Below, in pieces: positions 1 through 64,000 of a stretch of 64,000 nucleotides of DNA (positions within the stretch are counted from its first letter, which is position 1; each line of letters opens with the position of its first letter). The translations under genes were made by a program, and so were the position numbers. The notes below the pieces were generated by a model, which worked only from the letters and a program-made list of their open reading frames with translations, was not told the origin of the DNA and did not search any database. The stretch spans positions 1-64,000 of the forward strand of contig CAJBLH010000217.1 in assembly GCA_903953895.1 (NCBI GenBank), given 5' to 3'. This DNA comes from an uncultured Desulfobacteraceae bacterium. GTDB lineage: Bacteria > Desulfobacterota > Desulfobacteria > Desulfobacterales > Desulfatirhabdiaceae.

Positions 1-277
1 AGCAGCAGAAGCGTAAAAAACTGGGCTGCATGGGGAAACAGCGGAAAGGCGAAGCGGGAGCTTCCCGACTGGGTTCCCAAGCTGGAGCTTGGGAACCAGC
101 GGCAAATAAAATCATTCACCGGATCGACCGAAACGATGGTCGTACCCGGCTTTCACGTCAATCCACGATGAGCCTAATTTTCTTTCGTGCCACACAGCGT
201 CCACACCGTCCATAGTTTCGATGTGAACAAGGTCGATCTGGAAACACTGCTGTGGGTCGAATACTAGTGAAAAGTGG
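1..277. other. Intergenic left edge with palindromic repeat
   Basis: No convincing gene lies here. The first 100 bases carry a two-hairpin dispersed repeat (listed separately). Positions 21-46 match 8287-8312 inside nuoM exactly over 26 bases. On the minus strand about 112-285 is open and reads like the tail of some protein, but there is no ribosome binding site or recognisable domain, so it is not called. Confidence 0.5.
51..103. repeat. Two-hairpin dispersed repeat, copy A
   Basis: Two consecutive inverted repeats. The first has arms GAAGC/GCTTC at 51-55 and 60-64. The second is a perfect 24-base palindrome at 73-96 (GTTCCCAAGCT, two-base loop GG, AGCTTGGGAAC), followed by CAGCGG. The same two-hairpin arrangement recurs at 36374-36430, so this is a dispersed REP-like element rather than a chance hairpin. 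Confidence 0.75.
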
Positions 278-1057
278 CTATTCGTAGTATAACGGCGCCT
301 GTTTGAACGCTTTCCAGGCTTCGGGGTCATGACCGGTGACAATGGTGGCGCCCTGGGTATCCTTTAAAAATCGCATGCGCTGAACAGACCGCACAGTTTC
401 GCCGGCATTCCACATCAGGCCGGGCAGGGTGCCGTTCATCAGGTTTTCCTGGGTATAGCAGGAATCGGCGGCAAAAAACATGGGCCCGAATTTGGGCAGG
501 TTGATCATCACCGACTGGTGGCCGGGGGTATGTCCGGGTGTAAAATAAATCTGGATGGCGCCGTCGTTGAAGAGATCGAATTTGTCATCGGTCCAGCCAT
601 TTAGCATAAACCAGTCCACTTCCTTGTCGAAATCTTTTCGGATATACGCCGCTTTCATATAGGGGTCCGGAACATAGGCGAAATGCAGTTCATCGCGCTG
701 AACCAGATAGCGGGCATTGGGAAAGTGGCCGACGCACCCGGCATGATCCAGATGCAGGTGAGACAGTATGACATATTTAATGTCTTCGGCTGCACATCCG
801 ACTTTTTTGATGGCGTTGACACACCACTGGTCTTCGGTCATGATCGGATCGTATGCAGCCAGAACCCCACCCCAGTGGGCTTTTTTATCATGAATCGTTT
901 CAAAGGCATTTCCGGTATCAAACAAGACCTTGCCCTTGGGATGATCGATCAGCAAAAAGGGAACCGGCACATCAAACGCCTCTCCGATGCCCTGGTTGAG
1001 TGTAAAAAAGTGTTTCTGACTTTTTAAAACACCGGCTTCGAAAAAATACAATTTCAT
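278..1057 (-). CDS. MBL-fold metallohydrolase (AHL lactonase-like family)
   Basis: A 259-residue protein of the metallo-beta-lactamase fold, closest in layout to the AttM/AiiA N-acyl-homoserine lactonase group. The zinc motif HxHxDH is at about residues 100-105 (HLHLDH), a second metal histidine is in GHTPGH near 176-180, a candidate bridging Asp is near 198 and a last His near 242. No signal peptide is seen. A strong AGGAGG lies seven bases before the ATG. It is the last gene of the cluster containing 4-hydroxybutyrate CoA-transferase and 4-hydroxybutyryl-CoA dehydratase, 27 bases downstream of the former. A lactone or thioester substrate linked to 4-hydroxybutyrate metabolism (for example gamma-butyrolactone) is an attractive inference from context; the sequence alone does not decide the substrate. 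Confidence 0.8.
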   Translation of the reverse strand: MKLYFFEAGVLKSQKHFFTLNQGIGEAFDVPVPFLLIDHPKGKVLFDTGNAFETIHDKKAHWGGVLAAYDPIMTEDQWCVNAIKKVGCAAEDIKYVILSHLHLDHAGCVGHFPNARYLVQRDELHFAYVPDPYMKAAYIRKDFDKEVDWFMLNGWTDDKFDLFNDGAIQIYFTPGHTPGHQSVMINLPKFGPMFFAADSCYTQENLMNGTLPGLMWNAGETVRSVQRMRFLKDTQGATIVTGHDPEAWKAFKQAPLYYE

Positions 1058-1084
1058 GATGGACCTCCTTGATATTGAAAACAG

Positions 1085-2377
1085 TTATTGATTGTGGATG
1101 CGCCAGGATTCCCGCAACGCATCCCGAAATTCCGGAGCGGCTATTTCAATGAGGGCATCGGCCCGTTGTCGGACGGTTTTTCCCCTGAGATGGGCGATGC
1201 CATGTTCCGTGACCACATAGTCCACATCGTTTCGGGATGTGGTAACCGCCTGTCCGGGTGCAAGATGGGTGACGATACGCGACACCTTTCCCTTGGATGC
1301 TGTGGAAGGCATGGCGATGATGCTTCTTCCTCCTTTGGACCGTCGCGCCCCTCTGACAAAATCCACCTGTCCGCCAACACCGCTGAATTGCTGCGTACCC
1401 ATGGTATCGGCAGCCACCTGCCCCAGCAGATCCACGGCAATGGCCGAGTTGATGGAAACCATGTTGTCATTCTGAGCGATGATGAAAGGGTTGTTGGTGT
1501 AATCGACCGGATGACATTCGATCATGGAGTTGTAATCGAGCCAGTCGTAAAAAATCCGGGTACCCATGGCAAAGGTGATGATGATCTTCGAGTTGTGCAG
1601 GTTTTTGCGGCGACAGGTGACAACACCGGCTTCGGCCAGGCGCATGACCCCGTCGGATATCATTTCCGAATGGATGCCCAGGTCGTTTTTATGGTCCAGG
1701 AAGGACAGAACTGCATCCGGAATGGCGCCGATTCCAAGTTGCAGGCAATCGCCGTCCCGGATCAATTCGGCGGCATGGGAGCCGATGGCTTTTTCCAGCG
1801 CACCGATGACAGGTGGCTTCATTTCAATGATCGGCCTGTCGCTGAGGACGAAATGGTCGATTTCGGTTACATGCAGAAAAGCGCTTCCGGATGTCCTCGG
1901 CATAAACGGTGTGACCTCGGCGATTACTTTTTGGGCGCTCAACGCCGCCTGGCGCGTGTAATCTACCGAAACACCCAGGGAAACATTACCGGCTTTATCC
2001 GGCGGTGTTACTGTTATCATGGCCACATCCACAGGCAGGGCGCCATCGCGGAACAGCCAGGGGATTTCGGAAAAAAAACAGGGTGTATAATCGGCCCGGC
2101 CTTCTTTGATGGCCGCGCGGGTATTGCCGCCGGCAAAAAGCGAGTTGTGGCGAAAGGATGCGGCATTTTCCGGCGTGCAGTAAGTGCTTTTGCCCATGGA
2201 AACCATATGAACGATCTCTACTTGTTTCACCTCCGCGGCCCGTTGGACCAGCGCTTCGAGCAAGGGCTCCGGAGAACCGCAGGCATGGGCGGCAACCACC
2301 CGGTCGCCGGATTTTACCAAAGCGGCGGCTGCCTGCAGGTCGATCTGACGGGATGCGTAGTAATCTTTCCAGTTCAT
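1085..2377 (-). CDS. 4-hydroxybutyrate CoA-transferase (acetyl-CoA hydrolase/transferase family)
   Basis: A 430-residue family I CoA-transferase that would activate 4-hydroxybutyrate with acetyl-CoA, giving 4-hydroxybutyryl-CoA and acetate. Family signatures seen are IHSEMISDGV (the Glu is the likely covalent CoA carrier), GVGGQVDFVRGA and TEHGIAHLRGKT near the C-terminus. The open frame extends further upstream, but I choose the ATG at 2377: GGAGG lies at the right distance inside the end of the preceding gene, and the start follows that gene's stop directly. It follows 4-hydroxybutyryl-CoA dehydratase in an apparent operon, which supports this substrate over plain acetate, succinate or butyrate transfer. 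The exact acyl specificity is inferred from that neighbour. Confidence 0.85.
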   Translation of the reverse strand: MNWKDYYASRQIDLQAAAALVKSGDRVVAAHACGSPEPLLEALVQRAAEVKQVEIVHMVSMGKSTYCTPENAASFRHNSLFAGGNTRAAIKEGRADYTPCFFSEIPWLFRDGALPVDVAMITVTPPDKAGNVSLGVSVDYTRQAALSAQKVIAEVTPFMPRTSGSAFLHVTEIDHFVLSDRPIIEMKPPVIGALEKAIGSHAAELIRDGDCLQLGIGAIPDAVLSFLDHKNDLGIHSEMISDGVMRLAEAGVVTCRRKNLHNSKIIITFAMGTRIFYDWLDYNSMIECHPVDYTNNPFIIAQNDNMVSINSAIAVDLLGQVAADTMGTQQFSGVGGQVDFVRGARRSKGGRSIIAMPSTASKGKVSRIVTHLAPGQAVTTSRNDVDYVVTEHGIAHLRGKTVRQRADALIEIAAPEFRDALRESWRIHNQ

Positions 2378-2378
2378 A

Positions 2379-3830
2379 TCAATTATCCTCCGTGATTCCG
2401 CATAGTTTTTGCGCCAGCTTCTTTTTGGCATTCATATCGACCTGGCGTGAAATCATGATCCGCTGAGCCTGCGGAGAGCCTGCACCGTGCATGGATTCGG
2501 TCAGATACCCCACGGCGGCGGTTCCCAGGGTCAGATTCTCGATCAGCCGCAGGATGCGAAGCCGGGATTCCAGCGGTACATTTTTTTGGGTCTGGTAATA
2601 CTTTCTTACCCACTTTCCCACCTCGGGAGACAAGAGGTCTTTTTCCGACGGCAGCGTCACCATGAGCCCGCCGGCGATGTCCTGCGCCAGTCTGGCGATT
2701 TCGTAAGGAAACCGGGTGATGTTCTGTTTGTGGACATTGGCCAGCAGGGTGTTGACATAGTAAGTGCCGCAGGGTTCTTGATGGCCTTCGGCCGCACAGG
2801 CAATACAGCCACAGTACAGGGTTTCGTTCAACTGGTTCATTTCGATGATCTTGTCCTTGATATGAGAGGCTTTGGCGGCGCCGTTGAATTCGGCGATGGA
2901 CTGGGCGGCCCCGATCAGTACATCCCCCACGCCGACTTTACAGGCATAGCTCTGCCGATGATAGGATGCAAACTGCTCGACCAACTGGCCGGCAAAATCA
3001 TATTCCTTGAACATGAAAACGCGCTCCCAGGGAACGAATACATCATCAAACACGACCAGCGCTTCATGTCCGCCATAAAGCACATTGCCGATATCAAACG
3101 TCTTTCCTTCCAGTTTCCGGGTATCGCAGGATTGTCGGCCCATGATATAGGTAATACCGTCGGCATCGGCCGGCAGAGCGAAAGATACGGCATAATCCAT
3201 ATCTTCCCGGCGCATGGAAATGGTTGGCATGATGATGATTTCGTGAGAATTCACCGCACCCGTCTGATGCGCCTTGGCGCCTCTGACCACGATTCCGTCC
3301 GGTTTTTCCTCTACCACCCGAAGATACATATCCGGATCATGCTGCTGATGCGGCGGCAGGCTGCGGTCGCCTTTGGGGTCGGTCATCGCGCCATCGCAGG
3401 TCAAGTCGTTTTCCTGAACAAAAGTCAGATAGTCTATAAAACGTTTGTAATATGCGGTGCCATGTTTTTTATCGATATCGAATGTCGTCATCGATAAGGC
3501 GTTTAACGCATCCATGCCCACACATCGCTGAAAGCAGCATCCGGTTTGGGAGCCCATGAGGCGTCCCATTTTGCTCTTCATGACCAGATCCGCCACACTC
3601 TGATGGATGTGTGTAAAACGGTTGATTTTCTTGCCGGAAAGGTGGGATGTTGCTGTCATGATATCCGCAAATTCCGGCTGGTGCGCCAGTTCGTAGGTGA
3701 GGGCCACGGCATTCATGGAGGGGCGGATAATGGGGTCGTCCACCACACTGGCGACTCTTTCACCGAACATGTAAACCTTGAGATTCAGTTTGCGTAAGCT
3801 GTCCTCATACTGCTGAGCGTTCATCATCAT
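2379..3830 (-). CDS. abfD: 4-hydroxybutyryl-CoA dehydratase / vinylacetyl-CoA isomerase
   Basis: A 483-residue flavin and [4Fe-4S] enzyme of the 4-hydroxyphenylacetate 3-hydroxylase/AbfD family. It converts 4-hydroxybutyryl-CoA to crotonyl-CoA through a ketyl radical. Candidate cluster ligands are Cys99 and Cys103 (CCFQRC), His291 (YHRQS) and Cys297 (ACKVG); the family is described with three Cys and one His. The His-to-Cys spacing here is 6 residues, whereas I recall 7 in the clostridial enzyme. GGGAGG sits seven bases before the first of three consecutive ATG codons at 3830. A -24/-12 promoter lies about 60 bases upstream, and a sigma-54 activator is encoded just beyond. With the CoA-transferase it would feed GABA, succinate-semialdehyde or 4-hydroxybutyrate carbon into crotonyl-CoA. 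Another member of the family (a vinylacetyl-CoA isomerase only) is possible. Confidence 0.85.
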   Translation of the reverse strand: MMMNAQQYEDSLRKLNLKVYMFGERVASVVDDPIIRPSMNAVALTYELAHQPEFADIMTATSHLSGKKINRFTHIHQSVADLVMKSKMGRLMGSQTGCCFQRCVGMDALNALSMTTFDIDKKHGTAYYKRFIDYLTFVQENDLTCDGAMTDPKGDRSLPPHQQHDPDMYLRVVEEKPDGIVVRGAKAHQTGAVNSHEIIIMPTISMRREDMDYAVSFALPADADGITYIMGRQSCDTRKLEGKTFDIGNVLYGGHEALVVFDDVFVPWERVFMFKEYDFAGQLVEQFASYHRQSYACKVGVGDVLIGAAQSIAEFNGAAKASHIKDKIIEMNQLNETLYCGCIACAAEGHQEPCGTYYVNTLLANVHKQNITRFPYEIARLAQDIAGGLMVTLPSEKDLLSPEVGKWVRKYYQTQKNVPLESRLRILRLIENLTLGTAAVGYLTESMHGAGSPQAQRIMISRQVDMNAKKKLAQKLCGITEDN

Positions 3831-3890
3831 GGGGTGTCCTCCCTTTGAAACGATTCATTATGAGACGATAAAATCATCAGCAAGCCATTG

Positions 3891-3906
3891 AGCAATAACA
3901 ATGCCA
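3891..3906 (-). promoter_or_regulatory. Sigma-54 (-24/-12) promoter for abfD operon
   Basis: Read on the minus strand this is TGGCATTGTTATTGCT, which fits TGGCAC-N5-TTGCW with the correct GG-to-GC spacing (ten bases between). The only departure in the -24 box is T for C. Transcription would start near 3880, leaving a leader of about 50 bases before the dehydratase ATG. The neighbouring gene encodes a sigma-54 activator with a GAFTGA motif, which makes the call more likely. Confidence 0.7.
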
Positions 3907-4237
3907 GCTTGACGGAATCGGTCGGTCTGTAAGGGAAATCAAAGGTGAGTATAAAACATTACAGCATGTTCATGTAATGATATCATCTTGTTGAATACAA
4001 AAAAAGGACATCTGGCGTCACACAATGGCGGGGTGTTTCTATGGGCTGAGCTGCTGTACGTTCTTCCGCCGATTGATGCAAATATGCATCAGAAAGGTTA
4101 CTTCTCTGGCTTATCAGTCGGTTTAAAACAGTAAGAAATGATGCAGTTTACAGATATCTGACTGAGAGTTGAGGGGGATCATCAGCGTGATGCCATAACG
4201 CATCACCATGATGCATTATGACATCACTTCAACCGTG

Positions 4238-4292
4238 ACCGTTCACCTCCTCCCCCCAGCGGGGGGAGGTCGGGAGGGGGGGAGTGAACGGT
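4238..4292. repeat. GC-rich inverted repeat, terminator-like
   Basis: Outer arms ACCGTTCAC (4238-4246) and GTGAACGGT (4284-4292) enclose an inner hairpin CCTCCCCCC-AGC-GGGGGGAGG (4249-4269). It starts 15 bases past the stop of the sigma-54 activator, so it may end that transcript. There is no clear T-run. Related hairpins occur near 11857, 37887, 42794 and 53823, so it belongs to a dispersed family. Confidence 0.65.
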
Positions 4293-4306
4293 TACTTTCA
4301 ACCGGC

Positions 4307-6043
4307 TCATGGTGCGATGCCATACCGTTTGAGTTTGCGAACAACGGTTGACTGGTTCACTTTCAAGACTTTTGCGGCATTCCGGGTTGTCTTGTGAAGA
4401 TGCATGGCCTGTTCCAGCAAAGAACGTTCCATGTTCGAGATGATTTCGGGCAACGAGCTTTCTCCGATGGCCGCCAGCGGTCTGTCGCTGATTCCGCCTT
4501 TCCATCTGTCGGGAAGGCACGCTCTGTTGATGATCTCTCCGGGGGTAATCACCACAAGCTGTTCGATCAGATTTTCGAGTTCCCGCACATTGCCGGGCCA
4601 GTCATATTCCAGAAACAAGTTGATCACATCCTGGTCAATCTGTTTGCTGAAACGGTATCTGGCATTATATTTTTTCAGGAAGTGATAGGTAAAGGGAAGA
4701 ATGGATTCGGATCGTTCCCTCAGCGGCGGAACAACGATGTTGATGACATTGAGGCGAAAAAACAAATCCTCGCGGAATCTCTTTTCGGTTACCATTTCTT
4801 TTAGATTCCGGTTGGTGGCGGCGATAATCCGGACATCCACTTTGATCGGGGCAGTATCTCCAATACGGTAGATTTCCCGCTTCTGCAAAACACGCAGCAG
4901 TTTGGGCTGAAGATGCAGGGGCAATTCCCCGATTTCATCCAGAAAAATGGAACCGCCTATGGCCGCTTCAAACAGTCCGGCCTTGCCGTTTTTGTTTGCA
5001 CCGGTGAAAGCACCCATTGCGTATCCGAATAATTCGGACTCCACCAACTGATCCGGAAAGGCCGCGCAATTGAACTTGATGAAAGGCATTTTCTGGCGAG
5101 GGCTGTTATCGTGAATGATATCGGCAAATATTTCCTTACCGACCCCGGACTCTCCCTGGATGAGGACCGTGGATTCCACCTGAGAAAGCCGCAAGGCGGT
5201 TTTGTGCAGTTCCTGCATTTTTTTGGAGCGCAGCACAATTTCTCCGCCTTCACGAAGTGTCTCCCGGAGCTGTCGAACCTCCACCTGAGCCTCATTGCGC
5301 TGTTTTTCGAGCGTTTCCAGTTTCTGCTGAAGCTGGTTTAATTCAGACACATCCCGGACATTGGTGACAACCAGATGAATATTATTCATTTTGTCAAAAA
5401 ACGGATTGCCGGTGACCATCACGGTTTTCCCCGTCTTGATCTTCTGAACCAGGGATGTGGGATTTCGGGTTTCCAGTACCCGGAGGGTCACCGACTCGTT
5501 AAAATAACCATCGTCAACCAATTCGTTCATGGTCCGGCCCAGCACTTCCTCTCTTTTTATTCCTGTAATCCGCTCATAGGCGCTGTTGACGCGTATTGTT
5601 CTAGCCTGGCCATCGGTTACATAAATTCCGTCATATGAAGATTCGATGATCGCCTCGAGTTCGGCGGATATCCGTTTGGTGTGATCGAGTTCATTGGAGA
5701 GGGATTCCAGTTCCGAAATATCCTGGAGAATGGCGACGGCCCCGATCACGTTGTCTTCAACCTTGAAAATCGTCCGGTTAGACATGAATGTGCGGCCGCC
5801 TACAACGATTTTCTGAGCCAGTTCCTCTTTTCCGGTCTGAAGGATGCGGTACAACAGCGAGTCTGCGATCAACGCTGTCAATTCTTGTCCCATAATCTCG
5901 CTTGCATCGCGACCGATCAGTTTTTCACAGGCACTGTTGCAAAAAACCACCCGACCGATTGTGTCGATGGCAATAATCGGATTATGAATGGAGTCTAGCA
6001 GGGCTTTGGCTTCGTCGCTGACTTTCAGTAGCAGATCAGTCAT
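4307..6043 (-). CDS. Sigma-54-dependent transcriptional activator with two PAS domains
   Basis: A 578-residue enhancer-binding protein. Two PAS sensor domains (about 10-110 and 125-235) are joined by a short coiled coil (235-265) to the AAA+ domain, with Walker A GESGVGKE at 298-304, the sigma-54 contact loop GAFTGA at 344-349 and Walker B GGSIFLDEIGEL. A Fis-type helix-turn-helix forms the end (TTRNAAKVLKVNQSTVVRKL). No receiver domain or membrane segment is seen, so it probably senses a cytoplasmic ligand or redox state through PAS. It lies directly upstream of a sigma-54 promoter leading into the 4-hydroxybutyrate genes, which are its probable target. The gene follows nuoN on the same strand after 112 bases. 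Confidence 0.92.
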   Translation of the reverse strand: MTDLLLKVSDEAKALLDSIHNPIIAIDTIGRVVFCNSACEKLIGRDASEIMGQELTALIADSLLYRILQTGKEELAQKIVVGGRTFMSNRTIFKVEDNVIGAVAILQDISELESLSNELDHTKRISAELEAIIESSYDGIYVTDGQARTIRVNSAYERITGIKREEVLGRTMNELVDDGYFNESVTLRVLETRNPTSLVQKIKTGKTVMVTGNPFFDKMNNIHLVVTNVRDVSELNQLQQKLETLEKQRNEAQVEVRQLRETLREGGEIVLRSKKMQELHKTALRLSQVESTVLIQGESGVGKEIFADIIHDNSPRQKMPFIKFNCAAFPDQLVESELFGYAMGAFTGANKNGKAGLFEAAIGGSIFLDEIGELPLHLQPKLLRVLQKREIYRIGDTAPIKVDVRIIAATNRNLKEMVTEKRFREDLFFRLNVINIVVPPLRERSESILPFTYHFLKKYNARYRFSKQIDQDVINLFLEYDWPGNVRELENLIEQLVVITPGEIINRACLPDRWKGGISDRPLAAIGESSLPEIISNMERSLLEQAMHLHKTTRNAAKVLKVNQSTVVRKLKRYGIAP

Positions 6044-6155
6044 AAATCAAATAGTTTTGGAATAGTTGTCATTTCTTGTCAATTTTTGGATCGCTTCATT
6101 AAATTCTTCTTCATTTTTGAATTGTTTATCGAAATTTGATCAGAGACCGTTCCAA

Positions 6156-7595
6156 TCAGATACTGATGGACGTGATCACCCGGGAAATCAGCATCTGAAG
6201 TGGCGAAGGAAATACGCCGGCCCACAGCACGCCGCAGAGAATCACGGCAAAGGCCACGCGTGCGGCCGGACCGAATCCGCTGGTTATGACCGTGTCGGTT
6301 GTAGGCTTCATGAACATGACAACGATGACTTTCAGATAAACAAAAAGAGAAAGGATGGCCGATGCGATACCGATGACTGCCAGCACGGTATAGCCGGCCT
6401 GCAGAACCGACCTGAACACCATGAATTTGCCGATGAAACCGGCTGTCGGTGGCAGCCCGGCCAGAGATAACAGACAAACGGTCAGAAGTGCGGCCTGCCA
6501 GGGGTGGGAGTACCCCAGACCGCGGTAGCTTTCCAGTTCATCCAGATCGCTGTCGGGTGAAGTGCATAGCGTGGCGATGGCGCCAAACGCGCCCATGTCC
6601 ATCAAGGCATAGGCAGCGAAATAAAATATGACCGATAGTCCGCCGTCTTCCCGGATAGCCAGGGCTCCCATGACCGCATACCCCATCTGGGCGACGGAGG
6701 AGTAAGCCAGCAGACGTTTGAGTCGTGTCTGAGAAAGTGCTGTGATGCTTCCGATCAGAAGCGTTGCAGCGGCCAGTGTCCACAGAACCGGAACCGTGCG
6801 GGTCCACAGCCAGTTCGAAGACAGCATGAGAATACGAAGCAGTCCGGCAAAGACAGCGATTTTGGAGCCGGTGGTCAAAAACGCCGTGATCGGTGTCGGA
6901 GCGCCCTGATAGACATCCGGAGTCCATAGATGGAAGGGCACCAGGGAAATCTTGAAACCGACCGCCGTTAGAATCAGGCCCAGGGAAAGGAGCATCCCGG
7001 TGGCCGACCATGGCTGTTTGATGGCGGTCAGTCCGATGGGCATATCGATCGTTCCGGTGGCGGCGTAAAACATGGCAATCCCAAAGGCCAGAAATCCGCT
7101 GGAAACCATCCCCATGATCAAATATTTCAAGGCCGCTTCACTGCCGGCAGGATCATCGCGTCGCATGGCGATCAGTATGTAAAATGACAGAGACAACATC
7201 TCGAAACCCAGAAAAAACACCAGCCAGTGAGTGGCGCCGGCTACAAGCGACATCCCCAGAACCGCCAGGATCATGAGCCCGTAAAATTCATCACCGGCCA
7301 CCTGACGCAGGCCGGCATGTTCATGACTGAAAAACAGGGCGAATACGGCAACCAGCGCAAACAGCACATTGAAAAAGCGGGCATAATCGCCGACATCCAG
7401 CATGTGAAAAAACGGAGTTCTTCCGCCGTCTATCAGTATGGCTGCCCCTGCTGCGAAAAGTACGGCGGAAATGGCCAGGCTGAACAGCAGATTCCTGGGC
7501 TTGTTATTGACAAAAGCGCCCACGGAAAAAACGATGATGCCGCCGGCAGCCAGCAGAAGCTGAAAGAAAACGGATGTCCAGGATAAGTCGGTCAT
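6156..7595 (-). CDS. nuoN: NADH-quinone oxidoreductase subunit N
   Basis: A 479-residue, highly hydrophobic antiporter-like subunit of respiratory complex I, one of the three proton-pumping subunits in the membrane arm. The proton-translocation signature region is visible (FHLWTPDVYQGAPTPITAFL, followed by LLAYSSVAQMGYAVMG). It is the last nuo gene, 28 bases after nuoM. Length matches the family (about 480). It completes the set of subunits in this operon. Confidence 0.96.
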   Translation of the reverse strand: MTDLSWTSVFFQLLLAAGGIIVFSVGAFVNNKPRNLLFSLAISAVLFAAGAAILIDGGRTPFFHMLDVGDYARFFNVLFALVAVFALFFSHEHAGLRQVAGDEFYGLMILAVLGMSLVAGATHWLVFFLGFEMLSLSFYILIAMRRDDPAGSEAALKYLIMGMVSSGFLAFGIAMFYAATGTIDMPIGLTAIKQPWSATGMLLSLGLILTAVGFKISLVPFHLWTPDVYQGAPTPITAFLTTGSKIAVFAGLLRILMLSSNWLWTRTVPVLWTLAAATLLIGSITALSQTRLKRLLAYSSVAQMGYAVMGALAIREDGGLSVIFYFAAYALMDMGAFGAIATLCTSPDSDLDELESYRGLGYSHPWQAALLTVCLLSLAGLPPTAGFIGKFMVFRSVLQAGYTVLAVIGIASAILSLFVYLKVIVVMFMKPTTDTVITSGFGPAARVAFAVILCGVLWAGVFPSPLQMLISRVITSISI

Positions 7596-7623
7596 GATCG
7601 AATATCTCTTGGTAAATCGAAGT

Positions 7624-9123
7624 TCATGGCGTATGCGCCAACAATTCCGGTGTAACGTCCAGTCCCGCCAGAGCTGTTCCGATGATGTTAAGAGTCGGCC
7701 CCGGATGCAGTCCGAGCCAGAAAACGCCCAGGCAGAGTGGGATTAGAATGGTCAGTTCCCGGCGGGTCAGATCCGCGATATCGGGTCTGTTTTCAGCCTC
7801 TCCCCAGAGGCTTTCCCGAAGCATCCGCAAGCTGTAAATAACGGTCCAGAGAAGGCCGAGGAATCCGACGGCCGCCAATCCGGGGCGCTGGGTGAAGGTA
7901 CCGACCAGGATCAGCACCTCTCCGATAAAATTGTTGAGGCCCGGCAGGCCAAGCGAGGCCAGGGAAAAAAACAGAAAGAATCCGCTCCAGAGCGGAATGG
8001 TTTTCCACAGTCCGCCCAGTTCGGAGAGTTTTCGTGTATGCAGGCGCTCATCCAGCATACCGATCAAGATAAACAGAGCGGATGTGGTGATGCCGTGATT
8101 GATCATCTGCAGGATCGATCCGGACAGGGTTGTGACATTCCAGACCGCAAGCCCGACAACGATCAGCCCCATATGGCTGATGCTCGAGTAAGCCACCAGG
8201 CGTTTTAAATCTTCCTGGGCCAGGGCGATCCAGCCGGCATAAAACATGCCGGTCAATCCCAGCACAAGAAGCAGCGGCGACAATGTCTGGGCTGCATGGG
8301 GAAACAGCGGAACGGCAATTCGAAGCAGGGCATATACGCCGGTCTTTAACAGGAGGCCGGCCAGAATGACACTTCCGGCTGTGGGGGCTTCGGTGTGGGC
8401 ATCCGGCAGCCAGGTATGTACCGGAATCAGCGGAATTTTGATGGCGAATGCCAGCACAAAGGCGGCAAAGAATATCAGTTCAACGGGTTGGGTAAAGGAT
8501 GTCTGCATCAGCCGGTGCAACGCAAACGTGGTTTCACCGCTCTGATGAGCATGGAGTAGATGCAGCCCCAACAAGGCCAAAAGCATTACCAGGCTTCCCG
8601 ATATGGTAAAGAGTGCAAATTTGACCGTTGCGTAAATGCGGTTGCCGTGTCCCCAGACGCCGATCAGGAAAAACATGGGGATGGCCTGAAGTTCCCAGAA
8701 CAGATAAAACAAAAAGACATCCATCGCCAGGAACACCCCGAGGACTCCGGTCATCATGGACAGCAGAAAAAAATGAAACGGGGACACATGATCCGTGATT
8801 TCGTTCCAGGAAACCAGAACAGCTATGGCGCCAAGGCCTGTGGTCAGCAGAATCAGGATCAGGCTGATGCCGTCCAGCGCCAGGGTAAAGCGGACCCCCA
8901 GCGACGCCATCCAGGAAAAGTCTTCAACCCGCAGCCAGGTTCCGGGAATATCCGCTGTTTGGGGGGCCAGTGCAAAAAGCGACAGCACCAGTATCAGATC
9001 CGTCAGCATTACCGCCAGTGACAGGCGGCGGCAGAGCAGATCGTTTTTTCGGCATGCCAGTGCGCCGAAAGCACCCATCAGCGGTAGAAAAACAATTGTG
9101 CCGAGCAGGGGAAACGTATTCAT
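7624..9123 (-). CDS. nuoM: NADH-quinone oxidoreductase subunit M
   Basis: A 499-residue antiporter-like membrane subunit of complex I. The conserved segment HTWLPDAHTEAPTAGSVILA and the helix LKRLVAYSSISHMGLIVVG are present, as is WELQAIPMFFLIG with its essential Glu in TM5. The ATG at 9123 overlaps the nuoL stop by four bases, the pattern of translational coupling used throughout this operon. An in-frame extension upstream of that start is therefore not used. A 26-base stretch (8287-8312) recurs exactly at the left edge of the window. Confidence 0.96.
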   Translation of the reverse strand: MNTFPLLGTIVFLPLMGAFGALACRKNDLLCRRLSLAVMLTDLILVLSLFALAPQTADIPGTWLRVEDFSWMASLGVRFTLALDGISLILILLTTGLGAIAVLVSWNEITDHVSPFHFFLLSMMTGVLGVFLAMDVFLFYLFWELQAIPMFFLIGVWGHGNRIYATVKFALFTISGSLVMLLALLGLHLLHAHQSGETTFALHRLMQTSFTQPVELIFFAAFVLAFAIKIPLIPVHTWLPDAHTEAPTAGSVILAGLLLKTGVYALLRIAVPLFPHAAQTLSPLLLVLGLTGMFYAGWIALAQEDLKRLVAYSSISHMGLIVVGLAVWNVTTLSGSILQMINHGITTSALFILIGMLDERLHTRKLSELGGLWKTIPLWSGFFLFFSLASLGLPGLNNFIGEVLILVGTFTQRPGLAAVGFLGLLWTVIYSLRMLRESLWGEAENRPDIADLTRRELTILIPLCLGVFWLGLHPGPTLNIIGTALAGLDVTPELLAHTP

Positions 9124-11027
9124 ATCGGAAGCACCCACCAAGCCAGAATCAGACTGCAAAGAATCAGGGCAAACCCGGTAAATGTCATGGAGACATACTG
9201 CGAAATCCTGCCCGTTGTCCACAGTCGAAGCATTTCAGCCAGATTCAGAAAAAAACGGGCGCCTTGGTTGAGGCCGGTATCCACCCATCCCGTATCCACC
9301 CGATGCCATAAAAACCTGGCCATTGCCCGGTAAGGTGCAATGATCCAGGACTGATAGAAACGATCCAGATAAAAGCCATTCTGGAAAAGCGGGCGCCATT
9401 TGGTCTGAAATATTTCAGGGAAGATGTCTTCGGGTTGCGTGCGGCCACCGAAATAAATCCAGGCAATCCCCCCCATGATGATCGTGATGACAGCCGATCC
9501 CAGTTGCATGGCGGTTTCGATTCGATGCGACGCGTGGAGTTCCATCGCAGCACCCGGTACCGCAGCCAGATAATGGACCAGCCACTCGTTACCGAACCAG
9601 TTGACAGGCAAGTTCAATAATCCGGCGGCCACGGATAACACCGCCAGGGGCCACAGCACCCGGATCATCCATGGGGGGATGGGCGCCGGGGAAGTGGGCT
9701 GGGTATCCGCATGGGAATCGCCGTAAAACACGACAAAAAACAACCTGAAAGCATATAGCGGCGTGATGGCGGCAGCCAGTACCGAAACAGACCAGAGCAG
9801 CATATAAAAGAGATTCGGCTGAAGAAAAACGGCCAAAAGGATGCGATCCTTGCTGAAAAAGCCGGCAGTGACCGGCAATGCGCCGAGAGCCGCTGTTCCG
9901 GCCAGAAACAGCCAGAAAAGGTGGGGCATACTGTGCCGCAGCCCGCCCATTCGGAAAATATTCTGTTCCTCGTGAAGGGCCTGAATGATACAGCCGGCGC
10001 CCAGAAACAGCAGGGATTTGAAAAATGCGTGGGAAATCAGGTGAAACATGCTGCCCGCTACGTCCCCGGCGCCCAGAGCCAGAAACATGTATCCCACCTG
10101 GCTGATGGTGGAATAGGCCAGGATGCGCTTGATATCCTGTTGAACCAGGGCGGCAACGGCCCCGAAACAAACGGTGATGACGCCGATAACGGCAATGACG
10201 ACCATCAGGAAAGCGGAGCCTCGGATGATCGGGAAAAACCGCATCAGCAGATACACACCGGCAGTGACCATGGTCGCCGCGTGGATCAACGCCGATACAG
10301 GTGTTGGCCCGGCCATGGCATCCGGAAGCCAGACCGCCAGCGGAATTTGCGCAGATTTACCGATAGCCGCCAGCAGCAGAAAAAAGCCGATGATCCCGGC
10401 CATGGTGGCGCCGAGCCCGGAGGCCCCTTCATGAATTCCGGTAACCGAAAGCTGGCCGAGCGCCGTCCAGCAAAGCGCGATGGCAATGCCGAATGCCACA
10501 TCCCCCAGTCGGGTGACAATAAACGCTTTCGTGCCGGCATGGGCTGCTTCGGGCTTTTCGTACCAGAAACCGATCAGGGCGTAGGAACACAGCCCAACGG
10601 TCTCCCATCCCAGGTAAAGAAACACCAGGTTACCGGCCATGACGATTACCAGCATGGCGAAAACGAAAAGATTCAGAAAACAGAAATAGCGGGTATAGTC
10701 GTTTTCGTGGCGCATGTAGCCCACCGAATACAGGTGTACCAGGCTGGACACGAAGGTGACCATCAGCGCCATGATCGCGGCCAGCGGATCATAATAAATA
10801 TCCAGATTCACCTGAAATGATCCGGCCGCAAACCACCGGGCCAGGGTCAGGCTGTGGACCGTCTGTCCGGACAGAAAAAAGGCGGTCAGCGCCAGAACAA
10901 ATGCGGACGCAACCGATGTGCAGGCGATGGTTTCAACCGCTCGGCGGGACAGGTATCGGCCGACTAGCGCCGAAATGACGGCCCCCAGCAGGGGAAACGA
11001 AAGCAGGAGAAAAAGTACCGGTTTCAC
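9120..11027 (-). CDS. nuoL: NADH-quinone oxidoreductase subunit L
   Basis: A 635-residue distal pumping subunit of complex I. It has the antiporter-like core (LGWETVGLCSYALIGFWY with the key Glu, then PLAVWLPDAMAGPTPVSALI and RILAYSTISQVGYMFLALG). The C-terminal part (about 500-635) would hold the long lateral helix and final membrane anchor. Length is normal for NuoL. It starts one base after the nuoK stop and overlaps nuoM by four bases. Confidence 0.96.
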   Translation of the reverse strand: MKPVLFLLLSFPLLGAVISALVGRYLSRRAVETIACTSVASAFVLALTAFFLSGQTVHSLTLARWFAAGSFQVNLDIYYDPLAAIMALMVTFVSSLVHLYSVGYMRHENDYTRYFCFLNLFVFAMLVIVMAGNLVFLYLGWETVGLCSYALIGFWYEKPEAAHAGTKAFIVTRLGDVAFGIAIALCWTALGQLSVTGIHEGASGLGATMAGIIGFFLLLAAIGKSAQIPLAVWLPDAMAGPTPVSALIHAATMVTAGVYLLMRFFPIIRGSAFLMVVIAVIGVITVCFGAVAALVQQDIKRILAYSTISQVGYMFLALGAGDVAGSMFHLISHAFFKSLLFLGAGCIIQALHEEQNIFRMGGLRHSMPHLFWLFLAGTAALGALPVTAGFFSKDRILLAVFLQPNLFYMLLWSVSVLAAAITPLYAFRLFFVVFYGDSHADTQPTSPAPIPPWMIRVLWPLAVLSVAAGLLNLPVNWFGNEWLVHYLAAVPGAAMELHASHRIETAMQLGSAVITIIMGGIAWIYFGGRTQPEDIFPEIFQTKWRPLFQNGFYLDRFYQSWIIAPYRAMARFLWHRVDTGWVDTGLNQGARFFLNLAEMLRLWTTGRISQYVSMTFTGFALILCSLILAWWVLPI

Positions 11028-11028
11028 G

Positions 11029-11334
11029 TTATCCCTTCAACAGATTGAATCGATCGGCGTTGGTGGATCCGGTTCGCCGGCGGATGCACACGATGAGCGC
11101 CAGCGCCACGGCAACTTCAGCCGCCGCCACCGTCATGACAAACAAGGTCATGACCTGTCCGTTCATGTCCATCCATCGCATGGAAGCGGCGACAAAGCCG
11201 ATTCCGGCGGCATTCAGCATGATCTCCACACCGATCAGGATCATAAAAAGGTTCTTGCGGGTCATGGCGCAGGCCGCCCCCATTCCGAACAGCAGGATTG
11301 CGATAAACAGCATGTGGGAAAAGGGGATGGTCAT
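11029..11334 (-). CDS. nuoK: NADH-quinone oxidoreductase subunit K
   Basis: A 101-residue subunit with three membrane helices, including the conserved Glu-containing helix NLFMILIGVEIMLNAAG and the second Glu in AAAEVAVALALI. The ATG at 11334 overlaps the nuoJ stop by four bases. A longer open frame upstream in the same phase overlaps nuoJ and is not coding. Confidence 0.95.
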   Translation of the reverse strand: MTIPFSHMLFIAILLFGMGAACAMTRKNLFMILIGVEIMLNAAGIGFVAASMRWMDMNGQVMTLFVMTVAAAEVAVALALIVCIRRRTGSTNADRFNLLKG

Positions 11335-11840
11335 GATATATCCTTTCGGTGTCCCAGATACAGTGCGCCGATCAACGCGGCCAGCAGCAGCAGGGAAGCG
11401 ATTTCGACCGGAAACCAGTAGTCCTGAAACAGCATTCTGCCGAATTCCTGCGGCGTGCCCATCACCGCCGGCGGGCGCAGCCGGTTTCCGGGATCGGCGA
11501 ATACGAGAACCCCGGCCATGATTGCGCTGACTCCGGCCAGTATCACGGCGGGAAGCCATTTTTTGATGCGGATTGAACTAAAATCATCCATCGGGCTCTG
11601 CTGATCTTTGATCATCATGATGACGAACAGAAACAGCACCATGATGCCGCCGGCATAAATGATGACTTCCAGCGCGGCCAGCAGCGGCGCGCCCAGAATG
11701 TAAAAAATCACCGCAGTCCCCATAAAGGAAATCACCAGATAACACACGGCATGAACCACGTTTTGCCGGGTGATGGCCAGAGCCGTTGCACACAGCACAA
11801 CGGCCGCAGACACATAAAAAATGAGGTTGAGTATGGTCAT
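11331..11840 (-). CDS. nuoJ: NADH-quinone oxidoreductase subunit J
   Basis: A 169-residue complex I membrane subunit with five predicted helices. The conserved region FYILGAPLLAALEVIIYAGG (the pi-bulge helix) and VLFLFVIMMI are clear. It lies 90 bases downstream of nuoI; that gap contains a GC-rich hairpin repeat, unlike the other tight nuo junctions. Confidence 0.95.
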   Translation of the reverse strand: MTILNLIFYVSAAVVLCATALAITRQNVVHAVCYLVISFMGTAVIFYILGAPLLAALEVIIYAGGIMVLFLFVIMMIKDQQSPMDDFSSIRIKKWLPAVILAGVSAIMAGVLVFADPGNRLRPPAVMGTPQEFGRMLFQDYWFPVEIASLLLLAALIGALYLGHRKDIS

Positions 11841-11856
11841 CGATATCCCTTATTTC

Positions 11857-11896
11857 CCCACTCCCGACCTCCCCGGCTGAGGGGGGAGGTGAACGA
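11857..11896. repeat. GC-rich hairpin repeat between nuoI and nuoJ
   Basis: Contains ACCTCCCCGGCTGAGGGGGG and AGGTGAACG, close to the reverse complement of the repeat at 4238-4292. It fills most of the 90-base gap between nuoI and nuoJ. It could stabilise mRNA ends or attenuate transcription inside the operon. Confidence 0.65.
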
Positions 11897-11930
11897 TTAC
11901 CGCTGTTCCCTGATATCTGTCCTCTGATTT

Positions 11931-12482
11931 TTAAGGCATCAAACTCCGGACATCCACCGGACGGTCTTCCCCGAGATGGTCTCCCTTGTCGATTCCCATA
12001 GCCACACCCGCATGCCGGTAAAAATTGTACGCGTTGTTTTTTCCGCCGTGGTTGACCAGCAGATCTTCTTTTTCGTACAACAGCCTGAGAATATCCGGTT
12101 GACAGGTTTCAAAATGCGGTGTTAACTGGATGGCTAGGGTAGGGCAGGCCTCTTCGCAGAATCCGCAAAAAATGCAGCGGGCAAAATTGACGCGAAACCA
12201 CGCGGCATGACGCCGCCCGTCGGATCGTTCGGCCGACTGCATCGAAATACAGTTGACCGGACAGACCCCGGAACACAGATAGCAGGCCACACAGCGCTCT
12301 TCTCCATCCGGATCACGTGTCAGGATGATCGTCGCCCGCGTGCGCTCCGGCAGCCGACGCTTGAATTCCGGATACGGTTCGGTGATGGGCTTTCGGAACA
12401 GATGCCGGATCGTCGTGGCAAATCCGGTCAGAAGCCCGTAAGCGCCTTCGAATATGGATTGGTATGATGATGGCGACTGCAT
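11931..12482 (-). CDS. nuoI: NADH-quinone oxidoreductase subunit I
   Basis: A 183-residue peripheral subunit carrying two [4Fe-4S] clusters (N6a and N6b). Both ferredoxin motifs are seen: CVACYLCSGVCPVNC and CIFCGFCEEACP. I start at the ATG at 12482 (MQSPSSYQSIFEGAY), because the longer reading would overlap the DUF2283 gene. It is separated from nuoH by an inserted small gene and from nuoJ by a hairpin, so it is the only nuo gene not tightly coupled on either side. Confidence 0.95.
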   Translation of the reverse strand: MQSPSSYQSIFEGAYGLLTGFATTIRHLFRKPITEPYPEFKRRLPERTRATIILTRDPDGEERCVACYLCSGVCPVNCISMQSAERSDGRRHAAWFRVNFARCIFCGFCEEACPTLAIQLTPHFETCQPDILRLLYEKEDLLVNHGGKNNAYNFYRHAGVAMGIDKGDHLGEDRPVDVRSLMP

Positions 12483-12495
12483 TTTGTTTATCGTT

Positions 12496-12690
12496 TCAAG
12501 CTGCAATCTGATAAGAAAAATTGGGTATATCTGCTCGTTCCTTGGCATGCTCGATGGTCATGCTGACTAAATTACCCTTTTCATCTAAATCTACTATCGT
12601 GTTTTCATCAAAATCCCGTGTTTCTACAACAGAATTTTCGTTAAATGTCATAAGTAACGTATCGGTATCAGAAAAATATTGTATTTTCAT
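12496..12690 (-). CDS. DUF2283 family small protein inserted in nuo operon
   Basis: A 64-residue protein (start MKIQYFSDTDTLLMTF) with the DUF2283 pattern: a tyrosine/aspartate-rich beta-hairpin core and a central DENTIVDLDEKGNLV segment. DUF2283 proteins are small, of unknown function, and often sit near mobile or toxin-like genes. The sequence is much more AT-rich than the nuo genes around it. It lies between nuoH and nuoI in the same direction, ending 13 bases before nuoI. An upstream ATG at 12744 would add 18 residues. Recent insertion is inferred from base composition and from the broken nuoH-nuoI coupling; no direct repeats were seen at the ends. Confidence 0.75.
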   Translation of the reverse strand: MKIQYFSDTDTLLMTFNENSVVETRDFDENTIVDLDEKGNLVSMTIEHAKERADIPNFSYQIAA

Positions 12691-12755
12691 ATTATTACTT
12701 TCGGAAGGAACGGTCAAAGAAAGCATTGTGAACTGTTTCACCATTGCGTAAATTG

Positions 12756-13757
12756 CTATGTTACGGTTAGTATCAACAGAACTGCGCCGGTGATAACGAT
12801 ATTGATCAGCGCCAGAGGCGTCAGAAACTTCCAGCCCAAATCCATCAACTGATCGGAGCGAAATCGTGGCAGCGTGCCCCGGACCCAGATCATGCAGAAG
12901 GCTATGGCGGCGATCTTGATGATCAGCCAGATGACTCCCGGAAGAAACGGGCCATGCCAGCCGCCCAGAAAAAACACGGCAGTCAAGGCGCCCAGTGTTA
13001 CCAACGTGACATATTCACCTAAAAAAAACAATCCGAATCTCAGGCCGCTGTATTCCGTGTGATAGCCTGCGATCAGCTCGTTTTCAGCTTCCGGCATATC
13101 AAAAGGGATGCGTTTGATTTCCGCCATGGCGCTGATAAAAAAAATGATAAAAGAAATCGGCTGTACAAAAATGAAAGGATACTTTGTTTGGGCGGCTACG
13201 ATATCCACCAGACTGAAAGAACCGGCCATCATGACGATCGGAACCAGTGACAGCCCTAAGGATAATTCATAGCTGATCATCTGGGCAACGCTCCGGATAG
13301 CTCCCAACAGGCTGTATTTGGAGTGAGAAGCCCAGCCGCCCAGGGCCACGCCGTAAACGCCTAAGGAGGAAAGTCCGAGAACCGCCAGCAGTCCGACATT
13401 CAGATCCGTTATAACCAGCGGAATCCGGTTTCCCCATAGTACCAGGTGATCTCCAAACGGCACCACCGCAAAAATGAGCATGGCCGTGGCAGCCGCAACC
13501 GCCGGCGCATAGCGGAAAATCACGCGATCCGCCTCCCGTGGAATGAGATCTTCCTTGGTCATCATTTTGATCAGGTCGGCAATCGGTTGCAGCAGTCCGA
13601 AGGGACCAGCCCGGTTCGGGCCGATGCGGATCTGCATGCGGGCCAGAAGCTTTCGTTCCGCCAGCACCAGGTAGGCTGCGCCAAGCAGCAGGGCCAGCAG
13701 GCACACGCCAAGTTTGACGATCAGCAAAATAAATCCCATGATCCACTGGGTCAGCAT
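12756..13757 (-). CDS. nuoH: NADH-quinone oxidoreductase subunit H
   Basis: A 333-residue membrane subunit at the quinone site, linking the peripheral and membrane arms of complex I. It shows [19 protein letters not shown] and the cytoplasmic loop with [22 protein letters not shown], both diagnostic of NuoH. The start directly abuts the nuoG stop. Confidence 0.96.
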
Positions 13758-15947
13758 TCAATCATCCCTATAATGTTCTGTCATTGGTTCAGACTCCACA
13801 GTTGTCGATAAAATACGCAGATTGCCCGGAATCTCTGTACGGTTTTCAACAGAAATGTTCCATGCCAGACCGATCCGGTACCAGATGTCGGCAAATGTGA
13901 TGCTATCGGCAGGCGTTGATGAGAGAACAGCCTCCAGTTCCGACAGAACCTGCCAGGCAGCTCTGGCGCCTGCACCCGGCACATCGCTGCGGAATTTTCG
14001 CGGCGGATGTTTTCCGCCGGTCAGTTGCGACATGGGCAGACCGTTGACATGAACCGGCGTTGTCTGCTGCAACCGACCTTCCTGATTGATGAAAGAAGCT
14101 TGGGTTTCAAAATGCGTCAGCGTGGGAATCACGACATGGAGCGGGGCAGGGGAGACCATTTCCGCAAGAGACTGCCCGGCAAATCCGACCGATCGAGACG
14201 GCACATAATCCAGCACAACCAGAAGGTCGAGTTGTTTCACTGCGTTTTTGACCCGTTCCTGATCCGGAAACTGAAATATCGGATCGGCTTCCACCAGAAT
14301 CAGGGCTTTGATGTTTCCGGTTTCGATGTCTGGGAGGATGTCACTGAAAGATTTTCCGCCTGCTGAGGCAAAGGCGGCTCCGAACGCATTGGGGCCGGGC
14401 AGCACATAAAATAGACCGGGGAATCGGCAGTCGGAGTGAATGTCTCTGGCCAGATCGGCGGCTGCATGAATGATGGCCGTTCCGACGATATTCGTGCCGC
14501 AGACGATCATCGGTCTTCGGCTGTTTTGTAAAAGAGAGTCAACAGGGGGCAGGGGGCAGGGGACAGAAGGGGTTTCTGGCCCTCTGTATTCTTCATGTTT
14601 CTCGACAAAATGGGATTCGGTGCGGGTTTGCGACGAAATGGAGCGCGTCCATTTCTGAAGTGTCGAACATAGATCATCTGGGGAGATTGGCCGGTGATCA
14701 TATGCAAATGGCACAGAAACAGGCTGTGGGTTCAAGATGATGATCCCGGCGCCGGCCCGCTGGGCTTGACGCATGGCCAGCGCCAGCATGGGGGCTTCCA
14801 GGATCGGATCGACGCCTATCACCAGAATGAGATCGGCTTTTTCTATCTCGCCCAGCGAAACGACCCGTTCCGGGGTAAGCCTGCCGACGGCGGCAGTCAC
14901 GCTGTTCTGCTCTGACCGATCGACAAAACAGCCGGGTTGCCGCCACCCCTGAGACCGGGTAAGAAACTTGAGAGACATCTGTGTTTCGACGCCTGCCCGG
15001 CTTGAAGACAGGCAGGCAATCGAATCGGGCCCCAGAGTGCGGGCAATCTCAGACAATCGTTGGGTCGTGGTTTGGATCGCCTCTTCATATGATGTGTCAC
15101 GACCGTTTATGCGCGCCTGTCGGGGCCTGTCCGGATGATTGGCAAAGGCAAAACCATAGCGGCCGCGGTCGCAGATGAAATGGCCGTTGATATCATCGTT
15201 GCGGCGGGCTTCCACCCGCACCAATTCCCGATAGCGGGCATTGACGGTGATGCTGCATCCCAGCGAACAGTGGATGCAGATGGATGGCGCCCGTTGGAAA
15301 TCCCACCGGCGGCCTTTGAAACGGGCTGGCTTATCCGTCAGCACACCGGTGGGGCAGATGTCGATCAGGTTGCCGGAAAACGGATTTTCCAGGGCGCCGT
15401 CGGCATATCTGCCGAAATAAACGCGGGAGGCGGACCCCATGACGCCGAAATCCCGGTATCCGCAGTAATCCTGATAAAAGCGCTGGCACCGATAACATTG
15501 AATGCAGCGGTTCATTTCGTGTTGGACCAGCTCGCCGATGTACTGATCCCGATGGGTGCGCTTTTTTCCCATGGACCGTCGCATGGCGTGACCGCCGGCT
15601 ATCGTTTCGTCCTGCAACAGACAATAGCCGCCTTCATCGCAGACCGGGCAGTCGTGCGGGTGATTGCGCATCAGCAGCTCAATGACAAACCGCCTGAAAT
15701 CCACCGCCTCGTCATCCGTGCTGGATATCACCATGCCGTCTCTGGCCTCGACCATGCAGCTCATCTGAAGCCCGCGCACCGGGCCGTCCAGAAATTTCAC
15801 GGCACAGAGCCGGCAGGCCCCGACCGATCCAAGTGCCGGATGATAACAGAATCGCGGTATCACGATGCCTGCCTGCTCGGCCGCGGCAATCACCTTGACG
15901 CCCGGTGCCACCTCGATTTTTCGATCATCGATCATCAGTTTCGGCAT
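13758..15947 (-). CDS. nuoG: NADH-quinone oxidoreductase subunit G
   Basis: A 729-residue iron-sulfur subunit of the NADH module. In order: a [2Fe-2S] ferredoxin domain (CYHPALGSVGACRLC then SC), the His/Cys N5 site (HPHDCPVCDEGGYC), the N4 site (CIQCYRCQRFYQDYC) and an extra N7 motif (CIHCSLGC with a distal CDRGR), followed by a molybdopterin-oxidoreductase-like domain without obvious active-site function. The ATG at 15947 lies 10 bases after the nuoF stop; a longer frame reaching into nuoF is not used. Around residues 458-482 is a low-complexity Pro/Ser insert encoded by a CCCCTG-rich repeat (14531-14566). Confidence 0.95.
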   Translation of the reverse strand: MPKLMIDDRKIEVAPGVKVIAAAEQAGIVIPRFCYHPALGSVGACRLCAVKFLDGPVRGLQMSCMVEARDGMVISSTDDEAVDFRRFVIELLMRNHPHDCPVCDEGGYCLLQDETIAGGHAMRRSMGKKRTHRDQYIGELVQHEMNRCIQCYRCQRFYQDYCGYRDFGVMGSASRVYFGRYADGALENPFSGNLIDICPTGVLTDKPARFKGRRWDFQRAPSICIHCSLGCSITVNARYRELVRVEARRNDDINGHFICDRGRYGFAFANHPDRPRQARINGRDTSYEEAIQTTTQRLSEIARTLGPDSIACLSSSRAGVETQMSLKFLTRSQGWRQPGCFVDRSEQNSVTAAVGRLTPERVVSLGEIEKADLILVIGVDPILEAPMLALAMRQAQRAGAGIIILNPQPVSVPFAYDHRPISPDDLCSTLQKWTRSISSQTRTESHFVEKHEEYRGPETPSVPCPLPPVDSLLQNSRRPMIVCGTNIVGTAIIHAAADLARDIHSDCRFPGLFYVLPGPNAFGAAFASAGGKSFSDILPDIETGNIKALILVEADPIFQFPDQERVKNAVKQLDLLVVLDYVPSRSVGFAGQSLAEMVSPAPLHVVIPTLTHFETQASFINQEGRLQQTTPVHVNGLPMSQLTGGKHPPRKFRSDVPGAGARAAWQVLSELEAVLSSTPADSITFADIWYRIGLAWNISVENRTEIPGNLRILSTTVESEPMTEHYRDD

Positions 15948-15957
15948 GGCGGTTCTT

Positions 15958-17217
15958 TCATTTGAAGGGACACTTCCGTTGGCGGATGTGTTCCTGCACG
16001 TCGTCTTCAAAATAGGTCAACAGACTTTCCACTGGAGACACCGCTCCCGGCGCCAGGGCACAGTAGGTATTACACAAGTATCTGCACATCCGCCGCAGTT
16101 GGGGGATATCGTCATTGCAGCCTTCTCCGGATTCAATGCGACTCAGAATTTCCCGGATATACGGCAGACCTTCCCGGCAGGGAGTACACCAGCCGCAGGA
16201 CTCCCGTGCAAAGAATTCGATCATGTTCAGTGTTGCCGCGACCAGACAGGTTTTATGATCGAACACGATGATCGATCCGGTTCCCAGCCGATGACCGGCC
16301 TGTTTCATGGCATCGAAATCCATTTCGATATCATAGAAGGATTTCGGCAGAAAACGCGTCGAGGCGCCTCCCGGAAGGCAGGCTTTGAACTGATAGCCTT
16401 CCTGCATCCCGCCGGCATGATCTTCGATGATTTCGCTCAGCCGGGTGCCCATCGGCAGCTCGAAACAGCCGGGCCGGTTGACCCGACCGCTGACACAGTA
16501 CAGCTTGGTGCCGGCCGCAGTCGGGGTGGCGGCAAGGCTTTTGAACCATTCCGGGCCATGCCGCAGAATGTGCGGGATACAGGCCAGGGTTTCCACATTG
16601 TGGGTGACCGTGGGAAGTCCCCAGATGCCTTTTTCCGTGGCATAGGGCGGCGGTTGTGTGGGATTGGCCCGTTTTCCCTCGATGGCGCGCATCTGAGCCG
16701 TATTTTCGCCGCAGATATAGCGGCCGGCGCTGCGATGCACAGCGATCTCCATTGAAAAACCGCTGCCCAGTATATTCTTTCCCAGGAAGCCTGCTTCTTT
16801 GGCGCGGACAATCTCCTGTTCCATAATTCGGGCGGCATTTTCATAGGATGTGCGGATGAAAACAATGCCTTTTTCAGCCAGTACCGAATATCCCACGATG
16901 ATCATCCCTTCGATGATCTGGTGCGGGTCTGTATGGATGAGAACGCGATCCTTGAAGGTTCCAGGCTCCATTTCATCGGCATTGCAGACCATATAGCGGG
17001 GAAACGGGGCAGACTCGGCCACGGTCATCCATTTTCGGCCAGCCGGAAATCCTGCGCCCCCACGTCCGAGAAGTACTGCATCCAGCGCAAGCTGCTGCAC
17101 CTCGGCACGGGTATATTTTTTCAAGGCCAGGGTCAGGGCCTCATACCCACCGCTGTTTCGGTATTCTTCCAGCGATGCGATGCGGTCGGGCTGGCGATTT
17201 TGAAATAGAATTTGCAA
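15958..17217 (-). CDS. nuoF: NADH-quinone oxidoreductase subunit F
   Basis: A 419-residue flavoprotein that binds NADH, FMN and cluster N3. The glycine-rich GRGGAGFPAGRKW, the FMN/NADH region (MVCNADEMEPGTFKDR, YICGENTAQ) and the cluster motif ESCGWCTPCREG with a distal Cys are all seen. It begins right at the nuoE stop. Presence of E, F and G means the complex can take NADH rather than only ferredoxin or F420H2. Confidence 0.96.
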   Translation of the reverse strand: MQILFQNRQPDRIASLEEYRNSGGYEALTLALKKYTRAEVQQLALDAVLLGRGGAGFPAGRKWMTVAESAPFPRYMVCNADEMEPGTFKDRVLIHTDPHQIIEGMIIVGYSVLAEKGIVFIRTSYENAARIMEQEIVRAKEAGFLGKNILGSGFSMEIAVHRSAGRYICGENTAQMRAIEGKRANPTQPPPYATEKGIWGLPTVTHNVETLACIPHILRHGPEWFKSLAATPTAAGTKLYCVSGRVNRPGCFELPMGTRLSEIIEDHAGGMQEGYQFKACLPGGASTRFLPKSFYDIEMDFDAMKQAGHRLGTGSIIVFDHKTCLVAATLNMIEFFARESCGWCTPCREGLPYIREILSRIESGEGCNDDIPQLRRMCRYLCNTYCALAPGAVSPVESLLTYFEDDVQEHIRQRKCPFK

Positions 17218-17682
17218 TTATCGTAACTTTCCCAGAATCTCATCGATTCGTTCCGGCGTCAGTCTGCCGTAAATTTTTCGATCGATCATCATGGCTGGCG
17301 CCCGATCGCAGTAGCCGAGGCAGCAGGTGGGCAGCAGGGTGAAACGACCATCATCCGTGGTTTGTCCGTAATCAATACCCAGTTTGCTGCGCAGGTAATC
17401 CAGCACCGACTGATATTCCAGCATCCAGCATACCACGCCGTCGCAGACATGGATGACATGGCGGCCAACGGGTTTTCGGTAGATGAATTCATAGAATGTG
17501 GCGATTTCCTCCACTTCCAGAGGGGTCATGCCGACCAGTGCCGCCACTTCTTCCAACAGTGGATCACTCAGATATCCGAAGCGGTCCTGCAGGATGAAAA
17601 CGACATCCATGACCTGCTCCCGCGGGTGATCGGTTGCGGCGATCTGACGTTGCAGCGTTTCCTTGAGATCGTCGGGTATCAT
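17218..17682 (-). CDS. nuoE: NADH-quinone oxidoreductase subunit E
   Basis: A 154-residue thioredoxin-fold [2Fe-2S] subunit (cluster N1a). The four Cys ligands are in CDGVVC and CCLGYC. The fold start (FILQDRFGYLSDPLLEEVAALVG) and the phrase FYEFIYRKPVGRHVIHVCDG are typical. It follows the nuoBCD stop by 14 bases and abuts nuoF. Confidence 0.96.
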   Translation of the reverse strand: MIPDDLKETLQRQIAATDHPREQVMDVVFILQDRFGYLSDPLLEEVAALVGMTPLEVEEIATFYEFIYRKPVGRHVIHVCDGVVCWMLEYQSVLDYLRSKLGIDYGQTTDDGRFTLLPTCCLGYCDRAPAMMIDRKIYGRLTPERIDEILGKLR

Positions 17683-17696
17683 GGCAGTCCTTTCAT

Positions 17697-20096
17697 CTAT
17701 CGGTCGATGTCCGGCATCAGATAATCCGCCGAGCCGATGATGGCCACAAAATCGGCGATGGAAGCGCCCCTGGCCATCAGCGGAATGGCCTGAACATTGG
17801 CAAAGGCCGGTGTGCGGATACGCATCCGGTAGGCGGTGCTGTTGCCGTCGCTGACCACATAATATCCCTGATCTCCGCGCGGGGATTCGATGGCGGCGTA
17901 GGCTTCTCCGGCCGGTATTCTGGGGCCGCGCGTCGTGTGGACAAAATGATGAATCAGGCTTTCTATGTCTTGCAGCGATCTGGACTTCGGCGGGATGCTG
18001 TAACGACAGTCCTCGCTGATGTAAGGCCCTGCTGGCATCCGGTTTGCCGCCTGTTGAATGATCCGCGCACTCTGCCGCATTTCCTCGACCCGAACCCGGT
18101 AGCGGGCATAACAGTCTCCTTCGGTGGCGGTCGGGATATCGAAATCATAATTGTCGTATCCGGAATAGGGGAATTTTTTGCGAACATCCCAGTCCATGCC
18201 GCAGGCGCGCAGCATCGGGCCGGTGACCCCCCAGTCGATGGCATCCTGCAGGGAAAGGCGGCCAATTCCCTGGGTGCGGGCCTTGAAAATCGGGTTGGTG
18301 GTAGTCAGGGATTCGTATTCCTTGATCCGTTCCGGAAAGTCTTTGATAAATCCATCGACCGCCTCTTTCCATCCATCGGGCAGATCGGCCGCCACCCCGC
18401 CGATGCGAAACCATGCGGGATGCAGCCGGCCGCCGGTGATCATCTCCACGATGTCCATGATCCGCTCGCGCTCCCGGAACGTGTAAAAATTGGGGGTCAT
18501 GGCGCCCAGATCATGGGCGAACGTGGCAAACCAGATCAGGTGATTGTTGAGCCGGAAGAATTCACTGAGCATCACCCGGATGCACTGGGCCCGGTCCGGC
18601 ACCCGGACTCCGGCAAGGCTTTCGATGGCCGAGAGGTAGGACAGATTGTTGGCCGTTCCGTTCATATAATCCACCCGGTCGGTGTACGGAATGAACTGAT
18701 GCCACGACTGGCGTTCCCCGATTTTTTCAACCCCCCGGTGATGATAGCCGATGTCCATGTCGATATCCGATATGGTTTCACCGTCGAGCGCCAGAACAAA
18801 CCGCATCAGGCCGTGTGTGCTGATATGGTGGGGGCCAAGATTCAGCAGCAGTTCTTTTTCGCCGTCCGGCCTGCGGAAAAAGACCCCGGCATCCAGCGGC
18901 TGGTGGAACATGGCGTCTGCCGCCGTATATGGCGGCATGTCGGTGGCTCTTCCGGAACAGGATTTCAGCAGCGGATGCCCTTTCCAGTCATCTGGCAGGA
19001 GAAGGCGTCGGAGGTTTGGATGGCCTTTGAAATCGATACCGAAGAGGTCGAAGACTTCTCGTTCGTACCAGTCTGCGTTGGGCCACAGACGGGTGAGACT
19101 GCGTGCGGACGGGTGTGAACCATAAAGCGGTGTCTTGATGCGCAGGCGACGGGGGCCATCAAAGGAGAGCAGTTGATAAACGAGTGTGAAATCCGGATAG
19201 CGGTTCTTTTCTTTTCGGGCTGACTCATCCACGGCCGTCAGGTCTTCAAGGCGCGGAAATCGCGGACTGGCGGTGTTTTTCAGAAAATCCAGAACCTCCG
19301 GCACCTGATCCGCATTTACCTGAAGCGTCAACATGTCGGCGGTTTCACCGGCAGGCTGCACCGCATCCCTGAATTTTTCCTGAAGTTGGGCGCACAGAGA
19401 TCGATCGACGGATGTCAATTCGATGTGACGGGCAGGCGGCGTCCAGATCCGTTCGGCGCCGTTCTGTTTGAAATACGGCGGGGTTGCCGCGGTGCCCCGG
19501 ATCGGAATCCCTTCGTATCCGGCGCCCCGTGTGTCTCGGCTCTTGCTGATACCGTCCACCCGGACGGGCTGTTGTGTGCCCTGGCTGCCGCCTTCAAGAT
19601 TGAGGACGGATCGTGCCGGGCGTTCGTGGGTGCGGATTTTCTGCTGGAGCTGGGTGAGTGCATGCAATATCGCTTCGGGACGTGGGGGGCATCCGGGAAT
19701 GTAAATATCCACCGGCAGGAGTTGATCGACGCCCTGAACCACGCTGTAAACATCGTACATGCCGCCGGAATTGGCGCAGGAACCCATGGAGATCACCCAG
19801 CGGGGTTCTGCCATCTGTTCATAAAGCCGCACCACCACCGGAGCGATTTTTTTGAAAACGGTTCCGGAAATGATCATCAGATCGGCCTGACGGGGCGATC
19901 CCCGCATGACTTCGGCGCCGAAACGGGCGATATCGTACCGGGATGTAAACGATGCCGCCTCTTCGATAAAACAGCAGGACAGCCCGAAGAACATGGGCCA
20001 GAGGCTGTACTGGCGGGACCAGTTGATGAGCGCATCCAGGCGGGTCAGCAGGAAATCTTGCTGTTGCAGGTAGGCGGTGATGCCGGTGTTCCCCAC
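17697..20096 (-). CDS. nuoBCD: NADH-quinone oxidoreductase fused subunits B/C/D
   Basis: A 799-residue fusion of three complex I subunits. The NuoB part (about 1-175) has the N2-cluster cysteines in [21 protein letters not shown] and [10 protein letters not shown] linker leads to the NuoC part (about 215-400; [24 protein letters not shown]), and the NuoD part fills the rest ([28 protein letters not shown], ending DYLMPDIDR). I place the start at GTG 20096: GGAGG lies six bases upstream, while the in-frame ATG codons further upstream have no ribosome binding site. The start lies inside the end of nuoA with a 52-base overlap. C/D fusions are common; the triple fusion is rarer. Confidence 0.94.
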
Positions 20097-20479
20097 GCCA
20101 GTCCTCCCTTCTTCCATACGTAAAACAACCCGAAGAGCAGCAGTACGATGAAAAACGTCATGTGCATCCAGCCCGCCCATCCCAGGCTGTAGAAGGAAAC
20201 CGCCCAGGAAAAAACAAAGGCGGCCTCTACATCGAATATGAGAAAGAAAACCGCCACGAGGTAAAAGGCGGCCGGTTTATGCAGGAGAGCCGCACCCGTC
20301 GGAATGATGCCGCTTTCGTAGGCCCGTTCTTTCTCGTGCCCGGTTTTTTTATGACCCAGGTGGGAGCAGCAAAACAGCAAAATCCCGATCAGGGCAGCCA
20401 CCATGGCGCCATAGGTCAACATGGCCAGAAGGCCGGGTTCCCAGGGCGACAGGGTTGCAGCAGTACCTGCAGGGTGCAT
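20045..20479 (-). CDS. nuoA: NADH-quinone oxidoreductase subunit A
   Basis: A 144-residue membrane subunit with three helices and the NuoA signature (YESGIIPTG..., then [19 protein letters not shown] with the conserved Asp/Glu). The ATG at 20479 has a GAGG box ahead; an earlier in-frame ATG at 20509 is less likely. The C-terminal tail extends past the usual end because the frame overlaps the start of nuoBCD. It heads the operon. Confidence 0.94.
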
Positions 20480-20600
20480 GTTCTTTTCCTCTTTTAACCC
20501 TCTTTCCATCAGGGAGCGGGTCGGTGCGAGGGGTTAAAATCGCGGACTGTATCCCCTCAATGGCCAATCAGCCGGTTGAAATGCCGAATTCTTTTCGGGC

Positions 20601-20629
20601 TATGTATTATGTTAAAAAAAAGTTGTCAA
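20601..20629 (-). promoter_or_regulatory. Candidate sigma-70 promoter for nuo operon
   Basis: On the minus strand a perfect TTGACA (20624-20629) is followed after 17 bases by TACATA (20601-20606), in the 337-base gap between nuoA and murI. The -10 is weak. The spacer contains a run of eight T. The rest of the 20480-20816 gap shows no gene. Confidence 0.4.
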
Positions 20630-20816
20630 TACCTTCATTGACCGCTGCTGCCAAACGTGGGGCTGAAACCCCTGAAATTCAGGGTAACTTTCCGGTTTTC
20701 CCTTGACCACATCGGTTTCTTTCAATAGACTCCCCAAGCATTCTGACTCCTGGAGATCGGATTATTATTGGGACACCGTTAATTTTAAATGGAACAAACT
20801 TGTTGATCGGGTGAAT

Positions 20817-21596
20817 ATGCGAATTGGATTCTTCGATTCAGGCATTGGCGGCCTGAGCGTTTTGTATGAAGCGCTTCGTCAGTTGCCACACGAGGATTAT
20901 CTCTACTATGCCGATGATGCCAATGTTCCTTACGGCAACAAGTCCCGGGAAGATATCCGATGCTGTGTCATTGAAGCCGTCGATTTTTTGGCTGGCATGG
21001 ACATTGCGGCCCTTGTTGTTGCCTGCAACACGGCCACCAGCGCCGCCATACAGGATATCCGCCGAAAATACCGATTTCCGGTCATTGGCATGGAACCGGC
21101 GGTCAAGCCGGCGGTCAAATCCGTGGATGGCAAACGGGTACTGGTATTTGCAACGCCTTTAACGCTTCGCGAATCCAAATTCATGGTACTGCTGAATCAG
21201 GTGGATATCCACAATACGGTCGATTACCTTCCCCTGCAGGAACTGGTCACTTTTGCGGAATCCTGTCAGTTCGACCGGACGGTTATCCTGACTTATCTGA
21301 AAGAGCGATTAAAGGATTACGACCTGAACCGGTATGGCGCCGTGGTTCTCGGGTGTACCCATTTCCCGTTTTTCAAGAACCACATTCGGGAATTCTTTCC
21401 GAAAGGCACGGTTATTGTCGATGGGAACAGGGGAACGATTTGCAATCTGAAAAACACGCTGACATCCATGGGAAGGATTCATGAAGGCAGCGGCCAGGTG
21501 ACATACTATCGATCCGGCAAGCGGGTTGTGGATGATTTCACGATGGAACGGTATCTGCAACGGATGCGGCAGATCGAGGAAGGCGGCATGTTCTGA
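20817..21596 (+). CDS. murI: Glutamate racemase
   Basis: A 259-residue enzyme supplying D-glutamate for peptidoglycan. The start motif MRIGFFDSGIGGLSVL, YYADDANVPYG and the two catalytic cysteines in VACNTATS and LGCTHFPFF are all present. The ATG at 20817 is chosen because the conserved fold begins there; the open frame continues upstream without homology. The ribosome binding site is weak. It is divergent from the nuo operon and the following gene is a signal-peptide protein. Confidence 0.94.
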   Translation: MRIGFFDSGIGGLSVLYEALRQLPHEDYLYYADDANVPYGNKSREDIRCCVIEAVDFLAGMDIAALVVACNTATSAAIQDIRRKYRFPVIGMEPAVKPAVKSVDGKRVLVFATPLTLRESKFMVLLNQVDIHNTVDYLPLQELVTFAESCQFDRTVILTYLKERLKDYDLNRYGAVVLGCTHFPFFKNHIREFFPKGTVIVDGNRGTICNLKNTLTSMGRIHEGSGQVTYYRSGKRVVDDFTMERYLQRMRQIEEGGMF

Positions 21597-21654
21597 CCGG
21601 GGAATGTCCGAGAGCTCCGGATTGATCGAGACCTTTCGGACAAGGGGAAATTAA

Positions 21655-22374
21655 ATGAAAATAGACCGCAACGATTGCGATAAATGTTTATGGATGCTGG
21701 TTACGGGAGTCTGGCTTGTCTGTATTCTTTGTTCCAGTGTTTTGGCGGATGATGCCCGTCTTGATATGCCACCGCCGATTTCTGAACGCCATGCGTCCGC
21801 CGCTGCCGTTATCTACAGCGACATCGACAAAGAAACGACTTACGGCATTTCAAGCGGAACCTGTACAATTCATTGGATTGTCCGCGATGTCGAGCCCGGC
21901 GTTGTCCTCCGCCGGGAAAACTGTTCCTTGCCTCTGTCCGTCCAGATTCCGCTTCTGGCACAAATCTGCACGGAATTTTTCAACAGCAGACATGCCCCGG
22001 CATTTCGCACGTTGTTCTGGGGCAGGCTGGCGCCCGATGGAAGCCTGCCTGTTTCTCAGGAACTGTCGATTCGTATCGCACGGGCCGCTCATAAATCCCC
22101 CGGCTGGGATGTAAAGAAAGGCAGACCGAAAACCCAAGACATCAACGGCTTTATCAAAGACCTGGCCAACCGGCAGATGCTCTATCCGGAGCTGAAGGAA
22201 CTCTTTGAGCGGTTTCACAAAAACATCACACTTTGCTGTGTAGAAAAAGTGCTGGTTGCAAAGGCGGGGAATCTGCCGTTTTTCGACCAACTGAAGCAAG
22301 ACGGTATCCGGGCATCGGACAGGCTGCCGTTTGACTGCATGGCGTGGTTTGCGGTAGCGCCTCCATCATTCTAA
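21655..22374 (+). CDS. Exported protein of unknown function
   Basis: 239 residues with an N-terminal signal peptide (about 12-31, LWMLVTGVWLVCILCSSVLA). I do not recognise the family. The mature part has four to five cysteines (two in the stretch SGTCTIHW...RRENCSLP, and CC near residue 194), suggesting disulfides in the periplasm. An AAGGGGAAA ribosome binding site precedes the ATG. It lies 58 bases after murI, close enough for co-transcription. Confidence 0.75.
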   Translation: MKIDRNDCDKCLWMLVTGVWLVCILCSSVLADDARLDMPPPISERHASAAAVIYSDIDKETTYGISSGTCTIHWIVRDVEPGVVLRRENCSLPLSVQIPLLAQICTEFFNSRHAPAFRTLFWGRLAPDGSLPVSQELSIRIARAAHKSPGWDVKKGRPKTQDINGFIKDLANRQMLYPELKELFERFHKNITLCCVEKVLVAKAGNLPFFDQLKQDGIRASDRLPFDCMAWFAVAPPSF

Positions 22375-22556
22375 TATCATGATGACGATAAGCTCTGGTC
22401 AACGTACCCGCCGCCGCCGGTGTTCGGTCGCCCCAGAGACCGGCAGCGTCGCCGAGGGGGTAGATACTCTACGGAGCGATGTGGATATTGCTGTTCTGGT
22501 CAAATATGGATTGGGCGCTATGGGGATATGCCCCTGCTGTAGGCTCCCTGCTTCTT
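22375..22556. other. Gap at left edge of accessory island
   Basis: Convergent gap after the exported protein. Open frames here have no ribosome binding site and no recognisable domain. I see nothing else in it. Confidence 0.4.
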
Positions 22557-23093
22557 TTATTTTGTGGTTTTCTCCATATCTGCGAGGCCCGGAATACTCG
22601 GAATCAATCCCTTTTCGTAAGCCGTTTTCTGAATATTCAAGGGTGCACTTCGTGCATCAACTATAAACCCATTCACCATAATCGTCCAGGCCATCGGATT
22701 TTCATCCATCCTGCTTGGCAAACACCAGTTCGGATCAAGCTGTACCATATTCATCAAATCCCGAATCTCACGCGATTTACTTGACCCCGTACTCTGGCTG
22801 ATACCAAATTTCGAACACAGATCTGATGCGCTCACGTATGGTTCGCTGCTTTTATCGAACAGGAAGTTGACAAAGCCAAGTGCGTAGATGATACCGCACG
22901 CCCATGTGTTCGCTCTGCCGCTCATCAGGGGAGACGGACGTTTTCGGCAAAGCGCGGCAGTCAGTTGGCGGGCCAGTTGCGCATATTCTTCGTTTAAATG
23001 TTTTTCACAAAACCTGTCCGTCAGATCGATAATCATACTGTAAGTTGATTCCATATTTTTCGGAACTTTTTCCGATTTTGGTTTTATCGTCAT
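22557..23093 (-). CDS. DUF6398 domain protein with helix-turn-helix-like segment
   Basis: 178 residues starting at ATG 23093, where GGAGATGG precedes by about eight bases. It resembles the DUF6398 family: an N-terminal helical part (DLTDRFCEKHLNEEYAQLARQLTAALCRKRPSPL), a GRANTWACGIIYALGFVNFLFD core, and VSASDLCSKFGISQSTGSSK, which reads like a helix-turn-helix. Function is unknown. It lies 56 bases downstream of the TumA-like antitoxin on the same strand, so it may be a third member of that unit. Confidence 0.75.
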   Translation of the reverse strand: MTIKPKSEKVPKNMESTYSMIIDLTDRFCEKHLNEEYAQLARQLTAALCRKRPSPLMSGRANTWACGIIYALGFVNFLFDKSSEPYVSASDLCSKFGISQSTGSSKSREIRDLMNMVQLDPNWCLPSRMDENPMAWTIMVNGFIVDARSAPLNIQKTAYEKGLIPSIPGLADMEKTTK

Positions 23094-23149
23094 CGAATCA
23101 CCATCTCCTTTTTTGTGGCCTTTCTGGCGCTGATAATCCGGATCGATCC

Positions 23150-23497
23150 CTATAGACAAGCCGCTTTCAGCATAAAATCCACATGTACGGCGTCATATGG
23201 GAAGACGATCTGGCCTTTTTCCGTTTTCTGCAACAATCCGGCATTAAGAAGTGCGTGAATATCGCCATGCACCGCTTTTACGTCTCTATGTGTTCTACGG
23301 GCTGCTTCACGAATTGTCATAGGCCCAGCACCCGTCATGACTTTTAACAAATCCCATCGCTTGCCGGAAATTACCTTAAATAATAACTCTGGCGACTCGA
23401 AGCTGATGAATTGCCCTTGCGACTCTCCATCAAACGCGCGAAAAAACCGACTATTCATTTTTTCACGGGAGCATACTTCTAAAGTTACGCCAATCAT
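23150..23497 (-). CDS. HTH antitoxin, HVO_A0114/TumA-like
   Basis: 115 residues starting at ATG 23497 (MIGVTLEVCSREKMNS), one base after the toxin stop. The C-terminal half is a winged helix (MTIREAARRTHRDVKAVHGDIHALLNAGLLQKTEKGQIVFPY), typical of the HVO_A0114-type DNA-binding proteins that accompany TumE toxins. It would bind the operon promoter and neutralise the toxin. A longer frame overlapping the toxin exists but has no support. Confidence 0.82.
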   Translation of the reverse strand: MIGVTLEVCSREKMNSRFFRAFDGESQGQFISFESPELLFKVISGKRWDLLKVMTGAGPMTIREAARRTHRDVKAVHGDIHALLNAGLLQKTEKGQIVFPYDAVHVDFMLKAACL

Positions 23498-23498
23498 A

Positions 23499-23816
23499 TC
23501 AGGGCCTCCAATTGTCAACTTCATTCCAGAAATCATTAAGAAGCAGTTGGGGCGTAACAAATTCGTAAGAGACTTTTTCCTTTCCTTTGTGCCTGTGATC
23601 ACCTTTGCCTGCCTCGTTGTCATAACGAAGGACACAAATACCATCCTTTACAAACGCAAGTCTATACTTGAAAGAATGGCCGTTTCCAGAAACGGGCGAG
23701 GGTATTTGCCATATCACCATTTCTACGAAAGATGTCTCCGAAATTGTATGTCGCTCGTTTAGCAAAAGCTTCGCACTCACATTGGCAGCAATAACAGCAG
23801 AGGCAGGCGTTGTCAA
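23499..23816 (-). CDS. TumE-family toxin (DUF6516)
   Basis: 105 residues resembling the TumE toxin family: KLLLNERH..., VEMVIWQIPSPVSGNGHSFKYRLAFV, then the strongly diagnostic LRYDNEAGKGDHRHKGKEK. The last motif is rich in Asp, His and Lys and is likely the active site; RNase activity is assumed for the family but not shown by the sequence. The true start could be GTG at 23780 (VSAKLLLNER), which gives a family-typical N-terminus. It is first in a toxin-antitoxin-DUF6398 unit. Confidence 0.82.
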   Translation of the reverse strand: MTTPASAVIAANVSAKLLLNERHTISETSFVEMVIWQIPSPVSGNGHSFKYRLAFVKDGICVLRYDNEAGKGDHRHKGKEKVSYEFVTPQLLLNDFWNEVDNWRP

Positions 23817-24146
23817 TCACTACAACACGTTTTCAAATCAGATTGCGAAAAGCGTTAGCCGTCGTAATGAGTGTACAGCCGATCGGATAATTCATAAATT
23901 ATATTAGTAAGATAAATGGTATCGTCCGGCCGACACACCAACTTGTCGAGCAGGAATCGGCTGTTTCATTTCGGCGATAGCAATTGACAGTCGGCTTCAG
24001 CAAAGGTATTTATCATTCCCATTGCATGGTTGATTTCGGGTTATCAGATAGATCCATCGAATGCTCGTGACTCGGCCGAACGAAAAAGCCCTTCCCGCCA
24101 CTTCAATAAAAACGGATTATTACATTCAGAACGGTGATTCACTCAG
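23817..24146. other. Intergenic region between TA unit and hsd operon
   Basis: 330 bases between divergent transcription units, AT-rich around 23890-23920. It must hold promoters for both the TumE unit (minus) and hsdM (plus). I do not see a convincing -35/-10 pair. No gene is supported. Confidence 0.4.
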
Positions 24147-26576
24147 ATGGCTCTCAAGAAATCCCAACTTTACACCTCGCTCTGGCAAAGCTGCGATGAA
24201 CTTCGCGGCGGCATGGATGCCAGCCAGTACAAAGACTATGTCTTGTTCATGTTGTTCATCAAATATATCTCCGACAAGTATGCCGACTCCGACGATTTCG
24301 CTCCACCGGTCACCATCCCACCGGGCGCCGGTTTTCGGGACATGCTGAATCTCCGGGGCAAAGACGACATCGGAGACAAAATAAACAGCCAGATCATCCA
24401 ACCGCTCATCGACAGCAATTCGCGTCTGGCACGCAGCGATTTCCCGGATTTCAACGATCCCAACAAGCTGGGCGAAGGCAAAGCGATGGTGGAGCGTTTA
24501 ACCAATCTCATCAACATTTTCAACACCCCGGCACTGGATTTTTCGAAGAATCGCGCCGATCACGACGACATTCTCGGAGACGCCTACGAATACCTGATGC
24601 GGCATTTCGCCCAAGACAGCGGCAAGAGCAAGGGCCAGTTCTACACCCCATCCGAAGTGAGCCGGGTTATCGCCAAAGTCATCGGCATCGGTCCCCACAA
24701 TGCGGTGGCATCCACCACCGCCTACGACCCGACATGCGGTTCCGGGTCGCTGTTGCTGAAAGTTGCGGCGGAAGCAGGCAAGTACATTACCCTGGAAGGT
24801 CAGGAAAAGGACGTTACCACCGCCGGTCTGGCCCGCATGAACATGATTCTGCACGATTTTCCCACGGCAACCATTCTGAACGGCAACACCCTCGCCGCCC
24901 CCAAGTTCACGGACAGCGAAAATCTGCGCACTTATGACTATGTTGTGGCCAATCCGCCCTTTTCCGACAAGACATGGAGTACCGGCCTGACCCCTGCAGC
25001 CGATCCGCACCACCGTTTCAAATGGGGCGAGCCGCCGGCCAAACAAGGGGATTATGCCTATTTGCTGCACATCATCCGCTCCATGAAAAGCACCGGCAAG
25101 GCCGCCTGTATTTTGCCCCATGGTGTCCTTTTCCGGGGGAATGCAGAAGCGGGAATCCGGAAGAACCTCATCCGATCCGGCATTCTCAAGGGAATCATCG
25201 GGCTGCCGGCCAACCTGTTTTACGGCACGGGCATACCGGCCTGCATTCTGGTGCTGGATAAGGAAAACGCCGCATCCCGCAACGGCGTTTTCATGATCGA
25301 TGCCTCGAAAGAATTCATCAAAGACGGCAACAAGAACCGGCTGCGCGAACAGGATATTCACAAGATTGTGGATACCTTCAACAAACAGGCCGATACTCCC
25401 CGTTATGCCCGTATGGCGCCCATCGATGAAATCGCCGGTTCGAAAAACGACTACAATCTGAACATTCCCCGCTATATCGACAGCACGGAGCCGGAAGACA
25501 TCCAGGATATCGACGCTCACATGCGCGGCGGCATCCCACAGCGGGATATCGATGACCTGAGCGCCTACTGGAAAGTCATCCCGGCCGTGCGGGATGTGCT
25601 TTTCGAAAACGCCGGTCGCCCCGGCTATTTCAAACTCAAACAGCCGGTCGGTTCGGTGAAGTCATCGATTCTCGAACATGAAGAGTTCGCCGCGTTCAAG
25701 GCTGCAATTTCCGAAATTTTCGAAACATGGCGGAAAACCAATATCCCACGGTTGAAAGGCTTCGACAAAGATGGCAAGCCAAAAGCCTTGATCGAAACCG
25801 TTTCCAACGACCTGCTCGCTGCGTTTCGTGCTTCACCGCTGCTGGATGCCTACGATATCTATCAGCATCTGATGGATTTCTGGGCAGAAACCATGCAGGA
25901 CGATTGCTACCTGATCGCCGCCGATGGATGGAAAGCCGAAACAAGACAGATTCAGGAAGAAGTGAAAAGTGGCAAAAACAAAGGAGAAATGAAGGATAAG
26001 GGTTGGACCTGCGATCTCATTCCCAAACCGTTCATCGTCGCCCGATATTTTCCCGAGGAGCAGGCCGCCATCGATGCGCTTCAGGCAGAACTTGACGATA
26101 TCAGCGCCAGCCTGGAAGAATTGAAGGAAGAGCACGGCGGCGAAGAGGGCGCTTTCAGCGAGCTCGACAAAATCAACAAGGGCGAAATCGGCAAACGCCT
26201 GAAGGAGATCAAACATGATGCCGACTATGCCGAAGAGGCGAAAGTTCTGAAAGCGTGGGTCAAGCTGGAACAGCGGCAGAGTGTCCTCAAGGGCAAGGTC
26301 ACGGAAGCGGATACCGCACTCGATACGCTTGTCTATGACAAATACCCGCAACTCGGCATGGACGAGATCAAGACCCTGGTGGTGGATGACAAGTGGCTGA
26401 CAACGCTGGCCCTTGCCGTGCAGGGTGAGCTGGATCGCGTCTCTCAGACCTTGACCTCCCGCATCCGCCAACTGGCCGAACGGTATGCCATGCCGTTGCC
26501 GGAATTGGTTGAAGAGGTAACGGCGTTGTCCGCCCGTGTCGATGCGCATCTCGAACGGATGGGGTTTGAACCATGA
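24147..26576 (+). CDS. hsdM: Type I restriction-modification DNA methyltransferase subunit M
   Basis: An 809-residue N6-adenine methyltransferase. It has the N-terminal HsdM domain (LYTSLWQSCDELRGGMDASQYKDYVLFMLF), SAM motif I DPTCGSGSLLLK near residue 195, and catalytic motif IV NPPF near 268. The last 300 residues are an extension longer than in classical HsdM (about 500) with Lys/Glu-rich coiled coil (EELKEEHGGEEGAFSELDKINKGEIGKRLKEI). It overlaps the next gene by four bases (ATGA). First gene of a five-gene cotranscribed defence operon. Confidence 0.95.
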   Translation: MALKKSQLYTSLWQSCDELRGGMDASQYKDYVLFMLFIKYISDKYADSDDFAPPVTIPPGAGFRDMLNLRGKDDIGDKINSQIIQPLIDSNSRLARSDFPDFNDPNKLGEGKAMVERLTNLINIFNTPALDFSKNRADHDDILGDAYEYLMRHFAQDSGKSKGQFYTPSEVSRVIAKVIGIGPHNAVASTTAYDPTCGSGSLLLKVAAEAGKYITLEGQEKDVTTAGLARMNMILHDFPTATILNGNTLAAPKFTDSENLRTYDYVVANPPFSDKTWSTGLTPAADPHHRFKWGEPPAKQGDYAYLLHIIRSMKSTGKAACILPHGVLFRGNAEAGIRKNLIRSGILKGIIGLPANLFYGTGIPACILVLDKENAASRNGVFMIDASKEFIKDGNKNRLREQDIHKIVDTFNKQADTPRYARMAPIDEIAGSKNDYNLNIPRYIDSTEPEDIQDIDAHMRGGIPQRDIDDLSAYWKVIPAVRDVLFENAGRPGYFKLKQPVGSVKSSILEHEEFAAFKAAISEIFETWRKTNIPRLKGFDKDGKPKALIETVSNDLLAAFRASPLLDAYDIYQHLMDFWAETMQDDCYLIAADGWKAETRQIQEEVKSGKNKGEMKDKGWTCDLIPKPFIVARYFPEEQAAIDALQAELDDISASLEELKEEHGGEEGAFSELDKINKGEIGKRLKEIKHDADYAEEAKVLKAWVKLEQRQSVLKGKVTEADTALDTLVYDKYPQLGMDEIKTLVVDDKWLTTLALAVQGELDRVSQTLTSRIRQLAERYAMPLPELVEEVTALSARVDAHLERMGFEP

Positions 26577-28015
26577 AAGAGTCCCAGATCATCGAATTCA
26601 AGGAAACCTGGCGCGATGAATACCTGAAATGGATTTGCGGCTTTGCCAACGCCGAAGGCGGGGTGCTGATCATCGGCAAGAACGACAGAGGCGAAGCGGT
26701 CGGGGTTGCAAATGCGGCCAAACTGATGGAAGATCTGCCCAACAAGATTCGGGATGTGCTTGGGGTCATGGCCGATGTCCGGCTGGTAAGGACGGCCGGC
26801 AAGGAGATCGTTGAAATTCATGTCGAACCCTATCTGAGCCCCATCAGTTACAAAGGTGAGTTCCATTATCGCACCGGCAGCACCAAACAGGAGCTGAAGG
26901 GCGCCGCGCTGGAAAGCTTTCTGCTGCGCAAACACGGACGAGATTGGGATGGTGTGCCGGTGCCATACGCGGTCATGGACGATCTGGACGCCAATGCCTT
27001 CAAACAGTTCAAACGGGCCGCGGCCAAAAGCGGACGTATGGATGAGGCGATCCTGCAAGACACCCATAAACGCATCCTGGAAAATCTGAATCTTTGTGAG
27101 GGTGCTTATCTGCGTCGTGCCGCGGTACTGCTGTTCCACGAGAATCCCGAACGGTTTGTTCCCGGTGCGTATGTAAAAATCGGCTTTTTCCGCAATCATG
27201 CGGATCTGGCCTATCAGGACGAAATTCACGGCAACCTTTTTGATCAGGCGCGAAAAATCCTTGATCTGCTGTTGACCAAATACATGAAGGCCTACATCCA
27301 CTATGAGGGCATTACCCGCGTGGAACGATTTCTCTTTCCCCCCGAGGCCTTGCGCGAACTGATTCTGAACGCGCTGGTGCATCGGGATTACGGCAGCGGC
27401 GTGCCGATCCAGATTCGCGTTTATGATGATCAGTTGCGGATATGGAACAACGGCTGTATCCCGGAAGGATGGACGGTAGAGGACTTGCTTGGTTCACATA
27501 TATCCAGGCCGCATAACCCACTCATTGCCAGCGCGTTTTTCCGCACAGGCGATATCGAGTCCTGGGGCCGTGGTATTGAAAAGGTTCGTAACGCCTGCAT
27601 CGAATACGGCACGGATTTTCCAACCTTCCAGTTTATGCCTGACGGACTCCTGGTTATGTTCAAAGGCCGGATTCCTGCGGAGGACAGTACCCAGAAGATA
27701 AGTGAAAACGCCGGTGAAAACTATCCAAGAACTATCCAAGAAACTACCCAAGAAACCGCCCAAGAAACTACCCAAGAACAAGAAACTACCCAAGAAACCG
27801 CCCAAGATACTACCCAAGAAAAAATCATCAGTCTCATGAAATCGGAACCGTTCATTACCCGGCGGGAGTTGGCCGAAAGAATTGGGCTATCTGATGACGG
27901 GGTAAAATATCATCTTGACCGGTTGAGAAAAATGAAATGCATTCGGCATGCTGGATCAACGAAGAGGGGCCATTGGGAAGTGATCGGCAACGGGAAAATG
28001 GAGAGGGGAGAATGA
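26573..28015 (+). CDS. AlbA_2/RecG-like ATP-binding regulator in hsd operon
   Basis: 480 residues. The N-terminal AlbA_2 (Schlafen-type) domain (ESQIIEFKETWRDEYLKWICGFANAEGGVLIIG) is followed by a RecG-C/HATPase_c_4-like region (ALRELILNALVHRDYGSGVPIQIRVYDDQLRIWNNG). A Thr-Gln-Glu-rich linker (about 384-418), encoded by a tandem repeat, leads to a winged helix (ITRRELAERIGLSDDGVKYHLDRLRKMKCIRHAG). Such genes often sit inside type I RM operons; whether they regulate or act in defence is not established here. Four-base overlaps join it to hsdM and hsdS. Confidence 0.85.
   Translation: MKESQIIEFKETWRDEYLKWICGFANAEGGVLIIGKNDRGEAVGVANAAKLMEDLPNKIRDVLGVMADVRLVRTAGKEIVEIHVEPYLSPISYKGEFHYRTGSTKQELKGAALESFLLRKHGRDWDGVPVPYAVMDDLDANAFKQFKRAAAKSGRMDEAILQDTHKRILENLNLCEGAYLRRAAVLLFHENPERFVPGAYVKIGFFRNHADLAYQDEIHGNLFDQARKILDLLLTKYMKAYIHYEGITRVERFLFPPEALRELILNALVHRDYGSGVPIQIRVYDDQLRIWNNGCIPEGWTVEDLLGSHISRPHNPLIASAFFRTGDIESWGRGIEKVRNACIEYGTDFPTFQFMPDGLLVMFKGRIPAEDSTQKISENAGENYPRTIQETTQETAQETTQEQETTQETAQDTTQEKIISLMKSEPFITRRELAERIGLSDDGVKYHLDRLRKMKCIRHAGSTKRGHWEVIGNGKMERGE
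27723..27822 (+). repeat. Tandem repeat coding Thr-Gln-Glu linker
   Basis: About eight imperfect copies of a 12-base unit close to ACTACCCAAGAA, coding T-T-Q-E or T-A-Q-E, interrupted once by an extra six bases. Unit changes would keep the frame and only alter linker length. Confidence 0.8.
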
Positions 28016-29274
28016 AAATGACGGATTCTGATAATTCTCAACTATCCATTCTCAGCTCCCCATTGATTCCACCAGGATATAAGCAGACTGAGGTGGGGGT
28101 CATCCCGGAAGAATGGGAATCTCTCAATCTTGAAGCTGTCTGCTCAATGAAAAGTGGCGAATCCATTACGGAATCATTCATCGATGAGCACTCTGTTTAC
28201 CCTTGTTATGGAGGTAATGGTCTTCGCGGATACACAAAAAGATTTACGCATGATGGTGATTTTGCCCTTATTGGTCGTCAAGGAGCATTGTGTGGAAATG
28301 TGGTTGGCGTAACAGGGAAATTTTTTGCTTCCGAGCATGCCATTGTTGTCACACCAAAAGAATGGATTGAGATTAGTTTTTTAACTTATGTGCTTTCTGA
28401 AATGAATTTAAATCGATTTTCAGAATCCTCTGCACAACCTGGGCTATCCGTATCAAAAATTCTGAAGATTTCTATCGCAGTCCCGAAAAATAAAGCTGAA
28501 CAAAGCGCCATAGCCACCGCCCTCTCCGATGTTGATGCCTTGATCGAAAGTCTCGACAAGCTGATCGCCAAAAAGCGCAACATCAAGCAGGCAGCCATGC
28601 AGGAATTACTTACTGGCAAAGCACGGTTGCCGGGATTTGATGGAAATTGGGAGGTAAAAAAACTCGGTGAATTGGGAATTTTTCTGAAAGGATCAGGTGT
28701 AAAGAAAGAAGACGCAATCAGTGGTCACCTCCCGTGCATACGCTATGGGGAAATATACACACATCATAACGATGTCATAAGAAATTTCTTCTCATGGATT
28801 TCACCTAAAGTTGCCAGCAATGCTGTGAAACTCAGAAAAGGTGATTTGTTATTTGCCGGATCAGGCGAAACCAAAGAAGAGATAGGAAAATGTGTAGCTT
28901 TTATCGATGATTATGAGACATATGCAGGTGGTGACGTCGTTATACTGCGCACTACTGGCGTTGACCCAATTTTTATGGGTTACTATTGCAATCATACACC
29001 CATCAATGCTCAAAAAGCCAGCAAAGGACAAGGCGATGCCATAGTACATATATCTGCTGCCGCTTTATCAAGCATCCTCGTCTTGCTTCCACCTCAACCA
29101 GAGCAAACCGCCATAGCAGCCATTCTCTCCGACATGGACACCGAAATCGCAGCCCTCGAAACCCGCCGTGCCAAAACCCTCGATCTCAAACAAGGCATGA
29201 TGCAAGAACTGCTGACTGGCAAAACACGTCTCGTAAAACCGGAGGTCTCCCATGTCAACCATCCCCCGCTCTGA
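28012..29274 (+). CDS. hsdS: Type I restriction-modification specificity subunit S
   Basis: 420 residues with two target recognition domains (about 20-170 and 225-365), each followed by a conserved helical repeat: [27 protein letters not shown]...[10 protein letters not shown] and [27 protein letters not shown]...[10 protein letters not shown]. The two conserved repeats set the spacer of the bipartite target. I start at ATG 28012, which overlaps the previous stop and follows a GGAGAGGGGAGA box; the open frame reaches further back but inside the previous gene. The last 23 bases overlap hsdR. Confidence 0.94.
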
Positions 29275-32200
29275 ACGTTCGACCCAAAATCGTATCGTCG
29301 CCCTGTTCAGCGACAATAACCATCCGGATTGTCTTGGCTATGACTACCTCGGTGATTGGCACCAGCGGGAAAACAACCGGCATATCGAAGTGGATATGCT
29401 CAAAGCCAACCTCAAAAAACGGGGTTACTCGGACGCCCACATTTCCGCGGCCCTGCAGAAACTGGAAACCGCCGCCGACTGCACCGGCATAACACTCTAC
29501 CAGGCCAACCTGCGCACATATATGTTGTTGCGTTATCCGGTCAAGGTGCAAGTGGCGGTGGGCCGCCCCCACGAAGATGTCAACCTGATCGACTGGATCA
29601 CACCGGAAAACAACGATTTCGGGCTTGCCGAGGAAGTTACCCTCAAAGGCGGTTATGAACGACGGCCCGATCTGGTTCTTTACATCAACGGTATTGCCGT
29701 CGGGGTGATCGAACTCAAACGCAGTTCGGTCGAAGTGGCGGACGGTGTGCGCCAATTGATCACAAACCAGGAAGAAATTTTCAATCAAAGGTTCTTTGTC
29801 ACGGTTCAGTTCGTGTTTGCCGCCAGTGACTCCCAGGGATTACGATACGGCACAACAGGAACACCGGAGAAATTTTTCGTCGAATGGAAAGACGAGAACG
29901 GTCTCTGCAACACGTCCGCAATGTGTGCCGGGGCGTTACTCGACAAGCCGCTATCCCAGATGTGTCGTAAGGATCGCCTGCTCGATCTGATCCGTAATTT
30001 CATCATTTTCGATGCCGGTCAGAAAAAAGTGCCGCGGCCCCACCAGTACTTTGGCGTCAAAGCAGCCCAGGAACGGATTCTCAACAGAGACGGCGGTGTC
30101 ATCTGGCACACCCAGGGCAGCGGAAAGAGCATCTTGATGGTGCTCATCGCCAAGTGGCTGATGGAACAGAATCCGGATGGGCGCATCCTGGTTATCACCG
30201 ACCGGGATGAGCTGGATAAACAGATTGTCGGCGTTATGCAAAAGGCGGGGGTCATTCCCGAAGATGCCCCCTCCCCCCGAATCACATCTCGTGACCAGTT
30301 CATCGAAAAACTCAGAGCGACCACCCCCCGCCTGCTCTGTGCGCTCATCCACAAATTCGACACCGCCGACATGAAAGGTGAACCGCCGCCGATTTATGGA
30401 CACTTTTACATCTTCGTTGACGAATGCCATCGTACCCAAGGCGGAGAAATGAACAAGCAGATGAAACGCTGGATGAACGAGGGGACTTTCATCGGCTTTA
30501 CCGGAACCCCCCTGCTGCGAAAAGACAAAATGACCACCCGGGATGTGTTCGGCACCTACATCCATACCTACAAGTTCCATCAGGCCGTGGCGGACAAGGT
30601 GGTACTGGACCTCAAGTATGAAGCCCGCGACGTGCCGCAGCGGTTGACGTCCCAGACGGCCGTCGATGCGTGGTTCGATGGGAGAACCCGGAATCTGAAC
30701 AATTATCAGAAAGCCATTGTCCGCAAAACCTGGGCGACGCTGGAGAAACTGATGAGCGCCGGCGAACGCAAACAGCGAATTATTGCCAGCATCATCGAAG
30801 ATTTCACCCTCAAACCGCGACTGAACAACGATCGCGGCACGGCCATTCTGGTTGCGGCTTCGATTTACGACGCCTGCCATTATTACCGCCTGTTTCTAAA
30901 CACGAATTTTGGACCATACTGCGGCATCGTCACCTCCTACGAGCCGAACCACAACGCCATTTCCCGGGAACCCGCCAACAGCGATGAACGGTATAAATTC
31001 GACACCTACACCCACCATGTGCTGAGACATGGCCAGACCACCCAACAATACGAAGACGAAATCAAACGCCGCTTCATCGAGGAGCCGGCCAACTGCAAGT
31101 TGTTGATCGTGGTCAGCAAACTGCTGACCGGCTTCGATGCGCCGTCCTGCACCTACATTTACCTTGACAACGAACTGCACGACCACAACCTTTTCCAGGC
31201 CATCTGCCGCACCAACCGGCTGGATGGTGAGGACAAGGATTACGGCCATATCGTCGATTTCAAAGAGCTGTTCTCCGATGTTCAGCAGGCGATCGCGGTT
31301 TACAGCTCAGATGAACTGGATATGGAAGACGGCGGTGATGCCGAAAACAACGTTCACCTCAGAGATTGGCTTCAGGAAGGCAAGGCAAAACTCGATGCGG
31401 CACGGGAAGCGCTGAAGTATCTGTGCGAGCCGGTTCCCCAGCCACGGGAGATCGAGCAGTACATCCATTATTTCTGCGGTGACGCTACCCATCCCAACGC
31501 CCTGAACGACACCGAACCGCTGCGCATTCCGTTCTACAAGGCAGTGGCCGCTTTTGTACGCGCCTTCGCCGCCATATCCCAGGACCTGACCGGCGCCGGA
31601 TATACCGATGCCGAGTCGATTGAATTGAATCGCGAAACCGTATTCTATGCCGACATCCGGGCGGCGATCAAACGATATGCCGGCGAAGAACTGGATATCA
31701 AGCCATACGAATCGGATATGCGTCATCTGCTCAATACCTATATCCAGGCCGATCCCGCCGATCCGCTCGGAACAGTTGACCAGTATTCCCTGGTTGAACT
31801 GATCATTGAAACCGGCATTCACGATGCTATTGCCAAAAAACTCAACGAAAGAGGAAATCTCTCGAAAAATGCGGTGGCAGAAGGCATCATCAACAATGTT
31901 CGCAAGACTATCGTCCGCAATCAACTGACCGATCCCCGGTTTTATGAAGAAATGTCCAAATTGCTGGATGATTTGATCCAACAAAAGCGCGATGACACGG
32001 CATCCTACGAGGCCTTTTTGAAAGAGGCCGAAGCGTTGGTGATACAGATGGCCCAAGGGCAGTCCGGCCAGGGCATGCCATCTCAACTGCATGGAAATCC
32101 GGAAGCGACGGTCATTTACAATAACCTGCCGGATATTCTGGCGCAATCAGGCTCCGGTGATGAAATTCACGAAACACAAACCGAATACGGAAACCCCCGG

Positions 32201-32377
32201 CTCGAACTGGCGCTGCGGATCGATCATACCATGCGTGAGCAGGCACCGGCAGGATGGCGGGGCGATGACACACGAGAAAGACAGGTGTTGAATGCGCTTT
32301 TCCTGTTACTCGACCGGGATCGGAACGCCACAACGGCCTTGTTTGAAATCATCAAAAATATGCGCGGTTACGCATGA
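29252..32377 (+). CDS. hsdR: Type I restriction enzyme subunit R (endonuclease/translocase)
   Basis: A 1041-residue motor subunit. The N-terminal nuclease domain has [22 protein letters not shown] (PD-ExK motif, about 138-160). Helicase motif I is TQGSGKS near 288, motif II DECH near 391 and motif [12 protein letters not shown]-terminal assembly domain follows. GGAGG lies shortly before the ATG, inside the end of hsdS. All catalytic residues are present, so the system looks active. Confidence 0.95.
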
Positions 32378-33090
32378 CGGAGACCATCCAGATCGGTGAC
32401 ATATCGATTCAGGTCACCCGCAAGGCAATCAAACATGTGCATCTGGCTGTGCATCCCCCGGATGGCCGGGTGACGCTGTCTGCTCCGACGGACACGCGTC
32501 TGGAGGTCGCCAGAGCCTATTCCATATCCAAGCTGGGATGGATCCGTCACCAACAGGAGAAGCTTCGCGGGCAGGCAAGAGAAACCTCCCGCCGGTTTGT
32601 GGAGCGGGAAAGCCATTATTTATGGGGAAGACGTCATTTACTCACCATCGTGGAAGCTGACGCGAAGCCCCACGTTGCGGTCGATCATAAACGGATTACC
32701 CTTCACGTCCGACCCGGCGCCGACACGACCAAACGCGCTGAAATCATCCATGAATGGCATAAAAGTCTATTACATGCGTTCATCCCTGGGCTGATCGCCA
32801 AATGGGAACCGAAACTGGGTGTTAAGGTCACCGCCTATTTTCTTCAGCGAATGAAAACCAGATGGGGCAGTTGCAATCCCCCTGCCGGCCACATTCGGTT
32901 GAATACCGAACTGGTAAAGAAGCCCAAGGATCTGATCGAATATGTTGTCGTTCACGAGATGATCCACCTGCTGGAGCCCACCCACAGCGAACGGTTCATC
33001 ACGTTGCTCACGGAACACTACCCTTCCTGGCACGAAGCTAGAATGGAGCTTAACGAATTGCCCCTGGCCGCCGAAGAATGGCGGGAGTAG
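32374..33090 (+). CDS. YgjP/M48-like zinc metallopeptidase
   Basis: 238 residues of the WLM/SprT-like YgjP family. Zinc motif HEMIH at about residue 194 ([17 protein letters not shown]) supplies two His, with a third ligand probably in THSERF, and [10 protein letters not shown] is the family's other hallmark. The ATG overlaps the hsdR stop by four bases. Genes of this family often follow hsdR; the role in restriction is unknown and might be turnover of the R subunit. Confidence 0.9.
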
Positions 33091-33093
33091 CCT

Positions 33094-33294
33094 GTGGCTA
33101 TGAACCCATGTGCTGTCTCCCCCGTTCCGGAGCGGATACTCTTCCAGTGGCATGTCACGGATCATTGTAACCTGCACTGCAGCCACTGTTACCAGGATGA
33201 TACGCGCCCTTCAGACCTGAGCTGGAATGAACTTCTCACCATCCTGGAACAATTTGCCGCATGCTCAAATTGCAAAATTGGGCGGAGTAACTGA
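33094..33294 (+). pseudogene. Truncated radical SAM protein
   Basis: The first 50 residues are the start of a radical SAM enzyme: FQWHVTDHCNLHCSHCYQDD has the CxxxCxxC cluster motif, followed by LSWNELLTILEQFAA. After about position 33257 similarity ends and a stop follows at once, leaving 66 residues, far less than the 300 or more needed. It starts four bases after the metallopeptidase (GTG 33094, or ATG 33100). Probably a deletion endpoint at the edge of the restriction island. Confidence 0.75.
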
Positions 33295-33466
33295 AAACAC
33301 TATGCGGAACTACTTCATCGTGGTATCTCACAGGAAAAACTCCCCTTTTACCTTGGCTTAATTGAATGCACTCACAATGTCAGAAAACGTGGCAAAGTCC
33401 TGGCTTCATTCCCTGATCGAGTCGCTCGTCTGGTAAGACCCTGAAACCCGATATGAGCCTATCAAT
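33295..33466. other. Remnant coding-like stretch
   Basis: On the plus strand about 33300-33440 reads as two shifted fragments (TENTMRNYF, then LLHRGISQEKLPFYLGLIE and SFPDRVARLV before a stop). It looks like the tail of a broken gene that I cannot identify. No intact gene is present. Confidence 0.35.
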
Positions 33467-34339
33467 TTATCTTGATCCGCCACCACCACCACCACCGCCA
33501 CCACCACCACCACCACCACCACCACCACCACCACCACCGCCACCGCCACCGGGACCGCCACTACTGCCACCGGAACCGGAAACGCCATGTCCGGTACCCG
33601 AACTACCGGAATGACTGCCCGTGGAACCGCCAGCGTTATGGCCACTGTTCATGAAATTATCATGAAAGCGCATCATGCCGTAACCATCCATCCCGGTTTT
33701 CAGTGCTTCACAAAGTGTTTTGGCTACCTCCTGGTGAGATGTTCCCAGCCGACTCATATCTCTGGCCGACATAAGGGTGGCGTCGACCAGACTTTGCGCT
33801 GCATCGGCCCGCATTGTTGTGGTTCGCTGATCGAGTACACCCAGTATTTCTTTCAGGGATTCAGCTTTGAGCCCTGCCGACATGCTTTCAGCGGCCATAT
33901 TTCCCAGAGATTGAACCCTGTTTTTGGGAACATTGTTCATATTCCGTACCTGTTGATAGGCGGTTTGATACCGATCCAGAACTTTCTGCATGGCAGCGAC
34001 AATCAAATCCGGGTTGACTTTTTTGGCTGTTCCTTCAAAAGCCTTGTTCAGAACGGGTTCAGGCGGCAGCCCGTCGGCTACGGTGTGTGTTAGAACCTGA
34101 TAGGCTGAAAGAATCGTTTTCTGATCCGCCTGGAGATCCAGAAATTGGGTCGTCAACCTCTGGGCATCTTCCGTATGTATGCCGTTTTCGATCAACCGGG
34201 CTGCTTGCGGACGAATAGACTCCGGAATTGAATTCAGATCGGTTTCTGCGGCACGCACGCCGGCTGTTGTCAGAAAAAAAGCCATCAGGATAATGGCAGT
34301 ATATATCCGGGCTGTTATTATCGTTCCTGTATCGTTCAT
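33467..34339 (-). CDS. Exported protein with C-terminal polyglycine tail
   Basis: 290 residues starting at ATG 34339 (MNDTGTIITARIYTAIILMA), overlapping the preceding lipoprotein stop by four bases. A signal peptide ends near AGVRA. The middle is helical and Gln/Ala-rich, without a domain I recognise. The last 60 residues are Ser/Gly/His-rich and end in Pro, then 25 consecutive glycines, then Ser-Arg. The tail is coded by a near-pure GGT triplet run. It is the last gene of the ECF sigma operon. Function unknown; a structural or surface role of the glycine tail is a guess. Confidence 0.8.
   Translation of the reverse strand: MNDTGTIITARIYTAIILMAFFLTTAGVRAAETDLNSIPESIRPQAARLIENGIHTEDAQRLTTQFLDLQADQKTILSAYQVLTHTVADGLPPEPVLNKAFEGTAKKVNPDLIVAAMQKVLDRYQTAYQQVRNMNNVPKNRVQSLGNMAAESMSAGLKAESLKEILGVLDQRTTTMRADAAQSLVDATLMSARDMSRLGTSHQEVAKTLCEALKTGMDGYGMMRFHDNFMNSGHNAGGSTGSHSGSSGTGHGVSGSGGSSGGPGGGGGGGGGGGGGGGGGGGGGGGGGSR
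33476..33550 (-). repeat. GGT triplet microsatellite coding 25 glycines
   Basis: Twenty-five glycine codons in a row, mostly GGT with a few GGC and one GGA. Triplet slippage would change tail length without a frameshift. Seen from the plus strand it is a CCA/ACC run. Confidence 0.9.
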
Positions 34340-34677
34340 GGTTCCTGTATCCCGGGGCTGTAGATGCACTGGCGTCCTCCCCAATCATCCGTCTGCTGAA
34401 ATCGGCATTCCGGTGTATAAAGACTGCCGTCAATCCTGAAAAAATAATCGAAAGCCTTGTCTTCCGGAAGATATAGTTCCCAGTCTCCGGAAAATGTCTT
34501 GTTCATGGAAACTGGCGCATATTGGTTCAGCGAAGACAGAAAAAGCACTTCTTTTGCGGCCGGCCGATTCAGACTGATACGAATCTCATGATCGTGATGC
34601 AGCGCAGGAATCGGATGACAACCGATGGCGGTTCCGGCGGCAACCGTCAGCATGACCATAATTTGAAATCGATTCAT
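34336..34677 (-). CDS. Lipoprotein with glycogen-binding-like (CBM48/AMPK) fold
   Basis: 113 residues. The signal peptide ends at a lipobox (TAIGC at about 16-20). The mature part (EIRISLNRPAAKEVLFLSSLNQY...FSGDWELYLPEDKAFDYFFRIDGSLYTPE) follows the early-set/isoamylase-N pattern of a CBM48-like domain, as does the exported half of the neighbouring anti-sigma factor. The conserved carbohydrate-binding Trp pair is not clearly present, so it may bind protein rather than sugar. Four-base overlaps link it to both neighbours. Confidence 0.75.
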   Translation of the reverse strand: MNRFQIMVMLTVAAGTAIGCHPIPALHHDHEIRISLNRPAAKEVLFLSSLNQYAPVSMNKTFSGDWELYLPEDKAFDYFFRIDGSLYTPECRFQQTDDWGGRQCIYSPGIQEP

Positions 34678-35234
34678 GTTCCAATGCGGATAATGGAATT
34701 GATGTTCCCGAAATCATCATCTTCGCTGAATTGCACCGTGGGATCGGCAACGGTCTTTTTTCCATCCAGAAAATAACTGTATTCGTATTCGCCTGGCGCC
34801 AGTTCGACCGTGACTTCCCAGTATCCGCTCCGGCCGGTCGATTTCATGGAAATCGGTTTCCATCGGGAGAAACTGCCGGCGATTTCCGCCCGTTGAACAC
34901 CTGGCTCGTAAATGACAAACCGGTGCGAAAATTTCTGTGATTTTGTTTCAGGCCCCATGATGAACATCACGAGCATGGCGGTAACCAGACCTGCAGCCAA
35001 CGATTTATACGGCCAGTGAAATGACCAGATGCGTTTGAATGAAAAAGCCTGAGATGCAGGATGCGGCATGGGACGATCGATCGACTGGGGGACGGTCAGC
35101 AGCTTTTCCTGCCTTAAGAGGCCGAGCGTTTCTTCCGTAAAAACCGGATCAGCATGAATGGTTTCCACAAAAACCGTTTTTTCATCCAGATTCATTTCGT
35201 TATCAATAAAAAGACTGATCAGTTCGTCTTTCAT
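34674..35234 (-). CDS. Membrane anti-sigma factor with CBM48-like exported domain
   Basis: 186 residues. The N-terminal cytoplasmic part (about 1-70; MKDELISLFIDNEMNLDEKTVFVE...TLGLLRQEKLL) resembles the short helical anti-sigma region. A single membrane helix follows at about 77-93 (LAAGLVTAMLVMFIMG). The exported part (about 102-186; RAEIAGSFSRWKPISMK...YWEVTVELAPGEYEYSYFLDGKK...NSIIRIG) matches the glycogen-binding/isoamylase-N fold. It overlaps the sigma gene by four bases. By position it should hold the ECF sigma factor at the membrane until the outer domain senses a signal. Confidence 0.82.
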   Translation of the reverse strand: MKDELISLFIDNEMNLDEKTVFVETIHADPVFTEETLGLLRQEKLLTVPQSIDRPMPHPASQAFSFKRIWSFHWPYKSLAAGLVTAMLVMFIMGPETKSQKFSHRFVIYEPGVQRAEIAGSFSRWKPISMKSTGRSGYWEVTVELAPGEYEYSYFLDGKKTVADPTVQFSEDDDFGNINSIIRIGT

Positions 35235-35776
35235 ATGCCTCCTTTCTTCAGGATTTCCCTGAGCTTCACGCGGGCCCGGTGAATTCTGACCTTGATGTTG
35301 GCCTCGCTGTTTCCGGTAATCTCGCCGATCTGCTGATAGCTGAGATTGCCGTCTCCGGTGGCCAGTGAAAGAATTTCGCGGTCATCGGGTTTGAGTTTCT
35401 GCATGGCCTTTACAACATGCTCAAACATGTCGCGAGATTCGATCTTTTCCTCAGTCGTGGCGCAACTGTCGGCAACTTCATCCTCCGAGTATGTGAAACG
35501 CTTGTTGCGCCGAAAATGATCGTTCAATGTGTTTCGGGCGATGCGGTACAGGAGGGGGTACTGGCAGGGAGCGGAACCGTAATGCTCGATATACCGGACA
35601 AACGATTCCTGCATCACATCCGCGGAAAGATCATGATCAGCCGTCATGCGTACCAGATAGCCGAACAGTTTGTCCTTCCCGTTGCGGTAAAATGCTTCGA
35701 TATCCCCCATGTAATGAAGTCCAGCCTGATTTTTTGTGAGAAAAGCTTCCACAGGGAGTGTTTCATGGTAAGACAT
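35231..35776 (-). CDS. ECF sigma-70 family RNA polymerase sigma factor
   Basis: 181 residues with regions sigma-2 (about 25-95; KLFGYLVRMTADHDLSADVMQESFVRYIEHY) and sigma-4 (about 125-178; LKPDDREILSLATGDGNLSYQQIGEITGNSEANIKVRIHRARVKLREIL), no sigma-3: an ECF sigma factor. An AGGTGAG box precedes the ATG. It is 55 bases downstream of a small exported peptide gene on the same strand, which carries an ECF-type promoter. I infer that the sigma factor drives that promoter and so its own operon. Confidence 0.93.
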   Translation of the reverse strand: MSYHETLPVEAFLTKNQAGLHYMGDIEAFYRNGKDKLFGYLVRMTADHDLSADVMQESFVRYIEHYGSAPCQYPLLYRIARNTLNDHFRRNKRFTYSEDEVADSCATTEEKIESRDMFEHVVKAMQKLKPDDREILSLATGDGNLSYQQIGEITGNSEANIKVRIHRARVKLREILKKGGI

Positions 35777-35831
35777 TTGAAATACTCACCTGGAAGCTGT
35801 GGTCGGGTATATTATGGCAGTGAATCCGTGA

Positions 35832-36047
35832 TCAGTTGGAACAGGTGCCTGACTTGCTGCCATTGCCGGTTCCGTCTTTGGGTCCGCTGCCGCCGTTGCC
35901 GGTACCGTTTCCTGGACCATGTCCCTTCCCATAAATTGCTGTGTCTTTTCCTGAAATGATGCCGGACGCAAAAGTTGAATCCGCAGCCGCAAAAATGACC
36001 AATCCTGCTGCCAGACACGCGGTCAATACTGCATTGAGTTTTTTCAT
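35832..36047 (-). CDS. Small exported Gly/Asn-rich peptide, copy A
   Basis: 71 residues. A signal peptide (MKKLNAVLTACLAAGLVIFA) is cleaved probably near STFAS. The roughly 45-residue mature part is built of GxGPGNGTGNGG and SGPKDGTGNG repeats and ends SGTCSN with a single cysteine. A second, nearly identical gene lies at 37515-37772. It is first in the ECF sigma operon, behind an ECF-type promoter. It might be the signal, a target, or a structural envelope peptide; the sequence does not tell. Confidence 0.85.
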   Translation of the reverse strand: MKKLNAVLTACLAAGLVIFAAADSTFASGIISGKDTAIYGKGHGPGNGTGNGGSGPKDGTGNGSKSGTCSN

Positions 36048-36124
36048 TTTTTTAATTTCCTTTACAGAATAACTGTTGATTGATCGAGCCGTTTTGTAAC
36101 GATTGTCAGCGCGCTTTTGTATCT

Positions 36125-36152
36125 ATAACGTTTTGGGTGGGCGAAGGTTACA
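36125..36152 (-). promoter_or_regulatory. ECF-type promoter of peptide A / sigma operon
   Basis: Minus strand TGTAAC (36147-36152), a 16-base spacer and CGTTAT (36125-36130). The -35 continues CTTC as in copy B. The same elements with identical spacing occur before peptide B (37849-37876). The leader to the ATG is about 70 bases. Confidence 0.7.
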
Positions 36153-36373
36153 CCATTTTTTTTGTTTGACGGAAATGGCGGCAGTATCATAGGATCACTC
36201 GTTTCGTGTATTTCGTGGTTTAAAAGTATTTTGCGTATCGACTCGCTCCCGTTTGTCTTTTCGGAAGTGATAGAGCCTCGAAATAATTATTCACGGGAAA
36301 GATGACGTTGTGGAAATCAATAAGAAACCAGTGCAACGTGGCGAGTTGGTGGATTTCGAACGTCAGAAAATGA

Positions 36374-36430
36374 CACGAAGCAGGAGCTTCGTGGGCATCG
36401 TTTCCCAAGCTGGAGCTTGGGAAACAGCGG
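36374..36430. repeat. Two-hairpin dispersed repeat, copy B
   Basis: Arms CACGAAGC (36374-36381) and GCTTCGTG (36386-36393), then a perfect 26-base palindrome at 36400-36425 (GTTTCCCAAGCT-GG-AGCTTGGGAAAC) followed by AGCGG. Same architecture as 51-103. Confidence 0.8.
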
Positions 36431-36480
36431 ATTGAATAAATCAGTTTTGCAATAAAAAATGAGCGAAAAGTAAGATGTAA

Positions 36481-36585
36481 TATAGACTTTCAGAAAATTC
36501 ATTTCGCAAGGCAGCAGGGAGGAGATTATACTGTAGTATATCTCAGACCGATAACGCCGCGAAATTATTTTTCTGAATGTCTATA
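36481..36585. mobile_element. MITE-like 105-bp inverted-repeat element, copy 1
   Basis: Begins TATAGACTTTCAGAAAA and ends TTTCTGAATGTCTATA, imperfect terminal inverted repeats, with internal CATTTCGCAAGGCAGCAGGG and CCGATAACGCCGCGAAAT. The reverse complement of 37922-38027 matches it along most of its length; only the middle differs, and there each copy has its own hairpin. No transposase is nearby. Confidence 0.75.
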
Positions 36586-36684
36586 ATTATCCGTCGATGA
36601 ACAATCACCCGATGGCGTACCAGACATGCCACCTTTCGAACAAGACCGAGCCCACCTTCTGCCACCATCGGAGGACCCCTTGAC

Positions 36685-36862
36685 ATGATTTACCTCATCG
36701 ACACTGCACGGTCAGTGATTTCGTCAAGGGATACTCGCAAGTGCTTTCCCGGTTCAGGGCCATACCAGCTACTGATTTTTCAGTGTCGAGCATCACCCGT
36801 TTGGAAGTGGAATACGGGTTACAACTCAATCCCCAGAGAGGCTGTAAGCTGTGGTCGAGTAT
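36685..36862 (+). pseudogene. vapC-like PIN-domain toxin, frameshifted and truncated
   Basis: Frame 1 starts MIYLIDTA; after that the PIN sequence continues in another frame as TVSDFVKGYSQVLSRFRAIP, then ATDFSVSSITRLEVEYGLQL and NPQRG. A single-base loss right after the DT codons (about 36705) explains the shift. The conserved Asp (LIDT), the Ser and Glu (SSITRLEVEYGL) of PIN toxins are recognisable, but the C-terminal half with the last acidic residues is missing. The bases just upstream read SEDPLD before the ATG and may be the end of a lost antitoxin. Confidence 0.7.
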
Positions 36863-36920
36863 ATTATGGCAAAGCCGAATTGTCAATGAATTGAACAAAA
36901 GTACCAGAGATATCGGAATA

Positions 36921-37475
36921 TTATTGCTCGTAAGTAACTCCAAGCATTGCCAGATTGGAGATGAACGCCTCCAGATGGTTCATCGAGCCCTGCATCAGGT
37001 TGCTATAGACTCTCTTGATGTCTCTGAGACTGGTTGAAGAAATCTCGACGGCCAGATCGTCAATATCGGTCTCTTCTATAAGAGCGCCCACCTCGAGCGC
37101 ATCTATTAACGAAAGGCTTCCTTGAGCTGTCAGTGTATTGTAAAGAGATTGCAGATCGGTATTGTTGAAGACTCCTGTCACTTTTGAAGCCGGATCAGCA
37201 ATACCGTACCTGTCAAGGAGGGTCTTGATGGCGTCCATGTGTGTCTGCTCGCTATTGGAGATGTTGTCGAATATGGTTGATCCCCATATGCTGTACAGAA
37301 AAATATAAACATCTCTTGCCAGTTTCTCTTCCTCGCGCATAAAGGTGAGAGATGCCACATCTGCATCGGTCAAAGCGGCGGCTGACACATGGGTGATCGT
37401 GGTGATACTGATCAACAGCATGAGCGTTCCGACAACAAACCATTTTCCAGTATTGAATATCAAAGAATGTTTCAT
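36921..37475 (-). CDS. DUF2202 exported ferritin-like protein
   Basis: 184 residues with a signal peptide (about 1-33, ending THVSAAA). The DUF2202 domain follows: LTFMREEEKLARDVYIFL, SEQTHMDAIKTLL, a central loop and GSMNHLEAFISNL. The Glu and His of these three helices are placed like a ferritin-type metal site, though no enzyme activity is established for the family. It starts 39 bases after the end of peptide B, so the two are probably one operon under an ECF promoter. Confidence 0.88.
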   Translation of the reverse strand: MKHSLIFNTGKWFVVGTLMLLISITTITHVSAAALTDADVASLTFMREEEKLARDVYIFLYSIWGSTIFDNISNSEQTHMDAIKTLLDRYGIADPASKVTGVFNNTDLQSLYNTLTAQGSLSLIDALEVGALIEETDIDDLAVEISSTSLRDIKRVYSNLMQGSMNHLEAFISNLAMLGVTYEQ

Positions 37476-37514
37476 AACCTTGGTGCTCCTTTTATATGGG
37501 TTCGGAATTGTGTA

Positions 37515-37772
37515 TTAAGAGAAACTCACAGTATTGTCATTTAATGAATCCATGATCAGTTGCGTACAGGTGCCTGACTTACTGCCATTGCCGGTTCCGT
37601 CTTTGGGTCCGCTGCCGCCGTTGCCGGTACCGTTTCCCGGACCATGTCCCTTCCCATAAATTGCAGTGTCTTTTCCCGAAATGATACCTGAAGCAAAAGT
37701 TGAATCCGCAGCCGTAAAAATGACCAATCCTGCTGCCAGGCACACTGTCAGTACTGTATTGAGTTTTTTCAT
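37515..37772 (-). CDS. Small exported Gly/Asn-rich peptide, copy B
   Basis: 85 residues, nearly identical to the peptide at 35832-36047 through residue 69 (about four substitutions, all in the signal peptide). The stop is lost relative to copy A, adding the tail TQLIMDSLNDNTVSFS. GGAG lies ahead of the ATG. The upstream region including the ECF-type promoter is also conserved, so the duplicated unit covers promoter plus gene. It precedes the DUF2202 gene. Confidence 0.85.
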   Translation of the reverse strand: MKKLNTVLTVCLAAGLVIFTAADSTFASGIISGKDTAIYGKGHGPGNGTGNGGSGPKDGTGNGSKSGTCTQLIMDSLNDNTVSFS

Positions 37773-37848
37773 TGGTGAATCTCCTTTGTAGAATAAATGT
37801 TGATTGATCGAGCCATCTTCAAGTGATTGTCAGCGCGCTGTTGGATAT

Positions 37849-37876
37849 GTAACGTATTGGATGGGAGAAGGTTACA
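37849..37876 (-). promoter_or_regulatory. ECF-type promoter of peptide B / DUF2202 operon
   Basis: Minus strand TGTAAC (37871-37876), 16-base spacer, CGTTAC (37849-37854). It has the same spacing and flanking CTTC as the promoter at 36125-36152, and the AGCGCGCTGACAATC leader just downstream is shared too. Confidence 0.7.
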
Positions 37877-37886
37877 TGAATTTATC

Positions 37887-37919
37887 ATGATCCTCCCCAG
37901 CGGGAGGGGTTCGGGAAGA
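37887..37919. repeat. GC-rich hairpin repeat
   Basis: CCTCCCC-AGC-GGGAGGGG followed by TTCGGGAAGAGG, a shortened relative of the repeat at 4238-4292. It sits just before the MITE-like element copy 2. Confidence 0.55.
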
Positions 37920-37921
37920 GG

Positions 37922-38027
37922 TATAGACTTTCATAAAAATAATTTCGCCGCGTTATCGGTCGGGAATGGCCGAAAAGGCCGATTCCCTCCCTGCTGCCTT
38001 GCGAAATGAATTTTCTGAAAGTCTATA
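37922..38027. mobile_element. MITE-like 106-bp inverted-repeat element, copy 2
   Basis: Starts TATAGACTTTCATAAAAA and ends TTTTCTGAAAGTCTATA. Its reverse complement aligns with 36481-36585 (GCAAGGCAGCAGGGAGG, CCGATAACG and the ends). The centre is a perfect hairpin, GGGAATGGCCGAAAAGGCC with GATTCCC. Together the two copies flank peptide B and DUF2202 in opposite orientation. Confidence 0.75.
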
Positions 38028-38070
38028 GTGTCAGGAACGATGCCGAGGGAAAGGGGATGCTAACAGGTCG

Positions 38071-39546
38071 TCAGGATTCGAATCTGGTGTGTTTCAGATC
38101 GGTTTCGGCCTGCTGCCGCAGGGCGTTCAGGGATGACAGAACATCGCTGGAAAGCGGAATCGGACGATGATCCGCCAGAATCTCTCTGGTTTTTTCAAGG
38201 GCGGTATCTGCCCAGGTTTTCTCGCCTGCTGCTTGCCAGTTGTCCAAAATTCTGCGATTGCACAGATGGGGCTGCCAATGTTCTTTTCTGAAAAAATCAA
38301 ACGTGTGGTTGGTAGAGATGAAATCTCCCTGTGGCCCGACATCGTGGATTACGTCCAATGCCAGATGCTCTGTGTCGATTTCAAAGCCTCTGACCATGCG
38401 CCGGACGTAGCTGATGATCTCCGAACACATGACGAGTGCTGCCGGATGGCCGACCAGCCCCTGACCCAGATAACCCACATCGTGAACGAGATTGGCGCCG
38501 TCCAGAGCCGCCGTCATCAATGATGCGGTCCACTCCATGCTTGCTTGCGGGTCGATGCAGTGAGCATCGGTGACCCCGGCGGTTCCCCACATGGGGATTT
38601 GGTAAAAATGGAAAAGATCGGCGCATGCGGAAAGGGCCAGGCGATATTCAGGGCATCCATAAACACAGGCCGAGGTTTTCATGTCGAAGGTTGACATGCC
38701 GAATCCGGATATGATCGGCGCCCCCTTGGCGCGAAGCTGGTGCAGAACAATACCGCTCAGGGCTTCGGCATTGCCGAGGGCGATCGCTCCGGCAAGGGTA
38801 ACTGGCGCAGTGGCGCCGGACATCATGCCGGGGGTATAGTTCACGGGTATGCCATTATCGGCGCAGAAAAAAAGTTTTTGAATGGCGCCGGTCGAATGGG
38901 TCAGCGGACTCAGGGGTTCGGCATAATGAATGAGGATCGGTTTTTTCCGCAGCATGTCTTTGCCGCCCATCACTGCTGCAGCCATTTCGTAAATCACCCG
39001 AATGTCTTGACTGCCGGCAGCCGTATAGAAGATGGGTTTGACCGAATTTTCCAGTTCAGTTTTGAAAGAATCGATGTACATCAGGTTGGCCGGAGAATCG
39101 CAAGGCAGGGCGTAAGAGCCGATGAAATCAATGTCTGGCAGAGCATCCGCCACCCGGGCCGCGTTGGCTACATCGCAGAGCCGGGATGGTCGCATCCGGC
39201 CGCTCTCCATGTCATATGTCTGTATAAGATCGGTTCCCATGCCGAAATACGTCCGCCTTCCTTCCAGGCACATGGCTTCATTGCCCAGGCGGTTATAGAG
39301 GGTGATGGACGAGGGAGCGCTTTGGATGCATGCCTCCACCAGATCGCCGGGGATCAAAACGATGTTGTCGGACTTGACCCGACACCCGGCTGCAGCCAGC
39401 ATGTCAACAGCCTCCGGATACAGAACCCGGACACCGGCGGTCTCGAGCAGTTCGAGGGTGGCGCCATGAAGCCGGTTGATCTGATCGAGGGTAAGAAGCC
39501 GGTATGCAGGTTTACACTGCAAAGTTTCTTTATTCATCAACCGCAT
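38071..39546 (-). CDS. MttB-family corrinoid methyltransferase, no pyrrolysine
   Basis: About 491 residues of the trimethylamine methyltransferase (MttB/MtgB) superfamily. These transfer a methyl group from a quaternary or tertiary amine to a corrinoid protein. Family regions are seen (YNRLGNEAMCLEGRRTYFGMGTDLIQTYD, GMMSGATAPVTLAGAIALGNAEAL, MWGTAGVTDAHCIDPQASME, ANLVHDVGYLGQGL). The frame has no amber codon, so it is a non-pyrrolysine member like glycine betaine methyltransferase. I place the start at about 39546 (MRLMNKETLQ) or 39537, because upstream in-frame sequence runs through a perfect GGGCGACC palindrome that looks non-coding. Substrate unknown. Confidence 0.88.
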   Translation of the reverse strand: MRLMNKETLQCKPAYRLLTLDQINRLHGATLELLETAGVRVLYPEAVDMLAAAGCRVKSDNIVLIPGDLVEACIQSAPSSITLYNRLGNEAMCLEGRRTYFGMGTDLIQTYDMESGRMRPSRLCDVANAARVADALPDIDFIGSYALPCDSPANLMYIDSFKTELENSVKPIFYTAAGSQDIRVIYEMAAAVMGGKDMLRKKPILIHYAEPLSPLTHSTGAIQKLFFCADNGIPVNYTPGMMSGATAPVTLAGAIALGNAEALSGIVLHQLRAKGAPIISGFGMSTFDMKTSACVYGCPEYRLALSACADLFHFYQIPMWGTAGVTDAHCIDPQASMEWTASLMTAALDGANLVHDVGYLGQGLVGHPAALVMCSEIISYVRRMVRGFEIDTEHLALDVIHDVGPQGDFISTNHTFDFFRKEHWQPHLCNRRILDNWQAAGEKTWADTALEKTREILADHRPIPLSSDVLSSLNALRQQAETDLKHTRFES

Positions 39547-39564
39547 TCCTTTACCGTGAAAAAA

Positions 39565-39584
39565 GGGCGACCGGCCGGTCGCCC
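39565..39584. repeat. 20-bp perfect palindrome
   Basis: GGGCGACCGGCCGGTCGCCC, followed by CTACCG. It lies between the substrate-binding protein and the MttB-like gene. This resembles GTAGGGGCGACC-type palindromes that are scattered in many bacterial genomes. Confidence 0.7.
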
Positions 39585-39644
39585 CTACCGTCTTTGCGTG
39601 AGAAACAATTTCATTCATGGGGGCGGGACCCATGCCATGCGCGT

Positions 39645-40520
39645 TTATAATTGAAAGACCAGCGCTTCAGCATCGATCTTGCCGAGGACGGCCCCCAGCT
39701 CCCGCTGAATTTGAATACAGTTTTCAAGACCTTCGAGATCGATGCGTGCGTCCGGCTCGAGATTGGGAAGATGCCGCCGCAGTGCGCTGCGGAACACAGC
39801 CGGTTCCACGCCGAAAATTCGACTTCCCAGGGGGATGCAGGCTTCCGGGTCTGCGGCCATCATCTGGACGGACTTGCGGTAGCCAGTCATCAAGGCAGTC
39901 AGCAGAGGGCGGTTGTCCTGAATCCAGGAATCGGAAGCAAAGATTCCGCCCCACTGGTATCGCGGAAAGAAGTCTCCGACCCTTGCCAGTACATGAAAAA
40001 AACCGTTGCTTTCACCGGCGCTCAAGGCCGGTTCCACCATGAAGCCGGCATCGATACAGCCATCGGTAAAGCAGGCCGTATCGCCATAAGCCGTACCGAG
40101 CGCTATCAGCGTTACGTCATTGTCGGGATCGATGCCGCGGCTTTTCAGCAATCGGCGAATAAAATATTCATCGCAGCTTCCCCAGGACAAAATGCCGATT
40201 CTTCGGCCCCTGAGATCTTCGAGTGAACCGATGCCGGATCTTGCCGCCAGAAAATGATCGAGGCTCCGGATAAAGGTGCTGCCGATAATCCGGGCCGGGA
40301 GACCCTGAGAAAAGGCGGCCAGAAACGGGGGCAGGCCGATCTCTCCGACATGGACCCGCTGGTCGCGAACAGCCTGAAGCAATTCGGGTCCGCCGTGGTG
40401 GACTTTAATTTCCGGATATACCCCCTGTTGCTGAAAAATGCCTTTTTCCACGCCGTAGAACAGCGGGAAGCGCTCAATCCAGAATGAGGGCGCGCCCCAG
40501 AGAACAGGTGTCGGGTTCAT
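39645..40520 (-). CDS. NMT1/SsuA-like substrate-binding protein without signal peptide
   Basis: 291 residues of the NMT1/THI5-like periplasmic binding fold: FWIERFPLFYGVEKGIFQQQG, GPELLQAVRDQRVHVGEIG, LEDLRGRRIGILSWGS, then GFMVEPALSAGE. Remarkably, the protein starts directly at the fold (MNPTPVLWGAP), with no signal peptide or lipobox, and no permease or ATPase is adjacent. It may act in the cytoplasm, as a ligand sensor or carrier for the methyltransferases on both sides. It could also be exported by an unseen start, but no longer in-frame start with a hydrophobic segment is present. Confidence 0.82.
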   Translation of the reverse strand: MNPTPVLWGAPSFWIERFPLFYGVEKGIFQQQGVYPEIKVHHGGPELLQAVRDQRVHVGEIGLPPFLAAFSQGLPARIIGSTFIRSLDHFLAARSGIGSLEDLRGRRIGILSWGSCDEYFIRRLLKSRGIDPDNDVTLIALGTAYGDTACFTDGCIDAGFMVEPALSAGESNGFFHVLARVGDFFPRYQWGGIFASDSWIQDNRPLLTALMTGYRKSVQMMAADPEACIPLGSRIFGVEPAVFRSALRRHLPNLEPDARIDLEGLENCIQIQRELGAVLGKIDAEALVFQL

Positions 40521-40579
40521 CTTCGGATACTCCGATGCATGACATCTTGTCGGTTGATCTGGTATGCATGGGGGTACTG

Positions 40580-41962
40580 TTAATAAGGAAACTTGACCCC
40601 CAATGCTGCGATTTCATCTTTGATCCGTCGGTACATATCCAGATGTTCCTGCGTGGGAACGGCTTTGGCTACATCATAACATTCCTGGTATTCACTGCCC
40701 ATGGGTGCATCCACGGCATGGTCTTCGTAGGTGGCCAGCAATCGGTTGGCGATCTCGTTGACTTCTGCCCGGCTCATGCCCTGGTTGGCCACGGCATGGC
40801 CGGCCTCGATGCCAAGACGCGCTTCCAGCGGGGTGGCCCGGTTGCGGTATTTGTTGCGGGCCGACGCCATCTCCCAGAGATGCCAGCCCGACACCGTGGA
40901 AACCATGGCATGGACTGCCGTTTCCCGGAAAAGCATTTCGGTCATGGGCCCGGCATTGGCAAATCCGTTTGAGGTATAGAGCAGTTTGCTGTTTCGCGCC
41001 ATGGCCTGCCCGGCCATGGAAATCGCCCACAGCAGTTCCCGGGTGGTGTTGGAGCAGTAATTCAGATGAAAAGGAAAGTGCTGGTTATAAATGGCCCCGT
41101 GAATCATCAGACCGATCAGACTGTAGGCGACCGTGGTAACAGCCGTTCCTTCGGATCCGCCGCACCAGCCGCCGTATATGGCGCCGGTCAGGTTGCCGGT
41201 AAAGCAGCCATACTGGGCATAGTGCAGGGCGCGGTTAAGCAGGGTGTCGGCGGTCTTGAATTCGGTGAGAGACCCCACCAGCCGGGAATCGGTTTTCTGA
41301 ACGCCCCAGTTGTCATCTGAAACAGCGATCTGGCCGCTGTCGTGTTCGGCGGTGCCGACAGCCACCATGAAGGTGCCGGGCCGCCCCAGAAGCCGGGCCG
41401 CCATTTTCTGATTGTAAATATGCTGGATGCAGCCGCTGATCTCGCTGGGTCCGCCGGATTCGATCAGATGGCCGAAGGTTTCTTCCAGAATCGGGCCGCA
41501 GAGACCATCCAGAAGAGGCTCTTTTAAATAGGCCATGCACATGGACTGATGATATTTTTCATCCACGGTGATGTCCGGACTCATGATGCAGAAAGGGGGT
41601 GTTTTATCCTCGACCGTGCGGTGCTTCCACAGCCGGGCGTCTTTACCGCCGCCGACCCAGTACTGGTCGTTTGCCATGTAAAGCGCCTCCTTGATTTCGG
41701 CGTCGGTCACCTCGATGATGCGGTGAGAATCCGTGTTGTAATAACCGACATCCCGAAACAAGTCCCAGGCGGCTTGCCATATCCGGTCCGCCATGGCATC
41801 GTCGCTGGGGCAGGGGTTTTTGGGATCATATTTGATTTCGTATTGTTTGATGAGTTTTTTAAGCGTCGGCGTGAAGCGTTTGGGCAGAAAATCGTCTTCA
41901 TCCATGAATCTGCCGGTGCGTGCGCGTTCCAGTATTTCCCAGAGTCGATAGGCTGTCGCCAT
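40580..41962 (-). CDS. MtmB-like monomethylamine methyltransferase homologue, no pyrrolysine
   Basis: 460 residues, the length of methanogen MtmB (458), and full-length similar by pattern (YEIKYDPKNPCPSDDAMADRIW, LDGLCGPILEETFG, YGCFTGNLTGAIYGGWCGGSEGTAVT). MtmB carries pyrrolysine at 202; here residues 199-206 (MVAVGTAE) are ordinary residues and no in-frame amber exists. A changed substrate or mechanism is therefore likely. GGGGGAA precedes the ATG. It stands directly after the corrinoid protein gene, its probable methyl acceptor. Confidence 0.87.
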   Translation of the reverse strand: MATAYRLWEILERARTGRFMDEDDFLPKRFTPTLKKLIKQYEIKYDPKNPCPSDDAMADRIWQAAWDLFRDVGYYNTDSHRIIEVTDAEIKEALYMANDQYWVGGGKDARLWKHRTVEDKTPPFCIMSPDITVDEKYHQSMCMAYLKEPLLDGLCGPILEETFGHLIESGGPSEISGCIQHIYNQKMAARLLGRPGTFMVAVGTAEHDSGQIAVSDDNWGVQKTDSRLVGSLTEFKTADTLLNRALHYAQYGCFTGNLTGAIYGGWCGGSEGTAVTTVAYSLIGLMIHGAIYNQHFPFHLNYCSNTTRELLWAISMAGQAMARNSKLLYTSNGFANAGPMTEMLFRETAVHAMVSTVSGWHLWEMASARNKYRNRATPLEARLGIEAGHAVANQGMSRAEVNEIANRLLATYEDHAVDAPMGSEYQECYDVAKAVPTQEHLDMYRRIKDEIAALGVKFPY

Positions 41963-42005
41963 CGGGTTCCCCCTTTGTTGCAGATTTGAAAAATGTGATC
42001 ATGTG

Positions 42006-42644
42006 TCAGTGCGAAGTCTCCAGGATGGAAACCATGCGTTCGGGTGCTGATTTGGCATCGTAGCAGTACAGATCCGCTCCGATTTTATCGGCCCATAGCT
42101 GAGATGTTGGCGCACCACCGATTACGACCTTGAATTTATCCCGGATTCCTTTGTCTTTCAGAATTTCGATAATTTCCTTCTGACGCGGCATGGTGGTGGT
42201 CATCAGGGAGGAAGAGGCGATGAAATCGGCGCCCATGGTTTCAGCTTCCTTGACAAATGTCAGTGGATCGACATCATAGCCCAGATCCTTGACGACAAAG
42301 CCGCTGGTTTCCAGCAGCAGCTTGACGATATTTTTGCCGATTTCATGCAGATCGCCTTTCACGACACCGATAACGACTTTTCCCTTGCACTGCCGACCGC
42401 CGGCTTTTTCAAGATAGGGCCCCAAGACTTTCACGACACCGCCCAGGGCATCCCCGGCCATCATGATTTCCGGCAGGAATATGTCGAGTTTGGCGAAAAG
42501 CTCTCCGACATGCGCCATAGTCCGGGTGAGCATTTCGATCATTTCGATGGGGTTGGCGCCATTGACCAGCAGTGTTTCCGCAAGCTCTCGTGCGGAATCG
42601 GATTCACCGTCTTCTACAAATTTGCTTAACTGTTCCAAGGACAT
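42006..42644 (-). CDS. Methyltransferase cognate corrinoid protein
   Basis: 212 residues. A helical cap domain (about 1-85) is followed by a B12-binding Rossmann domain with the base-off/His-on motif GDLHEIGKN (DxHxxG), then ASSSLMTTTM and VVIGGAPTS. This is the MtmC/MtbC/MttC layout. The ATG at 42644 has GGGAGACC ahead; a 22-residue upstream extension is not supported. It heads the cluster with the MtmB-like, substrate-binding and MttB-like genes and would shuttle methyl groups to a methyltransferase not in this window. Confidence 0.94.
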   Translation of the reverse strand: MSLEQLSKFVEDGESDSARELAETLLVNGANPIEMIEMLTRTMAHVGELFAKLDIFLPEIMMAGDALGGVVKVLGPYLEKAGGRQCKGKVVIGVVKGDLHEIGKNIVKLLLETSGFVVKDLGYDVDPLTFVKEAETMGADFIASSSLMTTTMPRQKEIIEILKDKGIRDKFKVVIGGAPTSQLWADKIGADLYCYDAKSAPERMVSILETSH

Positions 42645-42793
42645 CGTGGTCTCCCAGTAAATTTTTTCTAAAGTATATCCACTTTGAACTGATAGTTGAT
42701 AGTTGATCACCGTATTTTCACAGCAAAAATAGATTGTATATACAGCTTGATAATTAAATGAATCGATAGCGGATTGTCAAGCCATTTTTGATT

Positions 42794-42836
42794 GCCCCTC
42801 ACCCTCCTCCCGCCGGGGGAGGGAGGATGAGAGGGA
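42794..42836. repeat. GC-rich hairpin repeat
   Basis: CCCTCACCCTCCTCCCGCCG then GGGGAGGGAGGATGAGAGGG: near-symmetric arms around CCCGCCGGGG. It lies between pyruvate kinase and the corrinoid gene and may act as a transcript end. Upstream at 42686-42709 is a short tandem TGATAGT run. Confidence 0.6.
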
Positions 42837-42867
42837 GATTATACCATGGGGTTTAAGCAGCCGCTGA

Positions 42868-44295
42868 TCAGCGGGAAAGATCGATGATTTCCAGCCGGTT
42901 GTTGGCGTTGGGGAATTTGGATGACGGGCCTTCGGTGATCAGCGCGAATTTTCCGGGCAGTTCGTGAGCCTGGAGCCATTTTCGGGCATATGTGTTCCAG
43001 TTGTCCGGGTGATCAGGTTCATATACCGGATAAACACCCTGCGAAAACTGAAGGGCCTGGCATGTTGATTTCAGCGAGCTGACCGCAATGGTCCAGACCG
43101 GCAGACGGAATCCGGCAATTCTTCGGGCGGTGTCGCCGCTGTGGGTCGGTGTGAAAACAGCCGCCGGTTTCATGTATTCCAGGCAGGTTTCAACGCTTAA
43201 AGCGATCAGGTGCGCCGGACGAAGTTTGCCGGCAAGATCAATTCCAGGAAACAGGTCTTTTACCGTTACTGCGGGGCGATGCGGCTCGACAGCCGCCGCT
43301 ATTTTTGCTAGGGTGGCAACGGCATCCACGGGATATTTCCCCATGGCGGATTCTCCCGAAAGCATAACGCAGTCGGTCCCGTCCAGAATGGCGTTTGACA
43401 CGTCCGTGGCCTCAGCCCGGGTGGGGCGCCGGTTATCTGTCATGGACTCCAGCATCTGGGTTGCCGTAATCACAGGTTTTGCATGCATGTTGGCCAGGTG
43501 CATCAGATGCTTCTGTATCACCGCTATCTGCTCGATAGGTACCTCGACCCCAAGATCTCCTCGTGCGATCATGATGCCGTCGGCAGCCTGCATGATCTCG
43601 TCGATATGATCGAGGGCTCCGGAGCGCTCGATTTTGGCGATGATGAACGGGGAATATCCCAGTTCCGTTGCTGCCCGGCGCACGGCCTCGATGTCGGCCG
43701 CCCGCTCGACAAAGGACTGGCTGACGGCGTCCACGCCGTTTTCGAGGGCAAACTTCAGGCACTGATGATCCCAGTCGGTGAACGCGCTGATGCCCAGATC
43801 GATGTCTGGAAGGTTCAAGCCTTTTCGGGAGCGCAGCTCTCCACCCACCCTCACTTTGCAGTGAACGTCGGTTGATGCGGTTTCAACGACTTCAAGCTGG
43901 ATGTATCCGTCATTCAGAAACAGCATGTCTCCGGGTTTTACCGCTTGTGGCAGACGGCTGAAAGACACTGAAACCCGTGAGCGGTCGCCGGTGATCTCGT
44001 CTGTTGTCAGTGTGAAAGATTCTCCGATTTTTAAGTCTATGGGTTCATCTGCGATCTTTCCGATGCGCATCTTCGGCCCGGAAAGATCCGCCAGAAGGGC
44101 CAAGCGGCGTCCGGTTCGCTGAGCTGCAGCACGAAGATTGTCGATAACCGCTTTGTGCTGTGAAAAATCCCCATGAGAGAAGTTGAGGCGGGCGATGTTC
44201 ATTCCGGCCAGCAGCATGCGCTCCATCACTTCGGGAGATTGAGATGCTGGCCCGATGGTGCAGACGATTTTGGTTTTATGCGTCGGCAGTGGCAT
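42868..44295 (-). CDS. pyk: Pyruvate kinase
   Basis: 475 residues. The start motif TKIVCTIGPASQSPEVMERML, the ARLNFSHG segment and the catalytic FAKIERSGAL-type loop (IIAKIERSGALDHIDEI), MIARGDLGVEVP and ITATQMLESM are all present. The ATG at 44295 follows AGGAGG by nine bases; an upstream in-frame ATG at 44325 is less likely. It lies downstream of pgm with the same direction, consistent with glycogen or hexose-phosphate breakdown. Confidence 0.95.
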   Translation of the reverse strand: MPLPTHKTKIVCTIGPASQSPEVMERMLLAGMNIARLNFSHGDFSQHKAVIDNLRAAAQRTGRRLALLADLSGPKMRIGKIADEPIDLKIGESFTLTTDEITGDRSRVSVSFSRLPQAVKPGDMLFLNDGYIQLEVVETASTDVHCKVRVGGELRSRKGLNLPDIDLGISAFTDWDHQCLKFALENGVDAVSQSFVERAADIEAVRRAATELGYSPFIIAKIERSGALDHIDEIMQAADGIMIARGDLGVEVPIEQIAVIQKHLMHLANMHAKPVITATQMLESMTDNRRPTRAEATDVSNAILDGTDCVMLSGESAMGKYPVDAVATLAKIAAAVEPHRPAVTVKDLFPGIDLAGKLRPAHLIALSVETCLEYMKPAAVFTPTHSGDTARRIAGFRLPVWTIAVSSLKSTCQALQFSQGVYPVYEPDHPDNWNTYARKWLQAHELPGKFALITEGPSSKFPNANNRLEIIDLSR

Positions 44296-44321
44296 AGAGA
44301 AGTTCCTCCTGGATGCGATCG

Positions 44322-45962
44322 TCATGACAGCGATCGGGTAACGAGTTCCTGCGCCGCCGCCAGGATGGCGTCGAGATGTTCCTGGCTCTTGAAACTTTCG
44401 GCGTAGAGTTTATAGATATTTTCCGTTCCCGACGGCCGGGCCGCAAACCATCCTTGGCGGGTTACCACCTTGAGGCCGTCGATAGGAGCGTCGTTTCCCG
44501 GGGCACGCGTCAGTTTGGCGGTAATGGGGTCTCCGGCCAATTCCGTAGCAGTGACGGCTTCAGGGGTCAGCTTCTTGAGCGCAGCTTTCTGAGACGGTGT
44601 GGCCGGGGCATCGATGCGCGTATAATAGGGAGTTCCATGTTGCCGGGTCAGTTCCGCATAATACTCACCTGGATCTTTGCCGGTTCGGGCAACGATTTCC
44701 GCACTCAGCAGGCAAAGGATCAGCCCGTCCTTATCGGTTGTCCACACCCGGCCGTCATGCTGAAGAAAACTGGCCCCGGCGCTTTCTTCTCCGCCGAAAC
44801 AGCAGGAGCCGTCGAACAATCCGGAAGAAAACCACTTGAAGCCGACCGGAACTTCAAACAGCCGGCGACCGAGCGCACCCGTCACCCGATCGATGAGGCC
44901 GCTGCTGACCAGGGTTTTTCCGACCCTGGCGGCTTCGGACCACCGGGGACGGTGCGTCAGCAGATAATGGATGGCGACAGCCAGATAGTGGTTGGGGTTC
45001 ATCAGCCCGGCAGCGCGGGTGACAATGCCATGGCGATCCGCATCTGGATCATTGGCGAAAGCGATCTGATACTGATCCTTGAGCCCGACCAGACCGGCCA
45101 TGGCGTAAGGGCTGGAGCAGTCCATGCGGATCTTGCCGTCGTGATCGACGCGCATGAACGAAAATGTGGGATCCACCTTATCATTGACGACAGTGATATC
45201 CACATCGTAAACAGTTCGGATTGGTTCCCAGTAGGGGCCGGATGAGCCGCCGAGGGGATCTACAGCAATCCGGACGCCTGCGGCCCGGATTGCCTCCATA
45301 TCGATGATGTTTTTAAGATCGTTGACGTAGGGAAGCACCAGATCCTGCGGGCGCGTGGTGTCGGCCTTCATGGCCGCTTCAAACGGCAGCCGGTGGACGC
45401 CGGTGCATCTTTGCTGCATCAGTTCGTTGGCCCGGTTCTGAATCCATTTCGTTACATCGGTATCGGCCGGGCCGCCATTGGGCGGGTTGTACTTGAAACC
45501 GCCGTCTTCCGGGGGGTTGTGGGACGGGGTCACCACGATGCCATCAGCCAAGTGTTCTTTGCGGTTTTGGTTATAAACGAGAATGGCCCGTGAGATGACC
45601 GGCGTTGGCGTAACGCCGTCGTTTTCTTGCACAATGGTAGTTACACCGTTAGCCGCCAGTACCTCGATCGCGGTACGCTGGGCGGGTCCGGACAGCGCAT
45701 GTGTGTCTTTTCCCATATAAAGCGGGCCGTCGATGCCTTGGCGCTGCCGATAGTCGCAGATAGCCTGGGTAACGGCAAGAATATGTGCTTCGGTAAAAGA
45801 GCCGTGCATCGGCGAGCCGCGATGCCCGCTGGTGCCGAAGCTGACCAGTTGATCGGGATCATTCATATCTGGTTTGCATTCATAATAAGCCTTCTCGATT
45901 CGGACCGGATCGATGAGCAGTTCCGCCGGCGCTGGTTTGCCGGCAAGGGGGGAAATCGCCAT
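44322..45962 (-). CDS. pgm: Phosphoglucomutase (alpha-D-glucose-phosphate specific)
   Basis: 546 residues of the alpha-phosphohexomutase family. Signatures are FGTSGHRG near the start, the phosphoserine loop [15 protein letters not shown], the metal loop DPDADRHG and the sugar loop [11 protein letters not shown]. The phosphate-binding [17 protein letters not shown] is at the end. It interconverts glucose-1- and glucose-6-phosphate. It precedes pyk. Confidence 0.95.
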
Positions 45963-46053
45963 GCCTCTCTTCCTTATTCGTTTGGTGGTGTGTTGCGATT
46001 CAGATTTTTCGAGACTTAACCCCGGTAAACACGGTTACAATAAATTTATAATC

Positions 46054-46179
46054 TTATTTATTGGTGCCATTCATATATCGATATGGATCAAATTCCGGCC
46101 CATAAGCTCTGTTTATTGGTGTGGACACACATGCAGAAAGCATCGTTGCCAACATCAGAATAAAAATGGTTTTTTTCAT
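46054..46179 (-). CDS. 41-residue predicted lipoprotein
   Basis: A very short gene: MKKTIFILMLATMLSAC is a lipoprotein signal with lipobox LSAC, followed by about 24 residues ending YRYMNGTNK and stop. AAAGGTG lies at good distance before the ATG. It is the first gene upstream of pgm on the same strand (92 bases away). Real because signal, lipobox and ribosome binding site agree; function unknown. Confidence 0.65.
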   Translation of the reverse strand: MKKTIFILMLATMLSACVSTPINRAYGPEFDPYRYMNGTNK

Positions 46180-46234
46180 ATACGCACCTTTCTTTTAACC
46201 AGTCTCTTCAAATAAAAAGCCATGATAACTTATG

Positions 46235-46636
46235 TTATTTCCCTTTATATTTTCCTAAGTAGAAACAACTGATACCGGTGAATGCATATGAAATGGCAGT
46301 CATTATTGAAGACGCTATATGGTCTTTCCCAAGATATGAAAACATGGCCATGAACCCAAATATAACCAATATTAAGAACAAGACAAAAATAAATGTCATT
46401 TTTATCTTATAAATATGATGATTACGCTCACACTGGCGGTCATCCATTTCCGCTTTAATGGATTCCCTGGCATATGTTAATTGATTTGAATCTTGTTGTT
46501 TGCGAAAATCAAATTCCTTCTCACGAAGTTCAATTTCTTTAAATTGGACGTTGATGATTTTTTCAACAACTTCATTGCTCAATGATTGAGGTTGTCTTAT
46601 CTGCTGGTGACCTGGCAAATTCTTATTTGCGTTCAT
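46235..46636 (-). CDS. Small membrane protein with N-terminal helix
   Basis: 133 residues. The N-terminal half is charged and helical (VQFKEIELREKEFDFRKQQD), followed by two membrane helices (about 81-104 and 110-127). I cannot assign a family with certainty; the layout resembles DUF2335-like proteins. It overlaps the next upstream gene by 14 bases. Confidence 0.6.
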   Translation of the reverse strand: MNANKNLPGHQQIRQPQSLSNEVVEKIINVQFKEIELREKEFDFRKQQDSNQLTYARESIKAEMDDRQCERNHHIYKIKMTFIFVLFLILVIFGFMAMFSYLGKDHIASSIMTAISYAFTGISCFYLGKYKGK

Positions 46637-46823
46637 GCGGGTACACTGGATACCTGTGAGTTACAATAAATTTTCCAAAACCTTCTCCAATTTTCGGGGG
46701 AACAATCTGAACCGATAAGACGTTTCCCCTTTTTGACTCATCACCATATCGCTCAATATATTCTTGCGGGCTTAATACCGTCTTGTAAAGATCTTCAATT
46801 ATTGTGGTAAACGATTTGATCAT
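46623..46823 (-). CDS. Hypothetical 66-residue protein
   Basis: Begins MIKSFTTIIEDLYKTVLSPQ, is soluble and moderately charged, and overlaps the membrane-protein gene downstream by 14 bases, which suggests a two-gene unit. Not recognised. Confidence 0.5.
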   Translation of the reverse strand: MIKSFTTIIEDLYKTVLSPQEYIERYGDESKRGNVLSVQIVPPKIGEGFGKFIVTHRYPVYPHERK

Positions 46824-47426
46824 ATTTTTACCCCCCGTTAAACGTCGACCATCTTACCACACAGCAATTCAATATCAACGAATTTCGGTCGTGTCTTTAT
46901 ATTGTGATGTGATTGCTAACTGAATATTTTCGCAGTGTTCCAAACTTTTATTTCATATCATAACTTTTTGAGATTTTGGCATAAGAATATTTATGTCAAC
47001 GAAACACCGAGATGACCCGAATTTCAACAATCTCGAATATCTCGTCGCATCCAAATCAAAGATGATTCCAATCCAATTTCGAAAAAACTGCAGGAAGTTT
47101 CTTTCGCATAGGCCTATAAACTTTGGCATCAAGAGTTTGTATAGGTTTCACGAATTGAAGTCAGGAGATAATTTGATTTTTTTGATTTTCTAATAAAATC
47201 ATTATTTCAGTATGTTAGGATAAATTGTGAACAATTGTTATCTCATTCAGCGTCAGCCAGCTATCCTCTGTTTTTGACAGTACCCGCTTCGGGCAAATTC
47301 TTTGTTCCAGGCACTGGCTTTCGTTTCTCCACTGCGCCCCGTCCAAAGTATTCCCTGCGACTCCGGATTTCTTTTCCGGATCGGGAATCATGCAGAAGCA
47401 GCGACCGTCTGGGAGTTGATGAACGC
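46824..47426. other. Intergenic region without supported genes
   Basis: 603 bases, AT-rich to about 47215 and then more GC-rich. Short open frames (for example 46993-47193 on plus) have no ribosome binding site or recognisable sequence. I see no clear repeat or RNA. Confidence 0.4.
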
Positions 47427-47609
47427 TCATGGATTCCTTGATATTTCAATGATCTGATCAAGTTGTATGCTTATTTTTCTGATAGCGTTTCTGATTTGGA
47501 AAACAAATACAGGCAGGAATATTATGCAAAAGATCATGAAAATAACGAACGCTCCAATCAGGATAGAACCATAAAACCTGAATATATCAATATAAGAATC
47601 ACCAATCAT
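47427..47609 (-). CDS. Hypothetical 60-residue single-pass membrane protein
   Basis: MIGDSYIDIFRFYGSILIGA begins a protein with one long hydrophobic stretch (about 15-38), then RNAIRKISIQLDQIIEISRN, a short amphipathic tail. It lies 45 bases downstream of the zinc-ribbon membrane protein on the same strand. No family recognised. Confidence 0.45.
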   Translation of the reverse strand: MIGDSYIDIFRFYGSILIGAFVIFMIFCIIFLPVFVFQIRNAIRKISIQLDQIIEISRNP

Positions 47610-47654
47610 GTATTGTATCCCTTCACATCAAATATTCATTGCATTACGGAGCTA

Positions 47655-48173
47655 TTACTTTGAAATTATCTCCAAAACATTACCGTGAATATCTGTTTTT
47701 GCCACAACTGTATTTTTTACCAGTGCTCCAAAAGAATTCTTTCCCCTGAATGATGAACTGACTACAAGATGATCACCCTTGTCTGAATATCTCGTTTCGA
47801 TATGTTCATATGATGACGGATCATTCATTGATTTTTTAATGATCTTTTCAAGTCCAGTATGTGATCCATCCCATGAACTGAATGCTTTTCTTATTTGTTC
47901 ATATCTGATTTCTTCAGGAGTTTTTACCTTTATTGTCTGAGTTGGTTTTGGTTGTGGTGTTGTTTCTTTTAGCGGAACAGGCTCGCGAGCTATTTTAACG
48001 GAATTATCATCAATAAAAGAAAGTACCCCATTTACAGCGATACCTATTATAACTATGCCGATTATTAGACTGAAGCATCCATATTGACGTTTTAACACAA
48101 ATCCGCAATGTGGGCACTTTTCAGCCTTCGTGCTTACATCATTCCCGCATTCCTTGCATGCTTTAATCGCCAA
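47655..48173 (-). CDS. Zinc-ribbon single-pass membrane protein
   Basis: 172 residues. An N-terminal zinc ribbon (CKECGNDVSTKAEKCPHCG) is followed by one membrane helix (about 32-53), a Pro/Lys-rich stalk and a C-terminal domain (FSSWDGSHTGLEKIIKKSMNDPSSYEHIETRYSD) resembling small beta-sheet domains in many zinc-ribbon proteins. A GGAG box precedes the ATG. Function unknown. Confidence 0.75.
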   Translation of the reverse strand: MAIKACKECGNDVSTKAEKCPHCGFVLKRQYGCFSLIIGIVIIGIAVNGVLSFIDDNSVKIAREPVPLKETTPQPKPTQTIKVKTPEEIRYEQIRKAFSSWDGSHTGLEKIIKKSMNDPSSYEHIETRYSDKGDHLVVSSSFRGKNSFGALVKNTVVAKTDIHGNVLEIISK

Positions 48174-48488
48174 AGTAATCTCCTTATTTTTAATGGACGA
48201 AAGTCATGTATTTAAATATGGGCTGAAATGTGTACATGCTTCAGTAAAAGATCGGCAATATGTGGGCCAATCAATTTCCAGATTTTTTTCCATAGCACAG
48301 GTGATACGGCTTTTGCAAACACGAAACCGTTAGGAATACTATTCAACGCAAAGGCGCAAAGGACGCAAAGAAATCTGATGAAAAACCGGCTTTCTCTTTG
48401 CGTCCTTTGCGCCTTTGCGGTAAAATAAAAACACGGAGGATGAAAATTCTCATTTACTGACTACTGATAACTAACAAAGGATTCGCAA
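48174..48488. other. Divergent intergenic region with long hairpin
   Basis: Between divergent genes. It holds a perfect 25-base inverted repeat (48347-48419) and, near 48450-48478, a TACTGATAACTAAC-like stretch. No gene. Confidence 0.5.
48347..48419. repeat. Inverted repeat with 25-bp perfect arms
   Basis: Left arm 48347-48371 (CGCAAAGGCGCAAAGGACGC...) and right arm 48395-48419 are exact reverse complements around a 23-base loop. A similar single arm (GCAAAGGCGCAAATGACGC) is at 53703-53721. It is a GCAAAG-periodic dispersed hairpin. Confidence 0.85.
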
Positions 48489-49295
48489 ATGAAAAAACTG
48501 GCAGGAATTCTTGGCATATGCGGGCTGCTGTCGGGATGCAATACCCAAACACCCGAGACCATTCAACAGGAAGCGTTGAACGCTGTTCAGGCCCATCCTG
48601 AAATCATCCAGGAACAGGTACTGAAAACGATCCGGGAAAACCCGGATATCGTCATGAATATTCTGAAAGAAAAAAATATCGAAGTGCTTCAGATCGTGGA
48701 AAAAGGCAGCCGGGATTTGGCCGAACAGAAACGGCAGGAGCGGATCAAACAGGATATGGCCAATCCCAAAAAACCGAAAATCGATTCGACTCGCGCCTTT
48801 CTCGGAGATCCCGATGCGCCCGTCACTCTGGTCGAATACTCGGATTTTCAATGTTTCTACTGCGGGAAAGCTGCCCGCACCCTGCAGGAACTCGTCGGAA
48901 AATATCCCAAGAAGATCCGTCTTTTCTTCAAACATGTGCCGCTTCACGACATGTCCAAAACAGAAGCCATGTATTTTGAAGCCATTGCCAGGCAGTCCGT
49001 GGAAAAAGCCTGGAAATTTCACGACATGGCATTCGACCGCCGGGAAGACATCCTGAGAGAAAAAGAGGGCGCCCTGCAGGAAATCGTGACGCATCTGGGT
49101 ATCGATGACGCCAGGCTGAAACAGGATATGGAAGGCCGGGAAATTGCTGATATCATTGATGAAGACATGAAAGAAGCCCGATCTTTCGGATTCGACGCCA
49201 CCCCGTCGTTTTTAATCAACGGGGTTTCATTGGTCGGCGCGTTTCCTGTTGAAGAATTCGAGCGGGTGATTGCGCTGGTCGAAGAAAAGAAATAG
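48489..49295 (+). CDS. DsbA/DsbG-like thioredoxin-fold lipoprotein
   Basis: 268 residues. Lipoprotein signal (MKKLAGILGICGLLSGC, lipobox LSGC). A helical region (20-100) precedes a DsbA-type thioredoxin domain with active site CFYC (YSDFQCFYCGKAAR) and the cis-Pro loop DATPSFLING. Likely a periplasmic disulfide oxidase or isomerase of the BdbD/Com1 type. The start has AAAGGATTCGC upstream. Confidence 0.92.
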   Translation: MKKLAGILGICGLLSGCNTQTPETIQQEALNAVQAHPEIIQEQVLKTIRENPDIVMNILKEKNIEVLQIVEKGSRDLAEQKRQERIKQDMANPKKPKIDSTRAFLGDPDAPVTLVEYSDFQCFYCGKAARTLQELVGKYPKKIRLFFKHVPLHDMSKTEAMYFEAIARQSVEKAWKFHDMAFDRREDILREKEGALQEIVTHLGIDDARLKQDMEGREIADIIDEDMKEARSFGFDATPSFLINGVSLVGAFPVEEFERVIALVEEKK

Positions 49296-49345
49296 GGCTA
49301 TCAGGTGATTTTTCACCAAAGCGTATACCAGACCAAAGGTTGATT

Positions 49346-49374
49346 GTTGACGGTCAACGGTCAACGGTCAACGG
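49346..49374. repeat. Short tandem repeat after dsb gene
   Basis: TTGACGGTCAACGGTCAACG then GTCAACGG: a 7-base unit (CGGTCAA) repeated three times, followed by TTTTTT and the end of the SNF2 gene from the other side. Confidence 0.7.
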
Positions 49375-52300
49375 TTTTTTCTTGCTGAATCATTTCCAGC
49401 AGCTCCTGGGCGGTAATTCTGCCGGAAATGTCCCCGCCTTCCAGCAGGGCGCCGGCCAGGTTCTGCTTGTGCCGATGCAGGGCAACGATTTTTTCCTCAA
49501 TGGTGTTCCGGACCACCAGGCGATATACGGTGACCGGCCGCTCCTGGCCGATGCGGTGGGCACGGCTGGATGCCTGCGATTCTACGGCCGGGTTCCACCA
49601 GGGATCCATGTGAATGACATAATCGGCAGCCGTCAGGTTCAGTCCCATCCCGCCTGCTTTCAAACTGATCAAAAACACATCTCCATTACCGGCTTGAAAG
49701 GCATCGATTTCACGTTTCCGGTCCCGCAGGGGAGTCGTGCCATCCAGATAGCGGTACGGAATCCCCTGATGATCCAGACTTTCTCGAATCAGGGATAAAT
49801 ATCCCACAAATTGACTGAAAACCAGCACTTTATGACCATTTTCAAGCAATTCCGACACAAGCCTTTCAAACAGGTCCAGCTTGGCGCAGGCAAGTTGACT
49901 GGCAGGCTGAACCAGCCGGGAATGACAGCAGGTCTGTCGCAGCTTGACAATTTCTCCAAACAGGCGGAACTGATATTGCGACCCGGTTTCGGTTCGACTG
50001 GTTTCAATCAGTTTTAAAGCATTTATGCGAAGTGATTCATAAAAAGCGGTTTCACCGGGATAAAAATCGACGTGAAGCACGATTTCCGTCAGGTCCGGAA
50101 GCTCCGACAACACCTCGGATTTCATCCGGCGGAGAATGAAGGGTTGAATGATTTTTTTCAGACGGTCCAGGGCCTCTGTATCCTGGAGTTTTTCAATGGG
50201 ATCGGTAAAGGTGGTGAAAAAATGCCTGGCGGAACCCAGCAAACCGGGATTGATAAAATGAAACAGGGTGAACAGCTCGCCAATGTGGTTTTCAACCGGC
50301 GTTCCCGTGGTGATGATTCTGAATTTTCCATTCAAGTTCATGGCAGCCTGAGATCGTTTGGCTTTCATGTTTTTGATCACCTGAGCCTCGTCCAGAACCA
50401 CCGTTTCCCAGATGATCGATGACAAAAGGTCGGCCTCGTGCATCAACAGCCCATAGCTAACCACCAGCACATCGAAAGGTTTGAGTTCCTGAATGGTTTT
50501 TTCCCGCAGTCGGTCTTCCAGTCGTACCGCATTCAGCGTGGGGGCAAACCGCTGAATTTCATCCAGCCAGTTCAGACAGACAGATGCTGGGGCGATTACC
50601 AGAGAGGGGCCGTTTAGCGCCCGCTCCAGAATAACGGCCAGAACTTGAACTGTTTTCCCCAGGCCCATGTCATCCGCCAGACACGCCCCGACTCCCCAGA
50701 ACGACAGTCGAGACAGCCAGGTGTAACCATCGATCTGGTAGTTTCTAAGTGTGGCCTTCAGATCCTTGGGGATTTCAGGAACATGCATGCTGCCGCTTTT
50801 GATACGGCGGAGATGATTTTCCCAATTTTCATCTGTTTCGATGTGTGTCAGGTGTTGGGTCAGGCTGTCGATCGTCGGCGCTGCGGCCGGCTGAAATCGG
50901 AGCGATCGATTTCGCAGTTCGGTGATCGCTGCAATGGCTTTCAGTTGATTTTTCAAATCTTCGGTCAAAGCCAGGAACTGACCCTCACCCAAGGGCACAA
51001 ACCGCTTGTGGATCTGCGGAATCATGGCGATCAGATCCCTTAATTCAAGCATCAGGGCATCGTCCACAACGAGTTGACCGCTCATTTCAAAGCAGTTTAA
51101 CCGGCTCTTGATCTTCACCCGAAGATCTGAAAACATGGTTTCCCGGGTGATGCGCAGTTTTTCGCCTTCTGGCCATTCCACAATGATGTGGCCCTGCTGC
51201 TGAAGGAGATTGAGCTCCAGAAGGATATCCAGAAAATCGTAGGGATCGGTGATCAGCCATTGCCAGTTCACGTGTGGAAATCGGGACAGGGCAGGGCATC
51301 CGGCCACGGCATCGGCGGTTTTTTTCAGCTCCCCGGCCAGGTCGCGTCGGATCTGACAGGGCAGGCCGTCTATATCGCCGATAATCCGTTCAGCCCCTTC
51401 TCCGGGTTTGAGCTTGATTTCACCGCCACGGACCGGCTTGATAAAAAATTCCACCCGGAACCCTGATGCGCATGTGGTCAGATGAATGTGGGGAAGCGGG
51501 TCTGCATCTGTTTCAATACAGGCTGCTGCGCTTATGTCCGAGTGAACCGTAATGATGGATGACAATCCGGCAATTGCATCCAACACTTCTTTTCGGGCCG
51601 AAACCGGTACGGCGATTCCCGTGTCGCCGATGATTCGTGCAATGCGCTGCTGCTCGGCGCCGAGGCAGACGATACTCAGTCGGTTTGGGGTTTCCCGGGT
51701 AACGGCAATGTGGTTTTCGACCATCTTCGGAGAGAATGTCAACTGGATCACGGAGTCCTGCGTTTCCACCAGAACTTTGGGCGCACCTTTGACAATTTCT
51801 ATCGGATAGTCCGGTTGATCGGCCAAAAAAACCAGTGGATGACCGACTAGTGCTGGCAGGGCCTTGTCCCAGTCGAAAAAATACTGAAATATGCGGGCAT
51901 TGAATTTGACTTTCCGGATACTGGATGACAGGATTTGATCCTGGCGGGTCATGTAGTCCCGTTGCGGATTGCCGAACAAGTGTTTCAGCGGTATGGCTTT
52001 TCCCGGGTACCAGGTTCCGGAAGCCCCTAATTTTTGTTCCCGAGGGATCAATTCGATGTGATGGTCTTTCAGTCGAATGATCCAGGCCAGACGGAGCGCT
52101 CCGACTTTGGTGGAATGTCGGGATGGCGAATTCAGGGAATAGGCGAGAGCATGCAGCCGGGGTCTCCAGGGCGCTTCCGGTTCGATGATGGTGAAAAGGC
52201 TGTGAATACCCTGATTGGCCTGAATCCGACGAATGTCATCCGTCAGATCCGCATCCGTCAGATCCGCGTCCGTCAGATCCGCATTTGGCGGTGCCGTGGC

Positions 52301-53584
52301 GCGTAGCAGTTCTAAGCATTCCAAGGTCAGCCAGTGAATTTCGGCTGTTTTTGCGCGGCTGAAAAGGTCGGATATCCGCTTGCGGGAATCCGGAGTCAGA
52401 GTACGGGAAATGCCGTATTCGACAAGGGCGGCAAAATAACTGGTCAGCGGATGGGAGCCAATGGGAATGCCCGATAGGATATCGGCCGCCGCTTCGGTTT
52501 CAAATTTCAGGATATGGACGACAGCGTTCAGCAGGGCATACAGGGAACCCAGGACATTTCCCTGAAACCGGTTGGACCGGGCTGATTTCAGGGTGGCATC
52601 CACGGTTTCGAACAGATCGCGGCCGGCCAGCTTCAAAATGGCCAGAATGTAAAAAATACCCGCCAGTCCTTTAAAATATTCGGTTTTGTTTCGGGTCCGT
52701 TTTTGAAGTAGATTTAGATCGTTTTCAAACGACTGAACAGCCGTTTTCGTCCGGCCTTCCAGGAGATATATCCAGCCGGAAAAGCCGCTCAGCAGCGGAG
52801 ATGTTTCGGCTTCCGACAAAAGATGTCGGGCCGGCGCAATCCGGCCACCCATCAGCAGCCTCGGTATCAGGTGAGAGAGATAATCGGCTCTGTCGGACTC
52901 GGGCACCTGTTCGATAAACTTCTGGCTGATACCGTATGACAGAGCATCCGAATCCGAATCCGAATTCAGATGCGATACGGTGTGTGAAAATATGGCGGTC
53001 AGGGCCGAAATTTGAACATCCACCGGCAGACAGACGAGCCAGTTGCGGTCGAACGGGTTCAGAAATACGCGCACAAAAGGATTCACAAAACCGGAATCCA
53101 TCGCGTAATCGGAAATCAGTTGCCGGTGGCATTCACGGATATGTGCGGGGTTCAGCGTGTAAATTCCGATGCGGAAATCCCGCATCAGCCGATCATGATG
53201 TTCTGTTGAACCCGCGGGATAGCGATATGAATCGGAAAAAGGCAGCACATCCTGAACTGCAAGGATCATATCCTGAAAATAGTACTCATCCCGGCATGCG
53301 GCAGCCTGACGGATGGCGATTTCCGTAAACGCCGGGTGGCACTGAAATCGGTCCGTCAACAAATTCGAAGTGTAAAGGTTCTGAAATATCGGATCGATGG
53401 TTTTCAAGGAAGAAATATGGAGATGCCGGTCTGCCATACGGGATTTGCGGAAGCAGTTGTAAATAATTGGCGCTGTGGTCGGTTCATGGATCACGGCGCA
53501 CAGGTGAATCACATCCTTTTCCAGGGTGGGCAGGCTCAGATAGACATCCCACAGATTTTCGCGGACAATTCCAAATTCAATCAT
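49361..53584 (-). CDS. SNF2-family DEAD/DEAH helicase
   Basis: 1407 residues. The C-terminal 450 residues hold the SNF2 ATPase: Walker A ADDMGLGKT near residue 970, DEAQ box near 1065, and the helicase C lobe ending HRIGQERPVTVYRL. The first 900 residues include an uncharacterised TPR-like helical region (about 200-420) and a beta-rich domain. Near residue 435-450 is a short repeat (NADLTDADLTDADLTDD) coded by a tandem 15-mer. GAGGG precedes the ATG by eight bases. DNA or nucleoprotein remodelling is likely; the partner is unknown. Confidence 0.92.
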   Translation of the reverse strand: MIEFGIVRENLWDVYLSLPTLEKDVIHLCAVIHEPTTAPIIYNCFRKSRMADRHLHISSLKTIDPIFQNLYTSNLLTDRFQCHPAFTEIAIRQAAACRDEYYFQDMILAVQDVLPFSDSYRYPAGSTEHHDRLMRDFRIGIYTLNPAHIRECHRQLISDYAMDSGFVNPFVRVFLNPFDRNWLVCLPVDVQISALTAIFSHTVSHLNSDSDSDALSYGISQKFIEQVPESDRADYLSHLIPRLLMGGRIAPARHLLSEAETSPLLSGFSGWIYLLEGRTKTAVQSFENDLNLLQKRTRNKTEYFKGLAGIFYILAILKLAGRDLFETVDATLKSARSNRFQGNVLGSLYALLNAVVHILKFETEAAADILSGIPIGSHPLTSYFAALVEYGISRTLTPDSRKRISDLFSRAKTAEIHWLTLECLELLRATAPPNADLTDADLTDADLTDDIRRIQANQGIHSLFTIIEPEAPWRPRLHALAYSLNSPSRHSTKVGALRLAWIIRLKDHHIELIPREQKLGASGTWYPGKAIPLKHLFGNPQRDYMTRQDQILSSSIRKVKFNARIFQYFFDWDKALPALVGHPLVFLADQPDYPIEIVKGAPKVLVETQDSVIQLTFSPKMVENHIAVTRETPNRLSIVCLGAEQQRIARIIGDTGIAVPVSARKEVLDAIAGLSSIITVHSDISAAACIETDADPLPHIHLTTCASGFRVEFFIKPVRGGEIKLKPGEGAERIIGDIDGLPCQIRRDLAGELKKTADAVAGCPALSRFPHVNWQWLITDPYDFLDILLELNLLQQQGHIIVEWPEGEKLRITRETMFSDLRVKIKSRLNCFEMSGQLVVDDALMLELRDLIAMIPQIHKRFVPLGEGQFLALTEDLKNQLKAIAAITELRNRSLRFQPAAAPTIDSLTQHLTHIETDENWENHLRRIKSGSMHVPEIPKDLKATLRNYQIDGYTWLSRLSFWGVGACLADDMGLGKTVQVLAVILERALNGPSLVIAPASVCLNWLDEIQRFAPTLNAVRLEDRLREKTIQELKPFDVLVVSYGLLMHEADLLSSIIWETVVLDEAQVIKNMKAKRSQAAMNLNGKFRIITTGTPVENHIGELFTLFHFINPGLLGSARHFFTTFTDPIEKLQDTEALDRLKKIIQPFILRRMKSEVLSELPDLTEIVLHVDFYPGETAFYESLRINALKLIETSRTETGSQYQFRLFGEIVKLRQTCCHSRLVQPASQLACAKLDLFERLVSELLENGHKVLVFSQFVGYLSLIRESLDHQGIPYRYLDGTTPLRDRKREIDAFQAGNGDVFLISLKAGGMGLNLTAADYVIHMDPWWNPAVESQASSRAHRIGQERPVTVYRLVVRNTIEEKIVALHRHKQNLAGALLEGGDISGRITAQELLEMIQQEKTVDR
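52237..52281 (-). repeat. Tandem 15-bp repeat inside SNF2 gene
   Basis: Three near-perfect copies of CATCCGTCAGATCCG, coding D-A-D-L-T on the minus strand. Copy number could vary without a frameshift. Confidence 0.85.
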
Positions 53585-53877
53585 GCAGATTCCCTCAGAT
53601 TTCTGGTTTCATAACAGCCGGATGGAATGCATGTCAACTGAAAAGACCGGCCTTGATCATGATTTCGCCCGGCCCCCTGGTTTTAATCCATCTTGATTCT
53701 ACGGCAAAGGCGCAAATGACGCAAATGTGGATGGCGGCTTTACTCATATCGATATCTTTGATAAACTCTCAAAACCGGAGTTTGGGTCTCCCCCACATAT
53801 GAAAGTGAAAGGCAGGTACATTTCCCCCCTTCCTCCGCTGGGAGGAGGTTCTTTTTTATGGTAAAGGAATGGTTATT
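53585..53877. other. Divergent intergenic region with hairpin and T-run
   Basis: Promoters for the SNF2 gene (minus) and the AAA gene (plus) must lie here. At 53703-53721 a GCAAAGGCGCAAATGACGC half-repeat occurs. A terminator-like hairpin is listed separately. Confidence 0.4.
53831..53857 (+). terminator. Hairpin plus T-run in leader of AAA gene
   Basis: TCCTCC (53831-53836), GCTG loop, GGAGGA (53841-53846), then GGTTC and six T. Placed just upstream of the ribosome binding site of the following gene, it could attenuate its transcription, or it may only be another member of the GC-rich hairpin family. Confidence 0.4.
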
Positions 53878-55284
53878 ATGGCTTCTATTGGAGAAAGATT
53901 ACGAAAAGAAGGACTCGTTACCGAACAGGATCTTGAAAACGCCCTGAAGCGGCAACGGGAGAAGGGCGGCAGGCTCGGTCAAAATCTGGTGGCGCTCGGG
54001 ATCATCAGCGAAGCGGATCTGAACCGGTTTCTCAACAGACATCCGGTTGCTCCCACTAGTCTGGAAGATACGGGAATTTCAGTTGCGTTTATTGCTGATC
54101 TGATTATGAAACATATTTATTCCCTGGGGGAATTTAAGCTGGCTGATGTGGTGGACCAGCTCAAACTGCCGGTATCCCTGGTACATAAAATCATCGAGAT
54201 GTTAAAGAAGAATCGGATGATCGAGATAACCGGCGGCGGCACCCTGTCTTCGATCAGCTACAATTATAAGATTACGGAACTGGGGAAAAACCGGGGATCT
54301 GAACTGATGGATTTATGCCGGTATATGGGCCCGGCGCCGGTATCTCTGGAAGCTTACAGCCGCATGGTGGCGTTTCAGACGGTCAAGCACGTTATCGTCA
54401 GCGAAGATACCGTCATGAAGGCTTTCTCCAATCTTGTTCTGAGTGAATCTTTGCTCAAGCGTCTGGGTCCGGCCATCAGTTCCGGGAAGGCCATTTTCGT
54501 TTACGGGCCGTCCGGAAACGGCAAAACCGCCATTGCTGAAACCATCGGCGCCCTGCTTCCCGAAACCGTCTATATCCCCTACGCCATCACCGTTGGCGGC
54601 CAGGTCATCCTCATGTTCGACCCGGTCACCCATATACCGGCGGATACTGAAGCTGATATCACGGATATCGATCAACGCTGGATCAAGATCAAACGGCCAG
54701 TGGTCATGACCGGCGGGGAGCTGACGCTGAAAATGCTCGATCTGGATTTCAACCCGATTTCCAAATTTTATGAAGCATCCCTTCAGATGAAAGCCAATAA
54801 CGGCCTGTTCATTGCGGATGATTTCGGCAGGCAACTGGTCGAGCCGCAAGCCCTGCTGAACCGCTGGATCGTTCCGCTGGACCGTCAGGTGGATTTTATG
54901 ACCCTTCATACTGGAATGAAATTTGAGATCCCGTTCGATATGCTGATTATTTTTTCAACCAATCTCGAACCGAAATCGCTTGGCGACGAGGCGTTCCTGC
55001 GGCGAATCCGCTATAAGATCAATATCGAACTGCCTACCGAGGAAGTGTATGAAACCATATTTAAAAAGGTATGTGAAAAAAACGCCATCCCGTTCGACAA
55101 GAAAATTTTTGAATATCTGATCCAAAATTATTACAGAAAATACCAAGTTGGTCTGAACGGATGCCACCCTCGGGATATCATCGACCACATCATCGACAGC
55201 GCCCATTACCACATGCACGCACCCATACTGACCCAAGAGGGAATCGATGCGGCATGGCGGAATTATTTTGTCGATATGCTTTGA
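53878..55284 (+). CDS. AAA+ ATPase with GspE/MshE-like N-terminal domain
   Basis: 468 residues. The N-terminal 45 residues (IGERLRKEGLVTEQDLENAL, then LGQNLVALGIISEADLNRFL) match the MshEN-type domain found at the start of type II secretion and pilus ATPases. Next come a winged-helix-like segment (about 70-125) and an AAA+ domain with Walker A GPSGNGKTA near 210 and Walker B GLFIADDFG near 306. The start is the ATG at 53878, nine bases after AAGGA. It lacks secretion-ATPase motifs in the core, so it is not GspE itself. Possible regulator or partner of a pilus/secretion system. Confidence 0.85.
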   Translation: MASIGERLRKEGLVTEQDLENALKRQREKGGRLGQNLVALGIISEADLNRFLNRHPVAPTSLEDTGISVAFIADLIMKHIYSLGEFKLADVVDQLKLPVSLVHKIIEMLKKNRMIEITGGGTLSSISYNYKITELGKNRGSELMDLCRYMGPAPVSLEAYSRMVAFQTVKHVIVSEDTVMKAFSNLVLSESLLKRLGPAISSGKAIFVYGPSGNGKTAIAETIGALLPETVYIPYAITVGGQVILMFDPVTHIPADTEADITDIDQRWIKIKRPVVMTGGELTLKMLDLDFNPISKFYEASLQMKANNGLFIADDFGRQLVEPQALLNRWIVPLDRQVDFMTLHTGMKFEIPFDMLIIFSTNLEPKSLGDEAFLRRIRYKINIELPTEEVYETIFKKVCEKNAIPFDKKIFEYLIQNYYRKYQVGLNGCHPRDIIDHIIDSAHYHMHAPILTQEGIDAAWRNYFVDML

Positions 55285-55521
55285 GCAGTTACAATCTGAT
55301 CGTGTAGAAACCCTCGCCCCGACCCTTTTGAGGAGAAAGAGCGAGCATCTGCAAAGCTCAGATTGTAGAAACTCTCCCTGTTTTATCTTGAAGCCTGCAA
55401 AAATGGTGCTTGTAATGGTGGCCGTTGTTGGTTTCGGTGCTGGTGTCGGCTTGTCGCCGCACCGCTGAATGCTTTGATGCACGCGATGCTCTTTTTGACA
55501 CTATTAATGGAAAGGAAAATG
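55285..55521. other. Gap before lipocalin
   Basis: No gene. Two related stretches, ACAATCTGATCGTGTAGAAA (near 55291) and CTCAGATTGTAGAAACTC, occur about 60 bases apart. No clear promoter seen. Confidence 0.4.
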
Positions 55522-56091
55522 TCTATGAAACCATTTACGACCCTTATCAACACATTGATTATTCTGTCTTTATTGTTTGGCGCACCGACATTTGCATCGG
55601 CTGCAGACGTTACCACCGTGCCATATGTCGAACTGCAACGATATCTAGGCCATTGGTTTGAAATCGCCAGCATACCGAGCTGGTTTCAAAAACCCTGTGT
55701 TGGAGGAACTACGGCCGACTATCGCCTGCTGAATGATGGTAGCATCAGCGTGGTCAATTCCTGTCTGAGAGCTTCAGATGAGGTGCTGATTTCTCAGGGG
55801 CGTGCATTCGTTGCCGATACGGAAACCAATGCCAAACTGCTTGTAAGTTTTGTGAATTTCCAAGGTAACTGGCTGTTTCCAGGAGATTACTGGATTTTGG
55901 GGTTGGGAAGAAATTATGAATATGCTGTTGTCGGTGAACCCACACGGAATTATGGCTGGATATTGAGTCGTACCTGCAGTTTGCCGCAGGAAACCATTTC
56001 CGATATCATCAATCTTTTGACAGAGCAGGGTTACGACATCAACCGTTTTGCCTGGACCGACCAGTCATCTGCCGGATGCAGCCAACCATGA
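55522..56091 (+). CDS. blc: Lipocalin (Blc-like), exported
   Basis: 189 residues. Signal peptide (MKPFTTLINTLIILSLLFGA, cleavage near FASAA) without a clear lipobox, so unlike E. coli Blc it may be soluble in the periplasm. The lipocalin GxW motif is YLGHWFEIASIP, and the fold ends YGWILSRT. Four cysteines could form disulfides. An AAGGA box lies eight bases before the ATG at 55522. It likely binds a fatty acid or lysophospholipid. Confidence 0.9.
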   Translation, partial: SMKPFTTLINTLIILSLLFGAPTFASAADVTTVPYVELQRYLGHWFEIASIPSWFQKPCVGGTTADYRLLNDGSISVVNSCLRASDEVLISQGRAFVADTETNAKLLVSFVNFQGNWLFPGDYWILGLGRNYEYAVVGEPTRNYGWILSRTCSLPQETISDIINLLTEQGYDINRFAWTDQSSAGCSQP

Positions 56092-56105
56092 CGGCTGAAT
56101 AAAAA

Positions 56106-56133
56106 TGCGGGGGGTGAATCTGCACCCCCCGCA
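56106..56133 (-). terminator. Rho-independent terminator of mtaD-ade operon
   Basis: A perfect 11-base stem (TGCGGGGGGTG / CACCCCCCGCA) with a 6-base loop, followed on the minus strand by TTTTTATT. It lies 54 bases after the ade stop. It may also stop transcripts from the lipocalin gene. Confidence 0.8.
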
Positions 56134-56186
56134 CCTATAGGTGGCATAACGAACTGGCTCTTCGACAAAGTTCGAACCAAGCCCAT

Positions 56187-57896
56187 TCATACAAACAACG
56201 GCACGATTTGAAACCGCCCGACATCCACCAGTCCCATGTCGGTGATTTTCAGCTCAGGGATGACCGGCAGGGACAAAAAAGAGAGCGTCATAAACGGATT
56301 TTTAAGAGTAGAACCGATTTCCCGGGCGCCAATCAGCAGACGATCGATATGCTCTCGGATAACATGAACCGGTTCCGGGGACATCAAGCCGGCGATGGGC
56401 AGGGACAGCTTGGCAATGGGTCTGCCGCCGGATACGACAGCCAGACCGCCGCCCATCAGTACGACCGCTTTTACCGCAGCCTTCATTTCATCGTCGTTTG
56501 TTCCGACCACGATGATATTATGAGAATCATGGGCCACGCTGGAAGCAATGGCCCCCTGTTTGATCCCAAAGCCCCGGACGAATCCTTTTCCGATGTTTCC
56601 CGAGCCGATATGCCGCTCGATGACTGCGATTTTTAAGAGATCCCGATCCGGGTCGGAGATCAGCACATCCTGGAAAACGGTCGGTGCTGCGATCATGGAT
56701 CGGGTGGTCACCTGATCCGGAACGATTTCGATCACCCGAATGCGGTCTCCGGCCAGAGGAATGGAAAAATCGAGCGTTTTGAGGATGACTTTCATGGAAC
56801 GGGGAAGCGCCAGGGTATCTGGAACGGGGATGCCGTGCGACATGGCGGAGTTTTCGGCCACGATTTCGCCTCTGTAATACACCTGCTCGATCTTCAGTGC
56901 ATTCAGATCGGAAAACACCACGATATCCGCCTGTCTGCCCGGCGCAATGGCGCCAAGGTGATGCAAACCAAAATATTCAGCCGAGTTGATTGTCGCCATT
57001 TGAATGGCTTGAATCGGATCGACGCCGGAGACGATAGCATCTCGAACTAAGGCATCGATATGGCCTTCAGTCAGCAGGTCATGGGGATCGCGGTCATCCG
57101 TACACCACATTGCGCGATGAAATGTCCGCGCAGAGATGATCGGCAACAGATCCTGAAGGTTCCGGGCGTCGGTTCCCTGGCGGATGAAAATATGCATGCC
57201 GGCCATCAGCTTTTCACGGGCTTCCTTGGCCGTGGTGCATTCATGATCGCTGGATATGCCAGAGCCGATATAGGCATTCAGCGCTTTTCCAGAAAGACCG
57301 GGGCTGTGACCTTCCACCCGCTTGCGGTACTGCCTGGCCAGCCTGATTTTGGAATGCACGTCCTGATCACCGTAAATCACACCGGGATAATTCATCATTT
57401 CGGCCAGCGCCACAATCCTGTCGTGGCTCATCAGGGGAATGAGGTCTACTGCTTCCAGCCTGGCCCCCGATGTTTCCATTGAAGTGGCCGGAACACAGGA
57501 AGACAGGGCGTAATAGATGTTCATGGGCTGATGTTCGGCGGATTGCAGCATGTATTCAATGCCGAAGGTTCCCAGGACATTGGCGATCTCGTGCGGATCA
57601 GCCACGACCGTGGTCGTGCCGTGCGGAACAACGGCACGGGCAAACTGGGACACGCTGGTCATGGAGCTTTCGATGTGTACATGGGGATCGATGAACCCCG
57701 GTGCCACAAGTCGGCCGGACATATTCCGGACTGCTTTCGATGGATACTCCCCGATGCCGACGATCCATCCGCCGGCAATCGCGATGCTGCCTTCGGTGAT
57801 TTCGCCGGAAAAGACATTGATGATGTTTGCATGGGTCAGCAGCAGGTCAACGGGTTTGTCTCCTCCGGCATAGCGGATGATGTCATATCGATTCAC
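56187..57896 (-). CDS. ade: Adenine deaminase
   Basis: 569 residues of the amidohydrolase family, converting adenine to hypoxanthine and ammonia. Metal motif PGFIDPHVHIESSM, then the phrase TTTVVADPHEIANVLG and GHSPGL, GISSDHECTTAKEA, TDDRDPHDLL are characteristic. The C-terminal domain is full length. The ATG overlaps the stop of mtaD by 14 bases. Together with MTA/SAH deaminase it suggests purine salvage or nucleobase recycling. Confidence 0.95.
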   Translation of the reverse strand: MNRYDIIRYAGGDKPVDLLLTHANIINVFSGEITEGSIAIAGGWIVGIGEYPSKAVRNMSGRLVAPGFIDPHVHIESSMTSVSQFARAVVPHGTTTVVADPHEIANVLGTFGIEYMLQSAEHQPMNIYYALSSCVPATSMETSGARLEAVDLIPLMSHDRIVALAEMMNYPGVIYGDQDVHSKIRLARQYRKRVEGHSPGLSGKALNAYIGSGISSDHECTTAKEAREKLMAGMHIFIRQGTDARNLQDLLPIISARTFHRAMWCTDDRDPHDLLTEGHIDALVRDAIVSGVDPIQAIQMATINSAEYFGLHHLGAIAPGRQADIVVFSDLNALKIEQVYYRGEIVAENSAMSHGIPVPDTLALPRSMKVILKTLDFSIPLAGDRIRVIEIVPDQVTTRSMIAAPTVFQDVLISDPDRDLLKIAVIERHIGSGNIGKGFVRGFGIKQGAIASSVAHDSHNIIVVGTNDDEMKAAVKAVVLMGGGLAVVSGGRPIAKLSLPIAGLMSPEPVHVIREHIDRLLIGAREIGSTLKNPFMTLSFLSLPVIPELKITDMGLVDVGRFQIVPLFV

Positions 57897-59220
57897 GGTG
57901 GGTTCTCCATTCTTGAATACGGTTTCCTACGGCTCGGGCCTGATCGAGAATGTCATTCAGATTCAGGTGGACTAGGCTGCGGTTTCTTACCTGCCATTTG
58001 CCGTCGATCATCACATCGCGCACATCCGATCCCTTGGCTGTGTATACGATATGGGACTCCGGGTGGTACATGGGCGTCCAGTGCGGGGACTGTGTATCCA
58101 GAATGAGGATATCGGCTTGTTTTCCCGGAACGAGAGAACCGATCATCCGATCCATACCGACGGCTCGGGCGCCGCCGATGGTGGCCGTTTCCAGCACGGT
58201 ACGGGAATTCATGACCTGCGGGTTCAGACTTGAGACCTTGTGCAGCTTGGCGGCCCTATCCATTTCCTGAAACATGTCCTGGTTGTTGTTGCTGGCGCAG
58301 CCGTCGGTTCCCAAACCCACCGGAATCTTTGCCTCGATAAAATCCTGAATTCTGGCAATACCGGAACCCAGTTTCATGGCGCTGTCCGGCGTATGGGAAA
58401 TGGCCGCGCCCGACCGGGCGATCTTTTCGATGTCCGCGTCATCCAGCCAGACCGCATGAACCAGAAGAGTCTTGGAATCCAGAAGGTTCAGGCTGTCGAG
58501 ATAGGCAATGGGGCTCAGGTGATAACGGGCTTTAATCAGCTCGTATTCGTACCGGGTTTCGGCGGAGTGTATCTGAAACAGGGAATCGGTGGAACGAGCC
58601 AGTTCCTTGGCGCTTTGCAGGGTCTTTTCTGAGCAGGTATAGGGAGAATGGCAGAAAACTGAAGGCTGAATCAACGGGTACGCATTGCGCCAGTGTTGCA
58701 TAAAATCCCGTGCAGCCGCGATATTTTTGGCGGGATCCGGAACTCCTGGCGCCGGATAGTCGATTACGCCCTGACCCAGAATTGCTCGGACTCCTGACTG
58801 TAGCACCGCCTGTGCGGTGCTATCCTCATGAAAATACCCGTCGCAGCAGGTTGTGGTTCCGGACAGCAGAAGCTCGGCGCAGGCCAGCAGCGCTCCCGCA
58901 TGAACCGACTCCGGCTCGATGAAGGCGGCTTCAGCCGGGAAAATATGATCGTTCAGCCATGTCATCAGCGGCAGATCATCTGCCAGACCCCGAAACAGCG
59001 TCATGGGAAGATGGGTATGCGTATTCACCAGTCCCGGCATCACGACACCCCCATCAGCATCAACGATCTCGCGGGCCATCGGCATTACAGAATCCGGGCG
59101 CAGAGTTTCAACCCTGACAATCCGCCCGTTCCGGACACCGACCCACCCCTTCCCGATGATCTCGAAATCCGGATTTACCGTTACCACAATCCCATTGACA
59201 ATCAGCGTATCCAGCTCCAT
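57883..59220 (-). CDS. mtaD: 5-methylthioadenosine/S-adenosylhomocysteine deaminase
   Basis: 445 residues of the amidohydrolase (TRZ/ATZ) family. The zinc motif GLVNTHTHLPMTLFRG, HSPYTCSEKTL, IHSAETRYEY and GLGTDGCASNNNQDMF are present. It deaminates SAH and MTA. I start at ATG 59220 (MELDTLIVNG) with GAGG close by; a longer frame upstream is not supported. Upstream of ade with a 14-base overlap. The SAH route fits an organism that runs many methyl transfers. Confidence 0.93.
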   Translation of the reverse strand: MELDTLIVNGIVVTVNPDFEIIGKGWVGVRNGRIVRVETLRPDSVMPMAREIVDADGGVVMPGLVNTHTHLPMTLFRGLADDLPLMTWLNDHIFPAEAAFIEPESVHAGALLACAELLLSGTTTCCDGYFHEDSTAQAVLQSGVRAILGQGVIDYPAPGVPDPAKNIAAARDFMQHWRNAYPLIQPSVFCHSPYTCSEKTLQSAKELARSTDSLFQIHSAETRYEYELIKARYHLSPIAYLDSLNLLDSKTLLVHAVWLDDADIEKIARSGAAISHTPDSAMKLGSGIARIQDFIEAKIPVGLGTDGCASNNNQDMFQEMDRAAKLHKVSSLNPQVMNSRTVLETATIGGARAVGMDRMIGSLVPGKQADILILDTQSPHWTPMYHPESHIVYTAKGSDVRDVMIDGKWQVRNRSLVHLNLNDILDQARAVGNRIQEWRTHRESI

Positions 59221-59671
59221 AACCTCAAAATATCCTTTATCCCGGATTGCCGTGCATCGATCCAGGACAGGCAGGTGGCTTTCCGTGTGATAAATGGAAA
59301 ACCCTTTCAGGGAAAACAAGCCCTTGTTCGTGAGCGTTTACAAACCTATCCACTTATGGATGATAGGAAAATGCATCGGATTTTGCAATTATTATTTGGC
59401 AGCTTTCGTTCTTGACTATCGGATGATTTTCCTACAGAATCTAGTTGCAAAACGAGATATTGCTATGTTGCTATGAAAAAATCCATCCCACGCGCATCGT
59501 ATTTCATTTCAAACCCACCCCCGTTTTTTTCCTGTACTTCGTACTGGTTTTATCTGAAAATATTCAAGATGTTTTATGTGTCCGGTCAGTTACAGCCGGA
59601 GAACAGCCGGTTTCAGACAGCCGGATTTTTGATGAACAGGATAAATTCGCTCAAGAATCAATGGAGTTGTT
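59221..59671. other. Divergent intergenic region
   Basis: 451 bases between mtaD (minus) and the DUF2914 gene (plus). Short open frames with Phe/Ser-rich translations are not convincing. I see no clear promoter, repeat or riboswitch. Confidence 0.4.
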
Positions 59672-60103
59672 ATGGTGTATTTTCAAAAATGGATGATGAC
59701 TTTGGGGAGTGCCGGACTCCTTTTCTGTCTGGGCGCCTTTTGTGATAAAGATGGTCTGAACACTGCCGCCGCTGCGGATCAACTGGCTTTAACCTCGGCG
59801 GTGATGTGCGAGGATGTGCAGGAGCGTCAACCTGTCAACGAAGGCGTTGTGTTTTCCATCGGCATCGGAAGGATTTGCTGCTATACACTCTTTGACGTTG
59901 TACCCGATAAAACGTATATTACACACAACTGGTACAATCGGGACAACCTCAGCACCAAAATCAAACTTCCGCTTCATGCACCCCGTTGGACAACTTACAG
60001 CGCCATTCAGCTTCGGGAATCGGACAAAGGCCCCTGGCGGGTGGAAATCACCGATTCGGAAGGGCGCATCCTGCAGGTACTTCGATTCAGCGTTACGGAA
60101 TAA
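59672..60103 (+). CDS. DUF2914 exported protein
   Basis: 143 residues: an N-terminal hydrophobic segment with a possible lipobox (GAFC near residue 24), then the DUF2914 core ALTSAVMCEDVQERQPVNEG, FSIGIGRICCYTLFD, HNWYNRDNLSTKIKLPL, and GPWRVEITDSEGRILQVLRF. Function unknown; often next to signalling or envelope genes. It is followed after five bases by the diadenylate cyclase. Confidence 0.85.
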   Translation: MVYFQKWMMTLGSAGLLFCLGAFCDKDGLNTAAAADQLALTSAVMCEDVQERQPVNEGVVFSIGIGRICCYTLFDVVPDKTYITHNWYNRDNLSTKIKLPLHAPRWTTYSAIQLRESDKGPWRVEITDSEGRILQVLRFSVTE

Positions 60104-60108
60104 GGGTT

Positions 60109-61554
60109 ATGAACGGTTTTCTGATTTTTCTTCAAAGTATTCGGTGGCAGGATATCGTCGATATCACCTTGAACAGTTATATCCTCTTCCGCTGTTATGT
60201 CATTTTCAGAATTACAAATGCATTCCGGATACTTATCGGTCTTGCTTTCCTGTGGATATTTCAGCGTATCGCCGTTGCCATCGGCCTGATCGTTACGAGC
60301 TGGGTCATACAGGGTATTACTGCCGTTGCCGCGTTGATCATCATCGTCGTGTTTCGAAACGAAATCCGCAGCGTTCTTCAAGTAAAGAATATCAAGATGT
60401 TATTCTGGGGTTTTCCTCAGCAGCCTTTTCACACACCCATTCAGATCATTGCCGAAAGCGTCATGGATCTTTCCCGGAAACGAATCGGCGCGTTGATCGT
60501 TTTCCCAGGCAGGGAAGACATCACCGAGAAAATTCAAAACGGCATTCTCTGGGATGGGGCCATCTCCAAGGAAATGATCACCAGTATTTTCTGGGAAGAC
60601 AATCCGGTTCACGACGGGGCTGTCATCGTTGAAGGCGATCGGATTCGCGAGGTTGGGGTGATTCTTCCCCTGTCTCATCGCCATGAACTGCCGTCTCATT
60701 ATGGAACACGGCATCGGGCAGCCATGGGTCTGGCTGAATCCACAGATTCCCTGGTCGTTGTCGTTTCCGAGGAACGCGGAACCATTCAGGTTGTAAAAGG
60801 CGCGACGATCACGCCGATATTTAAAAAAGACGATCTTGAAAGACAGCTCGAGCAGCATCTGGGGCTGATGGTCAAGGATCAGACGATCCGGAAAAAGGAA
60901 AGAAGAGAGATCTGCATTGCCGCAGTGGTTTCCGTGATTCTGATAACGAGTATCTGGTTGTCGATTACCCGGGGGCTGGATAGTCTGGTGACGTTTGAAA
61001 TACCGATAGAGTACATGAACCGGAATCCCGGCATGGAAATCATGGATGCTTCCGTCAGCAGTATCAAAATTCAGCTCGGCGGCTCAGGCCCGTTGATGCG
61101 AACTGTTCGGCCCGATCATGTGCGGGTAAAAATCGATCTGGGAAAATCGGTTGTCGGGCAGAACATCTACACCATCACCCATGAAAATATTTCACTGCCT
61201 CCCGGCATTGTCATCAAAAGTTTCGAACCTTCGGTCGTGGATGTCTCCCTCGATGTTCTCGATAAAAAAGATATGCCGGTTCAGGTGGACTGGACCGGCA
61301 AGCTGCCGGAAAATCTGAGAATGGAGAAAGTCAAAATCGATCCGAATACCGTGCAGATCATCGGCGGAAGGCAGATATTGAAAAATATCACCACGGCTTA
61401 TACGGAAAAAATCCCGTTGGAATCGATTCAGACATCAAGAACCATCATTGTCAATCTGGCGTTAAGCCCGGCATCACTGAAAGTGGCGCCGGGATTCAAG
61501 GACAAAATCACGGTGGATTGCACGGTCAGGGCTATTCCCAAAAACGGTCAATAA
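60109..61554 (+). CDS. Diadenylate cyclase fused to YbbR regulator (CdaA-CdaR)
   Basis: 481 residues. Three N-terminal membrane helices (about 25-85) lead to a DAC domain with DGA at 169-171 and RHR at 201-203 (HDGAVIVEGDRI; GTRHRAAMGLAEST), the catalytic motifs for making c-di-AMP from ATP. A further helix (about 268-286) leads to an exported region with two YbbR repeats (about 290-481), the domain of CdaR. In Firmicutes CdaA and CdaR are separate proteins; here they are one chain. The start is five bases after the DUF2914 stop. Confidence 0.92.
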   Translation: MNGFLIFLQSIRWQDIVDITLNSYILFRCYVIFRITNAFRILIGLAFLWIFQRIAVAIGLIVTSWVIQGITAVAALIIIVVFRNEIRSVLQVKNIKMLFWGFPQQPFHTPIQIIAESVMDLSRKRIGALIVFPGREDITEKIQNGILWDGAISKEMITSIFWEDNPVHDGAVIVEGDRIREVGVILPLSHRHELPSHYGTRHRAAMGLAESTDSLVVVVSEERGTIQVVKGATITPIFKKDDLERQLEQHLGLMVKDQTIRKKERREICIAAVVSVILITSIWLSITRGLDSLVTFEIPIEYMNRNPGMEIMDASVSSIKIQLGGSGPLMRTVRPDHVRVKIDLGKSVVGQNIYTITHENISLPPGIVIKSFEPSVVDVSLDVLDKKDMPVQVDWTGKLPENLRMEKVKIDPNTVQIIGGRQILKNITTAYTEKIPLESIQTSRTIIVNLALSPASLKVAPGFKDKITVDCTVRAIPKNGQ

Positions 61555-61566
61555 AGGAAGAAGACG

Positions 61567-62718
61567 ATTCATCACTTCGCGAAAATACCCTATCGACTCA
61601 TTACAACCCCTCAAGACCTTGAAAAAGCCGCCGGGGTAATGGAAAACGAAGAAACCGTGGGGGTTGATCTGGAAGCCGACTCCCTGTTTCATTATCAGGA
61701 AAAGGTCTGTCTGATTCAGATGGCGACCCCTGCGATCTGTTTTCTAGTGGACCCGCTTCAGGTCGGCGATCTGTCTGCACTCAAACCGTTTTTTGCAAAT
61801 CCCGACATTCGAAAAGTGTTTCACGGATCGGATTACGATATGCGCTGCCTTTATAAGGATTTCGGCATTACGGTGAATAATCTGTTCGATACGCAACTGG
61901 CCTGCCGTTTTCTGGGCATGCAGTTTACCGGACTAGATGCGGTACTGAATCTTTTTTACCATATCCGCCTTGAAAAAAAATTCCAGAAAAAAGACTGGTC
62001 CCAACGGCCTCTGCCCGATGAAATGCTGGCATATGCTTCTCAAGACGCTGTCTATCTGAATGTGCTATCCAAACAGTTTGAAGGTAAACTGATCGAAACC
62101 GGACGGCTGGACTGGTTTCTTGATGAATGCAACCTACAGAGCCTGGTTCGAACATCTGCGGCCAATGGGGAACCGCGTTTTTTTAAATTCAAGGGAGCAG
62201 GCCGACTCGGACGAAGGTCGCTGGCGGTTCTGGAAGCGCTTCTGGAATTTCGGGATTCCATCGCCAAAAAAATCGATCGCCCCCTTTATCAGGTGATTCA
62301 CAACCATGTGCTGCTGAAACTGGCCATCGAAAAACCCCGGAACTTGCAGCATCTGAAAGGGATCGAGGTGTTCAGCGTCAAACAGCTCCAGCGGTATGGT
62401 CAACAGGTGATTGATACCATCGGTATCGCTATGGAGCTGGATTCTTCTCTTCTGCCGACATACCCCCGCAGCCATGAACCGGTTCCGGATGCGCAGATTT
62501 CCGCCAGAATCGCGGAGTTGAAAAAATGGCGCGAATCTATGGCGGCCTGTATGGAGATCGAACCGGGTCTTCTGTGCAACAATGCGCTGATTACAGCCAT
62601 TTCTATAAAAAATCCCCAAGATATCGAGGCGCTATATGATATTGAGGAGATCAAACCCTGGCAGATCGCGGCGGTGGGAAAGCAAATCGTTGAGGTATTG
62701 CAGGAAAGTTCTAAATAA
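61567..62718 (+). CDS. rnd: Ribonuclease D, apparently with ATT start
   Basis: 383 residues from ATT 61567. DEDDy exonuclease motifs: VGVDLEADSL (Asp, Glu), GSDYDMRCLY (Asp) and YASQDAVYL (Tyr, Asp), with two HRDC domains (about 220-290 and 305-380). The RNase D fold needs YRLITTPQDLEKAAGVMENE before the first motif, which lies upstream of the first ATG (61639). The only start with a good ribosome binding site (AAAGGAAG at 61553-61560) is ATT 61567; no ATG, GTG, TTG or CTG lies in frame between the stop at 61552 and 61639. A base error in the record is the main alternative. Confidence 0.85.
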   Translation: MHHFAKIPYRLITTPQDLEKAAGVMENEETVGVDLEADSLFHYQEKVCLIQMATPAICFLVDPLQVGDLSALKPFFANPDIRKVFHGSDYDMRCLYKDFGITVNNLFDTQLACRFLGMQFTGLDAVLNLFYHIRLEKKFQKKDWSQRPLPDEMLAYASQDAVYLNVLSKQFEGKLIETGRLDWFLDECNLQSLVRTSAANGEPRFFKFKGAGRLGRRSLAVLEALLEFRDSIAKKIDRPLYQVIHNHVLLKLAIEKPRNLQHLKGIEVFSVKQLQRYGQQVIDTIGIAMELDSSLLPTYPRSHEPVPDAQISARIAELKKWRESMAACMEIEPGLLCNNALITAISIKNPQDIEALYDIEEIKPWQIAAVGKQIVEVLQESSK

Positions 62719-62751
62719 CCCCCCCTGCCTGAAGCAGGCGCAATAAAAGCT

Positions 62752-62769
62752 GAAAAATGATCATTTTTA
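62752..62769. repeat. Short palindrome upstream of binding-protein gene
   Basis: AAAAATGATCATTTTT within the 208-base gap after rnd. It may be an operator or simply an AT-rich palindrome. Upstream at 62724-62738 is CCTGC-CTGAA-GCAGG, a small hairpin after rnd. Confidence 0.4.
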
Positions 62770-62818
62770 TATAAAATTCGGTTCAATGAAATAATCCGGA
62801 AGGTTGTATATACTCTGC

Positions 62819-62848
62819 TTGACTTTTTCAACTTGAATGGGATATCAA
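62819..62848 (+). promoter_or_regulatory. Candidate sigma-70 promoter for livK-like gene
   Basis: TTGACT (62819-62824), an 18-base spacer and TATCAA (62843-62848) lie about 80 bases ahead of the ATG of the binding-protein gene. Weak -10. Confidence 0.35.
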
Positions 62849-62926
62849 GATTTTTAAGTAGCGTTGTTTGCAAGACGTATGGGGATGTTTGCCAACCGAC
62901 TAACTGATTGAAAGGGAGGAAGGAGT

Positions 62927-64000
62927 ATGACTAAACGTTTTTGGATTGTTTTTTCGTTACTGATCGCTGTAGGAATGGTCTTTATCGGTCCGGCCGCCGC
63001 CGCTGATCAGATCATCAAGATCGCCACCCAGTCACCGCTTTCAGGCGATAACTCGGCCGTAGGTGTTGATATCAAACGCGGTGCGGAGCTTGCCCTCGAG
63101 CAGATGAGCGCACCATTGGCCAAGATGGGATTCAAGGTCGAACTGGCGCCGTTTGATGATCAGGCCAATCCCGACGCCGGCGTTGCCAATGCCAAGCGTA
63201 TCGTCTCCGATCCGGCGATTCTGGCCGTGGTCGGGCACTATAACTCAGGTGTTCAGATCCCGTCATCCGAAGTCTATCACACCTCCGGACTGGCCAACGT
63301 CTCGCCGGCCAATACCAACCCGAAAGTTACCACCCGCGGCTATCTGGAGGTCAACCGGATCGTCGGACGTGATGATGTGCAGGGTGTTGTCGGCGCCGAC
63401 TTTGCTGCCGGAAAAAAAGTCAAAAGTGTTTTTGTCGTTCATGACAAAACTGCTTACGGTCAGGGCATTGCCGAGTTCTTCAAGAAAAGAGCTGAAGAAA
63501 AAGCCATGAAAGTGCTGGGTTTCGAAGGAACGGAAGAGAAGGCGAATTTCGACTCTCTGCTTTCCCCGATTCTTGCAGGAAATCCCGATCTGGTGTACTT
63601 CGGCGGTATGTACGGCCAGGCGGCTGTCCTGTTCAAACAAGCCCGTGAGAAAGGCTATATGGGCATGTTCCTCAGCGATGATGGCTTCGACTCTACCGAT
63701 GCTGTCAAGATCGGCGGCCAGACTCTGCTGGATGGCGCCGGTACCTTTTATTCCACCGTATCCGGCCCGGCTACCATTTATCCGGGTACTGCCAAATTCA
63801 TCACAGACTTTAAAGCCAAATACAATGCCTCACCTCAGCCGTTTGCAGCCCAAGGGTATGATTCCATGGGTATCAGTCTGAAAGCCATCGAGGCGGCCGC
63901 CAAGGCCGGCGGCAACAAGCTTCCCACCCGTGAGGCAGTTTCCAAAGCCATTCGCGCGTTGCAGGACTATGCGGGAATTACCGGCAAGTTCACCTTCAAC
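62927..64000 (+). CDS. Branched-chain amino-acid-type ABC substrate-binding protein (partial)
   Basis: Reads from ATG 62927, after GGGAGGAAGGAG, to the window end with no stop, 358 residues so far. A signal peptide (MTKRFWIVFSLLIAVGMVFI, cleavage near AAAADQ) precedes the LivJ/LivK periplasmic-binding fold: IKIATQSPLSGDNSAVGVDI, RGAELALEQM, FDDQANPDAGVANAKRI, VVGHYNSGVQIPSSEVYHTSG and YFGGMYGQAAVLFKQA. Typical length is 370-400, so only the C-terminus is cut off. The permease and ATPase genes probably follow. Confidence 0.93.
   Translation, partial: MTKRFWIVFSLLIAVGMVFIGPAAAADQIIKIATQSPLSGDNSAVGVDIKRGAELALEQMSAPLAKMGFKVELAPFDDQANPDAGVANAKRIVSDPAILAVVGHYNSGVQIPSSEVYHTSGLANVSPANTNPKVTTRGYLEVNRIVGRDDVQGVVGADFAAGKKVKSVFVVHDKTAYGQGIAEFFKKRAEEKAMKVLGFEGTEEKANFDSLLSPILAGNPDLVYFGGMYGQAAVLFKQAREKGYMGMFLSDDGFDSTDAVKIGGQTLLDGAGTFYSTVSGPATIYPGTAKFITDFKAKYNASPQPFAAQGYDSMGISLKAIEAAAKAGGNKLPTREAVSKAIRALQDYAGITGKFTFN

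Follow-up and report, generated by a model that had tools for sequence, protein, structure and literature searches.

Monomethylamine methyltransferase MtmB1 of Methanosarcina barkeri (1L2Q, 1NTH, 1TV2) carries pyrrolysine at position 202, whereas most MtmB homologues that lack pyrrolysine do not yet have an assigned substrate. The sole member of the latter type with a demonstrated function is MtqB, which together with MtqC acts as a tetramethylammonium and choline methyltransferase in Methanococcoides methylutens Q3c (published in 2026; PMC13044021). MtqB has ~460 amino acids, is encoded beside its corrinoid protein, and is placed near pyrrolysine-containing MtmB in the published tree (PMC13044021). 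The MttB superfamily likewise includes enzymes without pyrrolysine, such as the glycine betaine methyltransferase MtgB (2QNE/9YCE), MtpB, MtcB and MtyB. Here we examine a locus in a 64,000-nucleotide stretch of DNA (hereafter the window) from a sulfate-reducing bacterium; the locus encodes pyrrolysine-free homologues of both MtmB and MttB. The MtqB/MtqC system is archaeal, transfers methyl groups to coenzyme M, and has no described MttB, NMT1 or hut partners.

The unit comprises four genes on the minus strand separated by intergenic gaps of 43, 59 and 107 bases, and is flanked in the window by pyruvate kinase and phosphoglucomutase genes. A reading-frame check of the window established that all four genes are intact and free of in-frame amber codons, and domain matches bear out the original prediction of a co-directional set encoding corrinoid, MtmB-like, NMT1-like and MttB-like proteins. 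The corrinoid protein (42006..42644) is of the MtxC type, with matches to PF02310 (B12-binding) and PF02607 (B12-binding_2) and the sequence DLHEIG corresponding to the DxHxxG motif, and it scores 191 bits against TIGR02370, below the cut-off of 215. Its gene adjoins that of MtmB in nearly all relatives, and the protein is likely the methyl acceptor for both methyltransferases.

The MtmB-like protein (40580..41962, 460 amino acids) belongs to the MtmB family (PF05369, 287 bits; cut-off 25). Its AlphaFold2 model (pLDDT 94) shares the fold of MtmB1 over the whole length (TM 0.95 and 1.5 Å versus 1l2q) at ~27% sequence identity. The original prediction had singled out the active site around residue 202 for modelling, and had named clustering with a non-methyltransferase group as grounds for rejection; the protein groups with MtmB, and its Val200 occupies the Pyl202 position, which places it outside the pyrrolysine-dependent monomethylamine methyltransferases. 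Residues aligned with Glu229, Glu259, Gln333 and Tyr335 of MtmB1 also differ. The protein is part of a tight clade (67-88% identity) with members in Desulfobacterota, Spirochaetes, Aminicenantes and Chloroflexi, wherein each of the 32 members has valine in place of Pyl202, and Met, Cys and several aromatic residues are conserved at pocket-side positions.

The MttB-like protein (38071..39537) falls within the MttB superfamily (PF06253, 326 bits; cut-off 25). With a TIGR02369 score of 418 bits, below the cut-off of 525, and no amber codon, it lies outside the pyrrolysine-containing trimethylamine methyltransferases, and, as for other superfamily members of this kind, its expected substrate is a quaternary amine. 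Alignment with MtgB is modest (225 bits) and, unlike MtgB, the protein seems to rely on the same corrinoid protein as an MtmB homologue. Although a longer alternative start exists at 39633, we prefer 39537 because relatives begin at the equivalent position. The genome was searched family by family, and this search recovered no second MtmB or MttB gene; pyrrolysine use is ruled out, since no MtmB or MttB of the genome contains an amber codon.

The remaining gene (39645..40520, 291 amino acids) encodes an NMT1/THI5-type binding protein (PF09084, 72.5 bits) that was originally predicted to lack a signal peptide. This claim withstands scrutiny. The frame extends upstream for 31 codons to a TGA without encountering ATG, GTG or TTG. 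This and the lack of a hydrophobic N-terminus rule out a missed signal peptide. Neither this protein nor its orthologues carry the export signal, peptide or lipoprotein, of periplasmic NMT1-type binding proteins. The NMT1 domain is common to THI5/NMT1 and to SsuA/TauA-type binding proteins, and THI5 is likewise a cytoplasmic protein of this fold, with a weak match (24 bits) to the window protein. In contrast to these, the window protein belongs to a conserved signal-less group of its own with only distant similarity to them. Its orthologues are rare and, among 637 sampled genome slots, occur solely in MtmB/MttB clusters. Its AlphaFold2 model is poor (pLDDT 67). The protein probably binds a putative shared substrate in the cytoplasm, as a carrier, a sensor or an accessory enzyme.

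Corrinoid protein, MtmB and an orthologous MttB are encoded together in many loci, and the same partner genes are kept across several phyla. Because of this recurrence in many genomes, the arrangement is far beyond chance, and the conserved gene content rules out a chance neighbourhood of the four genes. It also supports the proposal that two methyltransferases serve one corrinoid protein, an arrangement that fits stepwise demethylation of a single compound. The set was originally described as unusual. Its presence is upheld, but the adjective needs qualifying because many Desulfobacterota possess the set and the function of a pyrrolysine-free MtmB has been published (MtqB; PMC13044021).

A general methylamine-type demethylase set could still travel with unrelated catabolic genes, with MtmB and MttB lacking a common substrate. 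The unit is indeed accessory, being missing from both same-genus genomes and from the one same-family genome sampled, and its neighbours in the window are the pyruvate kinase and phosphoglucomutase genes noted above. Moreover, of the 25 Desulfobacterota loci retrieved, 14 have an MttB orthologue (65-72% identity) in the vicinity of the clade MtmB, and the other 11 have no MttB nearby. Nevertheless, we consider such operonic coincidence very unlikely given the unchanged partners across phyla, the confinement of the NMT1-like orthologues to these clusters, and the recurrence of a link to histidine breakdown (hut) in unrelated MtmB clades.

Relatives of the unit are physically linked to histidine catabolism. 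Among the 13 other genomes of the order that carry the clade MtmB, four have hutH/hutU no more than ~7 kb away from it (P ~2e-7 under random placement); several loci are cut by contig ends, and three carriers represent one family. A close HutH subfamily is found in 7/13 carriers versus 8/132 other genomes, at a threshold picked after the data were seen, whereas HutH-like genes of any kind are not clearly enriched in carriers (P 0.07). In two Syntrophaceae, a distant pair of corrinoid protein and MtmB genes resides within a hut operon. HutH, HutU, HutI and FtcD, the enzymes of hut operons with a HutC-type regulator, are encoded near the MtmB system in relatives; to our knowledge, ordinary hut operons carry no corrinoid methyltransferases. 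The best match of the GntR-UTRA regulator is HutC, at a score below the cut-off.

The window's genome encodes the full set of these enzymes in a complete hut operon on contig C37, beside orthologues of the Mo-oxidoreductase and transporter of the system. The link to histidine breakdown is visible only outside the window, on other contigs and in other genomes. A formate dehydrogenase role for the Mo-oxidoreductase is ruled out by its score (328 bits versus a cut-off of 666); inspection by eye also showed no Cys/Sec-His pair, a typical feature of these enzymes, where it would be expected. The original prediction had also proposed searching the genome for the remaining methyl-transfer and activation functions, and genes for activases and for proteins of the MtaA-like and MtrH-like types are present. 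Three separate contigs hold the four-gene unit, the hut operon and the gene of the MtaA-like protein.

That the unit is the core of a corrinoid-dependent demethylation system is very probable. We hypothesize, with about even confidence, that it acts on a histidine derivative methylated on nitrogen, for which the hercynine (trimethylhistidine) type is the likeliest candidate. The compound would enter by the amino-acid-type ABC transporter of contig C37, after which the MttB-like and MtmB-like proteins would each demethylate it, or the intermediates left by partial demethylation, with cob(I)alamin of the one corrinoid protein as methyl acceptor. An MtaA-like (URO-D) or MtrH-like methyltransferase encoded elsewhere may pass the methyl group on, finally to tetrahydrofolate, and a RACo-type activase may re-reduce the corrinoid. 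In Desulfobacterota the freed histidine would be consumed by hut enzymes; Spirochaetes and Aminicenantes would degrade it with an aminotransferase, IorAB and an ADP-forming CoA ligase. These latter genes are present in 5/7 non-desulfobacterial loci, and Spirochaete relatives carry them instead of hut.

Some observations count against a histidine substrate. Close hut linkage is seen in 4/13 carriers and not in the others, and IorAB and aminotransferases fit other aromatic amino acids too. Together with the amino-acid ABC transporter and an Xaa-Pro-dipeptidase-like amidohydrolase found in two loci (L076, L158), these genes would suit another N-methylated amino acid, for example an aromatic one such as tryptophan or tyrosine betaine, or ring-methylated histidine from anserine-like dipeptides. 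We regard such alternative amino acids as doubtful, given that the catabolic genes recurring in Desulfobacterota and Syntrophaceae loci are specifically hut.

The activity of MtqB on choline and tetramethylammonium also counts against histidine. The MtmB-like protein could be a bacterial counterpart of MtqB acting on these compounds, with the MttB-like protein demethylating glycine betaine or a similar quaternary amine, and with the hut linkage being incidental or due to shared nitrogen regulation. The published MtqB clade takes in bacteria and Asgard archaea (PMC13044021), Asgard sequences neighbour the window clade in our tree, which was built without the Methanococcoides MtqB sequence, and the conserved pocket-side Met, Cys and aromatic residues are compatible with this function. 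Furthermore, demethylation of glycine betaine, with dimethylglycine as the product, is known from Desulfobacterium (PMC6716910). However, a choline substrate would not lead one to expect recurrent neighbours of the hut and histidine type, and, whereas MtqB lies near pyrrolysine-containing MtmB, other pyrrolysine-free groups of the order outscore the window clade on the MtmB profile. No MtqB sequence was found in the plasmids or viral contigs searched. An MtqB-like function seems unlikely to us.

The methylated-histidine reading can be extended, tentatively, to an anaerobic ergothioneine/hercynine pathway, which we consider possible but not probable. The cytoplasmic Mo-oxidoreductase would take sulfur off ergothioneine, MttB and MtmB would demethylate the product stepwise to histidine on one corrinoid protein, and hut enzymes would finish the process, with methyl groups exiting via a selenocysteine-containing MtaA-like methyltransferase. 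A literature search yielded no relevant paper that connects corrinoid demethylation to hercynine or ergothioneine, and the associated selenocysteine MtaA-like protein was not found in the text of a 2026 review of prokaryotic selenoproteins. If the pathway exists, this MtmB clade would gain its first substrate and MttB enzymes a new class of substrate, and histidine betaines would have a sink in anoxic sediment.

The proposal is directly testable because a cultured carrier exists, Desulfocicer vacuolatum DSM 3385 (L067). What is new here is the genomic context, in which the clade MtmB is linked to histidine breakdown, and, together with its relatives, the locus reduces the candidate substrates of one large clade to a class of compounds that can be tested. 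By linking corrinoid demethylation to the hut pathway, the locus makes methylated histidines a candidate source of methyl groups, carbon and nitrogen for sulfate reducers.

The original prediction placed four co-directional genes in the window, and these are borne out, on the minus strand, as open reading frames free of amber codons. By Pfam, they encode a corrinoid protein with B12-binding domains (42006-42644), a 460-residue MtmB protein (40580-41962; PF05369, 287 bits), an NMT1-like binding protein (39645-40520; PF09084) and an MttB-like protein (38071-39537; PF06253). In profile searches, the MttB-like protein falls under the trimethylamine-methyltransferase cut-off (418 versus 525 bits), as does the corrinoid protein for pyl_corrinoid (191 versus 215). 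When modelled with AlphaFold2 (pLDDT 94.4), the MtmB-like protein matches M. barkeri MtmB over its full length (TM 0.95, 1.5 Å), with Val200 occupying the position of Pyl202. Residues Glu229, Glu259, Gln333 and Tyr335 of MtmB, which have a role around pyrrolysine, are replaced by Leu, Leu, Asn and Phe, respectively. The binding protein had also been proposed to lack a signal, and indeed neither a signal peptide nor a usable upstream start was found. Elsewhere in the window, inspection by eye revealed, at 29252-33090, a large DEAD-type ORF resembling a type I restriction subunit, followed by a small ORF resembling a metal-dependent hydrolase. Also by eye, a predicted protein with >25 consecutive glycines at its end (33467-34384) is encoded next to a sigma-factor-like gene (35231-35776).

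The window's genome (5.5 Mb, 315 contigs, estimated 100% complete) carries a single MtmB and a single MttB. Because two same-genus genomes and one same-family genome in the sample lack MtmB, the unit is accessory here. Close relatives of this MtmB (the ‘tight clade’) are present in 13 other genomes among 146 of the order Desulfobacterales (72% identity or more), and 32 such loci were recovered from 84,980 genomes scanned (about 70% identity or more). Desulfobacterota account for 25 loci, among them those of a symbiont of Olavius and of the cultured strain Desulfocicer vacuolatum DSM 3385; Spirochaetes, Aminicenantes and Anaerolineae account for the other seven. Every member carries Val at the Pyl position. 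The phylogeny check against MtmB, made with a tree without the Methanococcoides protein MtqB, unites these loci in a single group with an SH-aLRT of 100 and a long stem. Its neighbours are Asgard and Thermoproteota sequences (42-50% identity), and M. barkeri MtmB lies apart.

The enzyme families of the unit are known ones of corrinoid methyltransferase systems, and MtmBs without pyrrolysine have been described before. MtqB is active on tetramethylammonium, choline and, weakly, monomethylamine, and is inactive on trimethylamine and glycine betaine (PMC13044021). A non-pyrrolysine MtmB goes up in a dichloromethane-grown bacterium (PMC9768040), and Desulfobacterium converts betaine to dimethylglycine (PMC6716910). 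In the open-licence papers covered, we found no description of an MtmB/MttB pairing on one corrinoid protein, of a cytoplasmic NMT1 partner or of a link to histidine-breakdown (hut) genes, and none that connects hercynine or ergothioneine with demethylation by corrinoid systems.

The corrinoid gene lies upstream of MtmB in nearly all loci uncut by a contig end. An MttB orthologue (65-72%) is found near MtmB in 14 of the 25 Desulfobacterota loci, normally without a second corrinoid gene, so that the two enzymes most likely deliver methyl groups to the same corrinoid protein. Recurring partners are a GntR-UTRA regulator, an MtaA/MtbA-like URO-D protein, a RACo/AcsV-type activase, an amino-acid-type ABC transporter, a protein weakly similar to the MetH activation domain, and a Mo-oxidoreductase accompanied by ferredoxin and by an NAD(P)-linked oxidoreductase. 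Separately, loci L082 and L110 lie on a single Spirochaete contig (JAJSAL010000135.1), in a catabolic island about 35 kb long, which holds two different MtmBs, two MttBs, NMT1, IorAB, a CoA ligase, aminotransferases, a transporter and two Mo-oxidoreductases.

Within the order, only 4 of 242 genomes carry an orthologue of the NMT1-like protein, and within the phylum only 2 of 395, each figure including the genome of the window; all orthologues are signal-less. In the window and in L098, L076, L082 and L169 they sit with MtmB, MttB or both, and in L158 one adjoins two MttBs, hutH, the transporter and the Mo-oxidoreductase. Because these orthologues are rare, signal-less and confined to such clusters, the protein is a specific part of the system, where it may serve as a carrier, sensor or enzyme. 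An amidohydrolase related to Xaa-Pro dipeptidase is encoded beside the transporter and NMT1 genes (L158:8769-10022, L076:4468-5280).

The search for an activase elsewhere in the genome yielded four RACo-type matches. A methylcorrinoid:H4folate methyltransferase had also been sought; an MtrH-type gene on contig C53, accompanied by URO-D, corrinoid and RACo genes, and four URO-D matches in the genome were recovered as candidates. The C53 genes stand in a row (L148:17353 to L149:3336) that resembles an O-demethylase (Odm/Mto) system. Contig C36 carries a methanol system (MtaB, 676 bits), seen as a complete-looking MtaA, MtaC and MtaB set with a RACo-type activase (L150:10949-19401) in a sulfate reducer.

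An MtaA-like URO-D methyltransferase gene with an in-frame TGA (L150:171-1103) also resides on C36, followed by genes for a HUIPC-like thioredoxin-fold protein and a CobW-like GTPase (L150:1250-3019). The same trio lies between MtmB and MttB in L063, L066 and L067. The TGA recurs in L060, L062, L063, L065-L068, L073, L074 and L079; it is present in 11 of 12 complete copies, and the protein sequence is conserved past it. It aligns with the APGC cysteine of 4ay7, a solved methylcobalamin:coenzyme M methyltransferase, at a zinc-ligand position. A SECIS-like 8-bp hairpin directly follows, with two pairs altered on both sides, and the window's genome has a tRNA-Sec (75.5 bits). The URO-D protein of the C36 trio is probably a selenoprotein; an MtaA-like URO-D selenoprotein was not found in a 2026 prokaryotic selenoproteome review.

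Among the 13 other carriers of the order, four (L038, L041, L043, L053) have hutH and/or hutU within about 7 kb of MtmB (P about 2e-7 under random placement), with a GntR-UTRA gene near the hut genes. The best match of this regulator is HutC, under its cut-off. HutH proteins of one close subfamily (66% identity or more, a threshold picked after the data were seen) are encoded in 7 of 13 carriers, which are partly related, versus 8 of the 132 remaining genomes (Fisher P 3e-5); HutH-like genes of any kind are not clearly enriched in carriers (P 0.07). In the window's genome, contig C37 carries hutU, ftcD, hutI and hutH, each above its NCBIfam cut-off, with an fchA-like gene, ferredoxin, Mo-oxidoreductase and convergent transporter genes. 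Orthologues of this transporter and of this Mo-oxidoreductase adjoin MtmB/MttB in other loci. Outside the tight clade, the MtmB loci examined showed no hut genes except in Syntrophaceae L115 and L121, where a distant corrinoid protein-MtmB pair (35-37% identity) is flanked by hutU-hutH on one side and HisC-like aminotransferase-hutI-ftcD-fchA on the other. In five of the seven non-desulfobacterial loci, the neighbours are IorAB, an ADP-forming CoA ligase and an aminotransferase that is HisC-like in four of the five; together these could convert histidine to imidazoleacetate. Taken together, the hut neighbours, C37, the aminotransferase/IorAB loci and the HutC match indicate that free histidine is the likely end product of the system, and hence, by inference, that a methylated histidine is its likely substrate.
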